This document shows, piece by piece, positions 1 through 64,000 of a DNA stretch of 64,000 nt. The stretch comes from an uncultured Alistipes sp. (GTDB lineage: Bacteria; Bacteroidota; Bacteroidia; Bacteroidales; Rikenellaceae): NCBI GenBank assembly GCA_944321955.1, contig CALUNG010000006.1, forward strand, positions 49,748 to 113,747. Reading direction: 5' to 3'. The notes below the pieces were generated by a model. The model worked only from the letters and a program-made list of their open reading frames with translations, had not been told where the DNA came from and did no database searches. Position numbers and translations under genes: made by a program. Within the stretch, counting starts at the first letter, position 1; each line of letters starts with the position of its first letter.

Positions 1-105
1 CGGCGTCTTGCATGTACTGTCGCCGAGCGTCCAGCCCTCATCGGGAAATTCGCGTCCGGTAGCGACGCATTCGAGAGTGTAGTCAGTAGGTTTAAATTCT
101 TTCAT
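1..105 (-). CDS. N-terminus of a threonine synthase-like / cysteate synthase-like PLP enzyme (cut by window edge)
   Basis: Only the first 35 codons are inside the window, starting at an ATG at 105. The visible residues begin MKEFKPTDYTLECVATGREF and continue through a DEGWTL segment. This opening resembles the beta-strand/cysteine start of threonine synthase-like fold-type II PLP enzymes annotated as cysteate synthase in Bacteroidetes. That enzyme would make cysteate for the sulfonolipids of Alistipes-type bacteria, but the lysine and the catalytic core lie outside the window, so the product is a guess. The gene starts 18 bp after the nspC stop codon with no promoter motif between, so it is probably co-transcribed with nspC. 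Threonine synthase itself is the main alternative. Confidence 0.45.
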   Translation of the reverse strand, partial: MKEFKPTDYTLECVATGREFPDEGWTLGDSTCKTP

Positions 106-123
106 TCGTAAGATATTTGGGGT

Positions 124-1254
124 TTACGACATGCGGGACTTGAAGTCCTCGTAGCCGAATTCTTTGATAATCTTCACATCTCCGTCATGCGTAGCAATGG
201 CGATTGACGGATGCGACACGCCGTTGAACATCGTGGTCTTGACCATCGTATAGTGTATCATGTCCTCGAAAACGATACGGTCACCTATACGTGGATCGCG
301 GTCGAAGGCCCAATCGCCGTAATAGTCGCCCGCCAGACAGCTGTTGCCTCCCATGCGCCAGCGTTTCTCGCCGTCAGCCGGTTCATGTGCACCGACAATG
401 GCCGGTTTGTACGGCATCTCCAGACAATCGGGCATGTGGCAGGCAAACGACACGTTGAGCATGGCCGTATTGATGCCGCCGTTGCGCACTATGTCCTCAA
501 CCGTCGAGACCAGATAGCCCGTACGCCACGTAAAGGCGCTGCCGGGTTCGAGAATGATGCGCAGATGGGGATGGCGCGCGCGGAAGTCACGTATTATCCT
601 TATGAGTTCGTCGCAATCGTAGTCGACATGTGTCATCAGGTGTCCGCCGCCGCAGTTGAGCCACTGCACGCGATCGAGCAGATCGCCGAAGTGCTCTTCG
701 ACGGCCTCCAGAGCCTTGCGCAGATGTTCGGGACGCGATTCGCACAAAACATGGAAATGCAATCCGTCTATACCTGCAGGCAACTCTCCAAGCTCGGCGC
801 GCGTTACACCCAGACGCGATCCCTTGACACACGGATTGTAAATGTCGGTCTCGACAGGTGAATATTCCGGGTTGATACGCAGGCCGCACGATATGCCGCG
901 AAGCAGCGCCCGCTGTCCGAAACGTTCGAACTGAGACACCGAATTGAACGTTATGTGGCTGCTGTATCGCAGAATCTCGTCGATTTCGCGTTCGGTGTAT
1001 ACCGGCGCATAGGTGTGGGCAAGTTTTCCGTACTCCTCGAATACCAGTCTGGCTTCGGCGAGCGAACTTGCCGTGGCGCCGTCGGAGTGTTCGGCCAGAA
1101 TCGGGAATATGCTCCACATGGCGCATGCCTTCAGCGCCACTATAATTTCCGCACCGCTTTCGCGGCGTACATAGTCTATGGTTTCGAGATTCCGCATGAG
1201 CAGATCCTCGTCAAGGACGAAACATGGAGAAGGTACTTTTGAAAAATCGACCAT
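124..1254 (-). CDS. nspC: Carboxynorspermidine decarboxylase
   Basis: This is a 376-residue cytoplasmic PLP enzyme of the alanine racemase-fold decarboxylase group. It removes CO2 from carboxynorspermidine or carboxyspermidine, the last step of the diamine-plus-aspartate-semialdehyde route to spermidine. The PLP lysine is Lys42 in VALKACAMW. The glycine-rich phosphate site is LNCGGGH, and the C-terminal half carries ACHMPDCLEMPYKP and GNSCLAGD, typical of NspC. I chose the ATG at 1254 (MVDFSKVPSP), the usual start of the family; a GTG 33 bp upstream lies inside the promoter. The partner enzyme, carboxynorspermidine synthase, lies immediately upstream, which strongly supports the call. Confidence 0.95.
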   Translation of the reverse strand: MVDFSKVPSPCFVLDEDLLMRNLETIDYVRRESGAEIIVALKACAMWSIFPILAEHSDGATASSLAEARLVFEEYGKLAHTYAPVYTEREIDEILRYSSHITFNSVSQFERFGQRALLRGISCGLRINPEYSPVETDIYNPCVKGSRLGVTRAELGELPAGIDGLHFHVLCESRPEHLRKALEAVEEHFGDLLDRVQWLNCGGGHLMTHVDYDCDELIRIIRDFRARHPHLRIILEPGSAFTWRTGYLVSTVEDIVRNGGINTAMLNVSFACHMPDCLEMPYKPAIVGAHEPADGEKRWRMGGNSCLAGDYYGDWAFDRDPRIGDRIVFEDMIHYTMVKTTMFNGVSHPSIAIATHDGDVKIIKEFGYEDFKSRMS

Positions 1255-1275
1255 CGTATCCGCGATTTGAACACA

Positions 1276-1283
1276 CAAAGATA
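1276..1283 (-). promoter_or_regulatory. Predicted -7 element of the nspC promoter
   Basis: TATCTTTG on the minus strand matches the Bacteroidetes -7 consensus TAnnTTTG. It predicts a start site near 1271 and a leader of about 17 nt before the nspC ATG. No clear -33 TTTG is visible. Confidence 0.55.
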
Positions 1284-1321
1284 ACACAAATTATCTTCGG
1301 CTGTGTACGATACATTAATAT

Positions 1322-1373
1322 TAGGTATTTATACCTACGGAAACGGGGAGAAAGGCTGAGCCTTCTCCCCGTT
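1322..1373 (-). terminator. Hairpin between carboxynorspermidine synthase and nspC, plus a small inverted repeat
   Basis: A 10-bp stem (AACGGGGAGA with TCTCCCCGTT, 1342-1373) sits 22 bp beyond the stop codon of the upstream gene. On the minus strand it is followed by only a short T run, so it may attenuate rather than end transcription. Next to it, 1322-1337 holds TAGGTAT-TT-ATACCTA, an inverted repeat upstream of the nspC promoter that could be an operator. Confidence 0.5.
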
Positions 1374-1394
1374 CGATTTTCGACTGTACGAACA

Positions 1395-2585
1395 TCATAC
1401 CTCTATATCAACGTCGAACTTCTCGACCCAAGGCAGTCCCTGTTCGCCGAGCTCGGCCAGGAACGGATCGGGATCGAACTCCTCGACATTGAATACTCCG
1501 GCACCGCGCCACAGTCCCTTGGCCCACATCGATGCTCCGAGTGCTGCCGGAACTCCGGTAGTGAAGCTGACGGCCTGCGTGCCGGTCTCGGCATACGCCT
1601 TCTCGTGGTCGCAGTTGTTGTAGATGTAATACGTATGTTCCTTGCCGTCCTTGATACCGCGTATGCGGCATCCGATCGACGTTTTGCCGTGATAGTTGGC
1701 ACCCAGCGACTTTGGATCGGGCAGCACGGCCTTGAGGAACTGTATGGGCACGATCTCTACACCGTTGTAGATGATCGGGTCGATACGCGCCATACCGATA
1801 TCCTGAATTACACGAAGGTGAGTAAGATACTCCTGACCAAAGGTCATCCAGAAACGGGCACGCTTGATCGTAGGATAGTTCTTCACGAGCGACTCGAGCT
1901 CCTCGTGGTATATCACATAGGACTCGCGCTCGCCGATCTCGGGATAGTGCAAAGGCTTGTGTATCTCGTGCGGCTCGGTTACAACCCACTTGCCGTTCTC
2001 ATAGTAACGACCCTTCTGCGTAACCTCGCGGATATTGATTTCGGGATTGAAGTTGGTTGCGAAAGCCTTGCCGTGGTTGCCGGCATTGCAGTCCACGATG
2101 TCGAGATAGTGTATCTCGTCGAAGTGGTGCTTGGCTGCATAGGCCGTAAATATGGCCGTAACTCCCGGGTCGAAACCGCAACCGAGAATTGCCGTCAGCC
2201 CCTTCTCCTTGAAACGGTCCTGATAGGCCCACTGCCACGAATACTCGAAATGCGCTTCGTCCTTGGGTTCGTAATTGGCCGTATCGAGGTAATTGGCCCC
2301 GCACTCGAGACATGCATCCATGATGGTCAGGTCCTGATAAGGAAGCGCCACGTTGATCACGATGTCCGGTTTGAAACTGCGGAACAGTTCGCATAACTCC
2401 GCAACATTGTCGGCATCGACCTGTGCCGTCTTGACACGATCGCCGCCAATGGCAGCAGCTACGGCATCGCACTTGGATTTGGTTCTGCTCGCGAGCATAA
2501 CGTCGCTGAAAATCGGATTGGCGGCAACTTTCTGGGTCACAACCGTACCCACGCCACCTGCGCCTATTATTAAAGCTCTACACAT
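1395..2585 (-). CDS. Carboxynorspermidine synthase (saccharopine dehydrogenase family)
   Basis: This 396-residue cytoplasmic protein has an N-terminal Rossmann motif, MCRALIIGAGGVGTVV, and a saccharopine dehydrogenase-type C-terminal domain. The family reduces the Schiff base of a diamine with aspartate semialdehyde, using NADPH, to give carboxynorspermidine or carboxyspermidine, the substrate of NspC next door. Conserved stretches include NYEPKDEAHFEY, GCGFDPGV and the GVPAALGASM segment. The start at 2585 puts the Rossmann strand at residue 2, as in the family; the longer frame would read through the promoter. A perfect divergent promoter lies upstream. Saccharopine dehydrogenase for lysine metabolism is the alternative, made unlikely by the nspC neighbour. 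Confidence 0.93.
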   Translation of the reverse strand: MCRALIIGAGGVGTVVTQKVAANPIFSDVMLASRTKSKCDAVAAAIGGDRVKTAQVDADNVAELCELFRSFKPDIVINVALPYQDLTIMDACLECGANYLDTANYEPKDEAHFEYSWQWAYQDRFKEKGLTAILGCGFDPGVTAIFTAYAAKHHFDEIHYLDIVDCNAGNHGKAFATNFNPEINIREVTQKGRYYENGKWVVTEPHEIHKPLHYPEIGERESYVIYHEELESLVKNYPTIKRARFWMTFGQEYLTHLRVIQDIGMARIDPIIYNGVEIVPIQFLKAVLPDPKSLGANYHGKTSIGCRIRGIKDGKEHTYYIYNNCDHEKAYAETGTQAVSFTTGVPAALGASMWAKGLWRGAGVFNVEEFDPDPFLAELGEQGLPWVEKFDVDIEV

Positions 2586-2618
2586 ACGGTTATTGTTCGT
2601 TTTTTGTTCAATGGCCCA

Positions 2619-2649
2619 CAAATTTACCTTTTTATTTTGGTAAAACAAA
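2619..2649 (-). promoter_or_regulatory. Promoter of carboxynorspermidine synthase
   Basis: On the minus strand TTTG (2649-2646), then 19 bp, then TAAATTTG (2626-2619) is an exact match to the Bacteroidetes sigma-ABfr promoter. It overlaps the oppositely directed tRNA-Lys promoter. Confidence 0.85.
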
Positions 2650-2666
2650 AATATTGCATACATTTG
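2636..2666 (+). promoter_or_regulatory. Promoter of tRNA-Lys
   Basis: TTTG (2636-2639), 19 bp, TACATTTG (2659-2666) matches the Bacteroidetes promoter exactly. The predicted start near 2671 leaves about 45 nt of 5' leader to be trimmed from the tRNA. It shares bases 2636-2649 with the opposing promoter. Confidence 0.85.
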
Positions 2667-2715
2667 CACCACCAAAACCGAGACGCATGCATGTGCGTGA
2701 CGTTTGGCAAACGAT

Positions 2716-2788
2716 GAATTCGTAGCTCAGCTGGTAGAGCACAACACTTTTAATGTTGGGGTCCCGGGTTCGAGCCCCGGCGAGTTCA
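2716..2788 (+). tRNA. tRNA-Lys (anticodon TTT)
   Basis: This 73-nt cloverleaf has acceptor arms GAATTCG and CGAGTTC (one G-U pair), a D-arm with AGCTCAGCTGGTAGAGC, an anticodon stem CAACA/TGTTG around the loop CTTTTAA (anticodon TTT, 2749-2751), and a T-arm CCGGGTTCGAGCCCCGG. The genome continues ACCTG after the discriminator base A, so CCA is not encoded and must be added after transcription. Confidence 0.98.
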
Positions 2789-2792
2789 CCTG

Positions 2793-2826
2793 AAAAAAGG
2801 GAGACAACCAAGTTGTCTCCCTTTTT
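2793..2826. terminator. Bidirectional terminator between tRNA-Lys and the flavodoxin gene
   Basis: A long stem (GGGAGACAAC with GTTGTCTCCC, 3-nt loop) is flanked by an A run on the left and a T run on the right. It can stop the tRNA transcript on the plus strand and the flavodoxin transcript on the minus strand, whose stop codon is 7 bp away. Confidence 0.9.
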
Positions 2827-2832
2827 CGGTTA

Positions 2833-3399
2833 TTAACGGATATCCAACGTCCCGAGCCACGAACGCAGCGTCCGCTCGTCAGTCGTATTCAACAGCCGTC
2901 CATCCTTCCACTTAAGATCGGGATACTCCTCTCTGAGAGCCGACACGCTCCGTCCGACACTGCTGCCCCCGGAAGTGGCAAACGGCACAAGGACCTTGCC
3001 TCTCAGATCATACGACTCAATGAACGTATTGATGACACGCGGAGCAACTCCCCACCATATCGGATAACCGATAAGGACTACATCATACGCATCGATATCG
3101 ATGTCCATGTCGGCCATGGCCGGTCTCGATTTCGGATCCTTCATCTCGACCGAGCTGCGCGACTGCGCATCATGCCAGTCGAGATCAGCCGCAGTATATG
3201 GCTCGGCAGGTTCTATCTCACGAAAATCGCCGCCGGACAAAGCAGCCAACGATTTTGCAACGGCCGCCGTTGTTCCGGTAGCCGAAAAGCAGACCACAAG
3301 AATTTTAGATTTACTCTCTTTCATGACTCTATCGTTTTGTGCCGACACACCGGTCAAGGCCAGCAGTACGGCAAACATCGATGAAACTATCTTTTTCAT
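2833..3399 (-). CDS. Secreted flavodoxin-like protein
   Basis: This 188-residue protein has an N-terminal signal peptide (about residues 1-20, ending GVSAQ). It is followed by a flavodoxin fold with the FMN-phosphate loop FSATGTTAAVAKSLA (about residues 38-52) and the second FMN-contact region YPIWWGVAPRVINTF. The family (Flavodoxin_4) binds FMN and transfers electrons to partners that cannot be named from sequence. Most family members are cytoplasmic, so the export signal points to a periplasmic redox role. The gene follows the alpha/beta hydrolase on the same strand, with a weak hairpin between them. Confidence 0.88.
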   Translation of the reverse strand: MKKIVSSMFAVLLALTGVSAQNDRVMKESKSKILVVCFSATGTTAAVAKSLAALSGGDFREIEPAEPYTAADLDWHDAQSRSSVEMKDPKSRPAMADMDIDIDAYDVVLIGYPIWWGVAPRVINTFIESYDLRGKVLVPFATSGGSSVGRSVSALREEYPDLKWKDGRLLNTTDERTLRSWLGTLDIR

Positions 3400-3429
3400 A
3401 ATCTAATGAACCATGTTACGAATGCAATA

Positions 3430-3463
3430 AAGCGGGAATACCGGGTCGCCGACAATCCCGCTT
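3430..3463 (-). terminator. Possible terminator after the alpha/beta hydrolase gene
   Basis: AAGCGGGA and TCCCGCTT form an 8-bp stem with an 18-nt loop. On the minus strand it is followed by TTTATT. It lies between the hydrolase and flavodoxin genes and is only moderately convincing. Confidence 0.4.
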
Positions 3464-3484
3464 CTGCAATCTTCAATAAAAACC

Positions 3485-4555
3485 CTATTTGTCGGAATCG
3501 CCGAACGATTTACGGAAGAAGCTCTCGATACGGTCGAACGGTATTACGGCAAGGTTGTCATACAGGTCCACGTGACAAGCACCGGGAATGATGAGCAACT
3601 CCTTGTTGTCGCCGGTCAGACGCTTGAAGGCATCTTCGCTGAAATAGCGTGAGTGAGCCTCGGCTCCATGAATCATGAGCACCGGATTGCGTATTTCATT
3701 TATATAGGTCAATATAGGCATATTGATGAATGCCAGCGAATTGAGTTTGTTAAGGCCATCGTTCGAGTTCGGAGAACGGCGGTGATATCCGCGTGAGGTC
3801 TTGTAATAGTCGTGGTACTGACGTACAAACAGCGGCGCATCTTCGGGGACGGGATCGACTACCCCGCCGTCGCGCTCGTATTCGCCGCTGCGATACTCTT
3901 CGGTACGGCGGTCATTGAGCTGAACACGCAGGTTGTAACGGTCGTCTGCCGACATCGAATCGAAATATCCGTTGGCATTAACGCGGCTCATGTCGTACAT
4001 GGTCGATGTAACCGTAGCCTTGATTCGCGGATCGTTGGCTGCAGCATTGAGCGCAAAACCGCCCCAACCGCAAATTCCTATGATACCGATCTTGTCGCTG
4101 TCCACATCGTCGCGCGTCAGAAGGTAGTCGATGGCGGCGCTGAAATCATCGGTACTTATCTCGGGCGATGTCAGGCAGCGCGGCGTACCGCCGCTCTCAC
4201 CGTAGAATGAAGGATCGAACGCAATGGTCAGAAAACCGCGTTCGGCCAACGTCTGTGCATAGAGGCCCGACACCTGTTCCTTGACGGCTCCATAGGGCCC
4301 ACATACGGCAATGGCGGCCAGACGGCCCGAACTGTTTTCAGGTTTGTAAAGGTCTGCGGCAAGCGTAATGCCGTAACGGTTATGGAACGTAACCTTGGTG
4401 TGGTCGACCTTGTCGCTCTCGGGGAACACCTTGTCCCACTCACTTGTCAATTCCAATGTTTCCATATCTGTCGATTTAGAATGTTTTACCGGTTCCGATG
4501 CCGCGGCAGTTCCAATCGCCGCGAGCATCATGATAGCAATCAGTCTTGTCTTCAT
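3485..4555 (-). CDS. Secreted alpha/beta hydrolase lacking the usual GxSxG serine
   Basis: This 356-residue protein starts with a signal peptide (about 1-20, ending AAAS). The alpha/beta hydrolase fold shows a YGAVKEQ segment near the oxyanion strand, GEYGE-like FDPSFYGESGG, a nucleophile-elbow region GIIGICGWGGFALN (residues 157-170) and a C-terminal GACHVDLYD that should supply the histidine. The elbow has Cys162-Gly-Trp164 where most relatives have serine. As I recall, this GICGWGG variant recurs in one subfamily, so it is probably not damage; the cysteine could be the nucleophile. The start at 4555 was chosen because the predicted promoter (4581-4588) leaves almost no leader for the ATG at 4570. 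Substrate unknown. Confidence 0.85.
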   Translation of the reverse strand: MKTRLIAIMMLAAIGTAAASEPVKHSKSTDMETLELTSEWDKVFPESDKVDHTKVTFHNRYGITLAADLYKPENSSGRLAAIAVCGPYGAVKEQVSGLYAQTLAERGFLTIAFDPSFYGESGGTPRCLTSPEISTDDFSAAIDYLLTRDDVDSDKIGIIGICGWGGFALNAAANDPRIKATVTSTMYDMSRVNANGYFDSMSADDRYNLRVQLNDRRTEEYRSGEYERDGGVVDPVPEDAPLFVRQYHDYYKTSRGYHRRSPNSNDGLNKLNSLAFINMPILTYINEIRNPVLMIHGAEAHSRYFSEDAFKRLTGDNKELLIIPGACHVDLYDNLAVIPFDRIESFFRKSFGDSDK

Positions 4556-4580
4556 AAACACATCATTCATTATTGCAGTA

Positions 4581-4588
4581 CAAAGGTA
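4581..4588 (-). promoter_or_regulatory. -7 element for the alpha/beta hydrolase
   Basis: TACCTTTG on the minus strand matches TAnnTTTG. The start site would be near 4576, giving a leader of about 20 nt to the ATG at 4555. Confidence 0.6.
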
Positions 4589-4680
4589 AATACATGGCAA
4601 CTCTTTCCGGTTAGACGCATTACGGAATATTCTACCATTTTTACTGATTTGCCAAGCAACGGAGCTCTCAACAGAGAGAT

Positions 4681-5550
4681 CTATACGTCCGTTTTTTCGT
4701 CCGGCGATATGGAGGTCACGCTCCTGCGAAAATCGAGCGGCGACATGTTGTGACAAGCCCTGAATTGGCGTATCAGGTGGCTCGAATCGGTATATCCCAT
4801 GCTGGCGGCAATCTCCTTGACCGTCATGGAGGTGTTGGCAAGCAGACGTTCGACATTGCGCAGTCGGTTGCGCACAACGTAGTCACGCAAATCCTCCCGA
4901 AAATGGTGCTTGAAGTAGGCACCCACATACGACGGTGCAATGTTGAATCTCTCACCCAGCACCTCGGATGTCAACATCTCCGGTTGATTTATATGTTGCT
5001 GCAGATACTGCATCATGCACATGGCACGTTCCGACTCGTTAACCACGGGAATATTATCTACTGCCGGATACTCCATATAGTAATCGGCCACGATGGCGAC
5101 TATGCTGTTCAGCCACTGACGCACGAGATATGTGGAGAAGCGTCCGGCGGCGGCTACCTCCTCCTCGATATAACAAAACAGATTCGCGACCCGTTCGGCC
5201 TGCCTTTCGTCGAGCTGCACGCGGCATCTCCCGACGGCGGCGTTAAGAGCCTGCAGAGCCTGCCGGCCGACAAAGTCTTCGGCATATTGGGAAGTGAACC
5301 GTATGAAAACATAGGCGCTATGCTCGCGTATGATGAAGCGATGAACCGTATCCGGCGGAATCAGAAACAACGAACGGGCTCCGTACATCGTCTCCTCGGT
5401 TTTACGGCCTCTGTCATCGACATAAAAGTCGCCCTTGCCTTCACGGACGTATGCCATCTCGAAAAACGAATGCTGGTGCTCATCTATCGGGAAATGCGTA
5501 TGTTGCCGGACCAGAACCTCGAACGGTTGATATAGATTCTCCCTCCACAT
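4681..5550 (-). CDS. AraC-family transcriptional regulator
   Basis: This 289-residue protein has an N-terminal cupin-like sensor domain (HTHFPIDEHQHSFFEMAYV, with the proline-rich FLIPPDTVHRF strand). The C-terminal AraC DNA-binding domain holds two helix-turn-helix motifs: MLTSEVLGERFNIAPSYVG and VKEIAASMGYTDSSHLIRQF. It probably controls genes in response to a small ligand. The hydrolase and flavodoxin lie just downstream on the same strand and the EamA transporter diverges from it, so both are candidate targets. The ATG at 5550 was preferred to a TTG 15 bp upstream. Confidence 0.92.
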   Translation of the reverse strand: MWRENLYQPFEVLVRQHTHFPIDEHQHSFFEMAYVREGKGDFYVDDRGRKTEETMYGARSLFLIPPDTVHRFIIREHSAYVFIRFTSQYAEDFVGRQALQALNAAVGRCRVQLDERQAERVANLFCYIEEEVAAAGRFSTYLVRQWLNSIVAIVADYYMEYPAVDNIPVVNESERAMCMMQYLQQHINQPEMLTSEVLGERFNIAPSYVGAYFKHHFREDLRDYVVRNRLRNVERLLANTSMTVKEIAASMGYTDSSHLIRQFRACHNMSPLDFRRSVTSISPDEKTDV

Positions 5551-5575
5551 GATTGAAAAATACAATCAATTCATG

Positions 5576-5615
5576 CAAATATACAACAATATCGCTATGA
5601 CCATACATAATTTTG
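5576..5615. promoter_or_regulatory. Divergent promoters of the AraC regulator and the EamA transporter
   Basis: TATATTTG on the minus strand (5583-5576) serves the regulator. TAATTTTG on the plus strand (5608-5615) serves the transporter. The two elements are 24 bp apart, a layout that would let the AraC protein control both genes. Confidence 0.6.
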
Positions 5616-5648
5616 CGGCGAAATTACAAACAGGAATATCAAAACAAC

Positions 5649-6593
5649 ATGGCACATAAATTCAACTGGCAAGGACATGCGTCGATGCTGCTAGCCAACA
5701 GCATCTGGGGACTGATGTCGCCCATAGCCAAGATCGTCATGGCCGGAGGCATTGTCACGCCGCTCGTATTGAGCGACCTGCGAATATTCGGAGCGATGGT
5801 GCTCTTCTGGATCGTTTCGCTCTTCGGCAAACGCGAACACGTCGCTTCGCGGGACATGGTCAAACTGTTCGGCGCCTCGATGCTGGCAATCGTATTCAAT
5901 CAGGGCTGTTTCATATTCGGCGTAGGGATGACATCGCCTGCCGACGCCTCGATCATAACCACCAGCATGCCGCTGTGGGCCATGCTTCTTGCTGCATTCT
6001 TCCTGAAGGAGCCCGTAACATCGAAAAAGGTGCTCGGTATAGCTTTCGGAGCCGGAGGTGCCCTGCTGCTTATCGTCGGCAGCAACCACGGCACCGCGTC
6101 TGCTGCAACGTCGAATACCAATATATGGGGCGACCTGCTGGTTCTGCTGGCACAGTTGAGTTATGCCCTCTACATCGTTCTGTTCAAGAACTTCGTGAAC
6201 AAATACTCGCTCATCACGATAATGAAGTGGATGTTCACCTATGCGTTCATATGCACGCTTCCGTTCTCCTATGACGATCTGATCGCCACCCACTGGGCCG
6301 CAATCGAAGGCAAGGCTCTGGCCGGCATACTGTTCGTCGTGGTATGCGCCACGTTCATAAGCTACATGCTGATAGTCGTCGGACAGAAGAACCTGCGCCC
6401 GACGGTAGCCGGAATGTACAACTACGTGCAGCCGGTTGTATCGTGCATCGTAACGATATGCCTCGGTCTCGACACGTTCAACATAACCAAGGGCATAGCC
6501 GTAGTACTGATATTCAGCGGCGTCTATCTCGTAACGATCAGCAAGAGCCGCGCCGACATGCAGGTGCACCACAGCAGAAAAAAGGCGGAATAG
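5649..6593 (+). CDS. EamA/DMT-family transporter
   Basis: This 314-residue inner-membrane protein has about ten hydrophobic segments arranged as two EamA repeats. It shows LLANSIWGLMSPIAK at the start of repeat one and LLAQLSYALYIVLFKN at the start of repeat two. Each repeat has the proline-containing TSPADASIITTSMPLWAML or LRPTVAGMYNYVQPVV segment usual in drug/metabolite exporters. The substrate cannot be read from sequence. The ATG at 5649 was chosen over an upstream TTG that falls inside the promoter. It diverges from an AraC regulator and ends at a strong terminator. Confidence 0.9.
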   Translation: MAHKFNWQGHASMLLANSIWGLMSPIAKIVMAGGIVTPLVLSDLRIFGAMVLFWIVSLFGKREHVASRDMVKLFGASMLAIVFNQGCFIFGVGMTSPADASIITTSMPLWAMLLAAFFLKEPVTSKKVLGIAFGAGGALLLIVGSNHGTASAATSNTNIWGDLLVLLAQLSYALYIVLFKNFVNKYSLITIMKWMFTYAFICTLPFSYDDLIATHWAAIEGKALAGILFVVVCATFISYMLIVVGQKNLRPTVAGMYNYVQPVVSCIVTICLGLDTFNITKGIAVVLIFSGVYLVTISKSRADMQVHHSRKKAE

Positions 6594-6610
6594 ATTTCAC
6601 CACCACATGA

Positions 6611-6654
6611 AAACAATCAGGCCGGATATGTAATGATGTCCGGCCTGATTGTTT
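6611..6654. terminator. Bidirectional terminator between the EamA gene and ffh
   Basis: A 16-bp perfect stem (AAACAATCAGGCCGGA with its complement) surrounds a 12-nt loop. It lies between two convergent genes. Confidence 0.85.
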
Positions 6655-6667
6655 GATGATATAGATT

Positions 6668-7990
6668 CTATCGGCGGAACGGCGAGCGCGGCATGCGCAT
6701 GTTGCCTCCGGCCGCCATCTTCATCATCTTGCGCGTATCCTCGAACTGTTTCATCAGACGATTGACGTCGGCCATGGTCGTACCGCTACCCTTGGCGATA
6801 CGTTCACGACGGCGGGCATTGATGATCTCGGGATGCTCGCGCTCCTCGGGTGTCATCGATCCGATGATGGCTTCCGTCTGCTTGAAGATATCGTCGCCGA
6901 TCTCAACATTCTTGAGCATCTTGCCCATACCCGGAATCATCGATGCCAGATCCTTCAAACCGCCCATCTTCTTGATCTGGGCGATCTGTGCCACGAAATC
7001 GTTGAAATTGAACTGATTCTTTACGATCTTCTTCTTCAGTTTGCGGGCCTCGGCCTCGTCGTACTGCTCCTGGGCACGCTCGACGAGCGATATGACATCA
7101 CCCATGCCGAGAATTCGGTCGGCCATACGTTCCGGATGGAAAACCTGAAGAGCATCCATCTTCTCACCGCTCGATATGAACTTCAAGGGCTTGTTCACAA
7201 CGGCGCGGATCGATATGGCGGCACCGCCACGCGTATCGCCGTCGAGTTTGGTCAGCACGACGCCGTCGAAGTCGAGACGGTCGTTGAACTCCTTGGCCGT
7301 ATTCACGGCATCCTGACCAGTCATCGCATCGACCACGAAGAGCGTCTCGCTCGGTTTCACGGCGGCCTTGATGGCCGTAATCTCACGCATCATGGCCTCG
7401 TCGACGGCCAGACGACCGGCCGTATCGACAATCACCACATTATATGAGTTCTGACGGGCATACCTTATGGCATTCTCCGCAATCTCTACGGGATTGTTGT
7501 TACCCTCCTCTGAGTAGACCGGGACATTGATCTGGTTACCCAGCACCTTCAACTGGTCGATGGCGGCGGGACGATAGACGTCACCGGCGACAAGCAGGAC
7601 CTGACGGCCCTTCTTGCTCTTTATGTATGCGGCCAACTTGCCCGAGAATGTCGTCTTACCCGAGCCTTGCAGTCCGGCGATCAATATGACGGCAGGCGTA
7701 CCTTCAAGTTTGATGTCGGTTGCCGTACCGCCCATGAGGGCAGCCAGCTCGTCGCGGACGATCTTGGTCATCATCTGACCCGGCTTTACCGATTTCAGCA
7801 CATCCTGACCCAAAGCCTTGGCCTTGACCTCGTCGGTGAACGACTTGGCCACCTTGTAGTTCACATCGGCGTCGATCAACGCACGACGTATCTCCTTGAG
7901 CGTCTCGGCGACGTTTATTTCGGTAATACGTCCTTCACCCTTGAGGATCTTGAAGGAGCGTTCGAGTTTATCGGTTAGGTTTTCAAACAT
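6668..7990 (-). CDS. ffh: Signal recognition particle protein Ffh
   Basis: This 440-residue SRP54 GTPase binds SRP RNA and signal sequences, delivering ribosomes to FtsY and the Sec translocon. The N domain covers about residues 1-90. The G domain has the P-loop GLQGSGKTT, DTAGR and TKLDGD. The C-terminal methionine-rich M domain contains GMGKMLKN and RRRERIAKGSGTT, the RNA-binding part. The length is normal for the family. The matching SRP RNA gene (ffs) is at 39828-39924 in this window. A TACCTTTG promoter element lies 34 bp upstream. Confidence 0.99.
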   Translation of the reverse strand: MFENLTDKLERSFKILKGEGRITEINVAETLKEIRRALIDADVNYKVAKSFTDEVKAKALGQDVLKSVKPGQMMTKIVRDELAALMGGTATDIKLEGTPAVILIAGLQGSGKTTFSGKLAAYIKSKKGRQVLLVAGDVYRPAAIDQLKVLGNQINVPVYSEEGNNNPVEIAENAIRYARQNSYNVVIVDTAGRLAVDEAMMREITAIKAAVKPSETLFVVDAMTGQDAVNTAKEFNDRLDFDGVVLTKLDGDTRGGAAISIRAVVNKPLKFISSGEKMDALQVFHPERMADRILGMGDVISLVERAQEQYDEAEARKLKKKIVKNQFNFNDFVAQIAQIKKMGGLKDLASMIPGMGKMLKNVEIGDDIFKQTEAIIGSMTPEEREHPEIINARRRERIAKGSGTTMADVNRLMKQFEDTRKMMKMAAGGNMRMPRSPFRR

Positions 7991-8023
7991 ATCTTAGTAT
8001 CTGTTTTTTCGGTATCGATCGCG

Positions 8024-8031
8024 CAAAGGTA
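8024..8031 (-). promoter_or_regulatory. -7 element of the ffh promoter
   Basis: TACCTTTG on the minus strand, predicted start near 8019, about 30 nt of leader before the ffh ATG. Confidence 0.6.
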
Positions 8032-8081
8032 ATAAATCCGCGCGATTCATGAAACTTTCGCCGGCCTTATTATCCGGCACG

Positions 8082-8657
8082 TCACAACAGACCCGCCTCG
8101 TAATATATGACGATCTGTTCGATCATGCGGTCGTCGCCGTCACGGTCATACTCGAGTTTGAGGTTGTTGCCGAACAATCGCGCTATCCCCTGCCAGAATC
8201 CCGCCACGAACCCTCCGCGCAGATCCTTGACTATCTGGTACGGTGTATACTCAGTCTCGCGGTCGATAAGCTTCACCAGCACCATGCCCTCGAATCGCGT
8301 CATGCGTTTCAATACGGGCGTATACTGCTCCTTGATACGCTTTTCGACGCCACGGATATATTCGCGCTGGGCCTTTTTCGTCGGCAGCTTGCGCAACTCC
8401 TCCTCCATGCCGCGCATCTCGGCACGGGCCGTCTTGGCTATCGGATAGACCTTCTTTACGGCGCGTACCAGGCGCTGGTATCGCCGCAGGTCGGCCTTGC
8501 GTGTAAACGTATAGATCGGCAACATGTGGATCGTAGCGATGGAATCGCCGTTTTCGACGGTCCACTCCTGGTACATGAAGCCGCGACCGCCCTGTCCGAA
8601 TGCCGTCGGAACAAGACATACAGTCATGAATACTATGGCCAATATGAACCTTTTCAT
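8082..8657 (-). CDS. DUF4294 family protein
   Basis: This 191-residue protein has a signal peptide (about 1-21, ending AFGQ). It is followed by a basic, helical region typical of the Bacteroidetes-specific DUF4294 family: LPIYTFTRKADLRRYQRLVRAVKKVYP, then a FVAGFWQGIARLFGNNLKLEYD segment. No enzymatic motif is visible and the function is unknown. The start at 8657 (MKRFILAIVFM) gives a clean signal peptide; an upstream start would place the promoter palindrome in the coding region. It diverges from the thioesterase gene. Confidence 0.85.
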   Translation of the reverse strand: MKRFILAIVFMTVCLVPTAFGQGGRGFMYQEWTVENGDSIATIHMLPIYTFTRKADLRRYQRLVRAVKKVYPIAKTARAEMRGMEEELRKLPTKKAQREYIRGVEKRIKEQYTPVLKRMTRFEGMVLVKLIDRETEYTPYQIVKDLRGGFVAGFWQGIARLFGNNLKLEYDRDGDDRMIEQIVIYYEAGLL

Positions 8658-8679
8658 CGTTGCAGTCGATCGATATATT

Positions 8680-8701
8680 GGCAAAGATATATATCTTTGC
8701 C
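8680..8701. promoter_or_regulatory. Perfect palindrome carrying two overlapping divergent promoters
   Basis: Eleven-base arms GGCAAAGATAT and ATATCTTTGCC meet with no spacer. Each arm holds TATCTTTG, the -7 consensus: minus strand 8689-8682 for the DUF4294 gene and plus strand 8692-8699 for the thioesterase gene. Confidence 0.7.
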
Positions 8702-8746
8702 GAGAAATCGGCAAAAAAAGAGCCGTTTGTTAAATACCTACACCAA

Positions 8747-9121
8747 ATGCTCAAGACAGGATTATCTTATACAAGCCGCACGACGGTATGTGCGGCAAAC
8801 ACCGCAAAAGCCATCGGATCTGGCGATATGGAGGTTTTCGCTACGCCGGCGATGATCGCACTTATGGAGAACGCAGCCATGTCAGCCGTAGCCGGCGTCC
8901 TGCCGGAAGGCTCGTCGACCGTAGGAGCCGAGATGAACGTATCGCACATCAAGCCTTCGGGTTTGGGAGCAGAAATCGCCGCTACGGCAGTCCTGACAGC
9001 CATCGATGGCCGCAAGTTGACATTCAACGTGGGTGCATCGGACAGCCAGGGCATGATCGGAGAGGGCGTACATGTACGCTACGTTGTCGACCGCGAACGC
9101 TTCATGGCCAAAGTTCGTTAG
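8747..9121 (+). CDS. FlK-like hot-dog thioesterase
   Basis: This 124-residue single-domain hot-dog protein resembles fluoroacetyl-CoA thioesterase FlK. The catalytic trio is visible as Thr33 (FATPAM), Glu41 (LMENAAM) and His67 (NVSHIKPSG). The spacings of 8 and 26 residues match Thr42, Glu50 and His76 of FlK. It should hydrolyse a small acyl-CoA in the cytoplasm, but the substrate is unknown, and no Phe lid equivalent is obvious. The ATG at 8747 fits the family length. It is 7 bp upstream of an EamA transporter gene, so the two form an operon, possibly hydrolysing and then exporting an unwanted acid. Confidence 0.88.
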   Translation: MLKTGLSYTSRTTVCAANTAKAIGSGDMEVFATPAMIALMENAAMSAVAGVLPEGSSTVGAEMNVSHIKPSGLGAEIAATAVLTAIDGRKLTFNVGASDSQGMIGEGVHVRYVVDRERFMAKVR

Positions 9122-9128
9122 ACCGACA

Positions 9129-10046
9129 ATGAAAGCAAGCGTCAAAGGCTCCATCTGCGGCATAATCGCGGCCGTCAGCTACGGAACCAACCCTCTGGGG
9201 GCATTGTTCCTGTACGAACAGGGCATAAACGCAAACTCCGTACTATTCTACCGGTTCACGCTTGCCGTGGCTATCCTCGGCATCATAATGCTCGCTACCG
9301 GAAAGCCGTTCCGCATAAACCGTCGGCAGGCAGCCGTAACCATGATACTCGGCATACTGTTCGGTATCTCATCCATGAGCCTCTTCACCAGCTTCTACCA
9401 CATGGATGCGGGCATAGCCTGTACGCTTCTGTTCGTATACCCCATCATGGTGGCCGTAATCATGGCTCTGTTCTTTCACGAAAAGATCACCGCCGCCACA
9501 GTGCTCTCGATCGTACTTGCATTATCAGGAATAGGACTTCTGTACAAAGGGCCCGGAAACGTCTCGCTCAGCGGTGCCGGTGTGGCACTGGTCATGCTGT
9601 CGGCACTTTCGTACGCCCTGTACATAGTACTGGTAAACCGTTCATCGCTCGGCATGCCGGCCGTCAAGCTATCGTTCTACGTAATGATATTCTGTGTGCT
9701 TACCATCACCGCATGTTCGCTGTTCGACGATAAAGGAAAGTTGCAGATGCTGACTACTCCGTCGATGTGGGGATTCGCACTGATGCTGGCATGCGTACCG
9801 ACGGTCATATCGCTGATAATGATGACCCTGTCGGTAAAATACATCGGCTCGACACCCACGGCAATCATGGGAGCGCTCGAACCGTTGACGGCCGTAATAA
9901 TAGGCATTACCGTCTTCGGCGAGACATTCACCGCACAACTGGCAACAGGCATAGTGTTAATACTCGCCGCCGTGATCACGATCATCAGCGCCCGGTCGAT
10001 ACACTGGCGCTGGCATCCGCACCTGCGTCACTGGAAATTCAAATAA
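9129..10046 (+). CDS. EamA/DMT-family transporter
   Basis: This 305-residue protein has about ten transmembrane segments in two EamA repeats: GIIAAVSYGTNPLGALFLY near the start and LVMLSALSYALYIVLVNR in the middle, with the GALEPLTAVIIGITVFGE motif near the C-terminus. It is an inner-membrane exporter of unknown substrate. The gene starts 7 bp after the FlK-like thioesterase and shares its promoter. The ATG at 9129 is used; upstream in-frame codons overlap the thioesterase. Confidence 0.9.
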   Translation: MKASVKGSICGIIAAVSYGTNPLGALFLYEQGINANSVLFYRFTLAVAILGIIMLATGKPFRINRRQAAVTMILGILFGISSMSLFTSFYHMDAGIACTLLFVYPIMVAVIMALFFHEKITAATVLSIVLALSGIGLLYKGPGNVSLSGAGVALVMLSALSYALYIVLVNRSSLGMPAVKLSFYVMIFCVLTITACSLFDDKGKLQMLTTPSMWGFALMLACVPTVISLIMMTLSVKYIGSTPTAIMGALEPLTAVIIGITVFGETFTAQLATGIVLILAAVITIISARSIHWRWHPHLRHWKFK

Positions 10047-10082
10047 AAAACCGGAGGCTTTCTTGTAAAGTCTCCGGTTTTT
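10046..10082. terminator. Bidirectional terminator
   Basis: AAAAACCGGAG pairs with CTCCGGTTTTT, with further pairing of GCTTT with AAAGT across a 5-nt loop. It lies between the EamA gene and the convergent esterase gene. Confidence 0.85.
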
Positions 10083-10099
10083 ATCATGCCGTTAGTGCA

Positions 10100-10963
10100 C
10101 TACAACTCGTCGAGCCAGCGCAGCAACAGATTCTGCCACTCCTTCTGATACGAGAACCTGTCATAGTTTCCCCAACCGTGGCCGCCCGAAGGGAATACGT
10201 ACATCGAGGCCTTGACTCCGTAATATTTCAGGGCTGCATAGTACATAGCCGCACCGGCAGCCGGCACCGTACGGTCGTCATCGCTGAGCAGGAGTATGGT
10301 CGGCGGCGTCTTCTCGGTAACGCACTTATCCATGGAGTAAGCTTCGCTCTCGCTCTCGGTACGGTCACGGCCCAGCAGGTTGTTGAACGTTCCTATATGA
10401 GTCGTATAGTTGTTGGCCGTAATGACGGGATAAAAGAGTATGGAAAAGTCGGGTTTATCCTCATCAGCCGCGAAGTTGGATGTATAGGCCGCAAGATGTC
10501 CGCCGGCCGAGAATCCCATGATGCCGACCTTGTGCGGGTCCACACCATATTTCGCGGCATCGCGACGGATAATGCGCAACGCTTCGATCGCGTCCTCCAG
10601 AGGCACCTCCTTGTGTCCGTTCGGAAGACGGTACTTGAGAACGAATCCGGCAATACCGTTCTTGGCAAGCCACTGCGCCATGAGGAAGCCCTCCTGATCC
10701 ATCGACAACTGGCCGTAACCGCCGCCCGGACAGATGACAACGGCCTGTCCCGTGGCCTTTGCCTTGTCGGCATTGTAGACGAATAACTCCGCCGAGGTCG
10801 TATTCATCAGGCGGTACGGATTCTGATTGTACTCCTCGCCCGTCAGTTCGTTCGAATGCGGAGCCGTGGAGTTGTCCCAAATCTTTATCGAGCTGTCCTG
10901 CTCGTACTGTGCATAGCCTGTCATTGTCATGAGCGCCATTGCCAAAGTCAGTAGTTTTTTCAT
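10100..10963 (-). CDS. Secreted alpha/beta hydrolase (acetyl-esterase/BD-FAE type)
   Basis: This 287-residue protein begins with a signal peptide (about 1-19, ending GYAQ). The fold shows the oxyanion loop CPGGGYG (79-85), the nucleophile elbow GFSAGG with Ser152, the acid in LLLSDDDRTVP (about Asp230) and the histidine in PSGGHGWG (His262). This is the bifunctional feruloyl/acetyl-xylan esterase pattern, so it probably removes acyl groups from plant or mucin glycans in the periplasm or outside the cell. It starts 18 bp after leuS and is probably read from the leuS promoter, which is an odd pairing. Confidence 0.9.
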   Translation of the reverse strand: MKKLLTLAMALMTMTGYAQYEQDSSIKIWDNSTAPHSNELTGEEYNQNPYRLMNTTSAELFVYNADKAKATGQAVVICPGGGYGQLSMDQEGFLMAQWLAKNGIAGFVLKYRLPNGHKEVPLEDAIEALRIIRRDAAKYGVDPHKVGIMGFSAGGHLAAYTSNFAADEDKPDFSILFYPVITANNYTTHIGTFNNLLGRDRTESESEAYSMDKCVTEKTPPTILLLSDDDRTVPAAGAAMYYAALKYYGVKASMYVFPSGGHGWGNYDRFSYQKEWQNLLLRWLDEL

Positions 10964-10981
10964 ATCGTTTTCAAGGTTGTT

Positions 10982-13720
10982 TTACTTTACAAGGTTGATG
11001 ATCTTGCCCGGAACGACGATGATCTTCTTGGGTGCGGCTCCCTCGAGCCACTTCTGCGCCTCGGGCGTAGTCACTATATCGGCAGAAATGTCCGCAACCG
11101 TAGCAGACAACGGATACTCCTTCTTGAAGCGCACCTTGCCGTTGACGGAAACCGGATACTCGAACGCACTCTCGACAAGATACTTTTCGTCATACTCGGG
11201 ATAACGCGCATCACATACCGTAGTGTTGTGACCGGCCAACGACCACAGCTCCTCGGCTATGTGCGGAGCGAACGGAGATATCAAAACCGTAAGAGGCTCC
11301 AGAATATCACGCTTGTGGCACTCTCCGAGCTCGTTGAGGCATATCATGAACGCAGCTACCGAGGTGTTGAACGAAAAGTTCTCGATATCTTCGCGAACCT
11401 TCTTTATGGTCTTGTGCAGAGTCTTCAGTTCCTTGTCGGTAGCCTTGTCGTCGTTCAACGCGAAGTTACCCTCACGGTCGAAGAACAGACGCCAGAACTT
11501 GCGCAGGAATTTGTGAACGCCGTCTATGCCGTTGGTATCCCACGGCTTGGACTGTTCGAGAGGTCCGAGGAACATCTCGTACATGCGCAACGTGTCGGCT
11601 CCGTACTGGTCGACGATATAATCGGGATTGACCACGTTGAACATCGACTTCGACATCTTCTCGATAGCCCATCCGCAGGTGTATTTGCCATCCTCGAGAA
11701 TGAACTCCGCATCGGCGAACTCGGGGCGCCATGCGCGGAATGCCTCGAGGTCGAGCTGGTCGTTGCGAACGATATTCACGTCGACGTGAATCTCCTGTGT
11801 CTCGTAATTTTTCTTCAGGCCGGCCGACACGAATGTGTTGGTACCCACGACACGGTAAACGAAATTGGAACGGCCCTGGATCATTCCCTGATTCACCAGT
11901 TTCTTGAACGGTTCGGGTTCGCAGACGTATCCGAGGTCATAGAGGAACATGTTCCAGAAACGCGAATACATGAGGTGTCCCGTAGCGTGCTCGATGCCTC
12001 CGACATAGAGGTCGACGTTGCGCCAGTACTCGTCCGCCTCACGGCCGACAAGAGCCTTGTCGTTGTGGGGATCCATATATCGCAGGTAGTATGCCGACGA
12101 TCCGGCGAATCCGGGCATGGTCGATGTCTCGTACCGCCATCCCTTGACACGCGCCAAAGGCGGTTCGCCCTGCTCCGTAGGACCGAAATTCTCGATCGGC
12201 GGCAACTCCAGAGGAAGGTCCTTCTCATCGAGCGGACGAGCGATGTCGTTCTCGTAATATATCGGGAACGGCTCGCCCCAGTAACGCTGGCGCGAGAATA
12301 TGGCATCACGCAGGCGGTAGTTCACGATACGGCGGCCGATGCCGCGGTTTTCAACCTCTTCGAACATGAACTTTATCGCCTCCTTGACATCCATGCCGTC
12401 GAGGAACTCCGAATTTATCATTTTGCCCTCCTTGGCGTCGTACGAAGAGACGGAGAGATCGCCACCGGCAACCACGGGAACGATGTCGAGACCGAAATGA
12501 CGGGCAAAGGCGTAGTCGCGCGAATCGTGTGCCGGCACGGCCATGATGGCACCGGTACCGTATCCGGCCAGCACGTAATCCGAAACGTAAATCGGTATGC
12601 GTTTGCCGCTGAAGGGATTTATGGCATACGAACCTGTAGCCACACCGCTCACGCGTTTGGTCTCGGCCATACGTTCACGCTCCGAACGTTTCTTGGTCTG
12701 TTCGACATACTCCTCGACGGCAGCACGATTCTCTTCAGTGGTCAGTTCCGAAAGCCACTCGTGCTCCGGTGCGATGACCATGAACGTCACGCCGTATATC
12801 GTATCGGGACGCGTCGTGAAGATCTCCAGCTTGCGGTCGCTGCCGACAATATCGAAGAACATCTGTGCTCCCACCGAACGGCCGATCCAGTTGCGCTGTA
12901 TCTCCTTGAGCGAATCGCTCCACTCGAGGCTCTCCAGGCCGTCAAGCATGCGCTGCGCATACGCCGTAACACGAAGCAGCCACTGCTTCATGCGTTTCTG
13001 TACCACGGGGTAACCGCCGCGTACCGAAAGGCCGTCCTTAACCTCGTCGTTGGCCAGAACGGTACCGAGCTTCGGACACCAGTTGACCATGGTGTCGGCA
13101 CGGAAAGCTATGCGGTAATTCTGCAGCGTCTGCTCCTTCTGCACCTCGGACATCGCACGCCAGTCGTCGGCCGTGAACGTCATCTCTGTAGTACAGGCAG
13201 CATCGACATCGGCCGTACCGCTCTTTTCGAAGGCTGCCACCAGCTTCTCGATCGGCTCGGCCTTCTGTACACGACGATCGTAATAGTGCGAGAACATCTT
13301 GAGGAACGCCCACTGCGTCCATTTATAGTACGACGGATCGCACGTACGCACCTCGCGGTCCCAGTCAAAACAGAATCCTATCTTGTCCAGCTGCTCGCGG
13401 TAACGTGCTATGTTGCGTTCAGTCGTGACGGCCGGATGCTGCCCGGTCTGTATGGCATACTGCTCGGCAGGAAGTCCGAATGCGTCGTATCCCATCGGAT
13501 GAAGCACGTTGAATCCGCACGAACGCTTGTAACGCGAATAGATGTCGGATGCTATGTATCCGAGCGGATGGCCTACATGCAGACCGGCCCCCGACGGGTA
13601 TGGGAACATGTCCAGAACGTAGTACTTGGGACGCGACGGATCGATCTCGACGTGATAGGTCTTGTCCTCCTTCCAGCGGCGCTGCCACTTGGCCTCTATC
13701 TCCTTGAAATTGTATTCCAT
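10982..13720 (-). CDS. leuS: Leucyl-tRNA synthetase
   Basis: This 912-residue class I aminoacyl-tRNA synthetase charges tRNA-Leu. The HIGH signature is [10 protein letters not shown] near the N-terminus. The CP1 editing domain lies in the middle ([18 protein letters not shown]-type segment around [15 protein letters not shown]), KMSKS is intact in EKMSKSMFN, and the anticodon-binding domain is C-terminal. The ATG at 13720 ([12 protein letters not shown]) is the family start. A TAATTTTG promoter element lies about 36 bp upstream. Confidence 0.99.
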
Positions 13721-13756
13721 GCTGTTTGCGGAAAATTTGCATTTGTTAATTTCCGA

Positions 13757-13764
13757 CAAAATTA
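13757..13764 (-). promoter_or_regulatory. -7 element of the leuS promoter
   Basis: TAATTTTG on the minus strand, predicted start near 13752, leader of about 32 nt. Confidence 0.6.
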
Positions 13765-13838
13765 ATAAAAAACATCAGTTTGGTGCTGTAATGCGGCGAG
13801 AAATACGCAAAAACCGATATTTACGGCCGTTCGAAAAG

Positions 13839-13873
13839 AGATGGCCCCGCTTCAGTACGAAGCAGGGCCATCT
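13839..13873 (-). terminator. Terminator after the membrane protein gene
   Basis: AGATGGCCC-c-GCTTC pairs with GAAGC-a-GGGCCATCT around a 5-nt loop. On the minus strand it is followed by a CTTTT run. It separates the membrane protein gene from the leuS promoter. Confidence 0.8.
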
Positions 13874-13895
13874 TTAAGGTCGAATTGACCTGCGG

Positions 13896-15167
13896 TCAGT
13901 TGCGTTTGAACACGAGCAAGGCCTCGACCTTTGCATCCCTGTCGAAATCCTCGGGCTGCAACTTTATTTCGCTGTTTGTCGAGCTCAAAGCCTCGCACTT
14001 CTTGCGGCCCTGTTCGGTCAACAGTTTCGTTTCATCGCCGAGAATAACATTGGCACCGTCGCACGTTACGCTTACATAATAGCCGGCAGGACTCTCGCCC
14101 ATCTCGTCGTACATGGCCGTCATCTCGACACCCTTCTTCTTACCGGCCTCTCGCAACGGCATGGTCGGACATACACCGTTGGACAGCGATACGCGCGGTG
14201 AATATACGGTAACGGACGCTATCTCGGACGATGCCGCAGTAGCAGTGAATACGGCAACCTTCTCATCGTTCATCCAGAGCGTATAGTCATATATGCCTGC
14301 CTCGGCATAACGGTCGTCGGATGCCTTCTTCTCGACGCGGTTGTAAAGGCCTTCACCGGATGCGGAGTTGTCGGCGAACGGCTTGCCGAAGACCAGCGAA
14401 CCTATGCCGTTTTCGGTAACGACAAACGTCTGCACGCCACCGGTCGTACGGCCAAGATGGAATCCCGACACTACCAGCAGACTGCCCACAACTACATATG
14501 CCACTGCCAGCACGGTGCTGATGATCGGGCTGCGGAAAGCACGGAAAAAGACGCCGATCGAGGAACGTACCGATGCCAGGCGTCCGGCGGGTTTCTGTTC
14601 GCCCTGACCCTCCGCAGTTTCGGTTTTGTCCGCCATATCGTCGGTTTCGGGTTCGGCGGCAGGTACATCAACGTTGCCCATCTTGCGGTAGCGGAGTCCG
14701 TACCATACCACGCCCAATGCCATGGCGGCGATCAACAGATAAGGCAGCAGGAAAGCACCGACGGCAAGTATGAGATAGAGGATATAGTATACGATGGCAT
14801 AAGATATCAAGGCTCCGGCTATCGGCATCATGAACAGCAACATGATCTGATAGATGCAGCCGTTCATGTGGTTCTTGTCGACTACCTTCCCGTCGGAATC
14901 AACGGTAACCTCGACAACATCTTCCGTAAACAGTTGCTTCACGCCGTGATACAGACCATAGCAGCCGCCTATGAAGGCAAAGGGATAAAACAGGACACGA
15001 AGCCATGTGTGGTCGGTAAACATGTTACCGGTCAACGGATTGGCAAACTTCACGTCTCCGAACAATACGGCGACGATCGAGGCGACGGCCGCCAACGACA
15101 TCAATACGAGCGCTACCAGCGCGAATAGCTTGTCGGTTCGGGCCGGCATAGAGGCGAATTTCTTCAT
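13896..15167 (-). CDS. Hypothetical membrane protein
   Basis: I do not recognise a named family. The 423-residue protein has an N-terminal hydrophobic helix (about 15-38), a second near 57-77, and two or three more between about 105 and 160. A charged, Glu/Asp-rich linker (about 168-200) follows, then a fifth or sixth helix near 213-237, and a soluble C-terminal domain of about 185 residues rich in beta-type sequence (QTFVVTENGIGSLVFGKPF). No catalytic motif is visible. It is transcribed alone, diverging from era. Confidence 0.7.
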   Translation of the reverse strand: MKKFASMPARTDKLFALVALVLMSLAAVASIVAVLFGDVKFANPLTGNMFTDHTWLRVLFYPFAFIGGCYGLYHGVKQLFTEDVVEVTVDSDGKVVDKNHMNGCIYQIMLLFMMPIAGALISYAIVYYILYLILAVGAFLLPYLLIAAMALGVVWYGLRYRKMGNVDVPAAEPETDDMADKTETAEGQGEQKPAGRLASVRSSIGVFFRAFRSPIISTVLAVAYVVVGSLLVVSGFHLGRTTGGVQTFVVTENGIGSLVFGKPFADNSASGEGLYNRVEKKASDDRYAEAGIYDYTLWMNDEKVAVFTATAASSEIASVTVYSPRVSLSNGVCPTMPLREAGKKKGVEMTAMYDEMGESPAGYYVSVTCDGANVILGDETKLLTEQGRKKCEALSSTNSEIKLQPEDFDRDAKVEALLVFKRN

Positions 15168-15315
15168 GCTTTATTGCGTTTGAGGTTGATAACTGAATGC
15201 GAATTTAACTAAAAAAGATTAATTTACGACAATACGAACATCAAATCTTGCCGACACACGAATATTAGATGTCGAAAACATGTGGCGGAAATTGAATTTT
15301 GAAACTATTTATTAC

Positions 15316-15323
15316 TACCTTTG
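15316..15323 (+). promoter_or_regulatory. -7 element of the era promoter
   Basis: TACCTTTG, with ATTG about 21 bp upstream as a weak -33. The predicted start is near 15328, about 18 nt before the era ATG. Confidence 0.6.
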
Positions 15324-15345
15324 CTCCATATATACTAAAGTACAG

Positions 15346-16227
15346 ATGCACAAATCGGGTTTCGTAAATATCATAGGCAATCCCAACGTCGGCAAATCGA
15401 CTCTCATGAACGCGCTGGTCGGGGAACGCCTTTCGATCATAACTTCCAAGGCCCAGACCACTCGCCACCGCATAATGGGCATAGTCAACGGCGACGACTT
15501 CCAGATAGTCTACTCCGATACGCCGGGCATACTCAAGCCGAGCTACAAACTTCAGGAGTCGATGATGAAGTTCGTCAAGGGAGCCGTCAGCGACGCCGAC
15601 GTGATCCTCTACGTCACCGACACCGTCGAGCAGAGCGACCGTTCGGCCGAGATAATCGACCGCATAGCAGCCAGCGGCATACCTACGATCGTCGTGATAA
15701 ACAAGATCGACCTTACCACCCCCGAAGCCCTCGAGGCTCTCGTCGAGAAGTGGCACACGATCCTGCCCAACGCTGAAATAGCCCCGGCATCGGCAAAGGA
15801 GGGCTTCAACATAGGCGGCATATTCGACTCGATACTGCGGCTTTTGCCCGAAGGCGAGCCATTCTATCCGAAGGATACGCTTACGGACAAGACACTGCGA
15901 TTTTTCGCTTCGGAGATCATACGTGAAAAGATCCTGCTAAATTACGACAAGGAGATACCTTACTGCTGCGAAATAGCCATTGACAGCTACAAGGAAGAGC
16001 CGACGATCGACCGTATTGCGGCCACGATATACGTTACCCGCGATTCGCAGAAGGGCATCGTCATAGGCCATCGCGGCGAGATGCTGAAGAAGGTCGGCAC
16101 ACAGGCCCGCCACGATCTCGAAAAATTCCTCGGCAAAAAGGTCTATCTCGAACTCTTCGTCAAGGTCGGCGGCGACTGGCGCAACGACGAACGTCAGCTG
16201 CGCAGGTTCGGATATGAACAGGATTAA
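15346..16227 (+). CDS. era: GTPase Era
   Basis: This 293-residue ribosome-assembly GTPase binds the 3' end of 16S rRNA during 30S maturation. The G domain has GNPNVGKST, the switch QTTRHRIMGI, DTPG and NKID. The C-terminal KH domain carries GIVIGHRGEMLKKVG. The ATG at 15346 (MHKSGFVNIIG) is used because upstream in-frame codons lie in the promoter. It leads an apparent operon with the TPR protein and MFS transporter downstream (gaps of 36 and 22 bp). Confidence 0.98.
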   Translation: MHKSGFVNIIGNPNVGKSTLMNALVGERLSIITSKAQTTRHRIMGIVNGDDFQIVYSDTPGILKPSYKLQESMMKFVKGAVSDADVILYVTDTVEQSDRSAEIIDRIAASGIPTIVVINKIDLTTPEALEALVEKWHTILPNAEIAPASAKEGFNIGGIFDSILRLLPEGEPFYPKDTLTDKTLRFFASEIIREKILLNYDKEIPYCCEIAIDSYKEEPTIDRIAATIYVTRDSQKGIVIGHRGEMLKKVGTQARHDLEKFLGKKVYLELFVKVGGDWRNDERQLRRFGYEQD

Positions 16228-16263
16228 ACAATTTTCAATGCCGCGGCAACGTTTCTACTCTCG

Positions 16264-18261
16264 ATGAAAAAAGCAATATCGGTCATAGTCGCAGTTCTGT
16301 TCCTGCTGCTTGCAGGCATGCCCACGCGCGCCCAGTACAACAAGGAGTATTTCTTCTGGATGGGGCGCCAGCTCATGATGCAGAACGACTATCAGGAGGC
16401 AATACGTACGCTCAACGTACTGTTGCGCTTCGACGAGGATGCATACGAAGGTTACTTTCTGCGCGGCATAGCCAAATACAACCTCGACGATCTGCTGGGA
16501 GCCGACAACGACTTCTCGATAGCCATTGCCAAGAATCCGGTATTTACCACTGCATATACATACCGTGCCATCACCCGTTCGCGTCTGGGAAACTACGACG
16601 ATGCACTAAAGGATTTCAAGGAGGCCATTGACCTGCGGCCAGACCTGCCGGGACCATATTACAGCCGCGGCGTGACGCGTCTGCTCAACCAGCAGTTCAG
16701 TGAGGCGATATCCGATTTCGACAAGTTCATCAAACAGGAGAAGAAGGTTGCCGACGCATACATCAACCGCGGCGTTTGCTACCTCTACCTGAAGGATACC
16801 GTAAAGGCATACGAAAATTTCGACCAGGCCATACGCACAAACCGCGAAAACCCCGACAGTTACAACCGTCGCGGAGCCTTATACATGCAGCAGAAACGCT
16901 ACGACGAAGCCGAGGCCGATTTCGACATGGCCATAAAGTGCGATTCGAACTACCTGCTGTCATATTTCAACCGTGCACTCGTGTACTCCGACACGAACAG
17001 GCCCATGCAGTCGTTGGCGGACTTCGACAAGGTCATCGAACTCGACTCGACGAACTCGCTGACATACTTCAACCGGGCAATTCTGCGCTCACGTATCGGC
17101 GACTACAACCGTGCCCTCGACGACTACAACAAGGTGGCGTTCTACTCGCCCGACAACGTTCTCGTATACTACAACAGAGCCATACTCTATACGCAGCTCG
17201 GAGATCTGGAGGATGCCATCAAGGACTACACGAAGGCCATAGAGCTCTATCCGGACTTCGCAAACGCCTATCTCAACCGAGGACAGCTGCGCTACGCCCT
17301 GCGCGACCCAGAAGGAGGCAAACGCGACTACGAGATTGCCGAGCGCAAGATTGCCGAATACAAATCGCGCCTCAGCGACAGCACATACTCCATATATGCC
17401 GACACGACTCAGCGTTTCGACCGTCTGCTATCGTTCGACAGCAAGTTGTCGGGCAACAGTTTCAAGCGCATAGCCTCACGGCCCGAAAACGGCAACGACA
17501 TGGCACTGATGCCGTTGTTCCGGTTCACGTTCATGAAGTCGGACTCGTCGTATGTCGAACTGCCGACTTTACGTTACAAGGCGCAACGACTGCAGGACTT
17601 CATCGAGAGTACGGGTAACCCGCTGCTCACTCTTGCCTGCCGCGAAAGCAACATTCAGCCCGATTCCATAGTGGTCATAGACAAGGAACTGGCCGAAGAG
17701 TTGCGTACAGATCCCGATTCGTGGATCAAGCTCTTCGAACGGGGAATATCGCAGGCCCTGATCAAGCAGTACACGAGTTCGGTCAACACGCTGTCGCACG
17801 CCATCGAAAAGAACCCGCGCAACCCGTTCCTGTATATCAACCGCTCGACGACACGTGCCGAGATGATCGACTTCATCTCGTCGATAGACAATGCATATCA
17901 GCGTATAGCCATCGACTCGGATCCGGCCAACAGGCTCAACAACAACAGTTCACGCACGTACAACTACGACGAAGCCATAGCCGACCTCAATGCGGCGATA
18001 GCGCTCTTCCCGGACTTTGCGTTCAGCTACTACAACCGAGGTAACCTGCGAGCCCTTTCGGGACAGCTGCCGGAGGCCTTCGACGACTACACCAAAGCAA
18101 TCGAGCTGAATCCCTACTTCGCCGAGGCATACTACAACCGGGGCCTGATACAGATATACATGAAGGATACCCGCAAGGGTTGTCTCGATATCTCGAAAGC
18201 CGGAGAACTCGGCATCGAGAAGGCATACGAGATATTGCAGAAGTATGCCATGAACGAGTGA
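16264..18261 (+). CDS. Secreted TPR-repeat protein
   Basis: This 665-residue protein has a signal peptide (about 1-23, ending TRAQ). At least eight consecutive tetratricopeptide repeats (about 25-365) carry recurrent YFNRAILRSRIGDYNRALDD-like units. A non-repeat central segment (about 370-500) follows, then two to three further repeats (about 500-660). TPR domains hold protein complexes together; here the export signal points to the periplasm. It sits in the era operon, but no specific partner can be named. Confidence 0.9.
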   Translation: MKKAISVIVAVLFLLLAGMPTRAQYNKEYFFWMGRQLMMQNDYQEAIRTLNVLLRFDEDAYEGYFLRGIAKYNLDDLLGADNDFSIAIAKNPVFTTAYTYRAITRSRLGNYDDALKDFKEAIDLRPDLPGPYYSRGVTRLLNQQFSEAISDFDKFIKQEKKVADAYINRGVCYLYLKDTVKAYENFDQAIRTNRENPDSYNRRGALYMQQKRYDEAEADFDMAIKCDSNYLLSYFNRALVYSDTNRPMQSLADFDKVIELDSTNSLTYFNRAILRSRIGDYNRALDDYNKVAFYSPDNVLVYYNRAILYTQLGDLEDAIKDYTKAIELYPDFANAYLNRGQLRYALRDPEGGKRDYEIAERKIAEYKSRLSDSTYSIYADTTQRFDRLLSFDSKLSGNSFKRIASRPENGNDMALMPLFRFTFMKSDSSYVELPTLRYKAQRLQDFIESTGNPLLTLACRESNIQPDSIVVIDKELAEELRTDPDSWIKLFERGISQALIKQYTSSVNTLSHAIEKNPRNPFLYINRSTTRAEMIDFISSIDNAYQRIAIDSDPANRLNNNSSRTYNYDEAIADLNAAIALFPDFAFSYYNRGNLRALSGQLPEAFDDYTKAIELNPYFAEAYYNRGLIQIYMKDTRKGCLDISKAGELGIEKAYEILQKYAMNE

Positions 18262-18283
18262 TCACAACTCAAATAAAAATATT

Positions 18284-19654
18284 ATGACGGAAATCATTAC
18301 AAGAAAACTCAACGATTCGGCATGGGCGCGGTGGACAGCCCTCATACTCATAGCCCTGATGATGTTCTTCGGCTATATGTTCGTGGATGTCATGTCACCG
18401 CTCAAATCGCTCATCGAATCGGCTCGCGGATGGAGCAGCAGCACCTTCGGCACATACGCGGCATCGGAATACTTCCTCAACGTATTCTGTTTCTTCCTCA
18501 TCTTTGCCGGAATCATTCTCGACAAAATGGGTATACGGTTTACGGGAGTGCTCTCGGCCTCGTTAATGGTGATCGGCGCCTCCATAAAGTATATAGGTAT
18601 CAGCGACTGGTTCCAGACTACCGAGCTGAGCGCATGGCTCAACAGCTGGTGGGTCGAGATGCCGGCAAGCGCCAAGGTTGCATCACTCGGCTTCATGATA
18701 TTCGGATGCGGCTGCGAAATGGCCGGAACAACCGTATCGAAAGCTATCGCCAAATGGTTCAAGGGCAAGGAGATGGCACTGGCCATGGGTCTCGAGATGG
18801 CCATAGCCCGTCTCGGCGTATTCGCCGTAATGTGGCTGTCGCCCTTCATCTCCAACAGGTTCGGCGGTTCGGTAGTCGCTCCCGTTGGATTCTGCACGGC
18901 GTTGCTCTTCATCGGTCTGATCTGCTACTCGGTATTCACGGTTATGGACAAAGTCCTCGACAAGCAACTGGTTGCAGCCGGAGAGATGTCTGAGGAAAAG
19001 TCACCCGAAGACGAATTCCACATACGCGACCTCGGAAAGATATTTTCAAGCAAGATGTTCTGGCTCGTGGCCCTGCTCTGCGTACTCTACTACAGCGCAA
19101 TCTTCCCGTTCCAGCGTTACGCCCCGAATTTCCTTGAGGTAACTCTCGGCGTCGATGCCGAAACGGCTTCGCGTCTGTTCAGCTGCTTCCCCATCCTGGC
19201 AATGGTTCTGACGCCATTCCTCGGTGCTTTCCTCGACTTCAGGGGCAAAGGCGCCTCGATGCTTATGGTCGGAGCCGTAATCATGGTCGTATGTCACCTG
19301 AGTTTCGCATTTCTGTTGCCTGCATATCCTTCGAAATGGTTTGCCGTACTGCTCATCGTAGTCCTCGGCGTATCGTTCTCGCTGGTACCGGCCGCCCTGT
19401 GGCCTTCGGTCCCCAAAATCATCGACGAGAAGATTCTCGGATCGGCCTATTGCCTCATATTCTGGATTCAGAACATCGGTCTATGCCTTGTACCGCTGCT
19501 TATCGGCACCGTACTCGATGCAACGGGTGGTTATCTGCTCCCGATGGTAATATTCGCATCGTTCGGAGTACTGGCTTTCATACTGAGCGCCTACCTCAAG
19601 ATCGAAGACCGCCGAAAAGGGTACGGTCTCGAAGAGCCCAATGTGAAAAAATAG
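18284..19654 (+). CDS. Major facilitator superfamily transporter
   Basis: This 456-residue inner-membrane protein has about twelve transmembrane helices. The loop between helices 2 and 3 reads GIILDKMGIRFTG, the MFS G-x-x-x-D-x-x-G-x-R type motif. The second half repeats it as GAFLDFRGKGAS. A charged central loop (about 225-250) separates the halves. The arrangement is like the MFSD1-type branch, but the substrate is unknown. It is the last gene of the era operon and ends at a strong terminator. Confidence 0.9.
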   Translation: MTEIITRKLNDSAWARWTALILIALMMFFGYMFVDVMSPLKSLIESARGWSSSTFGTYAASEYFLNVFCFFLIFAGIILDKMGIRFTGVLSASLMVIGASIKYIGISDWFQTTELSAWLNSWWVEMPASAKVASLGFMIFGCGCEMAGTTVSKAIAKWFKGKEMALAMGLEMAIARLGVFAVMWLSPFISNRFGGSVVAPVGFCTALLFIGLICYSVFTVMDKVLDKQLVAAGEMSEEKSPEDEFHIRDLGKIFSSKMFWLVALLCVLYYSAIFPFQRYAPNFLEVTLGVDAETASRLFSCFPILAMVLTPFLGAFLDFRGKGASMLMVGAVIMVVCHLSFAFLLPAYPSKWFAVLLIVVLGVSFSLVPAALWPSVPKIIDEKILGSAYCLIFWIQNIGLCLVPLLIGTVLDATGGYLLPMVIFASFGVLAFILSAYLKIEDRRKGYGLEEPNVKK

Positions 19655-19668
19655 AGATTTGATAAAAG

Positions 19669-19706
19669 AAAAAACAACCGGACTCTCAACGTCCGGTTGT
19701 TTTTTT
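19669..19706. terminator. Bidirectional terminator overlapping the end of the glycosyltransferase gene
   Basis: AAAACAACCGGAC pairs with GTCCGGTTGTTTT around a 7-nt loop, followed by a T run. The stop codon of the convergent glycosyltransferase lies in the loop (19686-19688), so its last codons form one stem arm. Confidence 0.88.
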
Positions 19707-20810
19707 ATAGACTTCCGTTATACGGCTGCACATCTCCTCCCATGAAAAACGCTTCCGTTCCTCAATCATGTTGCGTCGGAACCGTGCATTGTTACCGTCC
19801 TCGCACATGCGGTTTATGGCAGTGGCAACTCCACCGGCCGTTGGCGGACAGACATACCCCACCACGTCGTCCGGAACAATCTCGGCAAGGCCTCCCACGT
19901 CAGAGACTATTATTGGAAGGCAGAAATTGTAGGCAATCTGCGTCACACCGCTCTGTGTGGCGCTTTTATATGGAAGTATAATGGCTTCGGCTGCCGAAAA
20001 ATAGTATTTTACGTCGCTGTCGGCAACAAAACGGTCATGCAGTATCACACGTTCGCCAAGAGCCTCAATCAATGGCATATACTTGTCCCGCGACGCATAG
20101 AACTCACCTGCAACGATCAGTTTCAGTCTCTTGTCAACGATGCGTTTCCATGCCTCAAGCAAGGTATCGAGTCCCTTGTAGTCCCGTATAAGTCCGAAAA
20201 AGAGCATGTAACGCTCCGCAGGATCAAGGCCGAGTCTGCGACAGGCCTCGTCACGGTCGACGGCCGAACCGAAGTTTTCGAACATCGGATGCGGTGAGAA
20301 GAGAGCCGGTGCCGACGTATACTCCAGCAACTCACCGTGTACCTGCTCCGACATGTAGACGAAACCGTCCACCGACCCGAGAAAATAGCGGTTGAACGGG
20401 CGGTCGACGAAGTGATGCTCATGCGGTTCGACATTGTCTATCTGGCATATTACCTTCGTGTGGCCGTTACGTCGCGCAATACGTGCTATGGTTCCGAAAC
20501 ATGGTGCCATGAACGGCGTCCAGTACTTCATAAGTATGAAATCCGGCGCTTCACGATGCAAACGACGGCCCACACGTATCCAGTTGAACGGATTTACGGT
20601 ATTGACACACCTCTCGATCCGAAGATCCCCGGGAGCCGGCGTATCGACCGTCTGACTCTCGCCCGGAAAGAGAAACGACGGATACTGCAACGTAAACGTG
20701 AGTATGCGCACCTCGTCGCCGCGTCTCGCAAAGACACGGGCCATGGTCTCCATTATCGATGCCAGTCCGCCCCTGTAAGGGTGAGCCGGACCCAGTATAC
20801 AGATCTTCAT
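19686..20810 (-). CDS. GT4-family glycosyltransferase
   Basis: This 374-residue protein has two Rossmann-like (GT-B) domains. The N-terminal domain starts MKICILGPAHPYRGGLA, and the C-terminal Glycos_transf_1 domain holds FFGLIRDYKGLDTLLEAW, the nucleotide-sugar contact AIILPYKSATQSGV and the acceptor-side GGLAEIV. It should transfer a sugar from a nucleotide donor to a lipid or polysaccharide acceptor at the inner face of the membrane. Its ATG overlaps the dsbD stop codon (ATGA), so translation is coupled to dsbD. Donor and acceptor are unknown. Confidence 0.92.
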   Translation of the reverse strand: MKICILGPAHPYRGGLASIMETMARVFARRGDEVRILTFTLQYPSFLFPGESQTVDTPAPGDLRIERCVNTVNPFNWIRVGRRLHREAPDFILMKYWTPFMAPCFGTIARIARRNGHTKVICQIDNVEPHEHHFVDRPFNRYFLGSVDGFVYMSEQVHGELLEYTSAPALFSPHPMFENFGSAVDRDEACRRLGLDPAERYMLFFGLIRDYKGLDTLLEAWKRIVDKRLKLIVAGEFYASRDKYMPLIEALGERVILHDRFVADSDVKYYFSAAEAIILPYKSATQSGVTQIAYNFCLPIIVSDVGGLAEIVPDDVVGYVCPPTAGGVATAINRMCEDGNNARFRRNMIEERKRFSWEEMCSRITEVYKKTTGR

Positions 20811-22771
20811 CGTTGCGCGTCGTTGAATGCGGCGAGTCCGTTTTTAAGGAAGTCTACGAAACCTTCGACACTGAGGTCGTAACCGCGTGCCGGCAACAGC
20901 TGTCGTCCGTCGGATGCCGCTATGATATAGTTGGGTTGAGCGTTTACACCGAAATGCGTACGGGCAATATAGGAGTTGATACGTCCGAGCGTCTTGAGTA
21001 CGTCACCCGAATCGGTGGTGAGCCAGTCGTTCTCGGCGACACGCATCTTGTCATCGGTATAGAGAGCGACAATGACATAATCTTCGCGAAGAATACGCTG
21101 CACCTGCTCATCGCTCCACACGCGCGCCTCCATTTCACGGCAGTTTACACAACCATGGCCGGTAACATCGATGAAAAGAGGCTTGTTTTCGCGTTCGGCA
21201 GCCGCTATACCCTGCTCAAGGTCAAAGTAGCCTTCGAGACCATGAGGGAGATGCAGCACGTCGCCGTACTTTATCTTTTCATCCGATGCGGAAACAGTAG
21301 GCGATGCACTGACACCTTCATTCGTTAGCACGAAGTCCTGCGTATGAATCGGCGGCAGGTATCCGGACAGAGCCTTGAGAGGAGCGCCGAACATGCCCGG
21401 AATCATATAAACCACAAAGGCGAAGACGGCAATTGCGAGACCGAGGCGCGTAACGGATACATACTGCACCTCGCTGTCGTGAGCAAAGCGGAGTTTTCCA
21501 AGAAGATAAAGGCCGAGCAACGAGAAGCATACGATCCATATTGCAAGATACACCTCGCGGTCGAGCAATCCCCAATGGTATGTCTGGTCGGCGACGCTCA
21601 GGAACTTGAAGCCGAGAGCCACCTCGACAAATCCGAGCACGACCTTCACGGAGTTGAGCCATCCGCCGCTCTTGGGCAGGCTCTTCAGCAGCGACGGGAA
21701 GAGCGCGAAGAGCGTGAAAGGCAGGGCAAAAGCCACCGAGAACGCCAGCATCGTCACGATCGGCTGCCAGAACTCCCCGGCCGTAGACTTGATCAGTACC
21801 GAGCCAACGATCGGTCCCGTGCACGAAAACGATACGAGCACCAGCGTCAACGCCATGAAGAATATGCCGATAAGGCCACCGCGGTCGGAATTGCGGTCAC
21901 TCTTGTTGACGAGCGAACTGGGCAGCGTTATCTCGAAAGCTCCGAAGAACGAAGCGGCAAATACCATGAACACGATAAAGAATATCACGTTCGGCAGCCA
22001 ATGCGTAGCCAGCCAGTTGAAGATGTCTGCCGTAACCGTATTACCGCCTACAAGGCGCGTTATCAGGATTATCACGGCAATGGGCACGGTATAGAGAGCG
22101 ACGATGAACAGGCCATAGGTCAGGGCCTTCATGCGGCCTGCCGCCTTGTTCTCGCTACCCTTCATGAAGAACGAGACGGTCATAGGCACCATCGGGAATA
22201 CGCACGGGGTAAGCAGCGCGGCAAATCCCCACAATATGGCTTCGATCACCAACGTCCAGTCGAACGGAGCCGATATCGGTTCCGACGCTTCCTGCGGCTC
22301 GGCGGATGTTACTGTCGTTGCGGCAGCCGCGGCATTGCCGACCTCGACGGCGAAATCCCATGTCTCTGGCATTCCGCACTCGGTTCCCTTGCATGACATC
22401 CACGTAATCTGTCCCTTGAGTGTCGCACCGTCACCGGTCAGATGGAACTTGCGTCCGAGCACTATCTTGTCGTGATACTCGCCGACATCGCCGTTGCGTA
22501 CCGGCTCGTTGATCTGGCAGAGATCGCCATCGAAAGCGACAGCATCGTCCGCTTCGAACTCGACGGTAGTCGACGAATAGCCCGAATCGAGATCGTAGGT
22601 ATGCCATCCCGATGCCAGTTTGCCTGTAAATACCAATTCATACCCGCCGCCGTCGAGCGTACGGGCATCAGTCTTCCATTTCACGGTAGGGCCGTCAAGA
22701 GGCTGCGCCGTCACGGCCGTGAAGGCCATTACGGAAAGTATCGTGAGAATAAATGTTCCTAACTTTTTCAT
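20807..22771 (-). CDS. dsbD: Thiol:disulfide interchange protein DsbD
   Basis: This 654-residue protein has a signal peptide (about 1-22, ending VTAQ) and a periplasmic N-terminal beta domain with a CKGTEC pair. A membrane domain of about eight helices carries the two electron-relay cysteines in LTPCVFPM and FSCTGPIVG. The C-terminal thioredoxin domain has Cys541-Val-Asn-Cys544. It passes electrons from cytoplasmic thioredoxin to periplasmic oxidised proteins. The ATG at 22771 was chosen for its clean signal peptide. A TATCTTTG promoter element lies 22 bp upstream. Confidence 0.96.
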   Translation of the reverse strand: MKKLGTFILTILSVMAFTAVTAQPLDGPTVKWKTDARTLDGGGYELVFTGKLASGWHTYDLDSGYSSTTVEFEADDAVAFDGDLCQINEPVRNGDVGEYHDKIVLGRKFHLTGDGATLKGQITWMSCKGTECGMPETWDFAVEVGNAAAAATTVTSAEPQEASEPISAPFDWTLVIEAILWGFAALLTPCVFPMVPMTVSFFMKGSENKAAGRMKALTYGLFIVALYTVPIAVIILITRLVGGNTVTADIFNWLATHWLPNVIFFIVFMVFAASFFGAFEITLPSSLVNKSDRNSDRGGLIGIFFMALTLVLVSFSCTGPIVGSVLIKSTAGEFWQPIVTMLAFSVAFALPFTLFALFPSLLKSLPKSGGWLNSVKVVLGFVEVALGFKFLSVADQTYHWGLLDREVYLAIWIVCFSLLGLYLLGKLRFAHDSEVQYVSVTRLGLAIAVFAFVVYMIPGMFGAPLKALSGYLPPIHTQDFVLTNEGVSASPTVSASDEKIKYGDVLHLPHGLEGYFDLEQGIAAAERENKPLFIDVTGHGCVNCREMEARVWSDEQVQRILREDYVIVALYTDDKMRVAENDWLTTDSGDVLKTLGRINSYIARTHFGVNAQPNYIIAASDGRQLLPARGYDLSVEGFVDFLKNGLAAFNDAQR

Positions 22772-22792
22772 ATACATTAAATATTTTGCGAA

Positions 22793-22800
22793 CAAAGATA
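22793..22800 (-). promoter_or_regulatory. -7 element of the dsbD promoter
   Basis: TATCTTTG on the minus strand, predicted start near 22788, leader about 17 nt. Confidence 0.6.
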
Positions 22801-22854
22801 TAAAATAATCCGAATATTCACGGCCATCAGTCATCGCGACGGAAATGCAAACGG

Positions 22855-22884
22855 AAAAAATCCGTCTCCGGTCATGGAGACGGA
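22855..22884 (-). terminator. Terminator of the acyl-ACP thioesterase gene
   Basis: A 9-bp stem TCCGTCTCC/GGAGACGGA with a 6-nt loop is followed, on the minus strand, by six T residues. It lies 25 bp after the thioesterase stop codon. Confidence 0.88.
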
Positions 22885-22908
22885 CAGAATCATTTCACGA
22901 TGCCGCGT

Positions 22909-23637
22909 TCAACGCCACTCGATGGAGGCCCGGCACACGGCTTCTCCGTCATCAGACCTTATCCCGAAAAGCGATACGTCGCCCTTCTGCTCATAGCCTA
23001 CGGTCAACGTGTGGCCATAGCGGGACTCCTTGATGAAATGCACGTCGAGACGCAGCGGGCGATGTTCGGCCAACATCTCGATCGGCAGAATGTCGAGCAT
23101 CATGTCGATATACCGCATGGTATTTACATGGCGGTTGAAATCTATGTCGCTGTATACGATACGGTGTTCGGTCGTATGTTGCGGATTCACCGTCAGCACC
23201 TTGTGCGGACGTTCACACGGGGCCGGTTCGTCGGAGATGTACATGCGGTGCAGTTCGACCACCTCGCTCAAGTCCACGGGAGCACGACGCACCATGTCGA
23301 TCATGCACCACTGTGTCGTCACACGGCCGAAGACATTGCCCTTGTCGTCGGACAACACGAAATTACGCACGGACAGCACCCGTCCGCAATCGTTAACCCA
23401 TGTCCTTATGGTAAATTTGGTATATTGTTCGGGCAGTATGTCGAATTCCAGCGCCATGCGCGACAAAACCCACGAACGATCGCTCCGCATGAGTATGTCG
23501 GTACCGAAGCCGTGGCTCTGGGCATCGACCCCAGCCGTATTCAACACGCAGTTGCACATGGACGTAATCGTCGCCCGCAATGTAAAGTCGACATCCTGAG
23601 GTTCGACCCTGAAATCGTATGTCGTTCCGATAGCCAT
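22909..23637 (-). CDS. Acyl-ACP thioesterase
   Basis: This 242-residue protein has two tandem hot-dog domains of the bacterial acyl-ACP thioesterase family. It releases free fatty acids from acyl carrier protein in the cytoplasm. The N-terminal half has FTLRATITSMCNCVLNTAG and the RSWVLSRMALEFDILPEQY substrate-channel region. The C-terminal half has SDIDFNRHVNTMRYIDMM, where Asn and His match the catalytic Asn-His of plant FatA/FatB. The catalytic cysteine of the plant enzymes is not obvious. It is a single-gene unit with its own promoter and terminator. Confidence 0.9.
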   Translation of the reverse strand: MAIGTTYDFRVEPQDVDFTLRATITSMCNCVLNTAGVDAQSHGFGTDILMRSDRSWVLSRMALEFDILPEQYTKFTIRTWVNDCGRVLSVRNFVLSDDKGNVFGRVTTQWCMIDMVRRAPVDLSEVVELHRMYISDEPAPCERPHKVLTVNPQHTTEHRIVYSDIDFNRHVNTMRYIDMMLDILPIEMLAEHRPLRLDVHFIKESRYGHTLTVGYEQKGDVSLFGIRSDDGEAVCRASIEWR

Positions 23638-23664
23638 ATTTATCCGTTTTTAAGATTGACGATG

Positions 23665-23672
23665 CAAATGTA
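23665..23672 (-). promoter_or_regulatory. -7 element of the acyl-ACP thioesterase promoter
   Basis: TACATTTG on the minus strand, predicted start near 23660, leader about 23 nt. Confidence 0.6.
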
Positions 23673-23816
23673 ACCATTTTCTTCGCATTTACGATACATG
23701 AAAAACGGCGAATTTTACCCGGGAAAGAGGATTAATTCCTCTGAAACAGAAAATTGGACACATATTTATAAAATAAACAGTATCTTGAAAAAATTATCGA
23801 AAAACGATAAAAATTA

Positions 23817-23847
23817 TTTGTTATTCATAAATTTGTTGTTATATTTG
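23817..23847 (+). promoter_or_regulatory. Promoter of the DUF2975-XRE genes
   Basis: TTTG (23817-23820), 19 bp, TATATTTG (23840-23847) is an exact Bacteroidetes promoter. The surrounding DNA is unusually AT-rich for this window. Confidence 0.85.
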
Positions 23848-23876
23848 CATCGGATAACTCAAGAACAGATACAGAA

Positions 23877-24596
23877 ATGCAAACCAAACGCAGCCTGAAG
23901 ATACGCCTCATGACCATCTACGTGGTCTATTTCGTGGCTCTGATTGCAGGTTTCGCCTACAACGTGATGCCGGCTTTACGCCACGGGGCCAACATGGGGC
24001 AGAATGTCAGTACGGAGATGATGGACGGATGGTTCAACGGCAACCACCGTCTAAGCAAGATATTCATAGGGATTCCTACGCTTGAACCCAAAGAGTATGC
24101 TTCGCAGGAGCTCGGAGACGACAGGCAGACAACCGTTACGGCCTACGCTTCGAAGTTCGACATAATAGTTTCACAGGAGGCCGACGAGGGACAACCCCTT
24201 ACACAGGCGGTCATGAACGTTGTCGGGGGATCGTCGATGGTCTATCTGCTCTCGCTCGTGCTGATGGTCATATACATTGCAGTATTCGTATTCATCTTTC
24301 TGATTATACATTCGCTGCGCAAGTCAGTCAGCAGCGACTCGCCGCTCGAAAACCGATGCACGTGGTACACCCGCATAATCGGAATACTGATACTTGCAGC
24401 GACCATAGGCGACGCCGTCGGACAATGGTACATGAACCGTCAGGCCGCCGACATTCTCGCCGGAACGGATCTGGTCGTCAATACGGCGTTCACGCTGAAC
24501 TACTGGAACGTACTGATAGCCATACTGGTTATATTCACCGCCGAAGTTTTCGCCATAGGCTCCAAACTCGGCGAGGAGCAGAAACTGACAATATGA
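23877..24596 (+). CDS. DUF2975 membrane protein
   Basis: This 239-residue inner-membrane protein has about four transmembrane helices: residues 10-30, a long extracytoplasmic loop to about 115, then helices near 122-145, 163-182 and 208-228. The family (DUF2975) is nearly always encoded next to a small XRE-type regulator, as here. Its role is unknown but is thought to be sensing or regulation together with that partner. The stop codon overlaps a downstream ATG (ATGA at 24593-24596) that opens a 22-codon reading frame running into the poly-G tract. Confidence 0.88.
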   Translation: MQTKRSLKIRLMTIYVVYFVALIAGFAYNVMPALRHGANMGQNVSTEMMDGWFNGNHRLSKIFIGIPTLEPKEYASQELGDDRQTTVTAYASKFDIIVSQEADEGQPLTQAVMNVVGGSSMVYLLSLVLMVIYIAVFVFIFLIIHSLRKSVSSDSPLENRCTWYTRIIGILILAATIGDAVGQWYMNRQAADILAGTDLVVNTAFTLNYWNVLIAILVIFTAEVFAIGSKLGEEQKLTI

Positions 24597-24636
24597 TTAA
24601 ACGCTCGGACGTTATGAACAATACCGATAACATCAA

Positions 24637-24645
24637 GGGGGGGGG
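24637..24645 (+). repeat. Nine-guanine homopolymer ahead of the XRE regulator
   Basis: Nine G residues in a row lie 6 bp before the regulator ATG. A 22-codon frame that begins at 24593 (ATGA overlap with the DUF2975 stop) crosses this tract and ends at TAA 24659-24661. With ten G the same frame would run straight into the regulator and give it a 21-residue N-terminal extension. Confidence 0.9.
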
Positions 24646-24651
24646 TATGAG

Positions 24652-24858
24652 ATGGCTATAATAATCAACATAGACGTGATGATGGCCAAACGCAAGATCT
24701 CGTTGGGAGAGCTTGCCGAAAGAGTCGATATTACGCCCGCCAACCTCTCCATCCTGAAAACGGGAAAGGCCAAAGCAGTGCGTTTTTCGACGCTCGAGGC
24801 CATCTGCCGTGAGCTGGAGTGCCAGCCCGGCGACATAATTGAATACAGGAAAAACTGA
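24652..24858 (+). CDS. Small XRE-family helix-turn-helix regulator
   Basis: This 68-residue protein is a lone Cro/CI-type DNA-binding domain: KISLGELAERVDITPANLSILKTGKAKAVRFSTLEAIC covers the helix-turn-helix. It begins MAIIINIDVMM, the normal opening for the small regulator paired with DUF2975 (YozG-like). It probably represses its own operon. The start at 24652 is favoured by homologue length. The poly-G tract lies where a ribosome-binding site would be, so tract length could change its translation. The M16 protease gene follows after 26 bp. Confidence 0.88.
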   Translation: MAIIINIDVMMAKRKISLGELAERVDITPANLSILKTGKAKAVRFSTLEAICRELECQPGDIIEYRKN

Positions 24859-24884
24859 CAAACTTTTTTTTAACAAACCTTAGT

Positions 24885-27764
24885 ATGAAAAGATTAATTC
24901 TGTCGTTCGTTGCCCTTCTGGCAATGGCGACCGCATCGGCCCAGGAAAACCCGATGTTGCAACCGATTCCTGCCGACAAGGACGTCCGCGTCGGTCGGCT
25001 CGAAAACGGCATGACCTACTACATCCGCCACAACGAGAAACCCAAATCGCAGGCGCACTTCTACATCCTTCATGACGTAGGTGCCATCCAGGAGGCGGAC
25101 AACCAGCAGGGTCTGGCACACTTCCTCGAGCACATGGCCTTCAACGGCACGAAGAACCTGCCCGACAAAATGCTCATCGAGTACCTCGAGAAGGTAGGCG
25201 TTAAGTTCGGTGCAAACCTCAATGCAGGTACCGCCTGGGACTACACGCAATACACCCTCATGGACGTTCCTACGACACGCGAGGGCATCATCGATACAGC
25301 CCTGCTCATCCTGCACGACTGGTCGCACTTCATCTCGCTCGAGCCCGAAGAGATCGACTCCGAGCGCGGCGTCATCATGGAGGAGCTCCGCACGCGCGAC
25401 GGCGCAGGCTGGCGCTCGACCATCAACATGGTGAAGGCTCTGGCCAAAGGCACCAAGTACGAGAACCGCAACCTCATAGGTTATCTCGACGGGCTCAAGG
25501 GATTCAAGCCCAGCGATCTCGAGAGCTTCTACCACACATGGTACCGTCCCGACTATCAGGCCATATTCGTCGTAGGTGACGTTGACGTAGATGCCATCGA
25601 AGCCAAGATCAAGGCTCTGATGAGCGACATCCCGGCACCTGCGGCCGACGCTCCGAAGAAAGAGGTAATATATGTTCCCGACAATGAGGAGCCGATCGTT
25701 TCGATCTTTACCGATCCCGAGATGCAGTACTCGTCGATATCGATGTATTGCAAGCGCCGGGAGCTGGCACCCAAGGAGATTGCCAACACCGTATACGCGG
25801 AAATGATAAACGTCGTGCTGTCGTACATGGATAACATGGGCAATGCACGTTTCAACGAGATATCGATGAAACCCGATGCTCCGTTCCTCGGCGCAGGCAT
25901 GGGTAACGGCAGCGTGGGCATCTGCCCCACCCTCGAGGTTACCGTCTTCTCGGCACAGGCCCAGGAGGGCAAGATCGCCACTGCAATGGAGGCTCTCTGC
26001 ACCGAAATGGAGCGCATACAGCGTTACGGTTTCACGCAGAGCGAATTCGAGCGCGCACAGAACGAGCTGCTCCGCAGCGCCGAGCGCAAGTACGCCAACC
26101 GCAACGACCGCAAGAACGGCGAATACGTAAGCAACTACGTCAACAGCTACCGCTACAACACGCCCATACCCGATGCCGAAACCGAATGGCAGCTCGACAG
26201 CATGCTGATCAAGAACGTCACGGTAGACGTTGTCAATGATCTGGCAAAGCAGGTCATCACCGACAACAACATGGTTGTCGTGATCAACGCTCCCGAGAAG
26301 GAGGGTCTTGTAAACCCGACGGCCGAGGATATCGAGGCCATCATCAAGAAGGCGCAGGCCAGCGAAGTCGAGCCCTACGAGGACAATACCGTCAAGGAGC
26401 CGCTTATCGGCGAGGACGTCGTGCTGAAAGGCTCGAAGGTGAAGAAAACCACCGTAAACGAGACGCTCGGCACAACCGAATGGACACTCAAGAACGGCAT
26501 CAAGGTGATCGTAAAGCCCAGCAAGCTCAAGGCCGACGAGGTATTGTTCCGTGCATACGCTGAAGGCGGTCTGTCGACCCTTTCGGACGAGGATTACTAC
26601 ACCGGCAACTTCCTGACCTCGACACTCTCGATGTCCGGAGTATCGAAATTCTCGGTAATAGACCTGCGCAAGCAGCTCTCGGGCAAGACGGCCAGCGTAT
26701 ATATGGATGTCAACGACTACGACCTCGGAGTCAGGGGATCGTGCTCGCCCAAGGATATCGAGACCATGCTGCAGCTGGTATATCTCAACTTCACCAGCCC
26801 GCGCTTCAACCAGGACGACTTCAACACCATGATGAAGCAGTACGAGGCTTACGTCGAGAACCTCAAGAGCAATCCCGACTACGTGGCTGCCGAGACTCTG
26901 CAGAAGACCCTCTACAACAACAACCCGCGTCGTCAGATGCTGTCGCCCGAGATCCTCGCACAGGTCAAGTTCGACCGCATGCCCGAAGTCTTCAAGCAGC
27001 TCTACCCCAATGGCAGCGCATTCACCTATACGATCGTCGGCAACGTCGATCTCGAGACATTGAAGCCTCTCGTCGAGAAGTACATAGGTTCGCTCCCCGT
27101 ATCGAAGGACAAGCTCGGATACAAGGACGACGGCGTACGCACCGTGAAGGGCGAGGTCACCAACGACTTCAAGACTCCGATGCAGCAGCCCAAGGTTACG
27201 GTAACCCGCGTGTTCACCGGCGAGATCCCCTACACGATCGAGAACAAGGTTGCCATGACACTCCTGACTCAGGCTCTCGACTCGCGATACCTTATATCTA
27301 TACGCGAGGAGAAGGGCGGCACCTACGGAGTACAGGTATCCGGTGGTCTGAGCAACGCTCCGTTTAAGAAGTATTCGCTCACCATCACGTTCGACACCAA
27401 CGCCGAGATGGCCGATGAGTTGAGCGACATCGTAATGGCCGAGTTCAGGAAGATCGCCGAGGAGGGACCGCTTACCGAAGATATCGAGAAGACGCGCGAA
27501 TTCCTCGTAAAGAACTGGAACAACACGCTCGAGAACAACAGCGGCGTACTCGGAATCATCAACAACTGGTACCAGGACGGCCTCGACTACATGAACAACT
27601 ACCTCAATACGGTCAAGACCATAACCAACGAGGATGTTCAGAAACTCGCACAGAAGATTCTGGCCGATGGCAACATGGTATATGTAGTAATGCGTCCCGA
27701 GGCCGAGACGGCACCCGCTGCCGAACCCGCAGCAGAGACTGCAACGGCTTCTGTTTCCGAATAA
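24885..27764 (+). CDS. Secreted M16-family zinc metalloprotease
   Basis: This 959-residue protein has a signal peptide (1-20, ending ATASAQ) and two M16 halves (about 30-460 and 490-935). The first half carries the inverted zinc site His79-x-x-Glu82-His83 with the third ligand Glu160, 77 residues on, as in pitrilysin. The second half lacks that motif, as expected for the inactive half, and holds the R/Y pair in SIREEKGGTYGVQV. It should degrade peptides in the periplasm. The last 20 residues are Ala/Glu-rich and probably disordered. It may be read from the DUF2975 promoter, since no terminator intervenes. Confidence 0.95.
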   Translation: MKRLILSFVALLAMATASAQENPMLQPIPADKDVRVGRLENGMTYYIRHNEKPKSQAHFYILHDVGAIQEADNQQGLAHFLEHMAFNGTKNLPDKMLIEYLEKVGVKFGANLNAGTAWDYTQYTLMDVPTTREGIIDTALLILHDWSHFISLEPEEIDSERGVIMEELRTRDGAGWRSTINMVKALAKGTKYENRNLIGYLDGLKGFKPSDLESFYHTWYRPDYQAIFVVGDVDVDAIEAKIKALMSDIPAPAADAPKKEVIYVPDNEEPIVSIFTDPEMQYSSISMYCKRRELAPKEIANTVYAEMINVVLSYMDNMGNARFNEISMKPDAPFLGAGMGNGSVGICPTLEVTVFSAQAQEGKIATAMEALCTEMERIQRYGFTQSEFERAQNELLRSAERKYANRNDRKNGEYVSNYVNSYRYNTPIPDAETEWQLDSMLIKNVTVDVVNDLAKQVITDNNMVVVINAPEKEGLVNPTAEDIEAIIKKAQASEVEPYEDNTVKEPLIGEDVVLKGSKVKKTTVNETLGTTEWTLKNGIKVIVKPSKLKADEVLFRAYAEGGLSTLSDEDYYTGNFLTSTLSMSGVSKFSVIDLRKQLSGKTASVYMDVNDYDLGVRGSCSPKDIETMLQLVYLNFTSPRFNQDDFNTMMKQYEAYVENLKSNPDYVAAETLQKTLYNNNPRRQMLSPEILAQVKFDRMPEVFKQLYPNGSAFTYTIVGNVDLETLKPLVEKYIGSLPVSKDKLGYKDDGVRTVKGEVTNDFKTPMQQPKVTVTRVFTGEIPYTIENKVAMTLLTQALDSRYLISIREEKGGTYGVQVSGGLSNAPFKKYSLTITFDTNAEMADELSDIVMAEFRKIAEEGPLTEDIEKTREFLVKNWNNTLENNSGVLGIINNWYQDGLDYMNNYLNTVKTITNEDVQKLAQKILADGNMVYVVMRPEAETAPAAEPAAETATASVSE

Positions 27765-27781
27765 TTTTAATAACTGACGAT

Positions 27782-27820
27782 AAAAAACCGCAGTACCGGC
27801 AACGATACTGCGGTTTTTTT
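27782..27820 (+). terminator. Terminator of the M16 protease gene
   Basis: AAAAAACCGCAGTA pairs with TACTGCGGTTTTTT around a 10-nt loop, with a T run after it. It opens a 349-bp stretch without genes (27765-28113). The rest of that stretch holds only the direct repeat and the promoter listed next, as far as I can see. Confidence 0.9.
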
Positions 27821-27979
27821 CATGCGACAGTCGTGTGCACGCTGCATGTAAAGAGGAATGCCGTCCACATGGCGTTATGGAACACCATTTCGACCTTTTT
27901 CACGATTTTTGCACCTGCGCAATTACTGCACTGATACGGAATATGTTATATATGTATTAAAAACGAGCCTATTTTACGT

Positions 27980-28001
27980 GAAATATTTGGCGAAATATTT
28001 G
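27980..28001 (+). repeat. Tandem direct repeat over the -33 region of the nuclease locus promoter
   Basis: GAAATATTTG occurs at 27980-27989 and again at 27992-28001, 12 bp apart, with the second copy containing the -33 TTTG. The spacing of about one helical turn suits a regulator dimer on one face. Confidence 0.6.
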
Positions 28002-28028
28002 TCGTTTACAAAATAACGCTTAAATTTG
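27998..28028 (+). promoter_or_regulatory. Promoter of the extracellular nuclease locus
   Basis: TTTG (27998-28001), 19 bp, TAAATTTG (28021-28028) is an exact Bacteroidetes promoter. The predicted start near 28033 gives an AT-rich leader of about 80 nt. Confidence 0.85.
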
Positions 28029-28113
28029 TACTAATTAATTGGAAGCATACGACACTGGATTATTTAAAAATATAATTAAATCCGACGTAAACACATTAAA
28101 CCTTTTAGTTTTT

Positions 28114-29877
28114 ATGAAGATGAAAAATTTATTCAGGACACTTCTGCTGGCAGCCGTAGTGCTGACGGCAGGAACATTGGCCTCGTGTAAAGACAAGGAG
28201 GAGAACACCAATCGTTATGAGGGTATTCCGACGATTTCGGTATCTCCCGCCGATCTGGCCGTAACGCTTACCGGCGGCACGACCGAGGCGGTGACCATCA
28301 CCACCGAGGCAGAATGGACAGTATCGATTCCGAGCGACGCATCGGACATCACTGTTAGCAAGACCAGCGGCTTCGGCAACGGAAGCATTACCTTCACCGT
28401 TCCCGCACACGCCGAGCGTAATGTTGCCGTAACCGTTACCGCTACCGGTTACTACAACAACCAGCCTCTGACCAAGAGCGCCACCATCAATATCGCACAG
28501 AACGAGAGTGGTGAAAGTCTGGAAGGCACCATCGCAAGCATAACCGAGGCAGGAAGCTACACGATCAACAACGCCGTAGTAGTAGGTACCTACGACAGCG
28601 GTTTCGTTATGACCGACCGCAGCAAGCTCTACTTCCTCGTCTACATGTTTGACAAGACCTCGAACCCGAATCCGCAGGTTCCGGCAGTAGGTTCGGTTGT
28701 AAATGTAAGCGGCGAAGTTGTAGATCACAACGGCATGCTGCAGTTCAACTACACGGCTACCGTAACTCCGACCGGCGAGACCCAGCAGGTTGACCTCGGC
28801 GAGCCCGCAGCATACGGTTATGAGGAGATGAAGGCCTACAAGTCGAATCCGTCGTACGTATATGTTAAATACACCGGTACGCTGAGCGTAAACAAAACCT
28901 ACTACAATGTTCTGTTTGCTGAAGGTACCGATACCCAGGGTTCGATTTCGTATCCGAATCCCGAACTCAACGTGGCAAGCTACAACGGCAAGGTTATCGA
29001 CGTAACAGGCTTCCTCGTTGGTACGTCCGGAAGTTCGTATGTAAACACCTGCTGCACGGCGATATCTGAAAACACCTCTACTCCGTCGATCAGCGCAACC
29101 GCTCCCTCAACATTTGCGGCTGCAGGCGAGACTCTGAACGTTACCTACACCACGCAGAACCTTGGTTCGAACCAGATATTCGCCGAGGTAACCGGCGAAG
29201 GTTTCAGCGCAGGAACTCCTGCCAACGGTACAGTAGCAGTTACGGCAGCAGCAAATAATGAGTCTGTTGCCAAGAGCGGAACTCTTACTCTGTATATTGC
29301 GGCATCGGAAGGAGGTGAACATCTGGCTGAAGCTGTAGTAGCTCTGAAGCAGGCTCCTTATACTGAAGCCGGTGCAAGCTACCAGCCCGTTACTTCTGCT
29401 CCCGCAGACTGGTCTGGCCAATATGTAGTTGGCTATGTAGATGGCGAAACATGCTATATTATTGATGCGAAAAAGAACGGTGATAGTGCAACTCAGTCAT
29501 ATTTCACATATAAGCTATTAACATCGTCCGAATTCGATGGCACGAACATCGCATACAATGAAGCATATAATACCATAACTCTTGCAAAAGTAAGTGGTAG
29601 CGACTACTACTCAATGCAGTATGGTAGCATGTATGTAGGTTGGACTTCATCAACAGGCAATAGCTGTGAATTCACGACGACCGCACCAACTTCTTCTACC
29701 ACCGATTATCTCTGGACGGTAGAGTTCAATGAGGACAATCTTATATACATGACAGTTGTATCAATGAAAGATGATGCTAAACCGCGCAGATTGCAGTTTA
29801 ACTCTAATAATAATCAGGAACGTTTTGCAATATACGCAAACTCGCAAAAGAATCTCACGTTGTATACGCTGAAATAA
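28114..29877 (+). CDS. Surface lipoprotein with BACON and OB-like domains
   Basis: This 587-residue protein has a lipobox, LASC, at Cys25. It is followed by KDKEEN, an acidic stretch like the Bacteroidetes signal for surface display. Domains in order: a BACON-type beta sandwich (about 38-130, TEAEWTVSIPS); an OB-like region (about 135-235, EGTIASITEAGSYTINNAVV then VGSVVNVSGEVVDHNGMLQF); a second beta domain (about 320-415); and a C-terminal domain ending RRLQFNSNN and LTLYTLK, which I associate with Bacteroidetes proteins linked to nucleases. No catalytic motif is seen, so it is probably a binding protein. It is the first gene of the nuclease locus. A strong hairpin follows it, so it may be made in excess over the later genes. 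Third-position base usage is more relaxed in its last 150 codons. Confidence 0.85.
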   Translation: MKMKNLFRTLLLAAVVLTAGTLASCKDKEENTNRYEGIPTISVSPADLAVTLTGGTTEAVTITTEAEWTVSIPSDASDITVSKTSGFGNGSITFTVPAHAERNVAVTVTATGYYNNQPLTKSATINIAQNESGESLEGTIASITEAGSYTINNAVVVGTYDSGFVMTDRSKLYFLVYMFDKTSNPNPQVPAVGSVVNVSGEVVDHNGMLQFNYTATVTPTGETQQVDLGEPAAYGYEEMKAYKSNPSYVYVKYTGTLSVNKTYYNVLFAEGTDTQGSISYPNPELNVASYNGKVIDVTGFLVGTSGSSYVNTCCTAISENTSTPSISATAPSTFAAAGETLNVTYTTQNLGSNQIFAEVTGEGFSAGTPANGTVAVTAAANNESVAKSGTLTLYIAASEGGEHLAEAVVALKQAPYTEAGASYQPVTSAPADWSGQYVVGYVDGETCYIIDAKKNGDSATQSYFTYKLLTSSEFDGTNIAYNEAYNTITLAKVSGSDYYSMQYGSMYVGWTSSTGNSCEFTTTAPTSSTTDYLWTVEFNEDNLIYMTVVSMKDDAKPRRLQFNSNNNQERFAIYANSQKNLTLYTLK

Positions 29878-29902
29878 CAAGCGTATAAGAATCTGATAAA
29901 AT

Positions 29903-29949
29903 CCGGACTCTTGACGGAGTTTACACAATCCGTCAAGAGTCGGGTTTTT
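29903..29949 (+). terminator. Hairpin between the first two genes of the nuclease locus
   Basis: CCgGACTCTTGACGGA pairs with TCCGTCAAGAGTCgGG around a 10-nt loop and is followed by five T. No good -7 element is visible before the next gene (only TATAATTG at 30009-30016), so partial read-through is likely. Confidence 0.85.
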
Positions 29950-30025
29950 CTAAAGAGATATACCATAAAGAATCCCCAAAGCGTTTAAGGATAAAATACT
30001 TTATTGTATATAATTGAAAGCTTTG

Positions 30026-31243
30026 ATGAATATCCGCATACTCAAAGAACTAAATCTCAGATTCATACTTCTGTCGGTAGCCGTGCTGGCCCTATTTACG
30101 GCCTGCAGCGACAAGGAAGAAGCATGGTCGCCTTTCAAGTCACAGGCTTCGCTCGTACAGTCTGCCATAGGATATGACGAGACGACTGTTACCGGCAAGA
30201 CATCAGGGTCGCCTACCCTGAACTGGACTGCCGTGATTACGGAGGGAAGCGAATGGTGCTCATTCAGCCAATCGGCAAAACAGGTTTCGAACAGCGGCAA
30301 GGTGGGTTCTAACTTTACCGTATATGTCGATACCAACGATACAACCTCGTCGCGTCGGGGCGAGATTCAAATAAAATTCACCGACAACTACTCCGTAACG
30401 CTCAATTTCACGCAATACGGTAACGGCGACAACGCCGAATTCAATCGGGCCTGGGGAGAACAGCCCGAATATCGCGAAGATGCCGATTTCGTCTACAAGA
30501 CATATTATACGACGCTTTACGGCTCGACCAGAAAGGTGCGCAGCTACTCGATTTGCTACGACACCGAGAAACTCGTATCGCAATGGGTTGCATATCCGTT
30601 GCACACAATATACATGTCCCCGTCGGTAAGCAGAACAAATGCATGGTCCTTCGACAATACTCCGAATCCGACAATACCGCAAAGCCAGCAACAGGATATC
30701 GTTAACGGAGCTTACGGAAACGGAGACGCACGCGGTCACATGCTGCCGTCGGCTTCGCGTTACAGCACCACCGCAACAAACGAACAGACGTTCTATGCGA
30801 CCAACATGATGCCGCAGGCGTACGATTTCAACGGAGGATCCTGGGCATCGCTCGAAGATCAGGTGCGTACGATTGCCCGAACCACATCGGACACGCTGTT
30901 CGTTGTAGTTGGCACATTGTACGAAAACTCCAGAATAATAAACAAGAACGGACGCAAAATAACGAGACCGTCGCACTGCTTCAAGCTTTTGCTGAAGACC
31001 AGAAGCGGCAATACGCACAAAAGCATCTCGGAGATCACGTCGGCAGACGACCTCGTATCCATAGGATTCCTCTACGAAAACGACAACGACAGCGAGTACA
31101 CTACATTCTCTGAAGCCGCCGTTTCGGTCGCCGAGATAGAGAGACGTTCCGGTTTTACGTTCTTCCGCAATATCGACCCGTCGATAGCCGACGAGGTCAA
31201 GTCCCAAAAAAATCTGGACGATTGGGGAAACGCTTTCAAATGA
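30026..31243 (+). CDS. Lipoprotein DNA/RNA non-specific endonuclease
   Basis: This 405-residue lipoprotein has its lipobox FTAC at Cys27, followed by acidic SDKEE, which suggests surface display. A BACON-type domain covers about 35-135, and the NUC1/NucA-type nuclease domain covers about 165-400. The active-site signature is DARGHMLPSASR, the D-x-RGH motif with the general-base histidine. The metal-binding asparagine follows in TNMMPQAYDFNGGSWASLED, as in Serratia nuclease relatives. It should cut DNA and RNA outside the cell. The ATG at 30026 was preferred over a TTG 12 bp upstream. It is followed by an endonuclease/exonuclease/phosphatase gene after 40 bp. Confidence 0.93.
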   Translation: MNIRILKELNLRFILLSVAVLALFTACSDKEEAWSPFKSQASLVQSAIGYDETTVTGKTSGSPTLNWTAVITEGSEWCSFSQSAKQVSNSGKVGSNFTVYVDTNDTTSSRRGEIQIKFTDNYSVTLNFTQYGNGDNAEFNRAWGEQPEYREDADFVYKTYYTTLYGSTRKVRSYSICYDTEKLVSQWVAYPLHTIYMSPSVSRTNAWSFDNTPNPTIPQSQQQDIVNGAYGNGDARGHMLPSASRYSTTATNEQTFYATNMMPQAYDFNGGSWASLEDQVRTIARTTSDTLFVVVGTLYENSRIINKNGRKITRPSHCFKLLLKTRSGNTHKSISEITSADDLVSIGFLYENDNDSEYTTFSEAAVSVAEIERRSGFTFFRNIDPSIADEVKSQKNLDDWGNAFK

Positions 31244-31283
31244 CAAGGATAAACAGAACCATAAAATCTAAAATTACGCACTT

Positions 31284-32321
31284 ATGAAGAAGCTGATTTT
31301 CACGACTCTGTTTGCGGCTTTGATGCTGGCCTGCTTTGCCCAGAAGCCGCGCATGGTCGTCTTCTACAATCTCGAAAATCTTTTCGACACGATCAACGAT
31401 CCCAACGTCAACGACGAGGAGTTCCTGCCGGACGGACCGCGCAAATGGAACACCTACAAGTACAATACGAAACTCTCGAACATCGAGCGCGTATTGTTCG
31501 ACATAGCCTTGATAAACAAGGAGTATCCGGCTGTCGTCGGCGTTTCGGAGATCGAAAACCGCAAGGTGCTCGAGGACCTCATCGCACAGCCGAAACTCGC
31601 TCCGGGCAAATTCGGCATCGTACACTACGATTCGCCCGATGCCCGCGGCGTGGACGTTGCGTTCCTCTACCGTCCCGACATCTTCAAGCTCGAGGGCAGC
31701 AAGGCCATAAAGTTCAACATGCCGGGCATGCCCGACTTCCGCACACGCGATTTCGTCACGATGTGGGGAACCATCGACAACGAACCTTTCTTCTTCCTTG
31801 TTTCGCACTGGCCGTCGCGCCTCGGCGGAAAGGATGCTTCGTCGCCCAAACGCGAGGCCGCAGCTGCGCAGTGCCGTCACATCGCCGACTCGGTACGCAA
31901 GGCCAATCCCGCAACCAAAGTCGTTATCATGGGCGACCTCAATGACGACGCTACGGACAAGAGTATCGTCGAGGTACTCGGAGCCAAGGCCAAGATCAAG
32001 AATCTCGAACCGGGCGACATGTACAACCCATACATCGACGTTCTGAAGGCAGGATACGGTACACTGGCTTACCAGGATGCATGGAACCTCTTCGACAACA
32101 TCATCATATCGGACAACCTCGCAACGGGGTCGACCGGCAAGCTCAAGATACAGAAAGGCAAGGGCTGGAAATATTACGGCAACATATTCTCGCGCCCGTA
32201 CATGATACAGAAAGAGGGCCAGTACAAGGGATATCCGTTGCGTACGTTCGTAGGCACGAACTTCCAGGGCGGATTCTCCGACCACTTCCCGGTATATATT
32301 TACATAGGCACTGACGAATAA
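31284..32321 (+). CDS. Secreted endonuclease/exonuclease/phosphatase family protein
   Basis: This 345-residue protein has a signal peptide (about 1-19, ending CFAQ). The EEP (DNase I-like) fold follows with every expected active-site block: FYNLENLFDT, VSEIEN (metal Glu), RGVDVAFLYRPD, VSHWPSR (His), MGDLNDD (Asp/Asn) and GGFSDHFPVY (C-terminal Asp-His). It hydrolyses phosphodiesters or phosphomonoesters, probably oligonucleotides or nucleotides made by the upstream nuclease, in the periplasm or at the surface. It ends 13 bp before the TonB-dependent receptor. Confidence 0.94.
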   Translation: MKKLIFTTLFAALMLACFAQKPRMVVFYNLENLFDTINDPNVNDEEFLPDGPRKWNTYKYNTKLSNIERVLFDIALINKEYPAVVGVSEIENRKVLEDLIAQPKLAPGKFGIVHYDSPDARGVDVAFLYRPDIFKLEGSKAIKFNMPGMPDFRTRDFVTMWGTIDNEPFFFLVSHWPSRLGGKDASSPKREAAAAQCRHIADSVRKANPATKVVIMGDLNDDATDKSIVEVLGAKAKIKNLEPGDMYNPYIDVLKAGYGTLAYQDAWNLFDNIIISDNLATGSTGKLKIQKGKGWKYYGNIFSRPYMIQKEGQYKGYPLRTFVGTNFQGGFSDHFPVYIYIGTDE

Positions 32322-32334
32322 AAACCATATTTGT

Positions 32335-35202
32335 ATGAAACTCAAATCTCTACTCATTCTGACGTTTACCATGCTGACGATGGCCGTATGGGCTCAGGAC
32401 GGAGGCATCAAGGGTAAGTTGGTTACACGTGACGGACGGCAGGCCGTAAGCAACGCCACTGTTACGATCGAGTCTACGGGACAGACCGTCGTTACGGACA
32501 ATGAAGGAAACTTCACGCTCGGCAACCTGCCTGCCGGTGACTACAAAGTCACCTTCACGGCTCCCGAATTCGAGCAGACCGAGGTAGTAGTTCGCGTAGA
32601 CAAGAATGTCAAGAACATCGACCAGGTGACCATTGCACCGACTCCCGTTCAGGAGGTTCTCGACGATTCGATCTTCGCCGAATACGACACCGAGACATCC
32701 GATTCCGACGCTCAGGCAATGCCCTCGTCGCTGTCGGCCTCGAAAGACATCTTCAACAACATCGCATCGTACCGATTCAGCGAAATGCGCTTCAGAACCC
32801 GCGGTTACGACACGCAGTACACCGATGTCTATCTCAACGGCATACGCTTCAACGACGCCCTGACCGGATACGGACCGTGGTCGTTGTGGAGCGGCATGAA
32901 TGACGCCACCAGAAACCAGGAAAACACCTCTGGCCTCGACGTCACGCAGTACGGCATCGGCGGCATCGGCGGTACGACCAACATCAACGCCCGTGCATCG
33001 CAGATGCGAAAGGGTTTCCGTGCAAGCGTATCGAACGGCAACTCGATGTATCGTTTCCGTGCAATCGTATCATACGCTTCGGGTGCTCTCGACAACGGTT
33101 GGTCCTATGCATTCTCGGTATCGACCCGTCAGGGTGGAAACGGATACGTGGACGGCGTATACTACAACTCGTACGGATACTTCGCTGCCGTCGAGAAGCT
33201 CTTCGGGACCAAGCATCGTCTGTCGCTGATGGTTCTCGGCACACCGCAGGAGCGCGGAGCACAGCAGGCTTCGACGCAGGAGGCTTACGATCTCTTTGGC
33301 AACAACTACTACAACCCCAACGTTGGTTACCAGGACGGCAAATTGCGTAACACACGTGTACGCAAGACCCACGAGCCGATCGTGATGCTCAACTACTACT
33401 ACGACATCTCGGAGAAGACCCGTCTGACGGCAGCTACCTCGGTACGTTTCGGCAAGAACGGTTACTCGGCCCTCACATGGAAGGACGGCGCCGACCCGCG
33501 CCCCGACTACTACCGCTATCTGCCTTCGTACTATACGAGCCAGATCACGGGTGACATTCCGGGAATTTTCGACGCAACCAGCAGTCAGGAGATCGAATCC
33601 TACCTGCAGGCAGCAGCCGACGCCGCATCCGTATGGAAACAGACCATGGGCCGCATCGACTTCGACAACATGATCCGCACCAACCAGCGTGAGGATCCGA
33701 ATGTGACCTACGCAAACGGTTTCCGCTCGAACTACATCATCGAGGAGCGCCATACCGACCAGATCGACTACAACTTCGTGGCCGACATAGCACACCAATT
33801 CAACAAGAACCATCGCCTGACAGCCGGTATCAAGGCCCGTATCAACCGTACGGAGTACTATGACCAGGTGAAGGATCTTCTGGGCGGCGACTATTGGGTC
33901 GACATCGACAAGTTCGCCGAGCGCGACAAGGGAAGCGACATCATCGCATACCAGAACGATGTGGACTACTACAATGCCAACGGTCATGCCCGCGTGGTCA
34001 AGGAGGGTGACAAGTTCTCGTATGACTACTACGCTCACATCCGCCAGGCTCAGGTATGGGCTCTCTACGGACTCAATATCGGCGGTTTCGCGATGGAGAT
34101 AGGCGGTGAGATCGGATATTCGGGCATGTGGCGTCAGGGCTTGATGCGCAAGGGTCTCTTCGCCGAGGGCAACGAATCGTTCGGCGACTCGAAGCACCTC
34201 GACTATCTGACATACAAGGTAAAGGGTAACTTTGCATACCGCTTCTCGGGTGCGCACTCGCTCGTAGCAAATGTTGCGATGATACAGGATGCTCCGACTT
34301 TCCAGACGGCATTCGTTTCGCCCCGTACCCGTAATCAGGTGAACCCCGGACTGAAGGCCAATACGATATTCAGCGCAGAATTGACCTACAACCTCAATCT
34401 GCCCTACATCAAGGCCCGTCTCTCGGGATACTACACCAAGATGAACGATCTGGCAAAGGTCATCTCGTTCTATGACGATACGCAGTCGTCGTACACCAAC
34501 TTCGCAATGACCGGCATCGACAAACGTTACTATGGCGTTGAACTGGGTCTGGAAGTTCCCATCTGGAACGGTCTTTCGCTCAGAAGCGCCATAAGCTGGG
34601 GACAGTATCAGTACACATCGAATCCCAACTTCGTACAGATCGTCGACAACAGCGCCAGCGTTAAGCTTATCGATAAGGTATACTGGAAAGATTTCTACGT
34701 TGAAAGTACTCCGCAGTTCGCAGCCAACGTCGGACTCAACTTCCGCGGTCCGAAGAACTGGTTCGCATCGGTTGACTTCAACTACTACAAGGATCTCTAC
34801 CTCTCGATGAACCCCGCATACCGTACAAACAATGCGGTAAAGAACTATGTAAGCGTACTGAACAACCCCAATGCCGACACAATGGCACAGGTATGGGCAA
34901 TGCAGAATATCGAGACTATCCGCGCACAGGAGAACCTCGGATCGGCATACACGCTCAGCGCAAGCATCGGCAAGAACTGGTACATCCACCGCATCTATAC
35001 GCTCGGATTCAGCCTCGAGGTGAAGAATATCCTCAACAACCAGGATATCCGCACCGGTGGTTACGAGCAGATGCGTATGCGCAAGACCCGTGGTCTCGAC
35101 GTAGGTGAGAACCCTGCAAAGCAATTCTATTCGCGTTTCGATTCGAAGTACTTCTACCTGCTCGGAACGACGTATTACCTCAATGTATACTTCCGTTTCT
35201 AA
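32335..35202 (+). CDS. TonB-dependent receptor of the nuclease locus
   Basis: This 955-residue outer-membrane protein has a signal peptide (1-20, ending WAQ) and a carboxypeptidase-regulatory-like beta domain (about 25-100, GKLVTRDGRQAVSNATVTIES). A plug follows with RFRTRGYDTQYTDVYLNGI (about 150-170) and YGIGGIGGTTNINAR, then a 22-strand-type barrel ending in a C-terminal aromatic, YYLNVYFRF. The long acidic stretch between the regulatory domain and the plug (about 110-135) is unusual. No SusD homologue is beside it; a DUF5689 lipoprotein follows after 15 bp. I infer energised uptake of nucleic acid fragments or nucleotides from its neighbours, not from the receptor itself. Confidence 0.93.
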   Translation: MKLKSLLILTFTMLTMAVWAQDGGIKGKLVTRDGRQAVSNATVTIESTGQTVVTDNEGNFTLGNLPAGDYKVTFTAPEFEQTEVVVRVDKNVKNIDQVTIAPTPVQEVLDDSIFAEYDTETSDSDAQAMPSSLSASKDIFNNIASYRFSEMRFRTRGYDTQYTDVYLNGIRFNDALTGYGPWSLWSGMNDATRNQENTSGLDVTQYGIGGIGGTTNINARASQMRKGFRASVSNGNSMYRFRAIVSYASGALDNGWSYAFSVSTRQGGNGYVDGVYYNSYGYFAAVEKLFGTKHRLSLMVLGTPQERGAQQASTQEAYDLFGNNYYNPNVGYQDGKLRNTRVRKTHEPIVMLNYYYDISEKTRLTAATSVRFGKNGYSALTWKDGADPRPDYYRYLPSYYTSQITGDIPGIFDATSSQEIESYLQAAADAASVWKQTMGRIDFDNMIRTNQREDPNVTYANGFRSNYIIEERHTDQIDYNFVADIAHQFNKNHRLTAGIKARINRTEYYDQVKDLLGGDYWVDIDKFAERDKGSDIIAYQNDVDYYNANGHARVVKEGDKFSYDYYAHIRQAQVWALYGLNIGGFAMEIGGEIGYSGMWRQGLMRKGLFAEGNESFGDSKHLDYLTYKVKGNFAYRFSGAHSLVANVAMIQDAPTFQTAFVSPRTRNQVNPGLKANTIFSAELTYNLNLPYIKARLSGYYTKMNDLAKVISFYDDTQSSYTNFAMTGIDKRYYGVELGLEVPIWNGLSLRSAISWGQYQYTSNPNFVQIVDNSASVKLIDKVYWKDFYVESTPQFAANVGLNFRGPKNWFASVDFNYYKDLYLSMNPAYRTNNAVKNYVSVLNNPNADTMAQVWAMQNIETIRAQENLGSAYTLSASIGKNWYIHRIYTLGFSLEVKNILNNQDIRTGGYEQMRMRKTRGLDVGENPAKQFYSRFDSKYFYLLGTTYYLNVYFRF

Positions 35203-35217
35203 TGTCGAACCGCTAAA

Positions 35218-36558
35218 ATGAAAAAGATTATGAAACTGTTCAGAATATTTTTAATCACTGTTGTCGGTTCGCTTGCGGTGAGCTGCTACAACGATTTCGA
35301 CATGCCTGCACCGGCTCCGGTCTACAACGACGAAACGATGGAGGCAATGGGCATGACGCATATTTCGATTTACGACCTGAAAAAGAAGTTCGGCGAAATA
35401 AACGGCACGGGCAGCACCAACGTTGCAGACGGTCTTGAGAAGACCATGTACAAGCGTTTCGTTCTGGACGAAGCCGAGTGCACCGAATGGGAGAAGCAGA
35501 CCAACCGCTATATCGTAGGCAACTACTACATCAAGGGCAAGGTCATCTCCAACGACGAGCAGGGCAACATCTACAAGTCGCTCTACATATATGACGGTAC
35601 CGCCGCCATAGAACTGAAGCTCACGAACGGACTCTACCTCGACTACTTCTGCAATCTCGACAAGATAGGTACCGGCGAAATGGCTACTCAGTGGGTATAC
35701 GTGAAGCTGCACGGCCTCTACATGGGCAACTTCCGCATGATGCTCTCCATCGGCGACATCCCGACCGAGAGCCTCAACTCGTACGGACGCCCGAAATTCT
35801 ACCCTAACTCCAACATCAACAGCCCGATCAAGGTACGCGACCACGTGTTCGCAGGCGAAAAGGATGTGTTGACCGAAGGCGTATTGAACAGTGACGGTTC
35901 GAACAAGAATGCCTATGACGTGCTGGTAATCAACGAGAGCAACTGCGACCAGGTAACATACGACAACAGCGACGGAGGTGTCAACTACTTCGGTCGTCTG
36001 TTCCGTTTCAAGGGCGTAAAGATGGCATATCGTGGCGTAACGAACCAGAATGGCGAGAAAGCCGACCAGCTCGATACGGGCGACTACCCGTCGTGGATCT
36101 GCACCAGCGGAACCATCACCGGCTATCCCGTCGAGTATCTGTCGCTGCCTTGGGGCAAACTTGCATACAGCCAGGATAACGTATCGCTCTACGGACAGAT
36201 GGTCGTAGGATTCGGCGACAAGGGGAAGACTGCACTGAAGAAATCGGAAGCCGGAGTATATATAATCCGTACCAGCGGCTATGCCCGTTATGCAGGCAAG
36301 ATCGTTCCCCGCGACGGTATTGATGGTGATATTCTCGGCATATATTCGATCTATTCGAAGATGGCAAACGGATACGAAGCCTATCAGGTAACACCCTGCC
36401 GTTTCGACGATATCTTCCCGACATACTATGAGAACATGACGGAGAGCGAAGCAGCCGAAATGGAGGAATGGGCTGCGAGCGAAAGCGATGGCGGTAAGAT
36501 ACCCGACGACGCATTCTATCTGCCAACTACCATCAACGAAGATGATATGGACGAATAA
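35218..36558 (+). CDS. DUF5689 lipoprotein
   Basis: This 446-residue lipoprotein has its lipobox AVSC at Cys23. The DUF5689 domain (about 45-260) has the typical ISIYDLKKKF start and the YIVGNYYIKGKVISNDEQGNIYKS OB-like strand set, which resembles nucleic-acid-binding OB folds. The C-terminal half (about 260-430) repeats a similar TITGYPVEYL pattern. The tail is acidic. The function is unknown; in Bacteroidetes it commonly follows a TonB-dependent receptor. Here it probably acts as the surface binding partner of the receptor, in place of SusD. Confidence 0.88.
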   Translation: MKKIMKLFRIFLITVVGSLAVSCYNDFDMPAPAPVYNDETMEAMGMTHISIYDLKKKFGEINGTGSTNVADGLEKTMYKRFVLDEAECTEWEKQTNRYIVGNYYIKGKVISNDEQGNIYKSLYIYDGTAAIELKLTNGLYLDYFCNLDKIGTGEMATQWVYVKLHGLYMGNFRMMLSIGDIPTESLNSYGRPKFYPNSNINSPIKVRDHVFAGEKDVLTEGVLNSDGSNKNAYDVLVINESNCDQVTYDNSDGGVNYFGRLFRFKGVKMAYRGVTNQNGEKADQLDTGDYPSWICTSGTITGYPVEYLSLPWGKLAYSQDNVSLYGQMVVGFGDKGKTALKKSEAGVYIIRTSGYARYAGKIVPRDGIDGDILGIYSIYSKMANGYEAYQVTPCRFDDIFPTYYENMTESEAAEMEEWAASESDGGKIPDDAFYLPTTINEDDMDE

Positions 36559-36585
36559 TCTCCGGTATATTCCTCATTAAAAAGA

Positions 36586-36616
36586 GCCTCGCTTGCACAA
36601 GCGAGGCCCTTTTTTT
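36586..36616 (+). terminator. Terminator of the nuclease locus
   Basis: GCCTCGCTT pairs with AAGCGAGGC around a 4-nt loop and is followed by CCC and a T run. Confidence 0.88.
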
Positions 36617-36637
36617 AACAATAGAGGACCCACAAAT

Positions 36638-36665
36638 CTTGCTTGCTTGCTTGCCTGCTTGCCTG
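36638..36665. repeat. CTTG/CCTG tetranucleotide repeat
   Basis: Seven four-base units in a row: CTTG four times, then CCTG, CTTG, CCTG. It lies between convergent genes and changes no reading frame. Confidence 0.85.
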
Positions 36666-36684
36666 CCGACCGCCAGCAAAGCAA

Positions 36685-36714
36685 GGCGCCGCTACCTGAT
36701 AAGGTAACGGCGCC
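36685..36714. terminator. Strong hairpin downstream of the DUF4293 gene
   Basis: GGCGCCG-c-TACC pairs with GGTA-a-CGGCGCC. It sits 27 bp past the DUF4293 stop on the minus strand and probably ends that transcript, although the T run after it is poor. Confidence 0.6.
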
Positions 36715-36740
36715 TTTAGCTTGGTTGTGAAAGAAAAAAA

Positions 36741-37205
36741 TTATCTTATACGATCCAACGAGCGGACAAGCATTTCGTCCTTGAAAATACCTCGTATGGC
36801 CAATACGTCAAAGACTATGGCCACGAGAGGAAGTACAATACCGGCATGAATGCCTTTGGCCCCGAACTCCAGCTGCGAAAAGACACGTGCCGACAGATAG
36901 TAATATATTCCGATCATGACGGCGCTGCCCAGCAGCAAAACAATCTCTACGACGCACAGTCTCATTTGCAGCATGCGGTGTTTGTAGAGAAATACCACGA
37001 TCAACGGCAGGATGCCGGCCATAGAGAGAAGAATGCCCATATAGGCAGTCGACTGTACGGCCACACCCTCGGCATTCTTAAGCGCAAAGGCGTTCAACGT
37101 AAACTCCTCCGTTCCGTCAGTAAAGTAAGCCATGGGCGTAAAGATCGTCACGGCAAGCAATGCCGCGATGACAATCAGGTATAAGGTTTGGATTCTCTGT
37201 ATCAT
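36741..37205 (-). CDS. DUF4293 membrane protein
   Basis: This 154-residue Bacteroidetes-specific membrane protein opens MIQRIQTLYLIVIAALLAV, the family hallmark. It has four transmembrane helices (about 8-25, 52-72, 83-103, 118-138) and a short basic tail. The function is unknown. Its ATG overlaps the stop codon of the glycosyltransferase upstream by one base (TAATG), so the two are translationally coupled. Confidence 0.92.
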   Translation of the reverse strand: MIQRIQTLYLIVIAALLAVTIFTPMAYFTDGTEEFTLNAFALKNAEGVAVQSTAYMGILLSMAGILPLIVVFLYKHRMLQMRLCVVEIVLLLGSAVMIGIYYYLSARVFSQLEFGAKGIHAGIVLPLVAIVFDVLAIRGIFKDEMLVRSLDRIR

Positions 37206-38176
37206 TATTCCAGTGTTTTGTCAATAAGATATTTGTTGCGGTCGCTCGACCCGCGGTTGATGAGTTCGCCGAGGAAACCGGCGAGAAAGAGCATAACGCC
37301 CAAAATTACGGCCAACAGGGCAAGATAGAACAACGGCTGGTCGGTAACCGCCCTCAACGGAAGGCAATGCGCCTGCTTGTATAGTTTGGCGGCTATGATC
37401 CATATTGCCGTAAAGCCGCCAAGCAGAAACATGAGCGTTCCGAGACCTCCGAAGAAATACATGGGCGAACGGCCGAAATGAGACATGAACGTTACGGTTA
37501 TCAGGTCGAGATAGCCTTTCAACATACGCTCCATGCCGAACTTGGAGTGTCCGAACTTGCGCGGGCGATGTTCGACCACCTTCTCGCCTATATTGTCGAA
37601 GCCGGCGTATTTGGCCAGAATAGGCATGTACCGGTGCATCTCGCCGTAGACCTCTATCGACTTTATGACCTTCAGACGGTAGGCCTTCAGGCCGCAGTTG
37701 AAGTCATGAAGCTTGATTCCCGATACGATACGGGCCGTAAGGTTGAAAAACTTGCTCGGCCAGCGTTTGCCTATCGGGTCGAAGCGGTGTTTCTTCCAGC
37801 CCGAAACCATGTCGTACCCGTCTTCGAGTATCATCCGGCGCATCTCGGGTATCTCGTCGGGGGAATCCTGCAGGTCGGCATCCATGGTAAAGACCACCTC
37901 GCCGCAAGCCTCGGCAAAACCGCAGTAAAGAGCAGCGGATTTGCCATAGTTTCGCATGAAGCTTATGCCTTTAATGTAAGGATATTTCGACTTCAGCTGT
38001 TCGATCACCGTCCATGAACCGTCGGAAGAGCCATCATCGACGAATAACAGTTCACACGACAACCGTTCGCGCGTAACGACACGGTCTATCCACGCCGCAA
38101 GCTCCGGCAAAGACTCAGCCTCGTTGTAAAGAGGCACGACAACCGATATGTCGGGACGATCATTCATTTGTTTCAT
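37205..38176 (-). CDS. GT2-family glycosyltransferase with C-terminal membrane anchor (GtrB-like)
   Basis: This 323-residue protein has an N-terminal GT-A domain with VVPLYNEAESLPEL, FVDDGSSDGS, the metal-binding TMDADLQDSPDEIP and HDFNCGLKAYR. Two hydrophobic helices follow near 235-260 and 275-300. The pattern is that of dolichyl- or undecaprenyl-phosphate sugar transferases such as GtrB/DPM1, which load a sugar onto a lipid carrier at the inner membrane. The start at 38176 overlaps the DUF4199 gene by 17 bp; a second ATG at 38167 is possible. It is the middle gene of a three-gene unit. Confidence 0.92.
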   Translation of the reverse strand: MKQMNDRPDISVVVPLYNEAESLPELAAWIDRVVTRERLSCELLFVDDGSSDGSWTVIEQLKSKYPYIKGISFMRNYGKSAALYCGFAEACGEVVFTMDADLQDSPDEIPEMRRMILEDGYDMVSGWKKHRFDPIGKRWPSKFFNLTARIVSGIKLHDFNCGLKAYRLKVIKSIEVYGEMHRYMPILAKYAGFDNIGEKVVEHRPRKFGHSKFGMERMLKGYLDLITVTFMSHFGRSPMYFFGGLGTLMFLLGGFTAIWIIAAKLYKQAHCLPLRAVTDQPLFYLALLAVILGVMLFLAGFLGELINRGSSDRNKYLIDKTLE

Positions 38177-38729
38177 CGAATATTCTTGGCGAGCGCTTTA
38201 CTATTCCGGCAATTATCAAACCGATTATCACGCCCCACATGACATAACTCCACAAAGTCGAGAAGAGTGTTGCGAACAACGACGGTTCGGGCTGCGATTC
38301 GAGTTGTTCGAACATGCTCTCGTACATGGCAGACAACGATGCCGGCATCGGAGCGCTGCCGATAAGCGTCGAATACATGTTGACCATACCGTCGATATAG
38401 TTGCCGTAGCCGACAATCCAGTGTACGTACACGTAACTGCCGAATCCGACAATAACTCCGGCCAGAAGCGACACATATACGACGTAAATGAAACCGCGTC
38501 CATAGGAGAATCCCTCCTCGGGAGAGTATGTCTTCGAATAGCTGCGAACGAAGCGGTACATGAGATATATGTACAATACGGTTACAACCAGCATCTCAAC
38601 TCCGGCCACAAGCATGCGAGACACATTGCCGTTGAGCATCAGTGTCTGCTCCAGAATGTGCGATAACAGCATCAGCACTCCCAGGATGGCACCTTTTTTT
38701 GCTATGTCGGTAAAAAACAGTTTATCCAT
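38160..38729 (-). CDS. DUF4199 membrane protein
   Basis: This 189-residue protein has four predicted transmembrane helices (about 12-30, 40-60, 80-105, 160-180) and a central soluble loop (about 110-150). It matches the Bacteroidetes DUF4199 family, often encoded just before a GT2 glycosyltransferase, as here. The function is unknown. It leads the unit DUF4199-GT2-DUF4293, with a TATATTTG promoter element 21 bp upstream. Confidence 0.9.
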   Translation of the reverse strand: MDKLFFTDIAKKGAILGVLMLLSHILEQTLMLNGNVSRMLVAGVEMLVVTVLYIYLMYRFVRSYSKTYSPEEGFSYGRGFIYVVYVSLLAGVIVGFGSYVYVHWIVGYGNYIDGMVNMYSTLIGSAPMPASLSAMYESMFEQLESQPEPSLFATLFSTLWSYVMWGVIIGLIIAGIVKRSPRIFDETNE

Positions 38730-38749
38730 GGTTTTATGTTTTTATCCTA

Positions 38750-38757
38750 CAAATATA
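38750..38757 (-). promoter_or_regulatory. -7 element of the DUF4199-GT2-DUF4293 unit
   Basis: TATATTTG on the minus strand lies just past the mltG stop codon, so the unit can be transcribed apart from mltG. Confidence 0.6.
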
Positions 38758-38763
38758 ACTATT

Positions 38764-39783
38764 TTATTTTATATTCAATTTGTCGAGTGCGGCCGTATAT
38801 GCCCGGCTGTTGGCATTGTGTTCACGCAACGTACGGGCAAAGTTGTGATGGCCGTCCATCTCGGGACGCGCACAGAAGAAGAGATACTGGTGCCGCTCGT
38901 AATCAAGTACGGCGTCGATGGCCGCAATGCTCGGCATGCAGATGGGCGACGGCGGAAGTCCCTTGTTGAGATATGTGTTGTAGGGAGACTTGTAGCGCAG
39001 GTGCTTGCGCAGCACGCGACGCAACGTAAAGTCCTGCATGGCATATTTGACCGTCGGACAAGCCTGCAACGGAATTCCGCGCTGCAGTCGGTTGACATAG
39101 ACGCCCGCTATGCGCGGCATCTCGTCGACGGCCTTGGTCTCTTCGTACAATATCGATGCGAGTGTCATCACTTCGTACCTGTCCATCTTCAGACGTTCGA
39201 GCTTGGCATCGCGTTCCGGTGTCCAGAAAGCATCGTACTCGCGGCGCATGCGGCGCACGAACTGTTCGGGCGTAACAGTCCAGTAAAATTCATACGTATT
39301 TGGTATGAACATCGAAAAGAGGCGCAACGAGTCGAAGCCCACGGTACGTGCAAGTGAATCGTTCGTAAAGGCGCGCAGAAGCGATGCGGAGTCGGCCTCG
39401 ATCTGTCGTGCAACCTTGCCGGCAAGCTCGGCCGGAGTACGGACATTGTTTATGGTAACCCGTACCGGAGTCTCTATCCCCAGTTTCAGCATGCGTGCAA
39501 CGTCTATCACGCTCATACCCTTCTTCAGCCGGTAATGTCCCGGGCGAAAGGTATCGGACAGATTTATGCGGCGCGCATATATGTCGAATGCCGCCCGATG
39601 CCTGATATCGGGCTCCAGCATCTGCCGAAGGGAGGCATAATCGCTGTCGCGATAGACATAGAGGCTCTGCTCCTCGCGCACGCAGTTGCCGTAGAAGGCC
39701 GTATAAGCCCATGCGACTGCGCCGCAAGCCAGCAAAACAACGATTACAACCGTAATGTAGATATATGATTTACGTAGCATCAT
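38764..39783 (-). CDS. mltG: Endolytic murein transglycosylase MltG
   Basis: This 339-residue protein has one N-terminal membrane helix (about 8-28), a LysM-like subdomain (about 40-110) and the YceG/MltG catalytic domain. The catalytic glutamate lies in TLASILYEETKAVDEMPRIAGVYVNRL (Glu215 by alignment with E. coli Glu218), and the C-terminal part has SPYNTYLNKGLPPSPICMPS. It cuts nascent peptidoglycan and is thought to end glycan strand synthesis. It diverges from the SRP RNA gene with overlapping promoters. Two adjacent ATG codons make the start ambiguous by one residue. Confidence 0.95.
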   Translation of the reverse strand: MMLRKSYIYITVVIVVLLACGAVAWAYTAFYGNCVREEQSLYVYRDSDYASLRQMLEPDIRHRAAFDIYARRINLSDTFRPGHYRLKKGMSVIDVARMLKLGIETPVRVTINNVRTPAELAGKVARQIEADSASLLRAFTNDSLARTVGFDSLRLFSMFIPNTYEFYWTVTPEQFVRRMRREYDAFWTPERDAKLERLKMDRYEVMTLASILYEETKAVDEMPRIAGVYVNRLQRGIPLQACPTVKYAMQDFTLRRVLRKHLRYKSPYNTYLNKGLPPSPICMPSIAAIDAVLDYERHQYLFFCARPEMDGHHNFARTLREHNANSRAYTAALDKLNIK

Positions 39784-39792
39784 CGATAATTT

Positions 39793-39823
39793 TTTGCAAA
39801 GATAGATTTTTTTTCTACATTTG
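39793..39823. promoter_or_regulatory. Overlapping divergent promoters of ffs and mltG
   Basis: Plus strand: TTTG (39793-39796), 19 bp, TACATTTG (39816-39823) fires ffs, with the RNA start 3-5 bp on. Minus strand: TATCTTTG (39804-39797) serves mltG and lies inside the ffs promoter spacer, so the two probably compete. Confidence 0.8.
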
Positions 39824-39827
39824 CAGC

Positions 39828-39924
39828 GGGTAAGTCTTATACGACCAGCTCCTGCAGAACTCCCCCAGGCAAGGAATTGAGCAAGGGTATGCGGTTGTAG
39901 CGGTGCGATATAAGTAGCTTACCC
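39828..39924 (+). ncRNA. ffs: Signal recognition particle RNA (4.5S-type)
   Basis: This is a 97-nt RNA. GGGTAAG at the 5' end pairs with CTTACCC at the 3' end, and CTTATA pairs with TATAAG inside it. The apical part reads CAGG-CAA-GGAA-TTG-AGCA (39866-39882 region). That is exactly the SRP domain IV layout: the CAGG/AGCA internal loop, a short stem and the GGAA tetraloop, which bind the Ffh M domain. A perfect promoter sits immediately upstream, and six T residues (39925-39930) end the gene. No Alu domain is present, as usual for small bacterial SRP RNA. The protein partner ffh is at 6668-7990. Confidence 0.93.
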
Positions 39925-39947
39925 TTTTTTCGTATTCGGACGTCACC

Positions 39948-40973
39948 ATGATAAAGAAGATATTGACCATCTTTTTCAGCACCATTCTGGTTCTGCTGGT
40001 CGGACTCATGGTCCTCGGATATGTCATTTCCCGCAAAAGTTTCAGAAATCCGCCCGAAAGATACTTTGCCATAGGTAAACGAGTATATACCGCCGCTTCG
40101 GCAATGATGATCGACACTTCATACGATTCCTTGAATCTGAGCGGCCGAGGTATAAAAATAGGTGTGCTCGATACGGAATTCGGTGGATTGCGTGACAGCC
40201 GCTGGACTCGCAACCTGAATGTGGAAGCATACGCCGACTTCATAGACGGCGATACTACCGGTTTTTTCAAGGAGAAGAGAGGCGGCACGGCAAATCACGG
40301 AGCATACTCATGTGCATGCATGGGCGGGTACATCCCCGGAGATACAGTGAAGGGGCTGGCATGGAACGCCTCATATTACCTCGCCGAGATAGACGATGTC
40401 GATGCGGAACCACGCCTCGAAGAGGAGCGCATGATAAATGCCGTACTATGGCTGTTGTCGCACGATGTGGACATAATAACGTCATCCTGCTCCTACACCG
40501 ATTTCGATGATTTCGACGGATATACCCAATCGATGCTCGACGGCCGCTCTTCGCGCCTGTCAGCCTTTATGGACAGCGTCCTGCTGGCCAATCCGGATCT
40601 GATATTCGTTCAGTGTATCGGAAACGAAGGCGACACAGAATGGCACTACAACGCATTTCCGTCAGATGTACGCGAGGCCATATCGGTCGGTGCAGTGACA
40701 GCCGACGGTTCGACACGTGCCCGATACAGTTCTTTCGGATGGGACGGCACGGAATACATCAAACCGGACGTGTGTGCCTACGTCCAGCCGCCGCTCAACG
40801 GGACCTCGTTCGCCGCACCTGCCATAACCGGACTGTGCGCCGCGCTGCTTGAACATCGACGCATGAGCCGCAGTGAACTTGTCGAATTATTGCACAAATC
40901 CGGATCGAACGCTTCCAACCCGAACCGCGAAACCGGTTACGGCGTTCCGAATACCGCGGAAATGCCACTATAA
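39948..40973 (+). CDS. Membrane-anchored subtilisin-like serine protease
   Basis: This 341-residue S8 peptidase has an N-terminal membrane helix (about 5-26) and no obvious propeptide. The triad is Asp75 (GVLDTEFGG), His117 (ANHGAYSCACMGG) and Ser287 (LNGTSFAAPAITG), with the oxyanion asparagine Asn226 in CIGNEGD. It should act in the periplasm, tethered to the inner membrane. Lack of a propeptide and a compact length point to a housekeeping or regulatory protease rather than a secreted digestive enzyme. The gene follows the SRP RNA terminator by 18 bp and has no visible promoter of its own, so it may depend on read-through from ffs. Confidence 0.92.
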   Translation: MIKKILTIFFSTILVLLVGLMVLGYVISRKSFRNPPERYFAIGKRVYTAASAMMIDTSYDSLNLSGRGIKIGVLDTEFGGLRDSRWTRNLNVEAYADFIDGDTTGFFKEKRGGTANHGAYSCACMGGYIPGDTVKGLAWNASYYLAEIDDVDAEPRLEEERMINAVLWLLSHDVDIITSSCSYTDFDDFDGYTQSMLDGRSSRLSAFMDSVLLANPDLIFVQCIGNEGDTEWHYNAFPSDVREAISVGAVTADGSTRARYSSFGWDGTEYIKPDVCAYVQPPLNGTSFAAPAITGLCAALLEHRRMSRSELVELLHKSGSNASNPNRETGYGVPNTAEMPL

Positions 40974-40977
40974 AAAA

Positions 40978-41011
40978 GTTGCGGGTTGCTCTGCATGAGC
41001 AAACCCGCAAC
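40978..41011. terminator. Terminator between the subtilase and the acidic protein gene
   Basis: GTTGCGGGTT-GCTC pairs with GAGC-a-AACCCGCAAC around a 5-nt loop. A flanking AAAAAA on the left serves the minus strand. Confidence 0.85.
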
Positions 41012-41031
41012 ATATTTTCCGGTCCGTATCG

Positions 41032-41361
41032 TCAGATATCGATATCGTCATCCGACATCTCATCTTCGGGCTGACTGTTGTCGTCGGCCAGTTCGTCGGC
41101 ACCCTTCAGATCGTCATCGTAATAATCCTTGTCGTCATCTTCGTCCGACATGTCGTCTATCTTGACATCGATCTTTACAAGGTAACTGATCTCATCCGTT
41201 TCGAACGGAACGGCATAGAAGAAGTCTCCGTTGGGTTTGTCGACACGCATCATGGCATCGGAAAATCCGTTGGGATACAACTCCCTGACTTTTTCCTGCA
41301 ATTCAGGCGACAAGTTATTGAAGCTCGTCACCAGACGTTTCTTGTTTATTTCTTTTGTCAT
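41032..41361 (-). CDS. Conserved small acidic protein
   Basis: This 109-residue cytoplasmic protein has a conserved N-terminal half (MTKEINKKRLVTSFNNLSPE, then FFYAVPFETDEISYLVKIDV). It ends in a very acidic, probably disordered tail of about 40 residues rich in Asp. I recognise it only as a recurrent Bacteroidales hypothetical protein of unknown function. The start at 41361 was chosen because it begins the conserved segment; an upstream in-frame codon at 41385 adds eight residues. The 262 bp between it and ligA hold no other gene. Confidence 0.75.
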   Translation of the reverse strand: MTKEINKKRLVTSFNNLSPELQEKVRELYPNGFSDAMMRVDKPNGDFFYAVPFETDEISYLVKIDVKIDDMSDEDDDKDYYDDDLKGADELADDNSQPEDEMSDDDIDI

Positions 41362-41596
41362 AAAGGGCTTGAAAATTTTCTGCAATTATACGCAAAATTT
41401 GATAATCGTTACATATATCGCAAAAAAAATTGCACTTTTTATTTTTACCGACATTTTTCCCGACAAATACACACTCGGCAATGTGCCCTGCGGACACATT
41501 ACGACCATTTGAACAATACTGTTATACAACCGGGACTTCCGCCGACATGGCGTAAAAAAATCAATGGCAGTTGAGTGTTTTTGCAAACAAATTGCG

Positions 41597-41604
41597 TACC
41601 TTTA
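41597..41604 (+). promoter_or_regulatory. -7 element of the ligA promoter
   Basis: TACCTTTA differs from TAnnTTTG at the last base. It lies 20 bp before the ligA ATG. Confidence 0.5.
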
Positions 41605-41614
41605 CGCAAGGTAA

Positions 41615-43708
<2,094 letters not shown>

Positions 43709-43744
43709 AAACAACATATTGGCAAACATTACAACACCGAACTT

Positions 43745-44638
43745 ATGATAACGCGAGAAAAATTCAAGGGAGTTGGCGTGGCGATGATCACGCCTTTCGA
43801 GAATGACGGCTCAATAGACTATGCAGCCCTGGGCCGAATGATCGACTACGTCATCGAAGGAGGCGTCGGCTACATCGTAGCCCTCGGCACGACGGCCGAG
43901 ACGCCTACACTATACATACCCGAACGTGCTGCCATTGCCGATTTCGTCAAGAAGCGTGTGGCCGGACGCGTTCCGCTCGTCATAGGCGTGGGCGGCAACT
44001 CGACATCCGAGGTTCTCGACCAGTTCCGCGAAATAGACCTCGACGGCGCCGATGCCATACTGAGCGTGACCCCGTACTACAACAAGCCTTCGCAGGAAGG
44101 TCTGTACCAGCACTTCAAACGGGTATCCGAGGCATCGCCGCTGCCTATAATACTCTACAACATACCGGGACGCACAGGCGTCAACATGCTGCCCGAGACA
44201 ACGCTGCGCATAGCACGCGATTTCGACAATGTCATAGGTGTCAAGGAGGCTTCGGGAAACATCGAGCAGATCGCCAGGGTCATCGCCGGACGCAAGGAGG
44301 GATTTCTCGTGCTCTCGGGCGACGACGGGATGGCGATCGAGGTCATGCGCCACGGCGGCGAAGGCGTAATCTCGGTGGCTGCCAATCTCTTCCCGGTACA
44401 GTTCGGTCACTGCATATCGCTTGCGGCCGAGGGACGTTTCGACGAAGCCGACAAGGCATACGAACCGTTCGACGGAGTTGTCAAAGCCCTCTTCGCCGAA
44501 GGCAATCCGACCGGTGTGAAGTGCGCGCTCAAGGCCAAAGGTCTTATAGGCGGAACGATGCGACTGCCGCTCGTGGAAGGAACGCGTGAACTCTACGACA
44601 AGTTCAAAGGATATATCGCCACATACGATTTGCATTAG
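43745..44638 (+). CDS. dapA: 4-hydroxy-tetrahydrodipicolinate synthase
   Basis: This 297-residue TIM-barrel enzyme condenses pyruvate with aspartate semialdehyde, the first step towards diaminopimelate and lysine. The Schiff-base lysine is Lys167 in GVKEASG. Tyr139 is in LYNIPGRTG, the Thr-Thr pair is in GTTAETPTL, and YYNKPSQEGLYQHF carries the lid residues. The length is normal. It is co-directional with ligA and the DUF4919 gene and probably shares the ligA promoter. Confidence 0.97.
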   Translation: MITREKFKGVGVAMITPFENDGSIDYAALGRMIDYVIEGGVGYIVALGTTAETPTLYIPERAAIADFVKKRVAGRVPLVIGVGGNSTSEVLDQFREIDLDGADAILSVTPYYNKPSQEGLYQHFKRVSEASPLPIILYNIPGRTGVNMLPETTLRIARDFDNVIGVKEASGNIEQIARVIAGRKEGFLVLSGDDGMAIEVMRHGGEGVISVAANLFPVQFGHCISLAAEGRFDEADKAYEPFDGVVKALFAEGNPTGVKCALKAKGLIGGTMRLPLVEGTRELYDKFKGYIATYDLH

Positions 44639-44676
44639 TCGGGCCGTTCTATCCGTAAAGCATTATCATAAAAGAG

Positions 44677-45414
44677 ATGAAAAACCGAATAATCGTCACC
44701 ATGCTGGTGGTTGCGGCAAGCGTCGCAACCGCCGCGGCACGCACCCCCGACAACGACGACATCTACGCAAAAACGGCCTCGATCGATTCGCCGTTCTACT
44801 ACCCGAACCTGAAGATGAAGTACGATATCTGGGAGGCGCCCATGAGCGACGAGGAGATGTATTATCTCTACTACGGATATGCCTATCGGCCCGAATACAA
44901 GCCGCTTGTATCCGATCCATACCAGACGCGCGTCATGGAGATCATGTCGAAGATAGCCATCGAGGAGCCAATGGTATCGGATCTCGACGAACTCGTCATG
45001 GCGGCTTCGCAATCGCTTGCCAGCGATCCGTTCAGCCCCCAGATGCTCAACATTATGGCATACGCCTATGGAGCTCTCGGCGACAAGAAGCGCGAGCAGG
45101 CGTACTACGAACGCATGAACGCCGTGATAAAGGTCATAGCGGATTCGGGCGACGGTCTGCGCGAAAAGACGCCCATGCACATCATAATGTTCTCGCACGG
45201 ACTCGACCTCATAGCTGCAAAGGGGTGGAATTACCGTAAAAGCCAGGTAATAAGCCGTAACGTAGAGTTCGTGCCGTTCGAGGTCCCGCACAACAAGGTC
45301 AAGGGATACTACTTCGATTTCAGCCGCATATATTGGAACAAGCCCGAGGGCTATACGTTCAAGCGTGCCCGCACATGGCAGTTCAACAACCTCAAGCCGC
45401 GAGAATATAAATAG
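44677..45414 (+). CDS. DUF4919 family protein
   Basis: This 245-residue protein has a signal peptide (about 1-21, ending TAAAR). A mostly helical DUF4919 domain follows, with PMSDEEMYYLYYGYAYRPEYKP and PFSPQMLNIMAYAYGALGDKK, the latter resembling a TPR helix pair. No catalytic residues are evident. It is probably periplasmic. It follows dapA by 38 bp. A perfect inverted repeat begins 4 bp after its stop codon. Confidence 0.85.
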   Translation: MKNRIIVTMLVVAASVATAAARTPDNDDIYAKTASIDSPFYYPNLKMKYDIWEAPMSDEEMYYLYYGYAYRPEYKPLVSDPYQTRVMEIMSKIAIEEPMVSDLDELVMAASQSLASDPFSPQMLNIMAYAYGALGDKKREQAYYERMNAVIKVIADSGDGLREKTPMHIIMFSHGLDLIAAKGWNYRKSQVISRNVEFVPFEVPHNKVKGYYFDFSRIYWNKPEGYTFKRARTWQFNNLKPREYK

Positions 45415-45417
45415 CCG

Positions 45418-45440
45418 TTGTAAAATAAATTATTTTACAA
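45418..45440. repeat. 23-bp perfect inverted repeat upstream of the clostripain gene
   Basis: Arms TTGTAAAATAA and TTATTTTACAA flank a single central A. The repeat fills the space between the likely -33 (TTG at 45418-45420) and the -7 element (45441-45448), which suits a repressor site. Confidence 0.75.
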
Positions 45441-45448
45441 TATCTTTG
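45441..45448 (+). promoter_or_regulatory. -7 element of the clostripain gene promoter
   Basis: TATCTTTG starts immediately after the inverted repeat. The predicted start is near 45453, with a leader of about 19 nt. Confidence 0.65.
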
Positions 45449-45471
45449 CGCAAGAGATCAATACGCAACAA

Positions 45472-47130
45472 ATGAAACACATAGCATATATCATCGTGGC
45501 GATCATGCTGCTTGCCGCGCAGGGTTGCAGCAAGAAGGAACAGATAACCGTACCGGCAGGATCGCTGACGGTCGAGGACAACAGGTCCGTCATCAGGCTA
45601 AACAACGGAGAAGATTCGTTCGCGTTCCACATCGAGTGCGACTACCCGTGGCATATCGAGTCGGAAGGAACGGGATTCGACGTTTCGCCTGCAAGCGGCC
45701 AGGCCGGTGAGTATGATATTACCGTAAGGGCACTGCAGCCCAATGAAAACGGAGCGCGACTGACTCTCGGCCACATAAAGATTGCCATTGACAACTCAGC
45801 AATCAAATACGACATACGCATAGACCAGCTGCCACACGCCGGGAAAACTGTTATAGCCTATTTCTTCGGCACATCGCTGTCGTACTACTTCAACCAGAAT
45901 CTCAACGACATGAAGAGCGCCATCGACGGCAACATACTCGGCAATGACCGTCTCGTGGCATTCATACAGTCGAGCCAGACCAGCGCAACGATCAAGGAGA
46001 TATATTACGACGAGGATAAGGGAGCCAATGCCGAGTACATACTCGAGCATGTCGAGCTGCCCGAACAACTGACCGCCGAACAATTCGGCACATACGTCGC
46101 CACGATCACAGGTTATGCTCCCGCCGACAGTTACGGATTCATAACACTGGGACACTCCAAGGCGTGGTTGCCGACGACACCCGCAACATCGCAGCTTTCG
46201 CTGATCGGGCCGTCGTATCGTCCCGACTGGAGCCCGGCCGAAGGGGCCGAGATCACCCGTGACGTTGGCGAACGCAACGTGCAACTCGACATCGAAGAGG
46301 TTGCCGAAGGACTGAAGATAGCCGACGTGAAGTTCGACTGGCTCTATTTCGACGTATGCTTCATGGCGTCGGCCGAAGCGGCATACGCCCTGCGCGACGT
46401 TACGGATTACGTGGTCGGATCGCCATGCGAAATCATGGGTTACGGCTCTCCATACAACAAGATGTTGGGGTACATGCTCAAAAACGATATGGCTTCGGTC
46501 TGCAGGGAGTATTACAATTTCTATCAGAACGACTACAATGGCCGCAAATCGGGCTGCATAGCCACGATCGTCTGCGCGGAGCTCGGCAATCTCGCAGCCA
46601 AGGTACGCGAGATGAATGCCATTGAGAACCGGAGTGAGGATTTCGACGTTGCATCCATCCAGACTTACGAAGGCATGGACGGCCATGTATTCTTCGACCT
46701 GAGCGACTACCTGCATGTCGCATGCAACAACGACGCACTGATCAACGAGTTCGACGTGCAGCTCGACAAGACCGTTATAAACAGATACCATACGGACGGT
46801 TTCTACTCGGCATACAACGCGTCCATGAATGCAATCGACAGCTATTCGGGCATCAACACAACGCCGGACGAACACTGCATCGAAATACTTGCGGCACAAC
46901 AGACGAAACTCGAATCGGAGCGCACGGCCAAGGAGGAAGAGAAGTCGGCGCTCGAGCAGGCATTGAAGGAGGACGGCACGGATCCGTCATCGTCGGCTGA
47001 ATACAGGGCTCTTGCAGATGCCATTGCCGAACTCAACCGACAAATAGACAACATATCCGAGCAACGATCGATTCTCGTTTATTACAATCCTTCACTGAAA
47101 CTTACAGACTGGTATTCCGCGACGCACTGA
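45472..47130 (+). CDS. Lipoprotein clostripain-family (C11) cysteine peptidase
   Basis: This 552-residue lipoprotein has Cys19 after AAQG and a BACON-type beta domain (about 30-120). The C11 catalytic domain has His228 in YGFITLGHSKAW and Cys296 in YFDVCFMAS, with Asp294 beside it. C11 peptidases cleave after basic residues and often self-activate; no clear autocleavage site is seen. Residues about 475-533 form a charged coiled coil inserted just before the conserved C-terminal KLTDWY, which is unusual. The last 29 bp overlap, tail to tail, the end of the MATE gene. Control by the inverted repeat in its promoter is likely. Confidence 0.9.
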   Translation: MKHIAYIIVAIMLLAAQGCSKKEQITVPAGSLTVEDNRSVIRLNNGEDSFAFHIECDYPWHIESEGTGFDVSPASGQAGEYDITVRALQPNENGARLTLGHIKIAIDNSAIKYDIRIDQLPHAGKTVIAYFFGTSLSYYFNQNLNDMKSAIDGNILGNDRLVAFIQSSQTSATIKEIYYDEDKGANAEYILEHVELPEQLTAEQFGTYVATITGYAPADSYGFITLGHSKAWLPTTPATSQLSLIGPSYRPDWSPAEGAEITRDVGERNVQLDIEEVAEGLKIADVKFDWLYFDVCFMASAEAAYALRDVTDYVVGSPCEIMGYGSPYNKMLGYMLKNDMASVCREYYNFYQNDYNGRKSGCIATIVCAELGNLAAKVREMNAIENRSEDFDVASIQTYEGMDGHVFFDLSDYLHVACNNDALINEFDVQLDKTVINRYHTDGFYSAYNASMNAIDSYSGINTTPDEHCIEILAAQQTKLESERTAKEEEKSALEQALKEDGTDPSSSAEYRALADAIAELNRQIDNISEQRSILVYYNPSLKLTDWYSATH

Positions 47131-48451
47131 CGTCATCCGACCCGGCCATTTCGTAGACCCGCGAAAGACGTCCCGACATGAAATACTGGAAGATGCCGCG
47201 CAGGAACATGTACGAAGTGAATGCCAGCCACAGGGCATTGTTGCCAATCAACCACGACAATCCGTAGAACAGTACGAAGTGTCCGACCGTAGCCAGCAGC
47301 ATCGAGTTGCGCATGACGCGCGTCTGCGTGGCGCCGACCATGACACCGTCCATGGTGAACGGTATGGCCGCAGCCAGAGGTATGACGATAACCCAACCGA
47401 TGTAATGGCGCGCCAGCTCGAAGATGGCCGGAGCATCCGGGGAATCGGGTTCTATGAAGAGCCCCAGCAATTCACGCCACCACCCTATATATATTGCTAC
47501 GAACAGCAGGGCGATGACCGATGTCCAGATGAAGCAACGCCTTACGCACAAGCGTAACGACTGTCCGTCGCGTGCGCCTATGAAGCGGCCGGTCAGGGCC
47601 TCGGCCGCGTATGCAAAGCCGTCATTCATGTAGGAGAACATCGTGAACAGCTCCATAAGCATGGTATTTACGGCAAGCAGCACGGCATTCTCCATACGGG
47701 CCGAAGCGGCCGTAAAGAATGTATAGACTATGACTATGCAGAACGTACGCACGATAATGTCGCTGTTGATACGGAAGAACCGGCGCATAGGCTCCATGTT
47801 CAACGCCACGCGCCAGTCGACGCGGGTAAGTTTGCGGCGATAACGCCACAACAGAAGAATAACGGCAAGCGTCAGACCAGAATACTGCGCCACAATCGAG
47901 GCATAGGCTATGCCGACGATACCCATGTCGAGTCCTATGGCAAACCACAGACTGCATGCCATGTGTACGGCATTGACCGTAATCGATGTACACATCGGAA
48001 TGATCGCATTTTGCATGCCGGTAAACCAGCCGTTGAAACCGAAAAGCACTATGCCGGCCGGTACGGCCCATATTCGCGCATAGAAATATTCGCGGGCCAT
48101 TTCATCGCCGTTCATCACGATAAGCGACAACTCGCCTATCGGATACTGCAACAGCAAAACGGCAACGCCCAATACGGCCGACACGACTACGGCTCGGACA
48201 AGCATGTTGGTGCACTCGGCCCAGTCGCCGGCGCCGTATGCCTGTGCCGTCAGTCCACTCGTTCCCATGCGTATGAATGAGCAGTTCCAGTATATGAAGT
48301 TGAATATGGAGACGCCGATGGCCAACGCTCCGATCGTATGTGCCGAATCGCCCCAGTGTCCGGCAATGGCGGTACTGACGATACCCATCAACGGCACGGT
48401 GATGTTGGATACGATGTTCGGAACGGCTATCCGCAGAATCTCCCTGTTCAT
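47102..48451 (-). CDS. MATE-family efflux transporter
   Basis: This 449-residue inner-membrane protein has twelve predicted helices in two six-helix halves. The N-terminal VPNIVSNITVPLMGIVSTAIAGHWG is typical of the DinF-like branch of MATE pumps, which exchange cations for drugs or metabolites. The start at 48451 (MNREILRIAVP) was chosen because the promoter element TATCTTTG at 48482-48475 rules out longer forms. Its 3' end overlaps the clostripain gene on the opposite strand by 29 bp. Confidence 0.93.
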   Translation of the reverse strand: MNREILRIAVPNIVSNITVPLMGIVSTAIAGHWGDSAHTIGALAIGVSIFNFIYWNCSFIRMGTSGLTAQAYGAGDWAECTNMLVRAVVVSAVLGVAVLLLQYPIGELSLIVMNGDEMAREYFYARIWAVPAGIVLFGFNGWFTGMQNAIIPMCTSITVNAVHMACSLWFAIGLDMGIVGIAYASIVAQYSGLTLAVILLLWRYRRKLTRVDWRVALNMEPMRRFFRINSDIIVRTFCIVIVYTFFTAASARMENAVLLAVNTMLMELFTMFSYMNDGFAYAAEALTGRFIGARDGQSLRLCVRRCFIWTSVIALLFVAIYIGWWRELLGLFIEPDSPDAPAIFELARHYIGWVIVIPLAAAIPFTMDGVMVGATQTRVMRNSMLLATVGHFVLFYGLSWLIGNNALWLAFTSYMFLRGIFQYFMSGRLSRVYEMAGSDDVSASRNTSL

Positions 48452-48474
48452 GTCTCGTGAAAACTTTCGCGGTG

Positions 48475-48482
48475 CAAAGATA
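48475..48482 (-). promoter_or_regulatory. -7 element of the MATE gene promoter
   Basis: TATCTTTG on the minus strand, predicted start near 48470, leader about 19 nt. Confidence 0.6.
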
Positions 48483-48610
48483 CTCATATTTTCGGCGAAA
48501 AACACTACCTGCAGCCCATTGTCCGGTAACGGAAAGGGCAATTATATGTCGCATAATGTTTTTTGTTGCGAATTGGTGTGCGGCTTGCATACGCATTCGG
48601 AAAATTAAAG

Positions 48611-48618
48611 TACCTTTG
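48611..48618 (+). promoter_or_regulatory. -7 element of the pseudouridine synthase promoter
   Basis: TACCTTTG, predicted start near 48623, leader about 18 nt to the ATG at 48641. Confidence 0.6.
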
Positions 48619-48640
48619 TCGCGTAAAACATAAAAGCAGT

Positions 48641-49942
48641 ATGAAAGATTTCAAAAACGACTCGACCGCTACCCTGTCGCGTTTCGGCAAGGACAAACGG
48701 ACCAGGACCGTAAAGGTCGAACGGGTCGAGCGACGCCCTCGCATGACAGGTGACAACGAAGGCAACGAACACGGTGCAGAACAGCCGCGCCGCCGTTCAT
48801 TCAATCCGAATTTCGATCGGGACAACCGCCCGATTCATGATAACAACCGCGGCGAACACCGCTCCCGTAGCTATGACGGTGATCGCAACCCGGAACGCGG
48901 TCATTCATATGGACGCAGTTTTGCAAAGGCCGACCACGAGTTCCATGGCAACGAGGAGCATCGCGATTTCGAGCACAGGCCTTCTGCCCACAAACCCGGA
49001 AACGGCAAACGCAGTTTCCGCAAATCCGAAGGTTTCAATGCAGAAAAGCCGTTTCGCAAAGAGGGCGGATTCAGCCGCAAGGATGGCAAAGCACCGACAC
49101 ACAGAAACAACGGCAACGGCTTCGGCCCGGCAAAACGGGACAATGCGTTCCCTCGCAAACGAAACGACCGCAACCAATCGGAATCGAGACCGCAATCATA
49201 TCCCAAGTACAATCCCAACAAGCAGACAGGCGAGATGCGTCTGAACCGCTTTATCGCCCAGTCGGGTATATGCTCGCGTCGCGAGGCCGACGACTTCATC
49301 AAGGCCGGACTTGTATCGGTCAACGGAACTGTTGTTACCGAGCTCGGCACCAAGGTGATGCCGACCGACGAGGTGCGTTTCAACGACTCGATAGTTCAGG
49401 GCGAGAAGAAGGTATATCTGGTACTCAACAAGCCGAAGGGATACGTCACCACACTCGACGATCCGCACGCCACCAAGACCGTAATGGATTTTGTGAAGGA
49501 TGCCTGCACGGAGCGCATATATCCCGTCGGACGCCTCGACAAGAACAGCCTCGGACTGCTGCTGTTTACCAACGACGGCGATCTTACCAAACAGCTCACA
49601 CACCCCTCGTACAAGAAGAAGAAGATATATCAGGTTACGCTCGACAAGCCCCTGACACGTGCCGACATGGACAAGATAGCCGAAGGCATCACTCTCGAAG
49701 ACGGAGACATATATGCTGACGAAATCTCGTATGTCAAGGACGACAAGAAAGAGATCGGTATCGAGATCCACTCGGGCCGTAACCGTATAGTCCGCCGCAT
49801 ATTCGAGCATCTGGGATATACTGTTCAGAAACTCGACCGCGTATACTATGCAGGCCTTACAAAAAAGAACCTAAAGCGCGGTGCATGGCGATTCCTCACA
49901 AAGGACGAGGTTATACGTCTGAAGACCGGGCAATACGAATAA
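48641..49942 (+). CDS. RluB/RsuA-type pseudouridine synthase with long disordered N-terminus
   Basis: This is a 433-residue protein. Residues 1-195 are low-complexity, rich in Arg, Asn, Gly, His and Asp (for example FNPNFDRDNRPIHDNNRGEH), and look disordered and RNA-binding. An S4 RNA-binding domain follows at about 200-245 (MRLNRFIAQSGICSRREADDFI). The RsuA-type catalytic domain comes next with the aspartate in VGRLDKNSLGLLLFTNDG and the C-terminal SGRNRIVRRIFEHLGY. It should modify a uridine in 23S rRNA (RluB-like). E. coli relatives lack so long an extension at this end. Confidence 0.93.
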   Translation: MKDFKNDSTATLSRFGKDKRTRTVKVERVERRPRMTGDNEGNEHGAEQPRRRSFNPNFDRDNRPIHDNNRGEHRSRSYDGDRNPERGHSYGRSFAKADHEFHGNEEHRDFEHRPSAHKPGNGKRSFRKSEGFNAEKPFRKEGGFSRKDGKAPTHRNNGNGFGPAKRDNAFPRKRNDRNQSESRPQSYPKYNPNKQTGEMRLNRFIAQSGICSRREADDFIKAGLVSVNGTVVTELGTKVMPTDEVRFNDSIVQGEKKVYLVLNKPKGYVTTLDDPHATKTVMDFVKDACTERIYPVGRLDKNSLGLLLFTNDGDLTKQLTHPSYKKKKIYQVTLDKPLTRADMDKIAEGITLEDGDIYADEISYVKDDKKEIGIEIHSGRNRIVRRIFEHLGYTVQKLDRVYYAGLTKKNLKRGAWRFLTKDEVIRLKTGQYE

Positions 49943-49960
49943 ATCGCAATCAACAACAAA

Positions 49961-50001
49961 AAAGAAGAGGATGCATCCTGAAAGATGCATCCTCTTCTTT
50001 T
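49961..50001. terminator. Bidirectional terminator
   Basis: A 17-bp perfect stem (AAAGAAGAGGATGCATC with its complement) surrounds a 6-nt loop. It lies between the convergent pseudouridine synthase and TPR genes. Confidence 0.9.
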
Positions 50002-50017
50002 ATCACGGTCGAAGCGA

Positions 50018-51340
50018 TCATTCGCCCTTGAGTTTCTTGAGAAGTTCGTTGTACTTGTTGTACTTATCCAGATACTCGTCGCCGCAGTCACGCAGACGGA
50101 AGCAGAGTGCCTTGAGGCAATCCACCGTATCGATATGGTCGGGTTTGATCTCGAGAGCCTTCTCAAACCAGGGTACTGCCTTTTTGTAGGTATCGAGCAC
50201 CTTCTCGTATGCGGCGTCAGCCTCGCTGCGGCTCTTGAAATCCTGCTGCGAAGCCTCACGGTTCATCTCATCACCCTTGGCCATGTAGAAGAGGGCCAGG
50301 TAGTAGTTGCCGTCGAAGAGATCGGGCTTCAGTTCCACAACCTTGCTGAACGACTTGATGCACTCGTCATAGTTGTTGAGTTTGTAGAATACACGGCCGC
50401 GACCGAACCACAGATCCACATTGGTAGGATCATCGGCAAGAGACTTTTCGATAAGGTCTACAAGGTCTGCGGGGTCACCTACACCCTCTTCCGAGGTATA
50501 GAGCTGCATGAGACCGTCGAGCAACTTGTCGTTCTTAGGGAACTTGGCGACACCCTCGAGAAGGGCATCCTTTGCCTTGAGAACCTTCGAAGGATCTTCG
50601 GCCTTCTGTCCGTAGTAGCAGTGGAAAAGATAATAGTAAATATCGCCGACCTCGTCGGTATAACCATTCTCCAGAGCCTTGGTCAGCAACTGCTCGCCAC
50701 GTGCAAACATGCCGGGAGTCGTAGCACCGAGATAGGCTGCCAGCTGACCAGAGAAATAAAGGTTCTGATAGTCGGGCGTTCCGTATGCGGGATTCGACTC
50801 GGCCTTGAAGATGATCTCATACGCCTGTTGGGCGATATCGTAACGCGGAATGTCATAGCTTACCGATGCCAACTGCGAATAGAAGTTTACAATGTCGGCA
50901 ATCTGCGTCTTGATCTTGGCATCCTGCTTGGGATCGAGTTCGTGAGCTTTCTGCAAAGCCTCGAGAACCACATCTATGGCACCCTCCTTGATCTCGGCTG
51001 TCTGCTCCCAGGCCGAAACCTTGCCATTCTTGAAGTAGACCTTGAGCATGGGATACTCCCATACGGTATCGCTGGTCGTGGTCGGTTTTCCGCAAGTCAT
51101 CTCAAGCATCGCTGGATCGAGGCTTACGAACAACTGCTTGGTCGGTTCCTGAATGCTTTCGAAATAGACCTTGGCACGATTGAGCCATGTCGAAGCCTTG
51201 ACGTTTTTCTTGGCATTCTGAATATCCGTGTCACTTTTGGTGAGCTTTGCCAGAATGGCCTCTTCATTAACCTTCTGAGCATTCGCCGCCGGTGCAATCA
51301 GCAATACAGCTGCCATTGCCATTAAAAATACCCGTTTCAT
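50018..51340 (-). CDS. Secreted TPR-repeat protein
   Basis: This 440-residue protein has a signal peptide (1-22, ending ANAQ). The N-terminal helical region (about 25-165) includes a WLNRAKVYFES unit. TPR units lie at about 195-240 and 300-430 (LWFGRGRVFYKLNNYDECIKSF, AVPWFEKALEIKPDHIDTV). It probably works in periplasmic protein assembly, but no partner is visible. It starts 41 bp after gyrA with no promoter or terminator between, so it should be on the gyrA message. Confidence 0.9.
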   Translation of the reverse strand: MKRVFLMAMAAVLLIAPAANAQKVNEEAILAKLTKSDTDIQNAKKNVKASTWLNRAKVYFESIQEPTKQLFVSLDPAMLEMTCGKPTTTSDTVWEYPMLKVYFKNGKVSAWEQTAEIKEGAIDVVLEALQKAHELDPKQDAKIKTQIADIVNFYSQLASVSYDIPRYDIAQQAYEIIFKAESNPAYGTPDYQNLYFSGQLAAYLGATTPGMFARGEQLLTKALENGYTDEVGDIYYYLFHCYYGQKAEDPSKVLKAKDALLEGVAKFPKNDKLLDGLMQLYTSEEGVGDPADLVDLIEKSLADDPTNVDLWFGRGRVFYKLNNYDECIKSFSKVVELKPDLFDGNYYLALFYMAKGDEMNREASQQDFKSRSEADAAYEKVLDTYKKAVPWFEKALEIKPDHIDTVDCLKALCFRLRDCGDEYLDKYNKYNELLKKLKGE

Positions 51341-51381
51341 GATTTTTAGTTTTTGGTAAATGGTTTTTATTTGTTTGAAAC

Positions 51382-53916
51382 TTATTCCCGTGTTGTTTCA
51401 CCGCTATCTGCAGTTACAGCGCTGTCGTTATCGGCATCTTCGTTCTCATCGCTCTTGGGTACGGCTATAACCGATGCAATGGCATCGCCTTCACGAAGGT
51501 TGATGATACGCACGCCCTGAGTAGCTCGTCCGGCAAGTCGTATCTGCGATACGGCCGTACGTATTGTCAGACCCGAACGGTTGATGATCATCAGGTCGTT
51601 CTCATCGGTAACGGCCTGTATCGATACGAGCTTGCCAGTCTTCTCCGTAACATTGATGGTCTTGACACCCTTGCCGCCGCGGTTGGTAATACGGTATTCG
51701 TCCAGATCGGTACGCTTGCCGTAGCCGTTCTCGCTGAGTACCAATACATCCTGACCGCTTCCCGGTTCGATGCAGATCATGCCTACGACCTCGTCGCCTT
51801 CGTCGATCGATATGCCGCGAACTCCGGCTCCGACACGGCCTATCGGACGTACCGTATTCTCGTTGAAACGGATGGCCTTGCCTTCGCGTGCCGCAATCAT
51901 CACTTCGGCATTACCGCTCGTCAACTTGGCCTCGATCAACCGGTCGCCTTCACGGATAACTATGGCGTTGACTCCGTTCAGTCGCGGACGCGAATATGCT
52001 TCGAGCTTCGTCTTCTTGATGGTACCGTTCCTGGTACACATTATTATGTAGTTGTTGTCCACGTACTCCGGATCGTTGAGACGTTTGACATTAAGGTATG
52101 CACATACCTTGTCGTCAGGTTCGATCTGAATGACGTTCTGTATGGCACGGCCCTTCGACGAACGAGTCCCTTCGGGGATGTCGTATACCTTAAGCCAGTA
52201 GCAACGGCCCTTCTCCGTAAAGAAGAGCATCGTATTGTGCATCGTGGCAACATATATGTGCTCGATGAAATCCTCGTCGCGCGTAGCACTGCCCTTGGCT
52301 CCGATACCTCCACGGTTCTGCGTACGGTATTCGGCCAGCGACGTACGCTTGATATAACCCATGTGCGATATGGTGATAACCATGTCGTCATCGGCATAGA
52401 AATCCTCTGGATTGAACTCCTCGGAGGCGTAAACAATCTCGGAACGACGCTCGTCACCGTATTTCTCCTTCATGTCGATAAGCTCGTCCTTCACGATCTG
52501 CATCTGCTTCTTTTCGTCGGCAAGAACCTCCTTGTAGTAGTTGATCATACGCTCGAGTTCATCACGCTCGGCTACGAGCTTGCCGTGCTCGAGTCCTGTC
52601 AATGCGCGCAGACGCATCTCAACAATGGCCGAAGCCTGCAGGTCCGAAAGACCGAAACGCTCCATCAACGACGATTTGGCCTCCTCAACACCCTTGGCGG
52701 CACGGATTATGCGGATCACCTCATCGATATTGTCCTGCGCGATAAGCAGACCGAGTACGATATGCATGCGCTCCTCGGCCTTGCGCAGGTCGAAACGCGT
52801 ACGACGTACGACAACATCGTGACGGTGATCGATAAAGTATCTGATAAGATCCTTCAGATTGAGCAACTGCGGACGTCCGTTGACAAGCGCAATGTTGTTC
52901 ACCGCGAAAGATGTCTGCAACGGGGTATTCTTGAACAGAGTATTGAGTACCACGCTCGCTACGGCATCCTGCTTGAGGATGATGACTATACGCATACCGC
53001 TGCGGTCGCTCTCGTCGTTGATATACGATATGCCTTCGATCTTCTTCTCGTTGATCAGGTCGGCGATCTTCTTGATCATCTCCGCCTTGTTTACCATATA
53101 CGGAATTTCTGTCACAACGATGCAGGCACGACCCGTAGGGGTCTGTTCGATTTCGGTTCGGGCGCGCATCATCACGCGGCCACGTCCCGTAAGCAACGCT
53201 TCGCGTACGCCCTCGTATCCGTAGATTATGCCTCCCGTCGGGAAGTCTGGGCCCTTGACATAACGCAGCAGGTCCTCGCACGGAATATCGGGATTGTCGA
53301 CATACGCACAGCAGGCATCTACGACCTCGCCCAGATTGTGCGGTGCCATATTCGTAGCCATACCGACGGCAATACCACTGGCTCCATTGACCAGAAGCAA
53401 CGGGATCTTGGTCGGCAACACGGTAGGTTCCGGTATCGTATCGTCGAAGTTAAGCGTCCAGTCGACGGTCTCCTTGTCGATATCTGCCATCACCTCGTCG
53501 GTTATCTTCTTCATTCGCGCCTCGGTATAACGCATTGCGGCCGGCGAGTCGCCGTCCATCGAACCGAAGTTACCCTGGCCCTCGACCAGCGGATAGCGCA
53601 TGCTCCACTCCTGGGCAAGACGAACCATGGCATCGTAGACCGAACTGTCTCCGTGCGGGTGGAACTTACCGAGAACATCACCCACAATACGTGCCGACTT
53701 ACGCGTCGGCTTGTCGGAATAGAGATTCAGCTCGGCGCTCATGTCGTACAATATACGACGATGTACAGGTTTCAATCCGTCACGCACATCGGGCAGCGCT
53801 CGCGAAACGATTACCGACATCGAATAGTCGATGTATGCGGATTTCATCTGTTCCTCGATGTTCACCGTCACGACACGGCCGATCAAACCTGCATTTTTTT
53901 CTTCTTCTGTAAGCAT
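51382..53916 (-). CDS. gyrA: DNA gyrase subunit A
   Basis: This 844-residue type II topoisomerase subunit cuts and rejoins DNA. The catalytic tyrosine is Tyr130 in [10 protein letters not shown]. The N-terminal domain covers about 1-500. The C-terminal beta-pinwheel wraps DNA and starts near [11 protein letters not shown], the gyrase-box position, separating it from ParC. The quinolone-determining loop reads [13 protein letters not shown], with Ser91 and Asp95 matching the wild-type Ser83 and Asp87 of E. coli. The tail of about 20 residues is acidic. It leads a unit with the TPR gene. Confidence 0.97.
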
Positions 53917-53975
53917 TGTCTAAATCAAGTTCTGAATTATGTTTCTTCCTTATTCTATACGATATTTATATTACA

Positions 53976-53983
53976 CAAAAATA
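53976..53983 (-). promoter_or_regulatory. -7 element of the gyrA promoter
   Basis: TATTTTTG on the minus strand, giving a leader of about 55 nt. The 280-bp space between gyrA and mscS is AT-rich and holds only the two divergent promoters, as far as I can see. Confidence 0.55.
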
Positions 53984-54136
53984 GTGTTTATTTGCGAAAT
54001 AAGCAATTGCTGCTCTTCTTTTCTGGCGTCCGGGAAACTTTTATTTACGAAATACGCGATTTCAGGCTCTTTTCAGGCGATTTGACGGCATCAAATTTTT
54101 ATATCGACAACCTGACGGAAGATTACGCCACCATTA

Positions 54137-54168
54137 TTTGGGCATTTCAATAAAAATACGTATATTTA
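54137..54168 (+). promoter_or_regulatory. Promoter of mscS
   Basis: TTTG (54137-54140), 20 bp, TATATTTA (54161-54168), one base off the -7 consensus. The ATG is 28 bp downstream. Confidence 0.6.
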
Positions 54169-54196
54169 CTTCGTTTAACTCTTTAAGAAGCTTATA

Positions 54197-55111
54197 ATGA
54201 TACCTCTATTAGCACAGACCGAAACTGTCGAGAATCTGATCCTGCCGGACAGCGTACAGAAGGCCCAATTCGCCGAAACAATAAACAAGGTCGTAAATAC
54301 CGATTATCACGAGTTCTTCGTCAACATGGCCAACGACGCCGTATGGGTTGCAATAAAAATCGCCGGTGCTCTCGTCATATGGTTCATCGGTCGCTGGATC
54401 ATCCGTCGCATTACGGCGATCCTCGACGCCGCATTCAACCGTCGCAACGTCGAAGCGTCCCTGCGACAGTTCCTGCACAACATGGCGAAGGTCGTGATGA
54501 CCCTGTTGTTGATCCTTACGGTAATACAGATGCTCGGCGTCAACGTCACATCTATCGTGGCATTGTTCGCATCGGCAACTCTGGCCATCGGCATGGCATT
54601 GAGCGGCACGATGCAGAACTTCGCCGGCGGCGTGATGATACTGCTGCTCAAACCGTATCGCGTGGGTGACTACATATCGGCGCAGGGTCAATCCGGTACC
54701 GTAAAGTCGATCATGCTATTCTCGACGCAGATACTCACAACAGACAACCAGACGATATACATACCCAACAGCTCGATCTCTTCGGCCATCATAGACAACT
54801 ATTCGGCTGCAGAAACGAGGCGCGTAGAGATATCGGTTGGCATATCGTACGGCGATGATGTGGATGTTGCGCGCGAAGCAATTCTCGCCCTCGCCAAAGC
54901 CGACGCCCGCATTCTGGCTGATCCGGCTCCAGTAGTATACGTAACGGCATTGGCCGACAGTTCGGTGAATCTTTCAGCCCGACTCTGGGTGAAGAATGAA
55001 GATTACTGGAGTGTATTTTTCGAGATGAACGAGAAGGTTTACAAGGTCCTTCCGCAAAAGGGCATAAACTTCCCATTCCCGCAGATGGACGTGCATCTCA
55101 AGAAAGACTAA
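54197..55111 (+). CDS. mscS: Small-conductance mechanosensitive channel (MscS family)
   Basis: This 304-residue inner-membrane channel opens under membrane tension to release solutes in osmotic down-shock. Three transmembrane helices are seen (about 48-68, 92-112, 118-150). The third has the Gly/Ala-rich pore face LFASATLAIGMALSGTMQNFAGGVMIL. The beta domain follows with KPYRVGDYISAQGQSGTV and IYIPNSSISS, then the alpha/beta vestibule domain with EISVGISYGDDVD. Size and order match E. coli MscS. Confidence 0.95.
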   Translation: MIPLLAQTETVENLILPDSVQKAQFAETINKVVNTDYHEFFVNMANDAVWVAIKIAGALVIWFIGRWIIRRITAILDAAFNRRNVEASLRQFLHNMAKVVMTLLLILTVIQMLGVNVTSIVALFASATLAIGMALSGTMQNFAGGVMILLLKPYRVGDYISAQGQSGTVKSIMLFSTQILTTDNQTIYIPNSSISSAIIDNYSAAETRRVEISVGISYGDDVDVAREAILALAKADARILADPAPVVYVTALADSSVNLSARLWVKNEDYWSVFFEMNEKVYKVLPQKGINFPFPQMDVHLKKD

Positions 55112-55135
55112 AACCGAACAAACAGACATCAATCC

Positions 55136-55177
55136 AAGGCCACTTTGCATTATAAAAAAATGCAAAGTGGCCTTTTA
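55136..55177 (+). terminator. Terminator of mscS
   Basis: AAGGCCACTTTGCAT pairs with ATGCAAAGTGGCCTT around a 9-nt loop, followed by TTAATTTATTTTT. Confidence 0.88.
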
Positions 55178-55222
55178 ATTTATTTTTATCATATACCCAA
55201 CAATATATTAATCATTTTTAAT

Positions 55223-55230
55223 TATATTTG
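55223..55230 (+). promoter_or_regulatory. -7 element upstream of the small protein and broken fimbrillin-like gene
   Basis: TATATTTG, predicted start near 55235, giving a leader of about 119 nt. The leader has no longer open frame that I can support. Confidence 0.6.
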
Positions 55231-55353
55231 CACAGAACTATATAAAAAATCACAAAACAAAACACCAACAGATTCGAAAACAAACAGTACCAGCTTCCCA
55301 ACAAGAAGCTTTTTGCTCAATCATGCCATCAACCCAAAACACATACTCCAACC

Positions 55354-55512
55354 ATGAAACATGAACACACGGACAAAATGACATCAGTCGTACAAGAGTT
55401 CTATGCAGCTCCAGCAATCGAATCGATTGATCTCTGCACAGAAGCAGGATTCGCCCAAAGCAGTGCCGGAATTGTCGAGGATCTCGACGAGACAGATTAC
55501 GGAACCTATTAA
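55354..55512 (+). CDS. 52-residue small protein upstream of the fimbrillin-like gene
   Basis: The frame begins MKHEHTDKMTSVV and ends DLDETDYGTY. The middle reads YAAPAIESIDLCTEAGFAQS. The pattern (a YxAPxIE start, one Cys, then GFAQSS and an acidic, aromatic end) resembles short proteins found in Alistipes and Bacteroides before fimbrillin-like or secreted lipoprotein genes. There is no signal peptide, and the function is unknown. The frame is too short to stand on statistics alone, but codon usage, a promoter at 55223 and a 21-bp gap to the next gene support it. Confidence 0.65.
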   Translation: MKHEHTDKMTSVVQEFYAAPAIESIDLCTEAGFAQSSAGIVEDLDETDYGTY

Positions 55513-55533
55513 TCCCAACTAACCAACCGACTC

Positions 55534-56184
55534 ATGAGAAACCTTTTCAACACAGTTACATTGATTGCTGCTGCAGCCATACTCTTCACAGGTTGCACAA
55601 AAGACCAAACCGAAACAGAATTCGGAGCTACAGGAAATAAAATTAAATTAATAGCATCTGCGAATACTCCGGAAACAGCCACTCGCACCGTTATCGGAGA
55701 CAGAACAGACCAAGGAACATACCCTGTATATTGGAACGACGAAAACGAAGCTCTGGCAATCGTCGAAACAGTCGACGGGAAAGATTCAGAAGCCATACGG
55801 ACCGGTGAATACACTTTATCGGAAGACAAGGCCAGCGCCTATTTCAGTTTCGAGCTCGTCGAAAACAACGCTGCAAACACGTTCGACTATTATGCATGTT
55901 ATCCATTTACCGCATTTACGAGCATATCAACATCTTCGAGGATCATGCAGGTAAACATTCCGATGTCGCAGAGACAGACCACAAACTCCGCTGACCCTAA
56001 CGCTTCGATATTATTTGCCGACGACACGGGCCACACGGTCCAACCATCCGCGTTAAACCTTAATTTCAGGCACGTTGTCGCCTATGCAAAGATGACCGTC
56101 ACAGGTCTTCCCGTAACATCCGATACGGCTGTGAACAACGTAACTTTCACGGCTGCCGAGAACAGCCTGTCAGGAGAATACTGA
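55534..56184 (+). CDS. N-terminal fragment of the broken fimbrillin-like lipoprotein
   Basis: This piece would be translated as 216 residues: a lipoprotein signal (Cys21 after LFTG) and most of a fimbrillin-type beta domain, ending at the in-frame TGA after SLSGEY. The conserved NPxxLxFRHVVAYAKMTV-like strand near residue 180 (LNLNFRHVVAYAKM) marks it as a fimbrillin/Mfa-type domain. The truncated product lacks all the repeats and the hydrolase and would probably not fold. Confidence 0.7.
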   Translation: MRNLFNTVTLIAAAAILFTGCTKDQTETEFGATGNKIKLIASANTPETATRTVIGDRTDQGTYPVYWNDENEALAIVETVDGKDSEAIRTGEYTLSEDKASAYFSFELVENNAANTFDYYACYPFTAFTSISTSSRIMQVNIPMSQRQTTNSADPNASILFADDTGHTVQPSALNLNFRHVVAYAKMTVTGLPVTSDTAVNNVTFTAAENSLSGEY

Positions 56185-56304
56185 TACTATTACGACAATC
56201 CGGACGGAAGCAAGGATGGTGGTAATTCCGACAATGTCGTTTCCATAAACGTAGACGGCACGGTAAACGACGGATCACAAGATTTCGCAATATGGTTTGC
56301 CTGT

Positions 56305-58833
56305 ATGCCGACAAGCGTCGGTTCCACATTCACCGTCAGCATTCAGACCGATTCCAAAATCTATACCCGCGACGTGACTATTCCCGACGGCCGAGCCATC
56401 GATTTTATTGCAGGTCAGGTTTCGGCATTTACCGTTGACATGAGCGATGCCACCGTCTCGAATGTTTTCTCCGGTTCGGGAACGGAAAGCGACCCGTACA
56501 CCATATATACGTCACAACAACTTGTAAAGATGGTGCAAATTCTGAACGGGGAGTTGACTACTGACGAGACCGCGACGCCAATGGATGAGGCATATTATGC
56601 TCTGGGTGCCGACATCGACATGAAAGACGTCGAATTTGTACCGGCCGTATCGTTCAAAGGGCACTTCGACGGTAATGGTTATACGATAAGCAATCTGACG
56701 ATCACTCCAGTCGGAACAGCCCCGGTTGCAATATTCGGAACGATGACCGGTGGAGAGATTCGCAATCTCGATCTCGACAATGTAAGGACAACCGTAACGG
56801 AAGAGGCTCAGCTCATGACCGCCGCCCTTGTTGGCAAATGCGACGGAACGACCATAGACAACTGTCATGTCGAAGGCAATATCCTCTCCGGAGCCAAAGC
56901 CACTTTCGCAAGTACCGGAGCAAGCAACGGCAGCTGTTCAGTCGTCGGCGGATTGGTCGCATACGCCATGAACAGTTCCATATCCGACTGCTCGTTCGAC
57001 GGATATGTCAGCGGCAAGAATCAGTTTGCTGGTGGCATCGTTGCCGTTGCCGAAGGCACAAAGATAGACAACTGCACGATCAACGAAGGAACAGAGATCG
57101 CCTGCATGATGAACCATGCCGGAGGTATCGCGTCGCTTATGCGCCTCGAGTCCGAAATCACAAACTGCAAGGTCGAAGGTTCGATCAAGTGCAACTATGC
57201 AAACAACGGAGGCATAGTCGGTAAGATTGAAGGCGGCCGGGTAGAGAATTGCGTCGTTTCAAGCAACGCAAGCGTACAGGGCCATGTCAACAACGCTTCG
57301 TACTCGTATCTGGGCACAGGAGGTATCGTCGGCTATATCTACACTACGGTCTTAAGTCATCAGGTCTATATCAACAACTGCGCATGCTACTGTCCGGTTT
57401 CGGCCAATGTGGCTATAGGAGGAATTGCCGGATATATCAAGACAGCAAATGCCGGAGACAACGTATATATAACCAACTGTCTGTACAAGGGCTCGCTTAC
57501 CGCCGTATCCAAGAACGCATACAATTACGGCATAGCAGCAGGAATAGCGGCATACTGCCATGACACTGACAAGGGCGACGTCCACATCGCCAACTGCGCA
57601 AGCCTTATCGACGGCATATCATTCCTTTCGACCGCAACGGCTGCCGGATTCGGAGGCCTCGGCGGTTACGTAAGATACAATGTTGCCTTCGACACATGCT
57701 ACTCCAACCTTGAGGTTAACGACATCGTATCGTTTGACCAGAACCTGCCAATCACCGACTACTCGAGCATACTTCAATACGGAGGACTGTACGGAGCATC
57801 GTACAGTTCGGCCACCAACGTATCCTACACCCATTGCTACTATTCGGACAGCGGCAAAGTCGGCAGAGACCTGAGCGGCACACCGACGAAGGTAGAGTGC
57901 GAGGCCATCTCGAACCAGGCCATGACAAACGGTACGCTGCTTGCTTCGCTCAACTCCGCAGCCGATGCATACAATGCAACCGCGGCTCCCGAAGTAAAGG
58001 CAAGTTCATGGATCGCGAATGCAGACGGATATCCGGTACCGTCGAGCGTACCGGCAGACCCGGGATTCGGCTCGACCACAAGCAAGACCCGCGTAAGTCT
58101 CATAGGCGACTCTATCAGTACGTTCAGCGGTTATCTGCCTGCCGGATACAATACCTTCTACCCCACGGGATCGGTCATCTCGGCCAGCCAGACATATTGG
58201 TACAAGCTCATATACAACTACATGAGCAACGCCAAACTCGACATGAACATTGCGTGGACCGGGACTCTCGTAACACGATGCACCAACACAAAGTATGCAA
58301 GCGAACACTGGTACGGACACGACTTCTGCGCCCGATTCATCGACAAGGGGATGGGCAATCCCGACGTAATACTGATACATGGAGGCACGAACGACGTTTC
58401 AGGTCGCGGCGAGATAAGTCTCTACCCCAACTTTGCCATCGACGGAGCCGCATGCCCAGACGATACGATATTTGCCGAGTGTTTCGCCACGGCCGAAGCA
58501 GCAACCAGCCGCAGCGCCATCGAGGAGCTGGACGACACATGCTTTGTGAATGCATACATCAAGCTTATATCGCTCATTCACCAGCAATACCCCGATGCCA
58601 AGGTGGTAATGCTTATCGGTGACTGGCTGCCGGCCGGTGCCCGTCAGACTATCCACAAGATCGCCGATCACTACGGAGCACTATACGGCTACAAATGCGT
58701 CGACTTCCAGGATATCGAGCAGTTCGAAGGAACTTCGGTCATCCCGAAGGAGACAGGTTGCCATCCAAACGAGGCAGGATTCGAAGTGATGGCTTCGTAC
58801 ATCTATGAGCAGGCAGGCAGCTATATAGACTGA
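56305..58833 (+). CDS. C-terminal fragment with GLUG repeats and SGNH hydrolase
   Basis: Same frame as the fragment before it. The first ATG after the stop is at 56305 and gives 842 residues without a signal peptide, so if translated alone the product would stay in the cytoplasm. It holds the end of the fimbrillin-like domain (to about 60), a linker, GLUG-type repeats (about 75-560) and the hydrolase (about 594-842; Ser603, Asn696, His820). Coding quality stays good throughout, so the break is recent. The target of the hydrolase is unknown; relatives deacetylate glycans. Confidence 0.65.
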   Translation: MPTSVGSTFTVSIQTDSKIYTRDVTIPDGRAIDFIAGQVSAFTVDMSDATVSNVFSGSGTESDPYTIYTSQQLVKMVQILNGELTTDETATPMDEAYYALGADIDMKDVEFVPAVSFKGHFDGNGYTISNLTITPVGTAPVAIFGTMTGGEIRNLDLDNVRTTVTEEAQLMTAALVGKCDGTTIDNCHVEGNILSGAKATFASTGASNGSCSVVGGLVAYAMNSSISDCSFDGYVSGKNQFAGGIVAVAEGTKIDNCTINEGTEIACMMNHAGGIASLMRLESEITNCKVEGSIKCNYANNGGIVGKIEGGRVENCVVSSNASVQGHVNNASYSYLGTGGIVGYIYTTVLSHQVYINNCACYCPVSANVAIGGIAGYIKTANAGDNVYITNCLYKGSLTAVSKNAYNYGIAAGIAAYCHDTDKGDVHIANCASLIDGISFLSTATAAGFGGLGGYVRYNVAFDTCYSNLEVNDIVSFDQNLPITDYSSILQYGGLYGASYSSATNVSYTHCYYSDSGKVGRDLSGTPTKVECEAISNQAMTNGTLLASLNSAADAYNATAAPEVKASSWIANADGYPVPSSVPADPGFGSTTSKTRVSLIGDSISTFSGYLPAGYNTFYPTGSVISASQTYWYKLIYNYMSNAKLDMNIAWTGTLVTRCTNTKYASEHWYGHDFCARFIDKGMGNPDVILIHGGTNDVSGRGEISLYPNFAIDGAACPDDTIFAECFATAEAATSRSAIEELDDTCFVNAYIKLISLIHQQYPDAKVVMLIGDWLPAGARQTIHKIADHYGALYGYKCVDFQDIEQFEGTSVIPKETGCHPNEAGFEVMASYIYEQAGSYID

Positions 58834-58851
58834 TGCTGTCAGAGACACTCA

Positions 58852-58890
58852 AATAAAAATGGGAGCGGCGAACACCGCTCCCATTTTATT
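58852..58890. terminator. Bidirectional terminator
   Basis: AAATGGGAGCGG pairs with CCGCTCCCATTT around a 5-nt loop, flanked by A and T runs. It lies between the broken lipoprotein gene and tsaB, which converge. Confidence 0.88.
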
Positions 58891-58903
58891 GCACCATGAT
58901 CCG

Positions 58904-59608
58904 TCAAAGCAACTTCTTCTTGCTTGTCGTAATGACGAAGTCCTTGAGGTAGAAAGGCTCGAAATAGGCCACGTCGACAAACTCGCCACGATCGTATGCC
59001 TGCTGAGCAAGCGGAGCCATACCGCGAACCGACGGGACAACCTCGACAAAGGTGACATCGGGCAGCACCTCGGCACACTTGAGTGCGCCGTTGCCGAATA
59101 TAACCAGTCGGCCGTCCCTGCGCCATACGGCAAAGCTCTGGTCGTCGACAACCTCGGCGGAAACATCGGTCAAAGGTTTGCCGTTGCTGTCGAAGATTTG
59201 TGCATAGACCTCCATGCGTCTTGCATCGACCATGGGACAAAGTTTGGCATTCTCCCAGTCGGGGACATCGATAATCCCCGCCTCGTAATCCTCACGAGCA
59301 ACCTCCATCAACGCATCGAGCGAACCGACGGCGATCAAAGGTTTGTTCAGCCCGTAACACAGGCCCTTTGCGAACGATACTCCTATGCGGAGACCCGTAT
59401 ATGAACCCGGACCCTTGCCCACAGCCACGGCATCGATCTCGTCCGGCGTAATACCGGTCTGGCGAAACAACTCGTCGACGAAAACGCCTACCTTGCTCGC
59501 ATGATCACGTCCTTCGTCGCTTTCGCGCAACGATACGATCTCGCCGTCACGAGCCAAACCTACCGAACAGATATCGGTTCCGGTTTCGATACATAGAATC
59601 AGTGCCAT
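58904..59608 (-). CDS. tsaB: tRNA t6A biosynthesis protein TsaB
   Basis: This 234-residue ASKHA-fold protein (YeaZ) is the partner of TsaD in making N6-threonylcarbamoyl-adenosine at position 37 of ANN-decoding tRNAs. It begins MALILCIETGTDICSVGL and has the signature VGKGPGSYTGLRIGVSFAKGL. As in the family, it keeps the fold without its own catalytic site. It starts 1 bp after the smpB stop, so the two are translated from one message. Confidence 0.96.
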   Translation of the reverse strand: MALILCIETGTDICSVGLARDGEIVSLRESDEGRDHASKVGVFVDELFRQTGITPDEIDAVAVGKGPGSYTGLRIGVSFAKGLCYGLNKPLIAVGSLDALMEVAREDYEAGIIDVPDWENAKLCPMVDARRMEVYAQIFDSNGKPLTDVSAEVVDDQSFAVWRRDGRLVIFGNGALKCAEVLPDVTFVEVVPSVRGMAPLAQQAYDRGEFVDVAYFEPFYLKDFVITTSKKKLL

Positions 59609-59609
59609 A

Positions 59610-60071
59610 TTATTTGTAGTTTTTCATTGCCTTGTCCATTTCACGGCGCGCATCGTTGGCCTTGAGATATTCCCGCTTGTCATACGACTTGCGGCCTCGC
59701 GCAAGACCTATCGCCACCTTTGCCAGTCCGCGGTCGTTGATGAATATTCGCAAACCGACCACTGTCAGTCCCTTGTCCTGCAACGACCGTTCGAGTTTGT
59801 TCAGCTCCTTGCGGTTCAACAGCAGTTTGCGGTCTCGCTTGGGAACATGATTGTTGCACGTACCCCATCCGTACTCGGCTATATTCAGTCCACGCAACCA
59901 CAACTCCCCCTTGTCGAAGTAGCAGTAGCTGTCCACCATCGACGCCTTGCCCTGACGCAGCGACTTGATTTCGGTGCCCACAAGCACGATCCCCGCGACA
60001 TACTCTTCAAGTATCTCGTAGTCGAATGTCGCCCGCTTGTTGCGTATGTTTATCTTCTTGTTCTCAGCCAT
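59610..60071 (-). CDS. smpB: SsrA-binding protein SmpB
   Basis: This 153-residue protein carries tmRNA into stalled ribosomes. The OB fold starts [29 protein letters not shown], the [20 protein letters not shown] segment is conserved, and the basic C-terminal tail ([32 protein letters not shown]) is complete. No tmRNA gene was found in this window. It leads the smpB-tsaB unit, with a TATCTTTG promoter element 39 bp upstream. Confidence 0.98.
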
Positions 60072-60109
60072 ATCAAACGACCGGCGATGCCACGATCGCA
60101 GCCGAAGTG

Positions 60110-60117
60110 CAAAGATA
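60110..60117 (-). promoter_or_regulatory. -7 element of the smpB-tsaB promoter
   Basis: TATCTTTG on the minus strand, predicted start near 60105, leader about 34 nt. Confidence 0.6.
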
Positions 60118-60211
60118 CGTTTTTTTCGCGGTTCTCGAAAAAATTAATGCCTAATAGATATTCCCGCGCCCTTATGGAGCGTTCGGCACACGATTTGTTC
60201 TACAACGTGAC

Positions 60212-60336
60212 GGGTAGAGCCGGACAAGATAACTAATTCTTTTATCTTTGATATGTTTTACACATCTTTCTGTTTATTTTCTGTTTGCACACGGTATGCG
60301 CAGTGATGCGTGTACAACTCCGGCTCTCCCTTTTTT
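60212..60336 (+). other. Possible structured RNA between smpB and dnaG
   Basis: GGG-t-AGAGCCGGA at 60212-60224 pairs with TCCGGCTCT-CCC at 60319-60330, enclosing about 94 nt, and six T follow at 60331-60336. Inside, an imperfect hairpin GCACACG/CGTGTAC lies near the 3' side. A distant closing stem plus a terminal T run on the plus strand looks like an independent small RNA, but no good promoter precedes it; TATCTTTG lies inside it at 60243-60250. A weak 29-codon frame (60147-60236) also overlaps it. I cannot name the RNA. Confidence 0.4.
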
Positions 60337-60351
60337 ATAAATCGGAAGTGT

Positions 60352-62325
60352 TTACAGTATCAGACGCTGCAACTTCTTTGAGAGTTGCACCTTGGCGTTG
60401 TTGAGTTTGGAAAGATATATGGTTATGTCGGCAAGCTGGCTGTCATCAAGTTCTGGATCGGCAAGTTTGGCCTTCTGCTCGGCTATCAGCCGCTCTATGA
60501 TTTTCGACTTGTAGAGCGTGATGGCCTTGGGCACCCCAACGGCAAGCATCTCCTCGTCACTCTCCACGTGTACATCCTTCTTGCGCCATATCTCGCTGGG
60601 GACATAGTTGTCGTCCGATGTCAATATATCGACTGCCGCATTGCATACCTGCGGATCTTCATGGTTGATGAAATAGTGCGCCGGAATCTCGGCACCCTCG
60701 CCGGCCTCCTGCCACAACCTGCGATACAAGTTGAGGATCTCGTCATACGTTCCGTTCTCGAAATGCAGCCCGTCGGCATCCAGATCCCGGAATATTTCGG
60801 TCGCCACATTCATCCGCACATACTCGCGTCCCTCCCTGAACTCGAAGTAACGATGGCCGTACTTGAGCAGATACTTGACCAACTCGCGTTCGAGGGCCTC
60901 GATACTGCTGCCGGCAATAACTCCCTTGGCCGCCGCCGGAATCTCTGCAACTTGTGTATTGCGACGCAACGTCTGCTGGCGGCGCACGAATTCTTCGGCC
61001 TCGCTGTCGCCCGTCGACAGCATGCGCTTGCGTGCCACCTCTCCGACAAGAACATTCTCATCGATATCCATGATGCGCGCACACTCCTTGATATAAACCG
61101 AGCGCTGGATATTGTCCGGAATCTGTACTATCGACTGCACCATGTCGGCTATCAGAGCAGCGCGTTTTATCGGGTCCTTGCCCGCATCATTCAGCAGAAG
61201 CTTGGCCTTGAACGTCAGGAAGTCTTCTTCGTTCTCACGGATGAAATCCTGCACTTCGGTAGCCGTATGGCTGCGGGCGAAAGAGTCGGGATCTTCGGGT
61301 TCCGGCAACAGAACGACACGCACGTTCATTCCCTCGCGCAGAATCATGTCGATACCTCGCAACGAAGCGTGTATACCCGCCGAGTCGCCATCGTATATGA
61401 CGGTTATATTACGGGTAAAACGCCTCAACAGCCTTATCTGCTCGGTGGTAAGAGATGTTCCCGACGAAGCGACAACATTCTCGACCCCGGCCTGATGCAT
61501 CGATATGACATCGGTGTAGCCCTCGACCATGATGGCAAATTCCTGCTGCTGTATGGCCTTTTTTGCGAAATAGAGCCCATAGAGTTCGTTCTTCTTGCTG
61601 TATATCTCGCTCTCCGGAGAATTCTGGTATTTGGCGACGCTCTTGTCGGTACGCAGCGTACGCCCTCCGAAGGCCACGATACGTCCCGATATGTTGTGTA
61701 CGGGGAACATGACACGGTCATGGAACCTGTCGAAAAGCGATCCGTCGCGTTCGCGCTTTATGGAGAGTCCCGTCGACAGCAGGAACTCCTCCTTGTATCC
61801 GGCCGCCAACGCCGCCCGCGAAAACGTATCTCCCTTGGCCGGGCAGAATCCCAGACCGAATTTTCGGATCGTGGCATCGGTAAAGCCGCGTTTCTGACGG
61901 AAATACGACATGCCGACGCTCAATCCCTCATCGGTATCGTGCAGATAGTTGGCAAAGTAGTCGGCAGCCCAGCCGTTCAGGGCGAACATGCTCTCGCGAT
62001 TGTCGTTGCGCTGCAACTCTTCGGGCGTCATCTCCTTCTCCTTGACCTCGATGCCGTATTTCTTGGCCACGATCTTCAGCGCCTCGGGATAGGTAACCCC
62101 TTCGTGTTCCATTACGAATGTGACGGCATTGCCGCCCTTGCCGCATCCGAAACACTTGAATACGCCCTTCGAAGGCGAAACGACGAACGACGGGGTCTTT
62201 TCATTATGAAACGGACAGCATGCCTGATAGTTAACACCCTTCTTCTTGAGTGTCACATAGTCGCTGATCACGTCGACGATATCGGCGGCGGCATATATCC
62301 GGTCTATGGTGGCCCTGTCAATCAT
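60352..62325 (-). CDS. dnaG: DNA primase
   Basis: This 657-residue protein makes RNA primers for replication. The N-terminal CHC2 zinc finger reads CCPFHNEKTPSF ... FKCFGCGKGG. The central RNA-polymerase/TOPRIM core has VEGYTDVISMHQAG and IYDGDSAG. The C-terminal part (about 440-657) is the helicase-binding region. The start MIDRATIDRIYAAADIVDVI is the standard DnaG opening, so the ATG at 62325 is secure. Its -7 element lies only 5 bp upstream, which leaves no room for a leader. Confidence 0.98.
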   Translation of the reverse strand: MIDRATIDRIYAAADIVDVISDYVTLKKKGVNYQACCPFHNEKTPSFVVSPSKGVFKCFGCGKGGNAVTFVMEHEGVTYPEALKIVAKKYGIEVKEKEMTPEELQRNDNRESMFALNGWAADYFANYLHDTDEGLSVGMSYFRQKRGFTDATIRKFGLGFCPAKGDTFSRAALAAGYKEEFLLSTGLSIKRERDGSLFDRFHDRVMFPVHNISGRIVAFGGRTLRTDKSVAKYQNSPESEIYSKKNELYGLYFAKKAIQQQEFAIMVEGYTDVISMHQAGVENVVASSGTSLTTEQIRLLRRFTRNITVIYDGDSAGIHASLRGIDMILREGMNVRVVLLPEPEDPDSFARSHTATEVQDFIRENEEDFLTFKAKLLLNDAGKDPIKRAALIADMVQSIVQIPDNIQRSVYIKECARIMDIDENVLVGEVARKRMLSTGDSEAEEFVRRQQTLRRNTQVAEIPAAAKGVIAGSSIEALERELVKYLLKYGHRYFEFREGREYVRMNVATEIFRDLDADGLHFENGTYDEILNLYRRLWQEAGEGAEIPAHYFINHEDPQVCNAAVDILTSDDNYVPSEIWRKKDVHVESDEEMLAVGVPKAITLYKSKIIERLIAEQKAKLADPELDDSQLADITIYLSKLNNAKVQLSKKLQRLIL

Positions 62326-62330
62326 GTGGA

Positions 62331-62338
62331 CAAAGGTA
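62331..62338 (-). promoter_or_regulatory. -7 element abutting the dnaG start codon
   Basis: TACCTTTG on the minus strand ends 5 bp before the dnaG ATG. Judged by the ffs promoter, transcription would begin within a base or two of the start codon. Confidence 0.6.
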
Positions 62339-62407
62339 CGAAATATTTCCGTACGTTGGACCGTGTCACGCCGAGCTCATACAAGAGACAATTTCCGATT
62401 TTTTATG

Positions 62408-62415
62408 TAAATTTG
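62408..62415 (+). promoter_or_regulatory. -7 element abutting the uvrB start codon
   Basis: TAAATTTG ends 6 bp before the uvrB ATG, so the transcript would have a leader of at most a few bases. Confidence 0.6.
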
Positions 62416-62421
62416 CACGTC

Positions 62422-64000
62422 ATGGGATTCAAACTCGTTTCGGATTACAAGCCTACGGGCGACCAGCCGGAGGCGATCGCGCAACTGGTCAGTGCGATAA
62501 AGGGAGGTTCGGACCACAATACGCTGTTGGGCGTTACCGGTTCGGGCAAGACCTTTACGGTCGCAAACGTCATAGCGCAACTGAACCGGCCAACGCTCGT
62601 CTTGAGTCACAACAAAACTCTGGCGGCACAACTGTACGGCGAGTTCAAGAACTTTTTTCCGGAAAATGCCGTCGAATACTTCGTTTCGTACTACGACTAC
62701 TACCAGCCCGAAGCATATCTGCCTTCGACCGACACATACATAGAAAAGGACCTCTCGATAAACGACGAAATCGAAAAGATGAGGTTGAGTACGGTAGCCA
62801 CGCTGCTCTCCGGGCGCCGGGACGTTGTCGTGGTATCGAGCGTATCGTGTCTGTACGGTTGCGGCAACCCCGATGACTTCCATGCGACGTCCATCACGAT
62901 CAAGGTCGGCGATGTCGTCAGTTACAAACACTTCCTGTACAAGCTCGTCGAAGCCCTGTATACAAGGACCGAACGCGACCTGACACCGGCCACATTCCGC
63001 GTAAACGGCGACACGGTGGATATCATGGCCGCATTCGGGGAGTTCGGCAACCAGTGTTTCCGCATCATGTTCTTCGACGACGAGATAGAGGCCATACAGA
63101 CCATCGATCCCGTAACCGGACAACGTCTGCAGACGCTCGATTCGCTTACGCTCTATCCGGCCAATCTCTTCGTAACGACAAAGGAACGCATAAATTCGGC
63201 CGTGCAACAGATATATCTCGATCTGGGTAAGCAGGTCGAGTTCTTCGAACGTGAAGGACGTCCCGTCGAGGCGCAGCGTCTGAAACAGCGCGTCGAATAC
63301 GATCTCGAGATGATAAAGGAGTTGGGATACTGCTCCGGTATTGAAAACTATTCGCGTTACTTCGACGGCCGTGCCGAAGGGACGAGGCCGTTCTGCCTGC
63401 TCGATTTCTTCCCGAAGGATTACCTCATGGTCATCGACGAGAGCCACGTCACCATTCCGCAGGTCAGGGCAATGTACGGCGGCGACCGGGCACGCAAGGA
63501 GAATCTGGTTGAGTACGGATTCCGGCTGCCGGCAGCCAAGGACAACCGACCGCTGCGATTCGAGGAGTTCGAACAGCTGATGGGCACGACAATATACGTC
63601 AGCGCGACACCGGCCGACTACGAGCTTATCAAGAGCGAAGGCGTTGTCGTCGAGCAGTTGATACGCCCCACGGGACTGGTCGACCCGCCGCTAGAGGTAC
63701 GCGTCACGCTCAATCAGATAGACGACCTCCTCGAGGAGATAGAAAAACGCACGAAAAACGACGACAAGATACTCGTAACCACCATAACCAAACGCATGGC
63801 CGAGGAGCTGTCGAAATACCTCGACCGCGTGGGAGTGCGCAACCGCTACATCCATTCGGACATCGACACGCTCGAACGCGTGCAGATTCTCGAAGACCTG
63901 CATGCCGGAATGTTCGACGTGCTGATCGGCGTTAACCTGCTGCGTGAAGGTCTCGACCTGCCCGAAGTGGCCCTTGTGGCGATACTCGACGCCGACAAGG
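62422..64000 (+). CDS. uvrB: Excinuclease ABC subunit UvrB (cut by window edge)
   Basis: The first 526 codons are present. UvrB verifies DNA damage with UvrA and then loads UvrC for nucleotide excision repair. Visible motifs are MGFKLVSDYKPTGDQPEAI at the start, Walker A GVTGSGKT, the damage-probing beta-hairpin VSYYDYYQPEAYLPSTDTYI, the DESH box (VIDESHVTIPQ), YVSATP, and the later helicase motifs through GVNLLREGLDLPEVALVAILDADK at the edge. The frame is open to the end of the window; the C-terminal UvrC-binding part lies outside. It diverges from dnaG. Confidence 0.98.
   Translation, partial: MGFKLVSDYKPTGDQPEAIAQLVSAIKGGSDHNTLLGVTGSGKTFTVANVIAQLNRPTLVLSHNKTLAAQLYGEFKNFFPENAVEYFVSYYDYYQPEAYLPSTDTYIEKDLSINDEIEKMRLSTVATLLSGRRDVVVVSSVSCLYGCGNPDDFHATSITIKVGDVVSYKHFLYKLVEALYTRTERDLTPATFRVNGDTVDIMAAFGEFGNQCFRIMFFDDEIEAIQTIDPVTGQRLQTLDSLTLYPANLFVTTKERINSAVQQIYLDLGKQVEFFEREGRPVEAQRLKQRVEYDLEMIKELGYCSGIENYSRYFDGRAEGTRPFCLLDFFPKDYLMVIDESHVTIPQVRAMYGGDRARKENLVEYGFRLPAAKDNRPLRFEEFEQLMGTTIYVSATPADYELIKSEGVVVEQLIRPTGLVDPPLEVRVTLNQIDDLLEEIEKRTKNDDKILVTTITKRMAEELSKYLDRVGVRNRYIHSDIDTLERVQILEDLHAGMFDVLIGVNLLREGLDLPEVALVAILDADK

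What the first reader, a model, noticed from the sequence alone, without database searches (positions are those of the whole stretch)
27980..36558. Candidate extracellular nucleic-acid capture and import locus without SusC/SusD
Five co-directional genes encode a surface lipoprotein with BACON and OB-like domains, a lipoprotein NUC1 endonuclease with an intact D-x-RGH site, a secreted EEP-fold phosphodiesterase with all active-site blocks, a TonB-dependent receptor and a DUF5689 (OB-like) lipoprotein. Both lead lipoproteins carry acidic residues after the lipid cysteine, as in surface-displayed Bacteroidetes lipoproteins. The set reads as bind, cut, trim, import, with DUF5689 in the usual place of SusD. 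The transport substrate is inference from neighbours; the enzymes are established families.
Basis: partly seen in the sequence, partly recalled or inferred. Interest (0 to 1): 0.75.

Follow-up and report, generated by a model that had tools for sequence, protein, structure and literature searches.

The report
TonB-dependent DNA-import gene cluster
Four neighbouring genes (two nucleases, an outer-membrane transporter and a surface lipoprotein) include a gene trio that recurs in many Bacteroidota and whose transporter and lipoprotein a related bacterium needs to take up DNA, so this is most likely a pilus-free DNA-import device whose nuclease step can now be tested.

Summary
Four (NUC1 nuclease, EEP enzyme, TonB-dependent receptor, DUF5689 lipoprotein) form a tight, conserved unit; the first (BACON-type lipoprotein) is variable and set apart by a strong terminator-like hairpin. 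The receptor lies in one clade with RA0C_RS04915 of Riemerella anatipestifer, with DUF5689 directly downstream in both. There, markerless deletion of either gene abolishes natural transformation (PMC8459023). By gene order the untested gene upstream in Riemerella (RA0C_RS04910) is the EEP. The trio EEP-receptor-DUF5689 recurs, patchily, through the window's taxonomic class. DUF5689 keeps its lipid cysteine; its model matches OB-fold DNA-binding proteins, weakly. EEP lacks a lipobox, so it is probably periplasmic rather than a surface trimmer. ComEC of Riemerella and of this genome shows no beta-lactamase-like nuclease domain, so a separate strand-degrading nuclease is wanted, and EEP is a concrete candidate; NUC1 belongs to the fold of known entry nucleases. 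Nucleic-acid import is thus supported, with DNA the likeliest cargo; transformation, nutrition or both remains open.

The parts
28114..29877 (+). g1: variable surface lipoprotein, BACON-like; neighbour, probably not in the same transcript
   Evidence: sub-threshold BACON; relatives in 19 of 61 genomes
29903..29944 (+). terminator-like hairpin between g1 and g2, followed by a run of T
   Evidence: -27 kcal/mol, z -5.2, 0 of 200 shuffles as low; not listed by the scan, whose loop limit is 8
30026..31243 (+). g2: NUC1 (DNA/RNA non-specific endonuclease) lipoprotein, DARGH site intact
   Evidence: PF01223 5.4e-38; Anabaena nuclease 2o3b 7.8e-22
31284..32321 (+). g3: EEP-fold phosphodiesterase with non-lipoprotein signal, probably periplasmic
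   Evidence: PF19580 2.3e-118; conserved sites; no strict lipobox
32335..35202 (+). g4: TonB-dependent receptor with CarboxypepD_reg domain
   Evidence: tree with Riemerella receptor
35218..36558 (+). g5: DUF5689 lipoprotein, predicted OB-like folds
   Evidence: PF18942 3.8e-21; Cys23 invariant in 31 of 31; model and weak fold matches
36586..36607 (+). terminator-like hairpin after g5, followed by a run of T
   Evidence: consensus match; the region holds no more such matches than shuffles

Best explanation
g2-g5 are an outer-membrane DNA-import module of the kind genetically required for natural transformation in Riemerella. Proposed work flow: the surface DUF5689 lipoprotein (g5) binds DNA through OB folds and hands it to the TonB-dependent receptor (g4), which admits it to the periplasm with TonB energy; the surface NUC1 lipoprotein (g2) nicks or shortens outside DNA; the EEP enzyme (g3), in the periplasm, degrades one strand or whole fragments. 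One strand may then pass ComEC (transformation), or the nucleotides may be food. Shown: the families, the linkage, the correspondence of g3-g5 with the Riemerella trio and, by others in Riemerella, the need for the g4- and g5-type genes. Inferred: DNA as cargo in this organism, the order of steps, and the places and actions of EEP and NUC1.
For: Riemerella genetics: markerless deletions of RA0C_RS04915 and RA0C_RS04920 each fall below detection against 5.4e-5 (PMC8459023). Gene order in L156: recA, 4 genes, ComEC, 2 genes, EEP, receptor, DUF5689 fits the paper's tags 04870, 04895, 04915, 04920 in steps of five; named R. anatipestifer L161 has the same order from the gene after recA on. Window g3, g4, g5 match the three at 3e-74, 9e-110 and 0.001. 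One receptor clade, 84/90. Linkage counts. DUF5689 and NUC1 fused in single proteins of G000 and G002. All 50 listed fold matches of g5 are by title MCM/CMG/replisome, CST or single-strand-binding entries. TonB genes matter for Riemerella transformation (PMC8383284, abstract and section 20). ComEC without PF00753 in 8 of 8, control YcaI 2e-23. ComEC and DprA present in G000.
Against: Identity to Riemerella is low (27% for g4; g5 aligns over 79 residues only). No fold match of g5 reaches E<=0.001. F. johnsoniae has homologues but did not transform under the conditions tried. G038 (99% complete) has the trio but no ComEC hit. ComEC is in the fetched stretch of only 3 of 140 receptor loci. ComEC and DprA are too widespread to prove competence (60 and 57 of 61). 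The trio is patchy: 118 of 149 class genomes have no receptor match at 1e-60. A second receptor locus in the genus could be the one used for transformation. The effect of one TonB mutant may act through iron. A surface NUC1 could destroy transforming DNA.
Confidence: 0.6

Rival explanations
1. Nucleic-acid nutrition only: NUC1 cuts extracellular DNA or RNA, pieces enter by g4/g5, and EEP finishes them for phosphate, nitrogen or nucleosides; no transformation.
For: Two nucleases in the operon; several further NUC1 proteins in G000 (4 matches) and DUF5689-NUC1 fusions; R. columbina transforms more under phosphate or peptone restriction and its authors discuss DNA as food (passages); trio without ComEC hit in G038.
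Against: Loss of transformation on deletion of the Riemerella genes; in R. anatipestifer removing phosphate lowers transformation. Both uses can coexist.
Confidence: 0.28
2. The cargo is another phosphodiester or a different ligand; transformation in Riemerella is lost indirectly.
For: EEP-fold enzymes include non-nucleases (recalled); no cargo was tested; no solved relative of g3 or g5 by sequence.
Against: DUF5689 and receptor deletions each abolish transformation separately; NUC1 in the operon and DUF5689-NUC1 fusions.
Confidence: 0.1
3. The genes are neighbours by chance and not a unit.
For: Holds at most for g1: hairpin, variable relatives.
Against: g3-g4-g5 linkage across families and orders; EEPs of the locus form one family, with 4 unlinked EEPs apart at 99/96.
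Confidence: 0.02

Closest known systems
Riemerella anatipestifer natural-transformation genes RA0C_RS04915 / RA0C_RS04920 (PMC8459023)
   Same: CarboxypepD_reg outer-membrane receptor of the same clade with DUF5689 gene directly downstream and an EEP gene next to them
   Different: In the window EEP is co-directional, not divergent; a NUC1 lipoprotein is added; g5 lacks a DUF5017 hit; ComEC is not near by (G000 C11)
Entry nucleases EndA (pneumococcus) and NucM (Moraxella catarrhalis; PMC6384898, abstract)
   Same: beta-beta-alpha metal nucleases with the DRGH motif; g2 has DARGH and PF01223. EndA degrades the second strand where ComEC cannot (PMC12455585, passages)
   Different: g2 is a lipoprotein with a BACON-like region; role in uptake untested. 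Pfam membership of EndA is recalled
SusC/SusD-type import pairs
   Same: TonB-dependent barrel with CarboxypepD_reg domain plus a downstream surface lipoprotein
   Different: No SusD hit in g5 and no SusC/RagA family hit in g4; lipoprotein is DUF5689

Membership tests
Riemerella-type DNA-uptake locus | receptor of the RA0C_RS04915 clade | tested here: met
   tree, 84/90, not starred; 27% over 977 columns, 9e-110
Riemerella-type DNA-uptake locus | DUF5689 lipoprotein directly downstream | tested here: met
Riemerella-type DNA-uptake locus | EEP gene adjacent (my addition; not a feature named in the paper) | tested here: met
Riemerella-type DNA-uptake locus | ComEC and DprA in the genome | tested here: met
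   not discriminating
Riemerella-type DNA-uptake locus | helix-hairpin-helix protein, DUF1343 protein and ComF as in Riemerella | not tested
Riemerella-type DNA-uptake locus | required for DNA uptake | not testable with these tools
   needs an experiment
SusC/SusD pair | SusD-family lipoprotein | tested here: not met
   no SusD family among Pfam hits of the five proteins
NUC1 endonuclease (PF01223) | family match and D-x-RGH site | tested here: met

The most novel reading that the evidence does not exclude
EEP-receptor-DUF5689 is a widespread, pilus-independent DNA-uptake machine of Bacteroidota, including uncultured lineages such as the window's, and EEP is the missing entry nuclease that makes single strands for a ComEC without its own nuclease domain; NUC1 is a second, lineage-specific entry nuclease.
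Probability: 0.33. Interest if true: 0.85.

Novelty: new variant of a known kind. Interest (0 to 1): 0.68.

Why it matters
How DNA crosses the outer membrane in Bacteroidota, and which enzyme makes the single strand, is unsettled (PMC8459023 leaves the strand-degrading enzyme unknown). If right, one trio answers both, its receptor being kept in nearly all sampled genomes of two families (108 of 120 and 141 of 148), and it gives a marker for DNA-uptake capacity in uncultured lineages. In the searched library only PMC8459023 holds the term DUF5689. That paper says its four proteins are widespread in Bacteroidetes but also that the receptor was found only in Flavobacteriaceae; the link to EEP, NUC1 and the short ComEC was not found in the searches made.

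Tried and rejected
All five genes as one unit: rejected for g1. SusC/SusD: no family hits. Anti-phage system: no PADLOC hit for g2-g5. Sequence searches of solved structures gave nothing at the limits used for g3 and g4 singly, only weak unrelated hits for g5, none for the EEP profile, and for the receptor profile mostly CarboxypepD-like domains plus a weak OprC match. General linkage of the trio with ComEC: 3 of 140 loci (L161, L156, L158), two of them in one genus code and one named Riemerella. ComEC length as a mark of trio presence: no pattern seen by eye. Print on nucleic-acid nutrition loci: one search gave one unrelated paper.

Limits. The 102 further loci include many of the 64, mostly Chryseobacterium, Epilithonimonas and Elizabethkingia by title, so they are not independent. 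Only receptors over 500 bits were counted there; fragments and split frames fell out (G009 at a contig end, G229 in two pieces, probably L210). Genomes vary in completeness. That 2,164,087 bases is the size of R. anatipestifer ATCC 11845 is recalled. The strict lipobox misses many Bacteroidota lipoproteins (5 of 26 NUC1 and 7 of 27 DUF5689 of the genus pass it), so 0 of 127 for EEP is suggestive, not proof. In three of the 8 ComECs (L225, L230, L231) about 200 residues follow the channel domain without a Pfam hit, so a diverged domain there is not excluded.

Full report
Observation. The five + strand genes are real. g2 is a NUC1 endonuclease (PF01223, 5.4e-38), g3 an EEP enzyme (PF19580, 2.3e-118), g4 an outer-membrane protein with a CarboxypepD_reg domain, g5 a DUF5689 protein (PF18942, 3.8e-21). 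Neither Pfam nor NCBIfam calls the barrel of g4, so it was modelled: pLDDT 83.4, and all 50 listed fold matches are TonB-dependent transporters. g1 has only a sub-threshold BACON. The gaps g2-g3, g3-g4 and g4-g5 are 40, 13 and 15 bp; g1-g2 is 136 bp with a hairpin of -27 kcal/mol (z -5.2) followed by Ts. g2-g5 look like one operon and g1 like a separate neighbour (inference).

Conservation near by. Searches of 61 genomes (37 of the window's genus code incl. its own, 24 of other families) show the receptor in 28 of the 37 (27 long matches and one contig-end fragment in G009; my count). In fetched stretches, 27 intact receptors of the genus have DUF5689 in 27, EEP in 26 and NUC1 in 26; the exception ends at a contig edge. 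g1 matches in 19 of 61 genomes at E<=0.001, mostly partial. G020 keeps NUC1 and EEP without this receptor or DUF5689.

Conservation far off. A receptor profile matches 31 of 149 genomes of the class at 1e-60, 108 of 120 of the family of G161 at 1e-100, 30 of 119 of that order at 1e-100 and 141 of 148 of the family of G081 at 1e-150. So it is near-universal in two families and patchy elsewhere. In 11 other same-order loci EEP is near in 9 and DUF5689 in 10; in 102 further loci EEP in 92 (90 divergent, upstream), DUF5689 in 99, both in 90, NUC1 in 0. The receptor tree puts the window, Riemerella and the other loci in one clade (84/90, not starred) apart from six other receptors; a second receptor of the genus (locus 2) is a long-branched relative nearest the window's side (92/99). 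In the EEP tree, four unlinked EEPs stand apart at 99/96; six more scored as unlinked lie inside, beside a contig-end receptor (L050), a lost one (L056), a split one (L153), 6 kb off (L204), as a second copy (L112), and in L210.

The key match. PMC8459023 (sections 17-21 read) reports that in R. anatipestifer RA0C_RS04915 and RA0C_RS04920 are adjacent and that markerless deletion of each abolishes natural transformation. RS04910 is not among the mutants tabulated. In L156, a single-contig genome of 2,164,087 bases, the order is recA, four genes, ComEC, two genes, EEP, receptor, DUF5689 (recA and ComEC of L156 recognised by eye), which fits tags 04870, 04895, 04915 and 04920 in steps of five; so 04910 is EEP (inference). 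The named R. anatipestifer L161 has the same order from the gene after recA on, its ComEC, EEP and DUF5689 confirmed by Pfam. Window g3, g4 and g5 match the three at 3e-74, 9e-110 and 0.001. PMC8383284 (abstract, passages, section 20) reports that two TonB genes matter for transformation, one perhaps through iron.

Mechanism. g5 keeps its lipid cysteine in 31 of 31 relatives. Its model (pLDDT 87.4) gives weak matches, none at E<=0.001, but all 50 listed rows are by title MCM/CMG/replisome, CST or single-strand-binding entries; that these share OB folds is recalled. DUF5689 and NUC1 are fused in single proteins of G000 and G002, tying DUF5689 to nucleic acid. None of 127 linked EEPs has a strict lipobox, so EEP is probably periplasmic. 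ComEC of R. anatipestifer, G000 and six other genomes has the channel domain and an OB-region match (below cut-off in G000, G007 and G014) but no beta-lactamase-like hit (8 of 8), whereas E. coli YcaI shows one at 2e-23; the G000 protein ends 12 residues after the channel domain, the Riemerella one 98. PMC12455585 (passages) states that such ComECs exist, that pneumococcus uses EndA instead and that Helicobacter has neither. PMC8459023 leaves the strand-degrading enzyme unknown. EEP, kept beside the receptor, is a concrete candidate. NUC1 in the window's lineage parallels EndA and Moraxella NucM (PMC6384898, abstract).

Against. Identity to Riemerella is low; F. johnsoniae has homologues but did not transform; G038 has the trio but no ComEC hit; ComEC is near the receptor in 3 of 140 loci; ComEC and DprA are too common to prove competence; locus 2 may be the receptor used for transformation, leaving locus 1 for feeding. 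Nutrition is not excluded (R. columbina passages), and one device may serve both.

Verdict. This is a new variant of a little-known DNA-uptake system, with a testable enzyme for its missing step. The searched library lacks most subscription journals and preprints.

Noticed in passing
L079 (G000:C6:1331-7015), same contig, outside the window: Second receptor locus: a long-branched relative of g4 with two small DUF5689 lipoproteins and an Obg-like GTPase gene between (named by eye); similar loci in L080 and L082 from genus members without locus 1.
   Followed up: partly
L235:3098-6103 (G000) and L236:1364-4444 (G002): Proteins of about 1000 residues that fuse DUF5689 and NUC1 domains.
   Followed up: partly
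L227, L228, L229: ComEC frames in the window's genus are about 420-550 aa, against about 690-770 aa in many other same-order genomes; the G000 protein ends right after the channel domain.
   Followed up: partly
L056 (G020), 9227-11507: NUC1 and EEP genes kept side by side without this receptor and DUF5689 gene.
   Followed up: no
L157:3594-7031, L161:15664-19866, L160:13894-18090: Large Cas9-like proteins (by eye, not tested) close to the trio in Riemerella and one relative; possibly chance.
   Followed up: no
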